Under the pieces are notes generated by a model. It was not told where the DNA came from and ran no database searches. It saw only the letters and a list, made by a program, of their open reading frames with translations. A stretch of DNA of 11,271 nt, from NCBI GenBank assembly GCA_002712565.1, contig PAUA01000048.1, positions 5,589 through 16,859 of the forward strand, written 5' to 3'. The stretch is from Gemmatimonadota bacterium. Its GTDB lineage: Bacteria; Gemmatimonadota; Gemmatimonadetes; Longimicrobiales; UBA6960. The translations under genes and the position numbers were made by a program. Positions 1 through 11,271 of this stretch are shown one piece after another. How positions within the stretch are numbered: the stretch's first letter is position 1; the number at the start of each line of letters is the position of its first letter.

Positions 1-128
1 TGGGGTAGCGGATTGGTCGCCATTCCTATTGATCTAAGCCCGGCATGAGACAGCGCATGAAGGAGGTTGATCCCGACGAATCCCGTTGCACCTGTAACGA
101 GTACCGCGGGTTCTGTCTCAGAGGGCAC
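1..128 (-). CDS. NAD(P)-binding epimerase/SDR family protein, N-terminal part only
   Basis: The reading frame starts at a GTG (128-126) and is open to the left edge, so only the first 42 residues are visible. They contain a Rossmann beta-alpha-beta start: a hydrophobic strand (AVLVTG) followed by GATGFVG at residues 13-19, the GxxGxxG dinucleotide-binding motif of extended short-chain dehydrogenases and NAD-dependent epimerases/dehydratases. A GAGGTGG ribosome binding site lies just upstream, inside the end of the neighbouring flavoprotein gene. The start overlaps that gene's last 11 bases in another frame, so the two are very likely one translationally coupled operon. Substrate and exact subfamily cannot be told, because the catalytic YxxxK region lies outside the window. 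The fold call is fairly safe; the reaction is unknown. Confidence 0.75.
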   Translation of the reverse strand, partial: MPSETEPAVLVTGATGFVGINLLHALSHAGLRSIGMATNPLP

Positions 129-2109
129 GGCCCACCTCGTGGCCGTCGTAAACGGCCTCAAGTGCTGATCGCGGTGCGAGACAGTCGCCGACAAGGGTTA
201 CCCCGATTCCACTGACAGCGATACGTTCATATTGGTCGGTCCTTGCCGCCGGGTTACCTGCCGCAATCACGGCGTCAACCGTGATGCACTCGGTTTTCCC
301 GGTGGAGAGGTCTTCCACTGTGAACTCGTTGCCAATGAAACTGAGACCGGCACGAAGTACGCGTATACCCACTCCTGCTTCGCGTAGACGTGAGGTGATG
401 GCGGTTTTGCTGTAGCGGGTGATCTTCCAGGCGTAGCCGGCGACTGGTGTCAAATAAGTGACGTCCGCGCCAAGATCGGCGATGTGTTCGACCACACTGA
501 TTGATGACCAGTCGCCCAAGAGGTCATAAAAGGCAACCTTGATTCCACCGGTCCAATCTGCGCTCAGTGCTTCACCCAGCGTTAGTCCAACACCACCTTG
601 CGGGAATTCCACAGGCTGCAATTCAGAACCTGTGGCGATCACGATGTGATCAGGTTGTTTCTCGTGTTCAATCGCCACAGTGGCATCAAATTTGGCACTG
701 GTTCGGATCGTTACCCCGTGTCGTTCGCAGGCTGCAATCTGCTGATCGATCATGGTCAGGAAGTCGTTTCTCTTTGGCATATGACGTAGCCAACTCAGCT
801 GACCGCCCAACTGGGGTTCCATCTCAAAGAGTTCGACGTCGTGCCCGCGAGCCGCAGCGACCCAAGCTGCTTCCATCCCTGCTGGTCCGCCACCTACGAC
901 CACGACTCGCTTAGCTGCTTTAGCGGGGTCCTCTATTGGTTCGGTAGGTCGGAATCGTTCCTTACCAACTGTGGGGTTGACGACGCACGTAATTGGCAGC
1001 CCCTTCTCTAGGAAGCCTGCACACCCTTGATTGCAGCCGATACAGGTGCGCACCTCATCCGTTCGTCCCTCGTATGTCTTGTGGACTACTGCGGGGTCGG
1101 CGATATGGGCTCTTGCCATACCGACGAGATCGACCGCACCGACACTGAGCAACTCTTCGGCCTCGTCGATTGAGCGGAATTTGCATACGGCCATTACCGG
1201 AAGGCCCTGTCCGGCAGCTCGCAGACTCTTCCGGATTCGTGGCGCGAGGTGGCGAAAGCTGTTTGGGTCAAAGGACATGTCCGCCATCTGGGTCGAGAGG
1301 GAATAGGTGCCGTGATACGCAGAATGTGAGACATTGACGAAGTCGACCGGAACACTTGCCGTAATGGCGGGGACTATGCGACACATGTCTTCAAGCGTGA
1401 GGCCACCTTGGGCGAATTCGTCAGCGCTGATCCGTATACCCATGCATGTGTCTGCCCCGATCTCTTCACGAACTGCGGCCAGGACCTGAAGTGGAAATCG
1501 CATTCGATTTGGTTCTTCACCACCGAACTCGTCGGAGCGGTGGTTAGTCGCTGGCGACAAGAATTGGTTCAGCAGGTGGCCGTGGCCCAGGTGGACCTCT
1601 AGACCGTCGAATCCAGCCTCAAGAACGTTGCGGGCACTTGTTGTGTGCCCACCGATGACCGCCTCAATATCGTCGAGATTCATAACGTGCGGAGCAGTTG
1701 CTGCAGCATCCCAAGCAATAGCTGAAGGTCCCCAAGACGGCAATCGCAACGCGTCACCGTCAATCTGTCGTCCAAGGTGAATAATTTGGCCGAAGATTCG
1801 TGTTCCATGAGACTGAACGGCGTTGGCAACTAATCGGAGTGGTTCGATACAGCGCGGGTCATAAGCCGCAAGCCCCTGAGGCTTTCCGAGACTGGTCTCA
1901 TGAACCCGGAGCGATTCCATAATGATGAGACCGGCACCACCCCGTGCTCTGGCCTCGTGGTAGGCAACGTGGGTATCGGTTGGCATGTGACCTAGTCCGA
2001 AGTTGGTCGTGTGCGCTGGCACAAAGATCCGGTTGCGGAGCTGGGTATTCCCGATGTGAACGGGATCGAAGGCAGAGAACGATTCGGGGTTCAGCGTTCT
2101 GACCGACAT
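118..2109 (-). CDS. TMADH/FadH-type iron-sulfur flavoprotein (OYE-family NADH:flavin oxidoreductase)
   Basis: This 663-residue protein has the full architecture of the trimethylamine dehydrogenase / 2,4-dienoyl-CoA reductase group. An N-terminal FMN-binding TIM barrel of the old yellow enzyme class occupies about residues 10-345. It is followed by a [4Fe-4S] cysteine set (C356, C359, C363, C375; CxxCxxxC then C after 11 residues). The C-terminal half holds a pyridine-nucleotide/FAD module with GGGPAG at 406-411. Such enzymes pass electrons between a nucleotide, FAD, the cluster and FMN. They either reduce activated C=C bonds or oxidatively demethylate amines. At the position where FadH carries its active-site tyrosine (HGY), this protein reads H176-G-H178, so genuine dienoyl-CoA reduction is doubtful. 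The ATG at 2109 follows closely after an in-frame stop, and no strong ribosome site is visible. The gene is coupled to the downstream epimerase and diverges from the ABC transporter. Family is sure, substrate unknown. Confidence 0.9.
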   Translation of the reverse strand: MSVRTLNPESFSAFDPVHIGNTQLRNRIFVPAHTTNFGLGHMPTDTHVAYHEARARGGAGLIIMESLRVHETSLGKPQGLAAYDPRCIEPLRLVANAVQSHGTRIFGQIIHLGRQIDGDALRLPSWGPSAIAWDAAATAPHVMNLDDIEAVIGGHTTSARNVLEAGFDGLEVHLGHGHLLNQFLSPATNHRSDEFGGEEPNRMRFPLQVLAAVREEIGADTCMGIRISADEFAQGGLTLEDMCRIVPAITASVPVDFVNVSHSAYHGTYSLSTQMADMSFDPNSFRHLAPRIRKSLRAAGQGLPVMAVCKFRSIDEAEELLSVGAVDLVGMARAHIADPAVVHKTYEGRTDEVRTCIGCNQGCAGFLEKGLPITCVVNPTVGKERFRPTEPIEDPAKAAKRVVVVGGGPAGMEAAWVAAARGHDVELFEMEPQLGGQLSWLRHMPKRNDFLTMIDQQIAACERHGVTIRTSAKFDATVAIEHEKQPDHIVIATGSELQPVEFPQGGVGLTLGEALSADWTGGIKVAFYDLLGDWSSISVVEHIADLGADVTYLTPVAGYAWKITRYSKTAITSRLREAGVGIRVLRAGLSFIGNEFTVEDLSTGKTECITVDAVIAAGNPAARTDQYERIAVSGIGVTLVGDCLAPRSALEAVYDGHEVGRAL
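132..138 (-). promoter_or_regulatory. Ribosome binding site of the truncated epimerase gene
   Basis: The minus strand reads GAGGTGG here, with its GAGGT core 5 nt ahead of the GTG at 128. It lies inside the coding region of the preceding flavoprotein gene and supports the GTG start. Confidence 0.55.
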
Positions 2110-2361
2110 CAGAGTCGAAGCCTATGTTCCCTCGCTTGTGCCGAAACTGCTGAAGGCTGCATCCGACGCAAGTGTGAATGGGCCTCTATGGCAGTCTTTA
2201 GTCAAATCCACAGCGAGCAACACGATCTACAAGAAGCACTTCACGGTCAGTAAATCAGACATGATGAGACCAATAGCTACAGATTGCCAGGGAGTGATGG
2301 AACAGCTGCTCTTGAGTTCGGTTCACCCGGTTCCGACTGCACATGGCGACAGGTTGAGTTA
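2110..2361. other. Divergent intergenic region with a doubtful small ORF
   Basis: These 252 bases separate the minus-strand flavoprotein from the plus-strand permease and must carry promoters for both directions. I could not pick a convincing -35/-10 pair. A plus-strand frame from a GTG at 2138 encodes 74 residues and ends with TAA at 2360-2362, sharing a base with the permease ATG (TAATG), as in translational coupling. The peptide is not recognisable and has no good ribosome site, so it is not called as a gene. The expected solute-binding protein gene of the transporter is not here. Confidence 0.5.
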
Positions 2362-3018
2362 ATGAGTAGTTGGGATTGGTCAATTATCCAACGATGTTGG
2401 CCGCTGATGAGAGATGCAGCCTGGGTGTCAATCAACCTGTTTGCATGGTCTCTCGTTCTGGCCACAGGATTGGGACTCGTTCTTGCCCTCATGAGAATGT
2501 CGAGTTTCCGGGCCCTCAGATGGCTATCCGCACTATATGTTCTCGTCTTTCGTGGATTGCCTGCGTTAGTCATTCTCTTTTTCGCCTATTTCTGGGTTGG
2601 TCGAAATCTGAATCTTTCACCATTTCAGTCTGGTGTTATTGGGCTCTCAGTGGCTGCTGGCGCATACAAGGCAGAAATTATTCGTGCGGGATTGCTTGCA
2701 GTGGGGCGAGGCCAGTACGAGGCGTCAGAAGCCTTGGGGCTGTCTAAGTCGCATTCATTGCGAAGAATTATTATTCCTCAGGGCATTCGAGTCATGATTC
2801 CCAACTATATGAGCAATGCGACGTTGTTATTAAAATCAACTTCTCTAGCATCCGTAATTGGGATTACTGAACTTACGGGACGAGCACGCCAGTTGGCAAA
2901 CTCGACCTACAAGCCAATTGAGATTCTTACAGCAGCTGGTGTTATCTATCTGGCTCTAACCACTGTGTTGACTGTGTCGCAAGAGATATTGGAACGACGC
3001 TTCAGGTTAAAGACGTGA
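2362..3018 (+). CDS. Amino-acid-type ABC transporter permease 1 (HisM/GlnP family)
   Basis: This 218-residue inner-membrane protein is one half of the channel of a polar amino acid uptake (PAAT) ABC importer. It has several hydrophobic segments (about residues 22-44, 57-78, 88-104 and 190-207). The cytoplasmic EAA loop, which docks on the ATPase, begins with EASEALG at 120-126 and continues to IIIPQGIR and IPNY. The frame is open upstream to a TTG at 2284, but the ATG at 2362 is preferred. It gives exactly the length of the paralogous permease next door, follows a weak AGG, and overlaps an upstream stop as TAATG. G+C is low (37-42% in sampled lines) compared with the catabolic genes. Substrate cannot be read from the sequence; this family carries amino acids, betaines and similar small charged compounds. 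Confidence 0.9.
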   Translation: MSSWDWSIIQRCWPLMRDAAWVSINLFAWSLVLATGLGLVLALMRMSSFRALRWLSALYVLVFRGLPALVILFFAYFWVGRNLNLSPFQSGVIGLSVAAGAYKAEIIRAGLLAVGRGQYEASEALGLSKSHSLRRIIIPQGIRVMIPNYMSNATLLLKSTSLASVIGITELTGRARQLANSTYKPIEILTAAGVIYLALTTVLTVSQEILERRFRLKT

Positions 3019-3031
3019 GGCGGCAGTATCC

Positions 3032-3688
3032 ATGAGCATTGAGCTCATCCAAGAATATGTGCCAGTAATCCTTAGAGGATTCTGGATAACAGTACGGTTG
3101 TTCCTATGGTCTCTTGTATTCTCAACGGTAATCGGCCTGGCCCTTGCTCTGATGCGCATATCGCCTGTGGCGGTCTTGCGCTGGATATCAGGAGGGATCG
3201 GTTGGCTGTTCCGGGGAATACCGCTGCTGCTAATTCTGTTCTATGCATTCTTTGCTTTGCCGGAAATCCACCAATCATTAATGTTTGACCCCTTCTGGGC
3301 TGCTGTAGTGGGTCTGTCAATCTGGACGGCGGCTTACCAAAGTGAAGCTATACGTTCGGGGATCATCGCAGTTGAAAAAGGTCAAATTGAAGCTTCTGAA
3401 GCGTTGGGAATGACAAAACGGTATTACATGCGCAGGATAGTTATTCCGCAAAGTATTCGTATCATGATTCCACCATTTATTGGAAATGCTATTAATACTA
3501 TGAAGCAAACCTCTCTTGCCGCGGTAATTACTGTTCCCGAAATGACTCTGTTGGCTCGTCAGATCATCAGTGAAGACTTTAAGGTTGCGGAACCACTCCT
3601 CACCTTGGCGTTTATTTACCTGGCTCTCACCACGCTGCTCCTAATGGCCCAACAGGGCCTCGAACGGATCTTCCGACTAAAGGTATGA
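3032..3688 (+). CDS. Amino-acid-type ABC transporter permease 2 (HisQ/GlnP family)
   Basis: A second 218-residue permease starts 13 nt after the first gene, with GAGG upstream. It is clearly a paralogue of permease 1: same length, same hydrophobic profile, and an almost matching EAA loop (EASEALG at 120-126, then IVIPQSIR and IMIPP). The two presumably form a heterodimeric transmembrane channel, as HisQ and HisM do. A single nucleotide separates its stop from the ATG of the ATPase gene, so the three genes form one translation-linked unit. Nothing appears truncated. Its codon use is also A+T-rich (one sampled line at 42% G+C). Confidence 0.9.
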
Positions 3689-3689
3689 C

Positions 3690-4481
3690 ATGACATCACT
3701 AGTGAGTGTGAAGGGCCTTAAGAAATCATTTGGTGGTCTTGAAATTCTTAAGGGAATGGACCTAGAGGTGCGACGTGGAGAGGTCTTGTCAATTATCGGC
3801 CCCTCGGGATCAGGAAAAACTACAATCCTACGTTGTCTCAACCTTTTGGAACGTCCCACCGGTGGTCAAATCGATGTTGATGGCCAGAACCTATGTAAAG
3901 AACTCCCAGATGGGAAGATGGAGTACGCGAGTAGGAATAAACTGCGTGAGATTCGGAAAGGAATTGGTCTGGTTTTTCAACAATTTAACCTTTTCCCTCA
4001 TATGACGGCGTTAGAAAATATCATTGAAGCCCCGATGGCGGTTAATGGTGTGGATCGGTCCACGGCGATAGGGGCTGCTCGGGACTTGTTGGAATCAGTG
4101 GGTCTAGCTCAATGGGCGGATCACTATCCACTTCAGATGTCCGGAGGCCAGCAGCAGCGTGTTGCTATTGCACGGGCCCTGGCGATGGAACCAGCAGTCA
4201 TGCTCTTCGACGAGGTGACTTCCGCTGTTGATCCAGAGCTGGTGGGAGAGATCCTGCTTGTGATGCGTCACCTGGCTGAGCAGGGTATGACCATGTTGGT
4301 TGTTACTCACGAGATGAACTTTGCGGCAGACGTTTCAGATCGGGTCCTCTTTATGGACAACGGTGTTGTAGTGGAGGAAGGGCCAGCGGCGCAGGTCCTA
4401 GGCGCTCCACAGAACGCTCGGACTCGGGGATTTCTCCGAGCAGTGAGAGACCGTGCGCCTATGGATGAAGAACAGCAGTAG
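3690..4481 (+). CDS. Amino-acid-type ABC transporter ATPase (GlnQ/HisP family)
   Basis: This 263-residue cytoplasmic subunit hydrolyses ATP to drive the two permeases. All required motifs are intact: Walker A GPSGSGKT at 37-44, Q-loop Q97 in VFQQFN, the ABC signature SGGQQQ at 151-156, Walker B MLFDE at 171-175 with catalytic E175, and the switch histidine H207 in VVTHEMN. The pattern LFDExTSAxDPE and the roughly 250-residue length are typical of polar amino acid importers. One small variation is [10 protein letters not shown], where LFDEPTSALD is commoner. AAAGGT lies 5 nt before the ATG. This is the last gene of the transporter block; 202 non-coding bases follow before the catabolic cluster. 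Confidence 0.93.
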
Positions 4482-4591
4482 GGATACCTGGCAAATGAGT
4501 GCCGCTTCAGCCGATGGGGCTCTAGAGACGAATCACAGCCGGGTCGAACAGGAGTAGCACCCCAGTAACGGAAGGTGGTCCAACGTTAATC

Positions 4592-4650
4592 CTCGGCATT
4601 ATCAGGGCAGAGATATTGGAGAACGTGGTTAGGCGAGGTGTAGTGCCGAG
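4592..4650 (+). repeat. Inverted repeat in the leader of the catabolic operon
   Basis: CTCGGCA at 4592-4598 is matched exactly by its reverse complement TGCCGAG at 4644-4650. Inward, the pairing can go on with T-G (4599/4643), T-A (4600/4642) and A-T (4601/4641), giving a possible 10-bp RNA stem with a loop of about 39 nt. It ends 33 nt before the preferred start of the hydratase gene. It could be a leader RNA structure or two half-sites for a regulator; chance is also possible for arms this short. Confidence 0.3.
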
Positions 4651-4668
4651 CAGTCAGGGTTCATCCGT

Positions 4669-4674
4669 GGAAGG
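4669..4674 (+). promoter_or_regulatory. Ribosome binding site of the hydratase large-subunit gene
   Basis: GGAAGG sits 9 nt before the ATG at 4684. It decides against the in-frame TTG at 4675, which would follow it with no spacing, and against the ATG at 4690. Confidence 0.65.
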
Positions 4675-4683
4675 TTGTCGACA

Positions 4684-5952
4684 ATGGGTATGACAGTGGC
4701 GGAGAAGATCATTGCTCGCGCTGCCCACAGAGACAGGGTCCAGCCAGACGAGATCCTCTGGGTAGACGTTGATCTGGCGATGATGCACGACTCCAGTGGT
4801 CCAAGGCGGATCTGGCCAGCGCTGGAAAGACTTGAGATGGGCGTATGGGATCCAGACCGAGTTGTTCTGGTCTGCGATCACTATGTGCCCGCCAACACCG
4901 TTGCTGCTGCCGAGATCCTCCAGACCACGAGAAGGTTTGCCAACGCATTCGGGATTACGCGATTCCACGAAGCGGATGGCATTGCCCACACCCTGATGGT
5001 TGAGAAGGGTTATGCCCAGCCAGGGATGATGTACCTGGGATCTGACTCCCATACGTGCACAGCGGGAGTCATGGGCTGCCTCGCTCTTGGAGTGGGCTCG
5101 ACCGACATGCTGGGAATCATCACTACCGGCCAAACATGGCTTCGGGTGCCACATTCGATCCGGGTACAGGTCGACGGTGAACTCTCAACCGGAGTGACGG
5201 CTAAGGACCTCATTCTCACCATCATTGGTGACAAAGGTATGGATGGCGGTTTATACCGGGTACTTGAGTTTGGAGGTTCCGGAATTGATGCCATGAGCGT
5301 GCAGGAACGGAGCGTCCTGACCAACATGTGTGCCGAAATTGGTGCAAAGACGGGGATCGTTCCTTCTGACCGTATAACTGTGAAGCATCTTGCTTCTCTT
5401 GGTATCGATGCAGATGAGAGCCCCACTAGCGAGTCTGATGCGGTCTATGAACAGGTATGGAACTACAACGCGACCGATGTTGAGCCGGTTGTCGCCCGAC
5501 CAAATCGTCATGACGACGTCATTCCGATTTCTTCGCTCGATGCGCCTGCGGTAACCCGTGCCTACATCGGGTCGTGTACAGGCGCGAAGTATGAAGACCT
5601 TGCAATGGCTGCTGAGGTGTTGCGGGGCCGACATGTCGCCGAGACGGTCTTGTTGCAGATAGCTCCAGCTTCAAGAGAGGCGCTTCAGCAGGCCATGGAC
5701 GATGGAACAGCCCAAGCGCTCATGGAAGCAGGCGCCCACTTCCTGTCGACCGGTTGTGGTGCCTGTCCAGGCATCGGAGCAGGCATTTTGGCCGCTGGTG
5801 AAGTGTCGATTTCGACGACCAATAGGAACTTTCGAGGTCGAATGGGAAGTCCCGAATCGAGTCTGTATCTAGGTTCGCCCTACTCCGTTGCTGCAGCGGC
5901 AGTTGTCGGGAAGATCATTGACGCTCGAGAACTGATTGGGGATTCGCCGTGA
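4684..5952 (+). CDS. Aconitase-family hydro-lyase, large subunit (LeuC / dimethylmaleate hydratase-like)
   Basis: This 422-residue protein is the large subunit of a two-subunit [4Fe-4S] hydro-lyase of the LeuC/HacA/DmdA branch. Visible marks are the MGMTVAEK start typical of the branch, DHYVPA at 65-70, DSHTCTAG at 121-128, and the cluster ligands C298 (in GSCTG), C358 and C361 (GCGAC). The enzyme adds or removes water across a C=C of a dicarboxylate. In leucine biosynthesis LeuC reads SCTNGR where this protein has SCTGAK, so the substrate is probably not isopropylmalate. No other leucine genes are present. The next genes are its small subunit and an isocitrate lyase-superfamily enzyme, the pairing known from dimethylmaleate hydratase and dimethylmalate lyase in nicotinate fermentation. 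The likely substrate is therefore a substituted maleate (inference). The gene overlaps the next by 4 nt. Confidence 0.88.
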   Translation: MGMTVAEKIIARAAHRDRVQPDEILWVDVDLAMMHDSSGPRRIWPALERLEMGVWDPDRVVLVCDHYVPANTVAAAEILQTTRRFANAFGITRFHEADGIAHTLMVEKGYAQPGMMYLGSDSHTCTAGVMGCLALGVGSTDMLGIITTGQTWLRVPHSIRVQVDGELSTGVTAKDLILTIIGDKGMDGGLYRVLEFGGSGIDAMSVQERSVLTNMCAEIGAKTGIVPSDRITVKHLASLGIDADESPTSESDAVYEQVWNYNATDVEPVVARPNRHDDVIPISSLDAPAVTRAYIGSCTGAKYEDLAMAAEVLRGRHVAETVLLQIAPASREALQQAMDDGTAQALMEAGAHFLSTGCGACPGIGAGILAAGEVSISTTNRNFRGRMGSPESSLYLGSPYSVAAAAVVGKIIDARELIGDSP

Positions 5953-6458
5953 TCGAAAATGCTCAGATTGCAGGTCGCGTCTGGGCCTTCGGTGACAACG
6001 TAGACACTGATGCCATCGTTCCTGGTAAGTACCTTGTCCATGACCTTCCTGAGATAGCAAAGCATGTGATGGAAGGAATCCGGCCGGGTCTTGCACCACA
6101 GATACAAAGAGGCGACATCATTGTTGGTGGCAAGAACTTTGGCACGGGTTCGAGTCGCGAGATGGCGCCGCGCGGACTTCAGGCTGCAGGAGTTAGTGCG
6201 GTAATCGCTGAGTCCTTTGCACGCATCTTTTTTCGTAACTGCATCAACGTCGGGCTTGCCCCAGTTGAATGTGCTGATTCAGGTCTCATCGAAGAAGGAC
6301 AGCAAGTCGCGATTGATCTCGTGACTGGCATTGTCACCATTGTGGATACGGGCCAGCAGCTAGAAGCAGTGCCGCTTCCTCAGGAAGTTGGCGAAATCCT
6401 TACGGCAGGAGGAATGGAGAACTATCTGGCAGCAAAGTTCACCGGAGCCCACTCATGA
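5949..6458 (+). CDS. Aconitase-family hydro-lyase, small subunit (LeuD / dimethylmaleate hydratase-like)
   Basis: This 169-residue swivel-domain subunit completes the active site of the preceding large subunit. The N-terminus FGDNVDTDAIVPGKY (14-28) and NFGTGSSRE at 63-71 are the family hallmarks; the serine and arginine of SSRE bind substrate carboxylates in aconitases. The loop YLVH at 28-31, which sets substrate choice in LeuD/HacB proteins, and the following SREMAP (LeuD commonly has SREHA) differ from classic leucine enzymes. The GTG start at 5949 overlaps the large-subunit TGA (GTGA), and GGGGA lies 6 nt upstream. The stop overlaps the lyase ATG (ATGA). These overlaps imply coupled, near-stoichiometric expression of hydratase and lyase. 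Length is normal for a stand-alone small subunit. Confidence 0.88.
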   Translation: MIENAQIAGRVWAFGDNVDTDAIVPGKYLVHDLPEIAKHVMEGIRPGLAPQIQRGDIIVGGKNFGTGSSREMAPRGLQAAGVSAVIAESFARIFFRNCINVGLAPVECADSGLIEEGQQVAIDLVTGIVTIVDTGQQLEAVPLPQEVGEILTAGGMENYLAAKFTGAHS

Positions 6459-7354
6459 TGTCCCCGGCGTCTCAACTCCGACTTCTTCTTGACAACAATT
6501 CTCCCGTCGTCGCTCCCGGTGCTTTTAACGCACTATTCGCCAAGCTGATCGAGGAGGCCGATTTCAAGGCCGTGTACTTGAGTGGGGCAGGGGTAGCGAA
6601 CTCGCTGCTGGGCGCACCCGACCTTGGAATGGTCACCCAGACTGAGATTGCAAACATTGCTGATCTCGTCTGTCAGGCGGTCGACATACCGGTCATAGCC
6701 GACGGCGACACGGGATATGGCGGAGTCCACAACGTCGCTCGCACGATTCGTCTGTACGAACGAGCCGGTGTGGCTGCCATTCAACTTGAAGACCAGGCGT
6801 TTCCGAAGAAGTGCGGTCACTTCGAGGACAAAGTAGTGGTGTCTGTAGAAGAGATGGTGCAGAGAATCCAGGCTGCTCGGGACGCTCGCAGCGACGACGA
6901 AGGCATTCTCATAATTGCTCGCACAGATGCCCGGGCATCCCTGGGGCTCAATGCGGCCATCGATCGAGCGAAAATCTATGCAGAGGCAGGAGCTGATCTT
7001 CTATTTGTCGAAGCGCCGCACAGTGAAGAAGAATTGGCCCAGATCGGTTCCGAACTATCCGGTCATCGGCTGATGGCCAACATGGTCGAGTTCGGCAAGA
7101 CCCCGCTGCTGTCGGCAGACCGTTTGGCCGAGCTCGGCTATTGCTTGATCATCCACCCTGGTGCGATCACCAGGGCAGTCGTGGAACTCACACGAGCAGT
7201 CCTAGGAGATCTCCGCACTACTGGATCAACAAAGGGTTGGCTCGACCGCATGGCAACATTCGCAGACGTCAACGCCCTGCTTGGCCTTCCGGAGGCGAAC
7301 GAATGGGAAGTCGAGATATCTAGGCGCGCCGCAGAGGTCGGTGACAGTGAGTAA
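6455..7354 (+). CDS. Isocitrate lyase/PEP mutase-superfamily C-C lyase (dimethylmalate or methylisocitrate lyase-like)
   Basis: This 299-residue (beta/alpha)8 enzyme is of the ICL/PEPM superfamily. The N-terminal PGAFNAL and the strand YLSGAGVANS (41-50) are typical. DGDTGYG at 83-89 supplies Mg-binding aspartates. KKCGH at 118-122 carries the catalytic cysteine C120, which marks true lyases (isocitrate, methylisocitrate and dimethylmalate lyases) and argues against a mutase or phosphonopyruvate hydrolase. Such lyases split a 2-hydroxy-dicarboxylate to a 2-oxoacid plus a carboxylate. Placed directly after a LeuCD-like hydratase, and without a citrate-type synthase, 2,3-dimethylmalate or a similar alkylmalate is the most economical substrate (inference); products would be pyruvate (or 2-oxobutyrate) and a short acid. 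GGAG lies 7 nt before the ATG. A second ATG at 6458 is also possible. Confidence 0.88.
   Translation: MMSPASQLRLLLDNNSPVVAPGAFNALFAKLIEEADFKAVYLSGAGVANSLLGAPDLGMVTQTEIANIADLVCQAVDIPVIADGDTGYGGVHNVARTIRLYERAGVAAIQLEDQAFPKKCGHFEDKVVVSVEEMVQRIQAARDARSDDEGILIIARTDARASLGLNAAIDRAKIYAEAGADLLFVEAPHSEEELAQIGSELSGHRLMANMVEFGKTPLLSADRLAELGYCLIIHPGAITRAVVELTRAVLGDLRTTGSTKGWLDRMATFADVNALLGLPEANEWEVEISRRAAEVGDSE
7334..7338 (+). promoter_or_regulatory. Ribosome binding site deciding the start of the EthD-like gene
   Basis: GAGGT inside the end of the lyase gene stands 8 nt before the GTG at 7347 but only 2 nt before the GTG at 7341, so 7347 is the better start. Confidence 0.5.
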
Positions 7355-7736
7355 CCACCCGAAAGTCAAGGCAATTCTTGGTTACGACATCTCTGAAGGA
7401 ATCGACACCTCCGATTACGAATATTGGCTCGCTGAAGTGCACTTCCCAGACCTCTTGTCGAACCCATTCCTGGATCGAATCGTCACCAACGACATCATCC
7501 GACCTGTCACCGTCAGTAGCGCAGGCTCACCGACGATGGAGAAGCCAGCGACGTTTTATCGGATTGTCGAACTTCACTTCGCCGACCACGAGGCCTACGA
7601 CCACTACCTCCAGTGGTTTGTGGAACACCCACTTGATCCTGAGCGCGGGCCCGCCGGTCGGACAGCCTTTCGTTTCTATGTTCTTACAGACAGTGCCATC
7701 GCAGATCACGACCATCCTTACCAGCCGGCCGTCTAG
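7347..7736 (+). CDS. Small EthD-like / dimeric alpha-beta barrel protein
   Basis: This 129-residue soluble protein has no signal peptide or membrane segment. Its pattern suggests a ferredoxin-like dimeric barrel. A first strand (KAILGY) is followed by a helix with W and H (YEYWLAEVHFPDLL, 24-37), then a second half with FYRIVELHF (70-78) and RFYVLT (109-114). The motif of aromatic residues, H, P and L after the first strand resembles EthD proteins, small partners of catabolic operons whose role is mostly unclear. It starts at GTG inside the last bases of the lyase gene and lies 12 nt before the amidohydrolase gene, so it belongs to the pathway. It could be an isomerase/lyase-like barrel enzyme or an accessory protein. 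The fold call is moderate; the reaction is unknown. Confidence 0.6.
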   Translation: MSNHPKVKAILGYDISEGIDTSDYEYWLAEVHFPDLLSNPFLDRIVTNDIIRPVTVSSAGSPTMEKPATFYRIVELHFADHEAYDHYLQWFVEHPLDPERGPAGRTAFRFYVLTDSAIADHDHPYQPAV

Positions 7737-7748
7737 CAGGAGAGACCC

Positions 7749-8423
7749 ATGGAGTCTTCTGATCTAACCCCTCGTCAGTACTACGAGCAGATTAAGGCCA
7801 ACCCAAACCGAGCTCGGTTCGGATTCGGCTGCAAAGCCGCGGTCGTCAACATCGACATCCAGAACGCATATACCCAGGTAGGGGAGTTCGCTACGGCGTA
7901 TGAGACCCACCCCAACCAACTGGGCTTCGTCAACGAAATCGTTGGCGCAACGAGAGAGCGCGGCTGGCCAGTGGTGTGGACTTACGTCGCCTACATGGAG
8001 TCGGGGGAGGACTGCGGGATTTGGGGTACCCGAACCGACACCGAAAATTCGCTTCAGAACATCAAGCGCGGTTCACGCCGTGCCGAACTCGACGAGCGAC
8101 TCGATGTTGATCGAATCGTTGACATCATCTACGAGAAGAAGATGCCGTCTCCATTCTTCGAGACACCGTTACAGAGCCTCCTCGTATGGCACCAAGTAGA
8201 CACGGTCATCCTGACCGGAGGTTCGACCTCCGGATGCGTTAGAGCTGCTGCAATCGACAGCTTGTCTCGGGGATATCGAACGATCGTTCCCGAAGAGTGC
8301 GTGGCCGACAAACACGAGATTCCCCACTTCTCGAACCTGTGCGACCTTGTTTTGAAATACGCCGACGTGGTGCCAGTCGCTGAGGTACTTGAATACTTGG
8401 AAACCGGTAGAGGCGATGCCTGA
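7749..8423 (+). CDS. Isochorismatase-fold amidohydrolase (N-carbamoylsarcosine amidase / maleamate amidohydrolase-like)
   Basis: This 224-residue cysteine hydrolase has the full catalytic triad of the family: D36 (VVNIDIQNAY), K130 (in YEKKMPSPF) and nucleophile C163 in GGSTSGCVRA. The STSGCVR form with the preceding non-proline cis bond is characteristic of N-carbamoylsarcosine amidase and maleamate amidohydrolase (NicF type), which release ammonia from a small amide via a thioester. In this operon, between an unsaturated-diacid hydratase and two imidase-like proteins, it best fits a half-amidase that turns a maleamate-type product into the diacid (inference). AGGAGAG lies ahead of the ATG. 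The final ATGCCTGA overlaps the start of the next gene. Alternatives are a ureido-acid hydrolase or a nicotinamidase-like enzyme. Confidence 0.87.
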   Translation: MESSDLTPRQYYEQIKANPNRARFGFGCKAAVVNIDIQNAYTQVGEFATAYETHPNQLGFVNEIVGATRERGWPVVWTYVAYMESGEDCGIWGTRTDTENSLQNIKRGSRRAELDERLDVDRIVDIIYEKKMPSPFFETPLQSLLVWHQVDTVILTGGSTSGCVRAAAIDSLSRGYRTIVPEECVADKHEIPHFSNLCDLVLKYADVVPVAEVLEYLETGRGDA

Positions 8424-9354
8424 GCCTCGAACACCGTTTTCGGACTCCGCCGACCCAGGGTTGTACGACTACTGGCCATGGGAGGGGCGTCCAAAACTCA
8501 CTTGGCCCAACGGCGCCAGGGTGGCCTTCTGGGTTGCTCCCAACATTGAGTTCTACGAACTTCAGCCTCAACCCAACCCCAAGCGAAGTGCCTGGAACCG
8601 TCCCGAACCAGACGTTCTCCACTACTCAATCCGGGATTACGGCAACCGGGTAGGCACGATGCGAATGATGGAGGTCATGGACCGCTATGGCGTTCGTGGC
8701 AGCGTGTCGCTAAACGTGGCGGTCTGCGAACACCATCCAGAACTAATCGAGGCTTGCGTCGGCCGTGACTGGGAGATCTTTTCCCACGGCATCTACAACA
8801 CCCGTTACAGCTACGGAATGGATGAAGCCCAGGAGCGCGCAATTCTTGAGGACTCGCTCGAAACTATTGAACGCCATACAGGTCAGCGCCTAGCCGGCTA
8901 CCTCGCTCCAGCGCTCACACACACAGAACGAACGATGGACCTACTTGCTGAATACGGCGTTCTCTATACCTGCGACCTGTTTTGCGACGATCAACCTCAA
9001 CCAGTGAACGTGCGCGATGGACGGTTGATTTCGATCCCGTACTCGCTCGAAATGAACGACATCATCGTTTACAACTCCTACCAGGAGCCTCCGAGACGTT
9101 ACGCCGAGATGTTAAAGGCCAACTTCGACCAGCTTTACGAGGATGGCGCCGAGAACGGAACGGTCATGTGTATCCCGCTGCATCCCTACGCAGTAAGCCG
9201 TCCCCACCGAATCAGCGCTTTCGAGGAGGCGTTGGAATACATCACAAGCCATGACGAGGTCTGGGTTACAACCGGCCGAGAAATCGCTGAATATTTCTAC
9301 GACCATCACTATGACAAAGCAGTGACCTCAATCGCGACAGCGAACGGGAGGTAA
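8416..9354 (+). CDS. PuuE/cyclic-imidase-like hydrolase (polysaccharide deacetylase fold), paralogue 1
   Basis: This 312-residue protein is of the NodB-homology fold and of the branch containing PuuE allantoinase and a Pseudomonas cyclic imide hydrolase, not sugar deacetylases. It opens with the branch's WPNGARVAFWV (30-40). It carries RDYGNRVG at 73-80, SHG at 123-125 with H124, YLAPAL at 162-167, and H246 in PLHP shortly before the PHRI segment. No secretion signal is seen, so it acts in the cytoplasm. PuuE-type enzymes hydrolyse a C-N bond in a cyclic ureide or imide. With the amidase upstream this suggests ring opening of a cyclic imide or similar ring (inference). The ATG at 8416 overlaps the amidase stop (ATGCCTGA); an in-frame TTG at 8389 is less likely. 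Confidence 0.82.
   Translation: MPEPRTPFSDSADPGLYDYWPWEGRPKLTWPNGARVAFWVAPNIEFYELQPQPNPKRSAWNRPEPDVLHYSIRDYGNRVGTMRMMEVMDRYGVRGSVSLNVAVCEHHPELIEACVGRDWEIFSHGIYNTRYSYGMDEAQERAILEDSLETIERHTGQRLAGYLAPALTHTERTMDLLAEYGVLYTCDLFCDDQPQPVNVRDGRLISIPYSLEMNDIIVYNSYQEPPRRYAEMLKANFDQLYEDGAENGTVMCIPLHPYAVSRPHRISAFEEALEYITSHDEVWVTTGREIAEYFYDHHYDKAVTSIATANGR
9346..9351 (+). promoter_or_regulatory. Ribosome binding site of imidase-like paralogue 2
   Basis: GGGAGG stands 7 nt ahead of the GTG at 9359. It supports this rare start over the later in-frame ATG at 9380. Confidence 0.65.
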
Positions 9355-9358
9355 GGCC

Positions 9359-10279
9359 GTGGCTCTGCCTAACTCGTATATGGAGTACCCGAACCGGCGC
9401 TATGGCATGGACCATCAGTGGTACGAGTGGTCAATACTGCAAGACCGGCCAGAGATCTCCTGGCCGCACAATGCACGGGTAGCGATATGGGTAAATGTTG
9501 CTCTCGAATTCTTCCCCCTCAACCAGTCACCTGAGCCGTTTAAGGCACCAGGCGGAATGGTCACTACCTACCCCGATCTCCGTCATTACACATTGCGAGA
9601 TTATGGAAACAGAGTTGGAGTGTTCCGTGTATTCAGATTGCTCGACGAATTAGGAATTACACCAACAGTTAGTTTCAACTCGAAGGTCGCTGAGCGTTAC
9701 CCAAGACTTATGACCGAAGTTGTACAACGCGATTGGGAAGTCATAGCTAACGGAATTGATATGGGAACGATTCACCACGGTGGTCTTGCGGAAGATACAG
9801 AAGCAGCCCTGATCGATGAGTCTTTGACCAGCCTGCGAGAACTCTCTGGCCAGCCTGTGACTGGTTGGCTTTCTCCAGCTCGCTCCGAGTCAATGAACAC
9901 TCTCGATCTTCTAGCCGCGCGCGGTGTGGAATACGTGGGTGACTGGCAGAACGACGAAATGCCTTATGCCATAAGCACTCCTGCTGGCCGACTTCATTCG
10001 ATGCCGATGAGCCACGAGTTGGATGATCAGACCATTCAGTTGCAATACCAACAGTCAGAGACTTCCTTCGCGGAACAAGTAGAGGACGCCATGACCGTTG
10101 TCTATGACGAAAGCAGTGAGAGCAACGGAAGAATGGTTTCGCTGGTGATACATCCCTGGATGTCGGGTCAGCCTCATCGGATTTGGGCGCTTAGACGGGC
10201 GCTTACGAAGGTAATGGGTTACAACGATGTCTGGAGTGCCTCTGGCTCTCAGATCCTCAAGGCGTTTCAGGCCGGGTAG
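9359..10279 (+). CDS. PuuE/cyclic-imidase-like protein, paralogue 2 with altered active site
   Basis: This 306-residue protein is a tandem paralogue of the preceding gene. Shared marks are WPHNARVAIWV (35-45), RDYGNRVG at 80-87, RDWEV at 124-128, WLSPA in the middle, and IHP with H245 followed by PHRI near the end. The SHG motif of paralogue 1 is ANG here (residues 130-132), so the histidine expected in the active site is missing. That suggests a different substrate, another mechanism, or a structural partner in a hetero-oligomer. The gene begins 4 nt after paralogue 1 behind a strong ribosome site, so both are made together. Its middle part is more A+T-rich (about 40-47% G+C in sampled lines) than paralogue 1 (about 58-62%). 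The family call is good; activity is uncertain. Confidence 0.8.
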   Translation: MALPNSYMEYPNRRYGMDHQWYEWSILQDRPEISWPHNARVAIWVNVALEFFPLNQSPEPFKAPGGMVTTYPDLRHYTLRDYGNRVGVFRVFRLLDELGITPTVSFNSKVAERYPRLMTEVVQRDWEVIANGIDMGTIHHGGLAEDTEAALIDESLTSLRELSGQPVTGWLSPARSESMNTLDLLAARGVEYVGDWQNDEMPYAISTPAGRLHSMPMSHELDDQTIQLQYQQSETSFAEQVEDAMTVVYDESSESNGRMVSLVIHPWMSGQPHRIWALRRALTKVMGYNDVWSASGSQILKAFQAG

Positions 10280-10285
10280 CGGCGC

Positions 10286-11271
10286 ATGATCTCAGCGCCA
10301 GAAGTTTCCGAGTCGCCGAAAACGTGGATGGGCTCGGAAATGGTCGCAGCACCCGAACGGTGGACTCGGTTTTGGACTGAGGAGCAGATCGATGATCTGA
10401 CCCGCTTAGTCGAGGGTGTTAGTGACGATGAGTTGACAAACCTCAACCCTGCACCTCTATCTACACCCTCGCTCCGATCGTTGGCTGACGCCATCCGAGA
10501 CGATCTGATCCATCAGCATGGATTCGTTCTACTGAAGGGGTTTCCCTTTCAGGGGCTCGACCGTAGGACCACCGCAGCCATTTTCTTGATGTTGGGTCGC
10601 TTAATCGGGTCACTGCGCTCACAGAATTCCGCGGGCCACCTGCTGGGACACGTCAAGGACGTGGGCTCTGATCTTGCTGACCCTGGTACACGCATCTACC
10701 AGACCAATGAGCGGCAGAGCTTCCACACGGATTCGACCGATGTGGTGGGGCTCCTATGCATTCGCGCGGCACAGTCTGGAGGCCAATCTCTTCTGGCAAG
10801 TGCCGAAACCGCGTATCGCATCGTTCAGCAGCGTCATCCCGATCTAGCGATCAGACTTTTCGACCCCATAGCGACAGATCGCCGGAATGAGCAACCAGAG
10901 TGTGAAAAGCCGTGGTTCGAGATCCCAGTACTGTCTTGGTTTGATGACCGTTTGACAGTCCTGTATCAAAGAACGTATATCAAATCAGCTCGTCGCTTTT
11001 ATGACGCTCCCTCTCCTGATATGAGCCACATACAAGCGCTGGATGCATTTGACAAAGCCCTAAATGAACCAGACGTTCACTTAGCCATGGACCTCGAACC
11101 TGGTGACATTCAGTTTGTCTATAATCATTCAGTTCTCCATGATCGGACAAGGTTTGTGGACCAGTCTGACCCTCACCTGAGACGTCACTTACTGAGGTTG
11201 TGGCTCTCGTTGCCTGGAGATCGTCAGCTACCGCCGGTGTTCGCTGAGAGATACGGCTCACTTGTAATCGG
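10286..11271 (+). CDS. TauD/TfdA-family Fe(II)/2-oxoglutarate dioxygenase, cut by the right edge
   Basis: The frame is open from an ATG 6 nt after the previous stop to the window end, giving 328 residues so far. It begins with a helical region, then HGFVLLKGF (78-86) as in TauD-like proteins. The iron site is visible: SFHTDS with H147 and D149 (HxD) and the distal H285 in VLHDRTRF. Arginines at 299-304 (RRHLLR, then LWL) supply the 2-oxoglutarate-binding candidate. These enzymes hydroxylate or oxidatively dealkylate a substrate using O2, giving succinate and CO2. Nearly all of the domain seems present; only a short C-terminus is missing. Position suggests it is co-transcribed with the imide-type cluster, but no substrate can be inferred. 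No good ribosome site precedes the ATG, so the start is uncertain; the stop of the previous gene is in frame upstream. Confidence 0.85.
   Translation, partial: MISAPEVSESPKTWMGSEMVAAPERWTRFWTEEQIDDLTRLVEGVSDDELTNLNPAPLSTPSLRSLADAIRDDLIHQHGFVLLKGFPFQGLDRRTTAAIFLMLGRLIGSLRSQNSAGHLLGHVKDVGSDLADPGTRIYQTNERQSFHTDSTDVVGLLCIRAAQSGGQSLLASAETAYRIVQQRHPDLAIRLFDPIATDRRNEQPECEKPWFEIPVLSWFDDRLTVLYQRTYIKSARRFYDAPSPDMSHIQALDAFDKALNEPDVHLAMDLEPGDIQFVYNHSVLHDRTRFVDQSDPHLRRHLLRLWLSLPGDRQLPPVFAERYGSLVI

Follow-up and report, generated by a model that had tools for sequence, protein, structure and literature searches.

Does the run of packed genes in this 11,271-nucleotide stretch of a Gemmatimonadota genome (hereafter, the window) encode a single catabolic route, and if so, for which compound? 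An earlier note, made from the letters alone, had read positions 4684 to 10279 as seven packed genes supplying every step from a cyclic imide to central metabolism. All seven are present on the plus strand, overlapping or nearly so, and their families were assigned with Pfam and NCBIfam. As argued below, we judge the block to be, fairly probably, a catabolic operon acting on a small cyclic imide whose four-carbon backbone is unsaturated; an alkylmaleimide is the likeliest such compound.

The block begins with a LeuC-like gene (P0001, 4684-5952, plus strand, PF00330), read from an ATG at 4684, with a TTG at 4675 also possible as start, followed by a LeuD-like gene (P0002, 5949-6458, plus strand, PF00694). 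P0001 reached 489 bits with NF001614 (cut-off 385) and P0002 175 bits with TIGR02087, the LeuD/DmdB family (cut-off 108.95), whereas the equivalogs of leucine LeuC were not reached by P0001 (381.7 versus 610.65 bits for LEU2 and 221.4 versus 560.25 for leuC). The iron-sulfur cysteines C301, C361 and C364 (numbering of P0001 from the TTG at 4675) are kept in at least 95% of 21 LeuC rows. The pair thus has the features looked for in a DmdA/DmdB-type enzyme, namely genes for a LeuC/LeuD-type heterodimer with three Fe-S cysteines, and we propose it as a putative hydratase of an unsaturated diacid. In the LeuC tree, which was computed without two long rows, 24 rows (21 PuuE-linked, 2 Hyu-linked and 1 from a locus with only LeuCD and the lyase) form a clade (support 100/97) apart from five LeuC rows of leucine operons, so that the grouping with leucine enzymes named beforehand as a refuting outcome did not occur. 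An exclusive clade of the 21 PuuE-linked short LeuC rows was rejected (p 5e-56), because the Hyu-linked and LeuCD-lyase-only rows nest inside it.

The third gene (P0003, 6455-7354, plus strand, PF13714) belongs to the ICL/PEP-mutase superfamily and is a candidate 2-alkylmalate-type C-C lyase. The KKCGH motif reported for it is found at 118-122, with K118, C120, G121 and H122 kept in at least 95% of 45 aligned relatives, and the same level of conservation holds for the superfamily lyase residues D56, E112, C120 and R156. In methylisocitrate lyase (MICL), roles are described for Asp58/Glu115 and for a catalytic cysteine (PMC7609661); the MICL numbering was matched to P0003 by our reading of the alignments. 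Among solved structures, P0003 scored best with a Bacillus structure of another name (209.4 bits), followed by 1zlp (207.9), the MICL structure 9hra (194.8) and 3fa3 (172.8). It stays below the PrpB cut-off (306.7 versus 354.4 bits), and no prpC was seen in the window. A grouping of the lyase with methylcitrate enzymes had also been named as a possible refutation; as far as the tree goes it did not occur, since the three prpC-linked PrpB rows form a clade of their own (100/99); the clade holding the window's lyase is itself weakly placed (33/83).

These results bear on the ordinary annotation, under which leucine or methylcitrate genes would lie beside a purine-type allantoinase. The LeuC/LeuD-like genes are indeed automatically called 3-isopropylmalate dehydratase. 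Nevertheless, the NCBIfam equivalog cut-offs are unmatched, a separate leucine-type LeuC is present in 13 of 16 chosen block genomes, and the trees speak against it. In all 16, the sole close LeuC (46-82%) adjoins LeuD and the lyase; in the window, neither leuA nor leuB was seen. Considering cut-offs, genome copy number and trees, this reading is largely refuted, and we regard it as hardly credible.

Downstream of the lyase and of a small ORF, an isochorismatase-fold gene is found (P0005, 7749-8423, plus strand, PF00857). The residues D36, K130 and C163 attributed to it are present and kept in at least 95% of 84 aligned relatives, and it carries the motif SGCVR. P0005 thus combines the fold, the D-K-C triad and the GCVR motif of half-amide (maleamate-type) amidases, and a half-amide hydrolase is the function we propose for it from its sequence. 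Its scores with solved relatives are only 77 to 107 bits, the best being N-carbamoylsarcosine amidohydrolase (107), and no NCBIfam equivalog cut-off was reached.

The last two genes of the block, PuuE-like A (P0006, 8416-9354) and PuuE-like B (P0007, 9359-10279), both on the plus strand, had been taken for two imidases. Both match PF01522, but they differ at two histidines that A has in common with PuuE. Every one of 89 A proteins keeps both; at the same positions, B proteins carry histidine in only 51 and 48 of 83, and the window's B has asparagine at the first and histidine at the second. Since one of the two PuuE-type histidines is lost, B is unsupported as a second imidase by sequence, and it is probably a partner (or regulatory) subunit of A. 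Neither protein reaches the allantoinase PuuE equivalog TIGR03212 (127.4 bits for A and 100.1 for B versus 424.6). Against solved structures, A scored 114 bits with PuuE and 51 with HpPgdA, the sole stand-in here for the CIH/HxnM branch, and the fold search gave identities of 27-28% and 22%, respectively; A is thus nearer PuuE than HpPgdA. Given this, a cyclic imide as substrate is suggested by the enzymes of the later steps and not by A, which we propose as a putative ring-opening cyclic imide hydrolase.

The small ORF (P0004, about 7347-7736, plus strand) has no Pfam or NCBIfam match. A low-confidence predicted model shows a dimeric alpha/beta-barrel (EthD-like) fold, and a protein search returned 180 relatives, with Acidimicrobiia named three times and Actinomycetia once among the 120 listed. 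The surroundings of the block also hold genes on which the earlier note was silent. Preceding it are ABC transporter genes (2284-4481, plus strand), consisting of two permeases (2284-3018 and 3032-3688, PF00528 in both) and an ATPase (3690-4481, PF00005). The same three lie 5' of the block in L007 and L008, and in L180 and L181, where another ring-opener is used. The transporter is probably the uptake system of the route, and by our own reading of the amino-acid type. On the 3' side, a TauD/TfdA-family dioxygenase gene (P0008, 10286-11271, plus strand, open at the window's end) follows PuuE-like B; a TauD-family gene was found in the same position in three Acidimicrobiales loci (L006-L008). 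A divergent OYE/BaiCD-like flavoenzyme gene (118-2109, minus strand; best NCBIfam model 558 bits, under its cut-off of 793) had no counterpart in the sequence retrieved for L006-L008, which extends just a little upstream of the block there. Hits in a promoter and terminator scan were below the mean of shuffled sequences.

Is the block conserved as a unit? The search of other genomes that had been called for was carried out through PuuE-like A and gave 80 loci, of which 75 contain the amidase and 74 PuuE-like B. The lyase is found in 41 of them, and a hydratase of the LeuC/LeuD type in 29 (short LeuC in 19, long in 10). The lyase count compares with 0.61 expected by chance, i.e., the gene is about 67 times commoner, and it is present in 19/19 short-LeuC loci (Fisher p 2e-7). 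These comparisons give good support to the block, and with it to the joined route, as a unit conserved in many unrelated bacteria, Caulobacter hibisci and Sphingobium sp. TomTYG65 among the isolates that carry it; the lack of conservation outside this genome that would have refuted the route did not come about. The scheme in which each gene supplies a step needs correction, since the small ORF has no assigned step and B is by sequence not a second imidase.

The neighborhoods are not uniform, and the triad of ring-opening genes and the hydratase-lyase trio might instead be separate pathways sharing a neighborhood or a transporter. In 32 of the 80 loci, which count against a single route, neither hydratase nor cleavage genes lie nearby, while another 14 contain a lyase but lack a hydratase (some of these loci being cut by contig ends); when 18 of those 32 genomes were searched, only 6 had a close (47-50%) short LeuC elsewhere. 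Conversely, no PuuE-like genes accompany the trio in the sequence retrieved for Ancylobacter L152, Roseomonas L159 and Cupriavidus L161, and in 4/4 fetched gammaproteobacterial genomes it stands apart, adjoining a UbiD-family gene. Against two separate pathways, the genes overlap in the window, the order is the same in distant phyla, and the ring-opener is swapped while the rest stays, all of which indicates that the parts are selected jointly. We consider this alternative very improbable.

The swapping of parts is the strongest evidence for the route. Besides the PuuE-like pair, HyuA/HyuB and a dihydropyrimidinase-like enzyme occur as ring-openers; hydratases are short LeuCD, long LeuCD or a PrpD-like protein; and the cleavage can be of the ICL type, or involve a CoA-transferase with either an HMGL or a CitE-like enzyme. 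As an example, Paraburkholderia L150 and Variovorax L162 carry HyuA/HyuB where the PuuE-like genes would be, and their isochorismatase-fold genes belong to another subgroup; in the LeuC tree, L150 is sister to the PuuE-bearing Burkholderia L002 (99/86), with L162 next (100/99). A dihydropyrimidinase-like enzyme takes this place in Haloferax L156 and in two Acidimicrobiia (L180 and L181), where transporter, amidase fold, LeuC, LeuD and lyase are still those of the window. On the cleavage side, a CoA-transferase and an HMGL replace the lyase in L086, and in L182 a CoA-transferase, an HpcH/HpaI-type lyase and an MmgE/PrpD protein replace both lyase and hydratase. All variants fit the series from cyclic imide over half-amide, unsaturated diacid and hydroxy-diacid to C-C cleavage.

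The swapped ring-openers have hydantoinase/dihydropyrimidinase and caprolactamase models as best matches, below their cut-offs, and the ring-opener families act also on hydantoins, dihydropyrimidines and lactams, which, with A being closest to allantoinase, counts against an alkylmaleimide. It is thus conceivable, if rather unlikely, that A opens a five-membered hydantoin, that P0005 is an N-carbamoyl amidohydrolase and that the amino acid so released is converted to a diacid for LeuCD and the lyase. PuuE as the best characterized relative of A agrees with this, as does N-carbamoylsarcosine amidohydrolase as the solved structure that scores highest with the amidase; so do the aminotransferases that lyase-bearing loci of the L054 type carry instead, together with a glutamine-synthetase-like gene. 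However, the leftover amino nitrogen would need a transaminase or an ammonia-lyase, neither of which was seen in the window, and a hydantoin would leave the hydratase and lyase beside the amidase unexplained. With an imide, the ring-opener and the amidase take off its only nitrogen, so that neither enzyme is needed.

Gene families, catalytic residues, conservation, co-location and the swapping of parts are read from the sequences; for the alkylmaleimide, we infer the substrate of every step, the step order, the transport of the compound and the role of B as follows. The ABC transporter would import the imide, PuuE-like A, with B as partner, would hydrolyze one C-N bond to a half-amide, and the isochorismatase-fold cysteine amidase would release ammonia, leaving an (alkyl)maleate, to which the LeuC/LeuD-type Fe-S enzyme would then add water. 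The resulting (alkyl)malate would be split by the ICL-superfamily lyase, yielding a short fatty acid and, as 2-oxoacid, pyruvate or 2-oxobutyrate.

The LeuD substrate loop, known as a guide to substrate (the YLRT/YLVx rule), reads YLVH or YLVY in Acidimicrobiales and YLVH in the window, and is mostly Y-M/F/L-K elsewhere. Substrates may therefore vary between clades, and the loop was set aside as a means to fix the substrate. Its lysine, present in most proteobacterial short-type blocks, could bind a further carboxylate, as would suit a six-membered or carboxylated imide (for example glutaconimide or citrazinate-type, from pyridine breakdown) whose ring opening and deamidation would yield an aconitate-like acid for LeuCD to hydrate or isomerize ahead of cleavage. 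Such an imide is unlikely in our view. HxnM opens a six-membered one in fungal nicotinate breakdown (PMC9304392), and 10 of the 80 loci carry a flavocytochrome-c/TcuA-like flavoprotein, which was discarded as proof of tricarballylate chemistry, all three relatives scanned being under the TcuA cut-off. Yet the window's LeuD has valine at the lysine position, aconitate itself would be expected to be handled by an ordinary aconitase, and the CitE-like and HMGL variants would better fit citramalate-type acids.

Alkylmaleimides are formed also in chlorophyll and heme decay. Chlorophyll is formed and degraded in amounts of the order of 10^12 kg each year, and maleimides and hematinic acid are reported to occur in senescent leaves and lake sediments (PMC7318184); in sweet potato leaves, that study itself found hematinic acid and no maleimides. 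Our literature search found no account of microbial consumption of maleimide-type rings. It is tempting, as a speculation with a modest chance of being right, to see in this operon family the place where maleimides derived from tetrapyrroles (methylmaleimide, ethylmethylmaleimide, hematinic acid) are consumed in the environment, a sink so far missing; ring-openers, hydratases and lyases of unrelated origin would then have been combined several times over with one amidase fold at the center. If so, ethylmethylmaleimide would pass through 2-ethyl-3-methylmaleate and 2-ethyl-3-methylmalate to pyruvate and butyrate, or to 2-oxobutyrate and propionate. Being defined and widespread, and having its steps in a clear order, the gene set would make microbial use of such rings testable, would help correct the names of many genes at present annotated as 3-isopropylmalate dehydratase or polysaccharide deacetylase, and offers a clean example of a single pathway logic rebuilt with different enzyme families.

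The earlier note knew of no pathway joining such a hydratase and lyase to an imidase and half-amidase, and our literature search likewise found no description of the joined route; its parts do have counterparts. In the fungal HxnM/HxnN route (PMC9304392), an HpPgdA/PuuE-like cyclic imidase is followed by an amide hydrolase, as in the block, whereas the imide is six-membered and saturated, the end is hydroxyglutarate, and neither hydratase nor C-C lyase takes part; HxnM is likened there to the HpPgdA structure, whereas P0006 is nearer PuuE. Petal death protein (1zlp, the second-best solved relative of P0003) and fungal dimethylmalate lyase (3fa3) belong to the superfamily of P0003 but are eukaryotic, and methylisocitrate lyase scores nearly equally (194.8 bits). 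Maleamate amidase (NicF/Ami; structures 4l07/4l08 and 3uao, which we take to be maleamate amidases) and N-carbamoylsarcosine amidohydrolase share fold, D-K-C and GCVR with P0005, at the modest scores given above. The cyclic imide metabolism of Blastobacter and Pseudomonas follows the same logic of imidase and half-amidase, and is not known to include a dedicated hydratase-lyase set. Finally, nicotinate fermentation in Eubacterium barkeri ends with dimethylmaleate hydratase (DmdA/DmdB) and dimethylmalate lyase, a LeuC/LeuD-type hydratase and an ICL-superfamily lyase acting on an alkylmaleate, as proposed for the block; the likeness is one of family, and in place of the enamidase, mutase and methylitaconate isomerase of that pathway, the window has a ring-opener and a half-amidase.

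The ABC transporter genes of the window (2284-4481) lie ahead of a LeuC-like gene, which is followed by genes for a LeuD-like protein, an ICL-superfamily lyase, a small orphan, an isochorismatase-fold amidase, PuuE-like A, PuuE-like B and a TauD-family protein; most genes of this block touch or overlap the next one. The positions and residues given in the earlier note are right. The neighbouring OYE-like gene diverges from the transporter genes at the gap 2110-2283 and falls short of the cut-offs of both the bilirubin-reductase and the BaiCD models. No solute-binding protein gene was found beside the ABC permeases at 2110-2283, the place at which the Acidimicrobiia locus L180 carries a lipoprotein-like gene of 319 aa. 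Among the matches listed, the nearest loci (L006-L008) are from Acidimicrobiales MAGs, with PuuE-like A identities of 83-87%, which marks the window as a relative of Acidimicrobiales.

Conservation was surveyed with an alignment of 17 PuuE-like A sequences as the query against one genome per species, which gave at least 592 pattern matches and, among these, at least 585 confirmed relatives. Briefly, for the best 80 of these relatives, a gene was counted as present if its best blastp match to a window or reference protein reached at least 90 bits within the fetched stretch of up to 10 kb on either side. Within this best-80 set, the amidase was found in 75 loci and PuuE-like B in 74, followed by the ICL-type lyase (41), LeuD (29), a GntR regulator (20), short LeuC (19), CoA-transferase (13), long LeuC (10), a flavocytochrome-c-like flavoprotein (10) and HMGL (9). 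The amidase was absent from L017, L033 and three Caulobacter loci, and PuuE-like B from four Bacteroidota loci (L025, L046, L049, L062) as well as from L033 and L044, which are at contig ends. At the rate of 0.43 lyase homologues per Mb outside the blocks of 16 block genomes, chance alone would place a lyase in about 0.6 of 80 loci, versus 41 observed; the lyase was present in all 19 short-LeuC loci versus 22 of the remaining 61 (Fisher, p 2e-7). Counting against the model, hydratase and cleavage genes are both missing nearby in 32 of the 80 loci, and in 14 a lyase is found without a hydratase. A close short LeuC was found elsewhere in 6 of 18 searched genomes of loci lacking both, beside LeuD and lyase in all four genomes fetched.

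Grouping of the hydratase with leucine enzymes, which the earlier note had raised as the counter-case to its cyclic-imide route, was not found in a LeuC tree of 62 rows. There, 21 PuuE-linked short LeuC, two Hyu-linked ones and one accompanied by LeuD and ICL-type lyase only form a clade (100/97), separate from all E. coli-type rows and from the short LeuC of the Monoglobus and Acetoanaerobium leucine operons; its sister is a Peribacillus LeuC found with CoA-transferase and HMGL. In all 16 genomes chosen for the presence of the block, the sole close LeuC (46-82%) adjoins LeuD and lyase, and 13 have an E. coli-type LeuC elsewhere, which was not found in the remaining three (G001, G003, G004), perhaps because these genomes are incomplete; together with the tree, this largely refutes a leucine enzyme. 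The PuuE-linked long LeuC rows are spread over several groups of the tree, and at least one of the ten, that of L049 (a locus without lyase), is probably an ordinary leucine gene, as it groups with a leucine-operon row.

In the lyase tree (64 rows), one clade (100/100) holds 36 rows, the majority of them from proteobacterial blocks in which the nearby LeuC is short, long or absent, and the four Acidimicrobiales rows form their own (100/100), the placement of which is weak (33/83). The lyases of L054, L070, L071 and L073 are a distinct clade. The three prpC-linked rows group by themselves (100/99), which counts against a methylcitrate enzyme.

The evidence to which we give most weight, judged from gene families, is the swapping of parts. 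For the ring-opener, Paraburkholderia L150 encodes a GntR regulator, a branched-chain-type ABC transporter, LeuC, LeuD, HyuB, HyuA, an isochorismatase-fold protein and lyase, and Variovorax L162 encodes LeuC, LeuD, HyuB, HyuA, an isochorismatase-fold protein, a flavoprotein and lyase. The two isochorismatase-fold genes match at 64% and belong to another subgroup than the window's amidase (33% over 78 residues, L162). In the LeuC tree, L150 and Burkholderia plantarii L002, which carries the PuuE-like pair, are sister rows (99/86), and L162 comes next (100/99). Acidimicrobiia L180 and L181 match the window in transporter (56-71%), LeuC (71%, 67%), LeuD (62%, 59%), lyase (63%, 62%) and isochorismatase-fold gene (43-44%); in place of the PuuE-like pair stands a gene whose best match, below cut-off, is a dihydropyrimidinase/D-hydantoinase model. 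PuuE-like A matches at 1e-70 were found in 7 of 296 genomes of the class, the L180 and L181 genomes not being among these. Haloferax L156 carries genes for an annotated isochorismatase family protein (no Pfam match for the fetched piece, its tail only), a dihydropyrimidinase-like amidohydrolase, CoA-transferase, HMGL, LeuC and LeuD. Cleavage and hydration vary as well. Acidiphilium L086 has CoA-transferase, HMGL, amidase, the PuuE-like pair, LeuC, LeuD and flavoprotein, with no ICL-type lyase within the fetched stretch; both cleavage kinds (ICL-type, and CoA-transferase with HMGL) occur together with an acyl-CoA synthetase in Sphingobium L087 and Sphingomonas L005; in Acidimicrobiia L182, PuuE-like A and B and the amidase are joined by MmgE/PrpD, an HpcH/HpaI (CitE-like) lyase and CoA-transferase. 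With roles assigned by family, every swapped set reads as ring-opening, deamidation, hydration and cleavage.

Two PuuE-like imidases had been proposed, of which PuuE-like A remains the candidate. It keeps two histidines that PuuE also has (H125 and H257 of the window protein) in 89 of 89 rows, and its model (pLDDT 81.6) folds like PuuE, with 1z7a and 3cl6 as best PDB matches. At these positions, the window's PuuE-like B shows N and H, and of 83 B rows 51 and 48 have histidine; since the two are not kept throughout, a partner role is more likely for B than that of a second enzyme. Modelling of the small orphan yielded only a dimeric alpha/beta-barrel of low confidence (pLDDT 63). A relative (56%) adjoins an MmgE/PrpD gene in L181, where CoA-transferase, PF04199 cyclase-family, MmgE/PrpD and small-orphan genes run in one direction opposite the block (L181:2525-6321), the sole hint at its working partners.

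Ring-opening and deamidation would remove the single nitrogen of an imide and leave a diacid, which a LeuC/LeuD-type enzyme would require to be cis-unsaturated or hydroxylated, and an ICL-type lyase to be of malate type. An alkylmaleimide would fit every step without a further enzyme and is probably the substrate. Saturated imides such as succinimide fit less, because the hydratase would be superfluous, and hydantoin, the first rival, is unlikely, as its amino group would remain. The free acid and 2-oxoacid from the ICL branch would require activation, in keeping with the genes for an acyl-CoA synthetase, an acyl-CoA dehydrogenase and a 2-oxoacid:ferredoxin oxidoreductase beside some blocks. 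The petal death protein prefers a 2-ethyl-3-methylmalate. Alkylmaleimides are natural: PMC7318184 cites maleimides and hematinic acid in senescent leaves and lake sediments, although the study's own leaves yielded hematinic acid and not maleimides, and a plant is the reported source of 2,3-dimethylmaleic anhydride, according to the title of PMC4738332. Any connection with the decay of chlorophyll or heme is therefore our boldest reading and not a result.

Several neighbouring modules were also observed. Downstream of PuuE-like B, three to six proteins of ~300-350 aa that resemble one another are arrayed (e.g., L027:11841-17296), several with a Tat-like signal, in MAGs of aquatic Alphaproteobacteria and in one of Marinimicrobia (L013, L015, L016, L017, L027, L032, L035, L039), several of these loci having RidA-like and enoyl-CoA-hydratase-like genes as well; the one member scanned had no Pfam match and is VOC-like by eye alone. 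In four gammaproteobacterial genomes (L186-L189), LeuC-LeuD-lyase lies away from the amidase and PuuE-like genes, behind a UbiD-family gene; in L187, genes for PEP mutase and phosphonopyruvate decarboxylase come after it. A Peribacillus sp. R9-11 plasmid (L163) carries CoA-transferase, LeuC, LeuD and HMGL near genes for LLM monooxygenases, flavin reductase, riboflavin kinase and DHBP synthase, and this set may break down riboflavin-derived methylated diacids. In L054, L061, L071 and L073, the amidase and PuuE-like pair adjoin genes clustering with the glutamine-synthetase-like and aminotransferase genes of L054, probably for another substrate. In L130 and L137 (genomes G007 and G011), a further lyase lies outside the block, accompanied by an isochorismatase-fold gene at 32-33% and a CoA-transferase at 31-34% identity, possibly a related module.

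Parts of the proposed route have precedents. In E. barkeri, the end of nicotinate fermentation joins a hydratase to a lyase. In HxnM/HxnN, an imidase is joined to an amidase (PMC9304392). Among open-licence PMC papers, mostly titles and listings, no description was found of a route joining imidase, amidase, hydratase and lyase. Compared with these systems, the block would put known types of reaction together in a way for which we could find no description, and with an unusual modularity.
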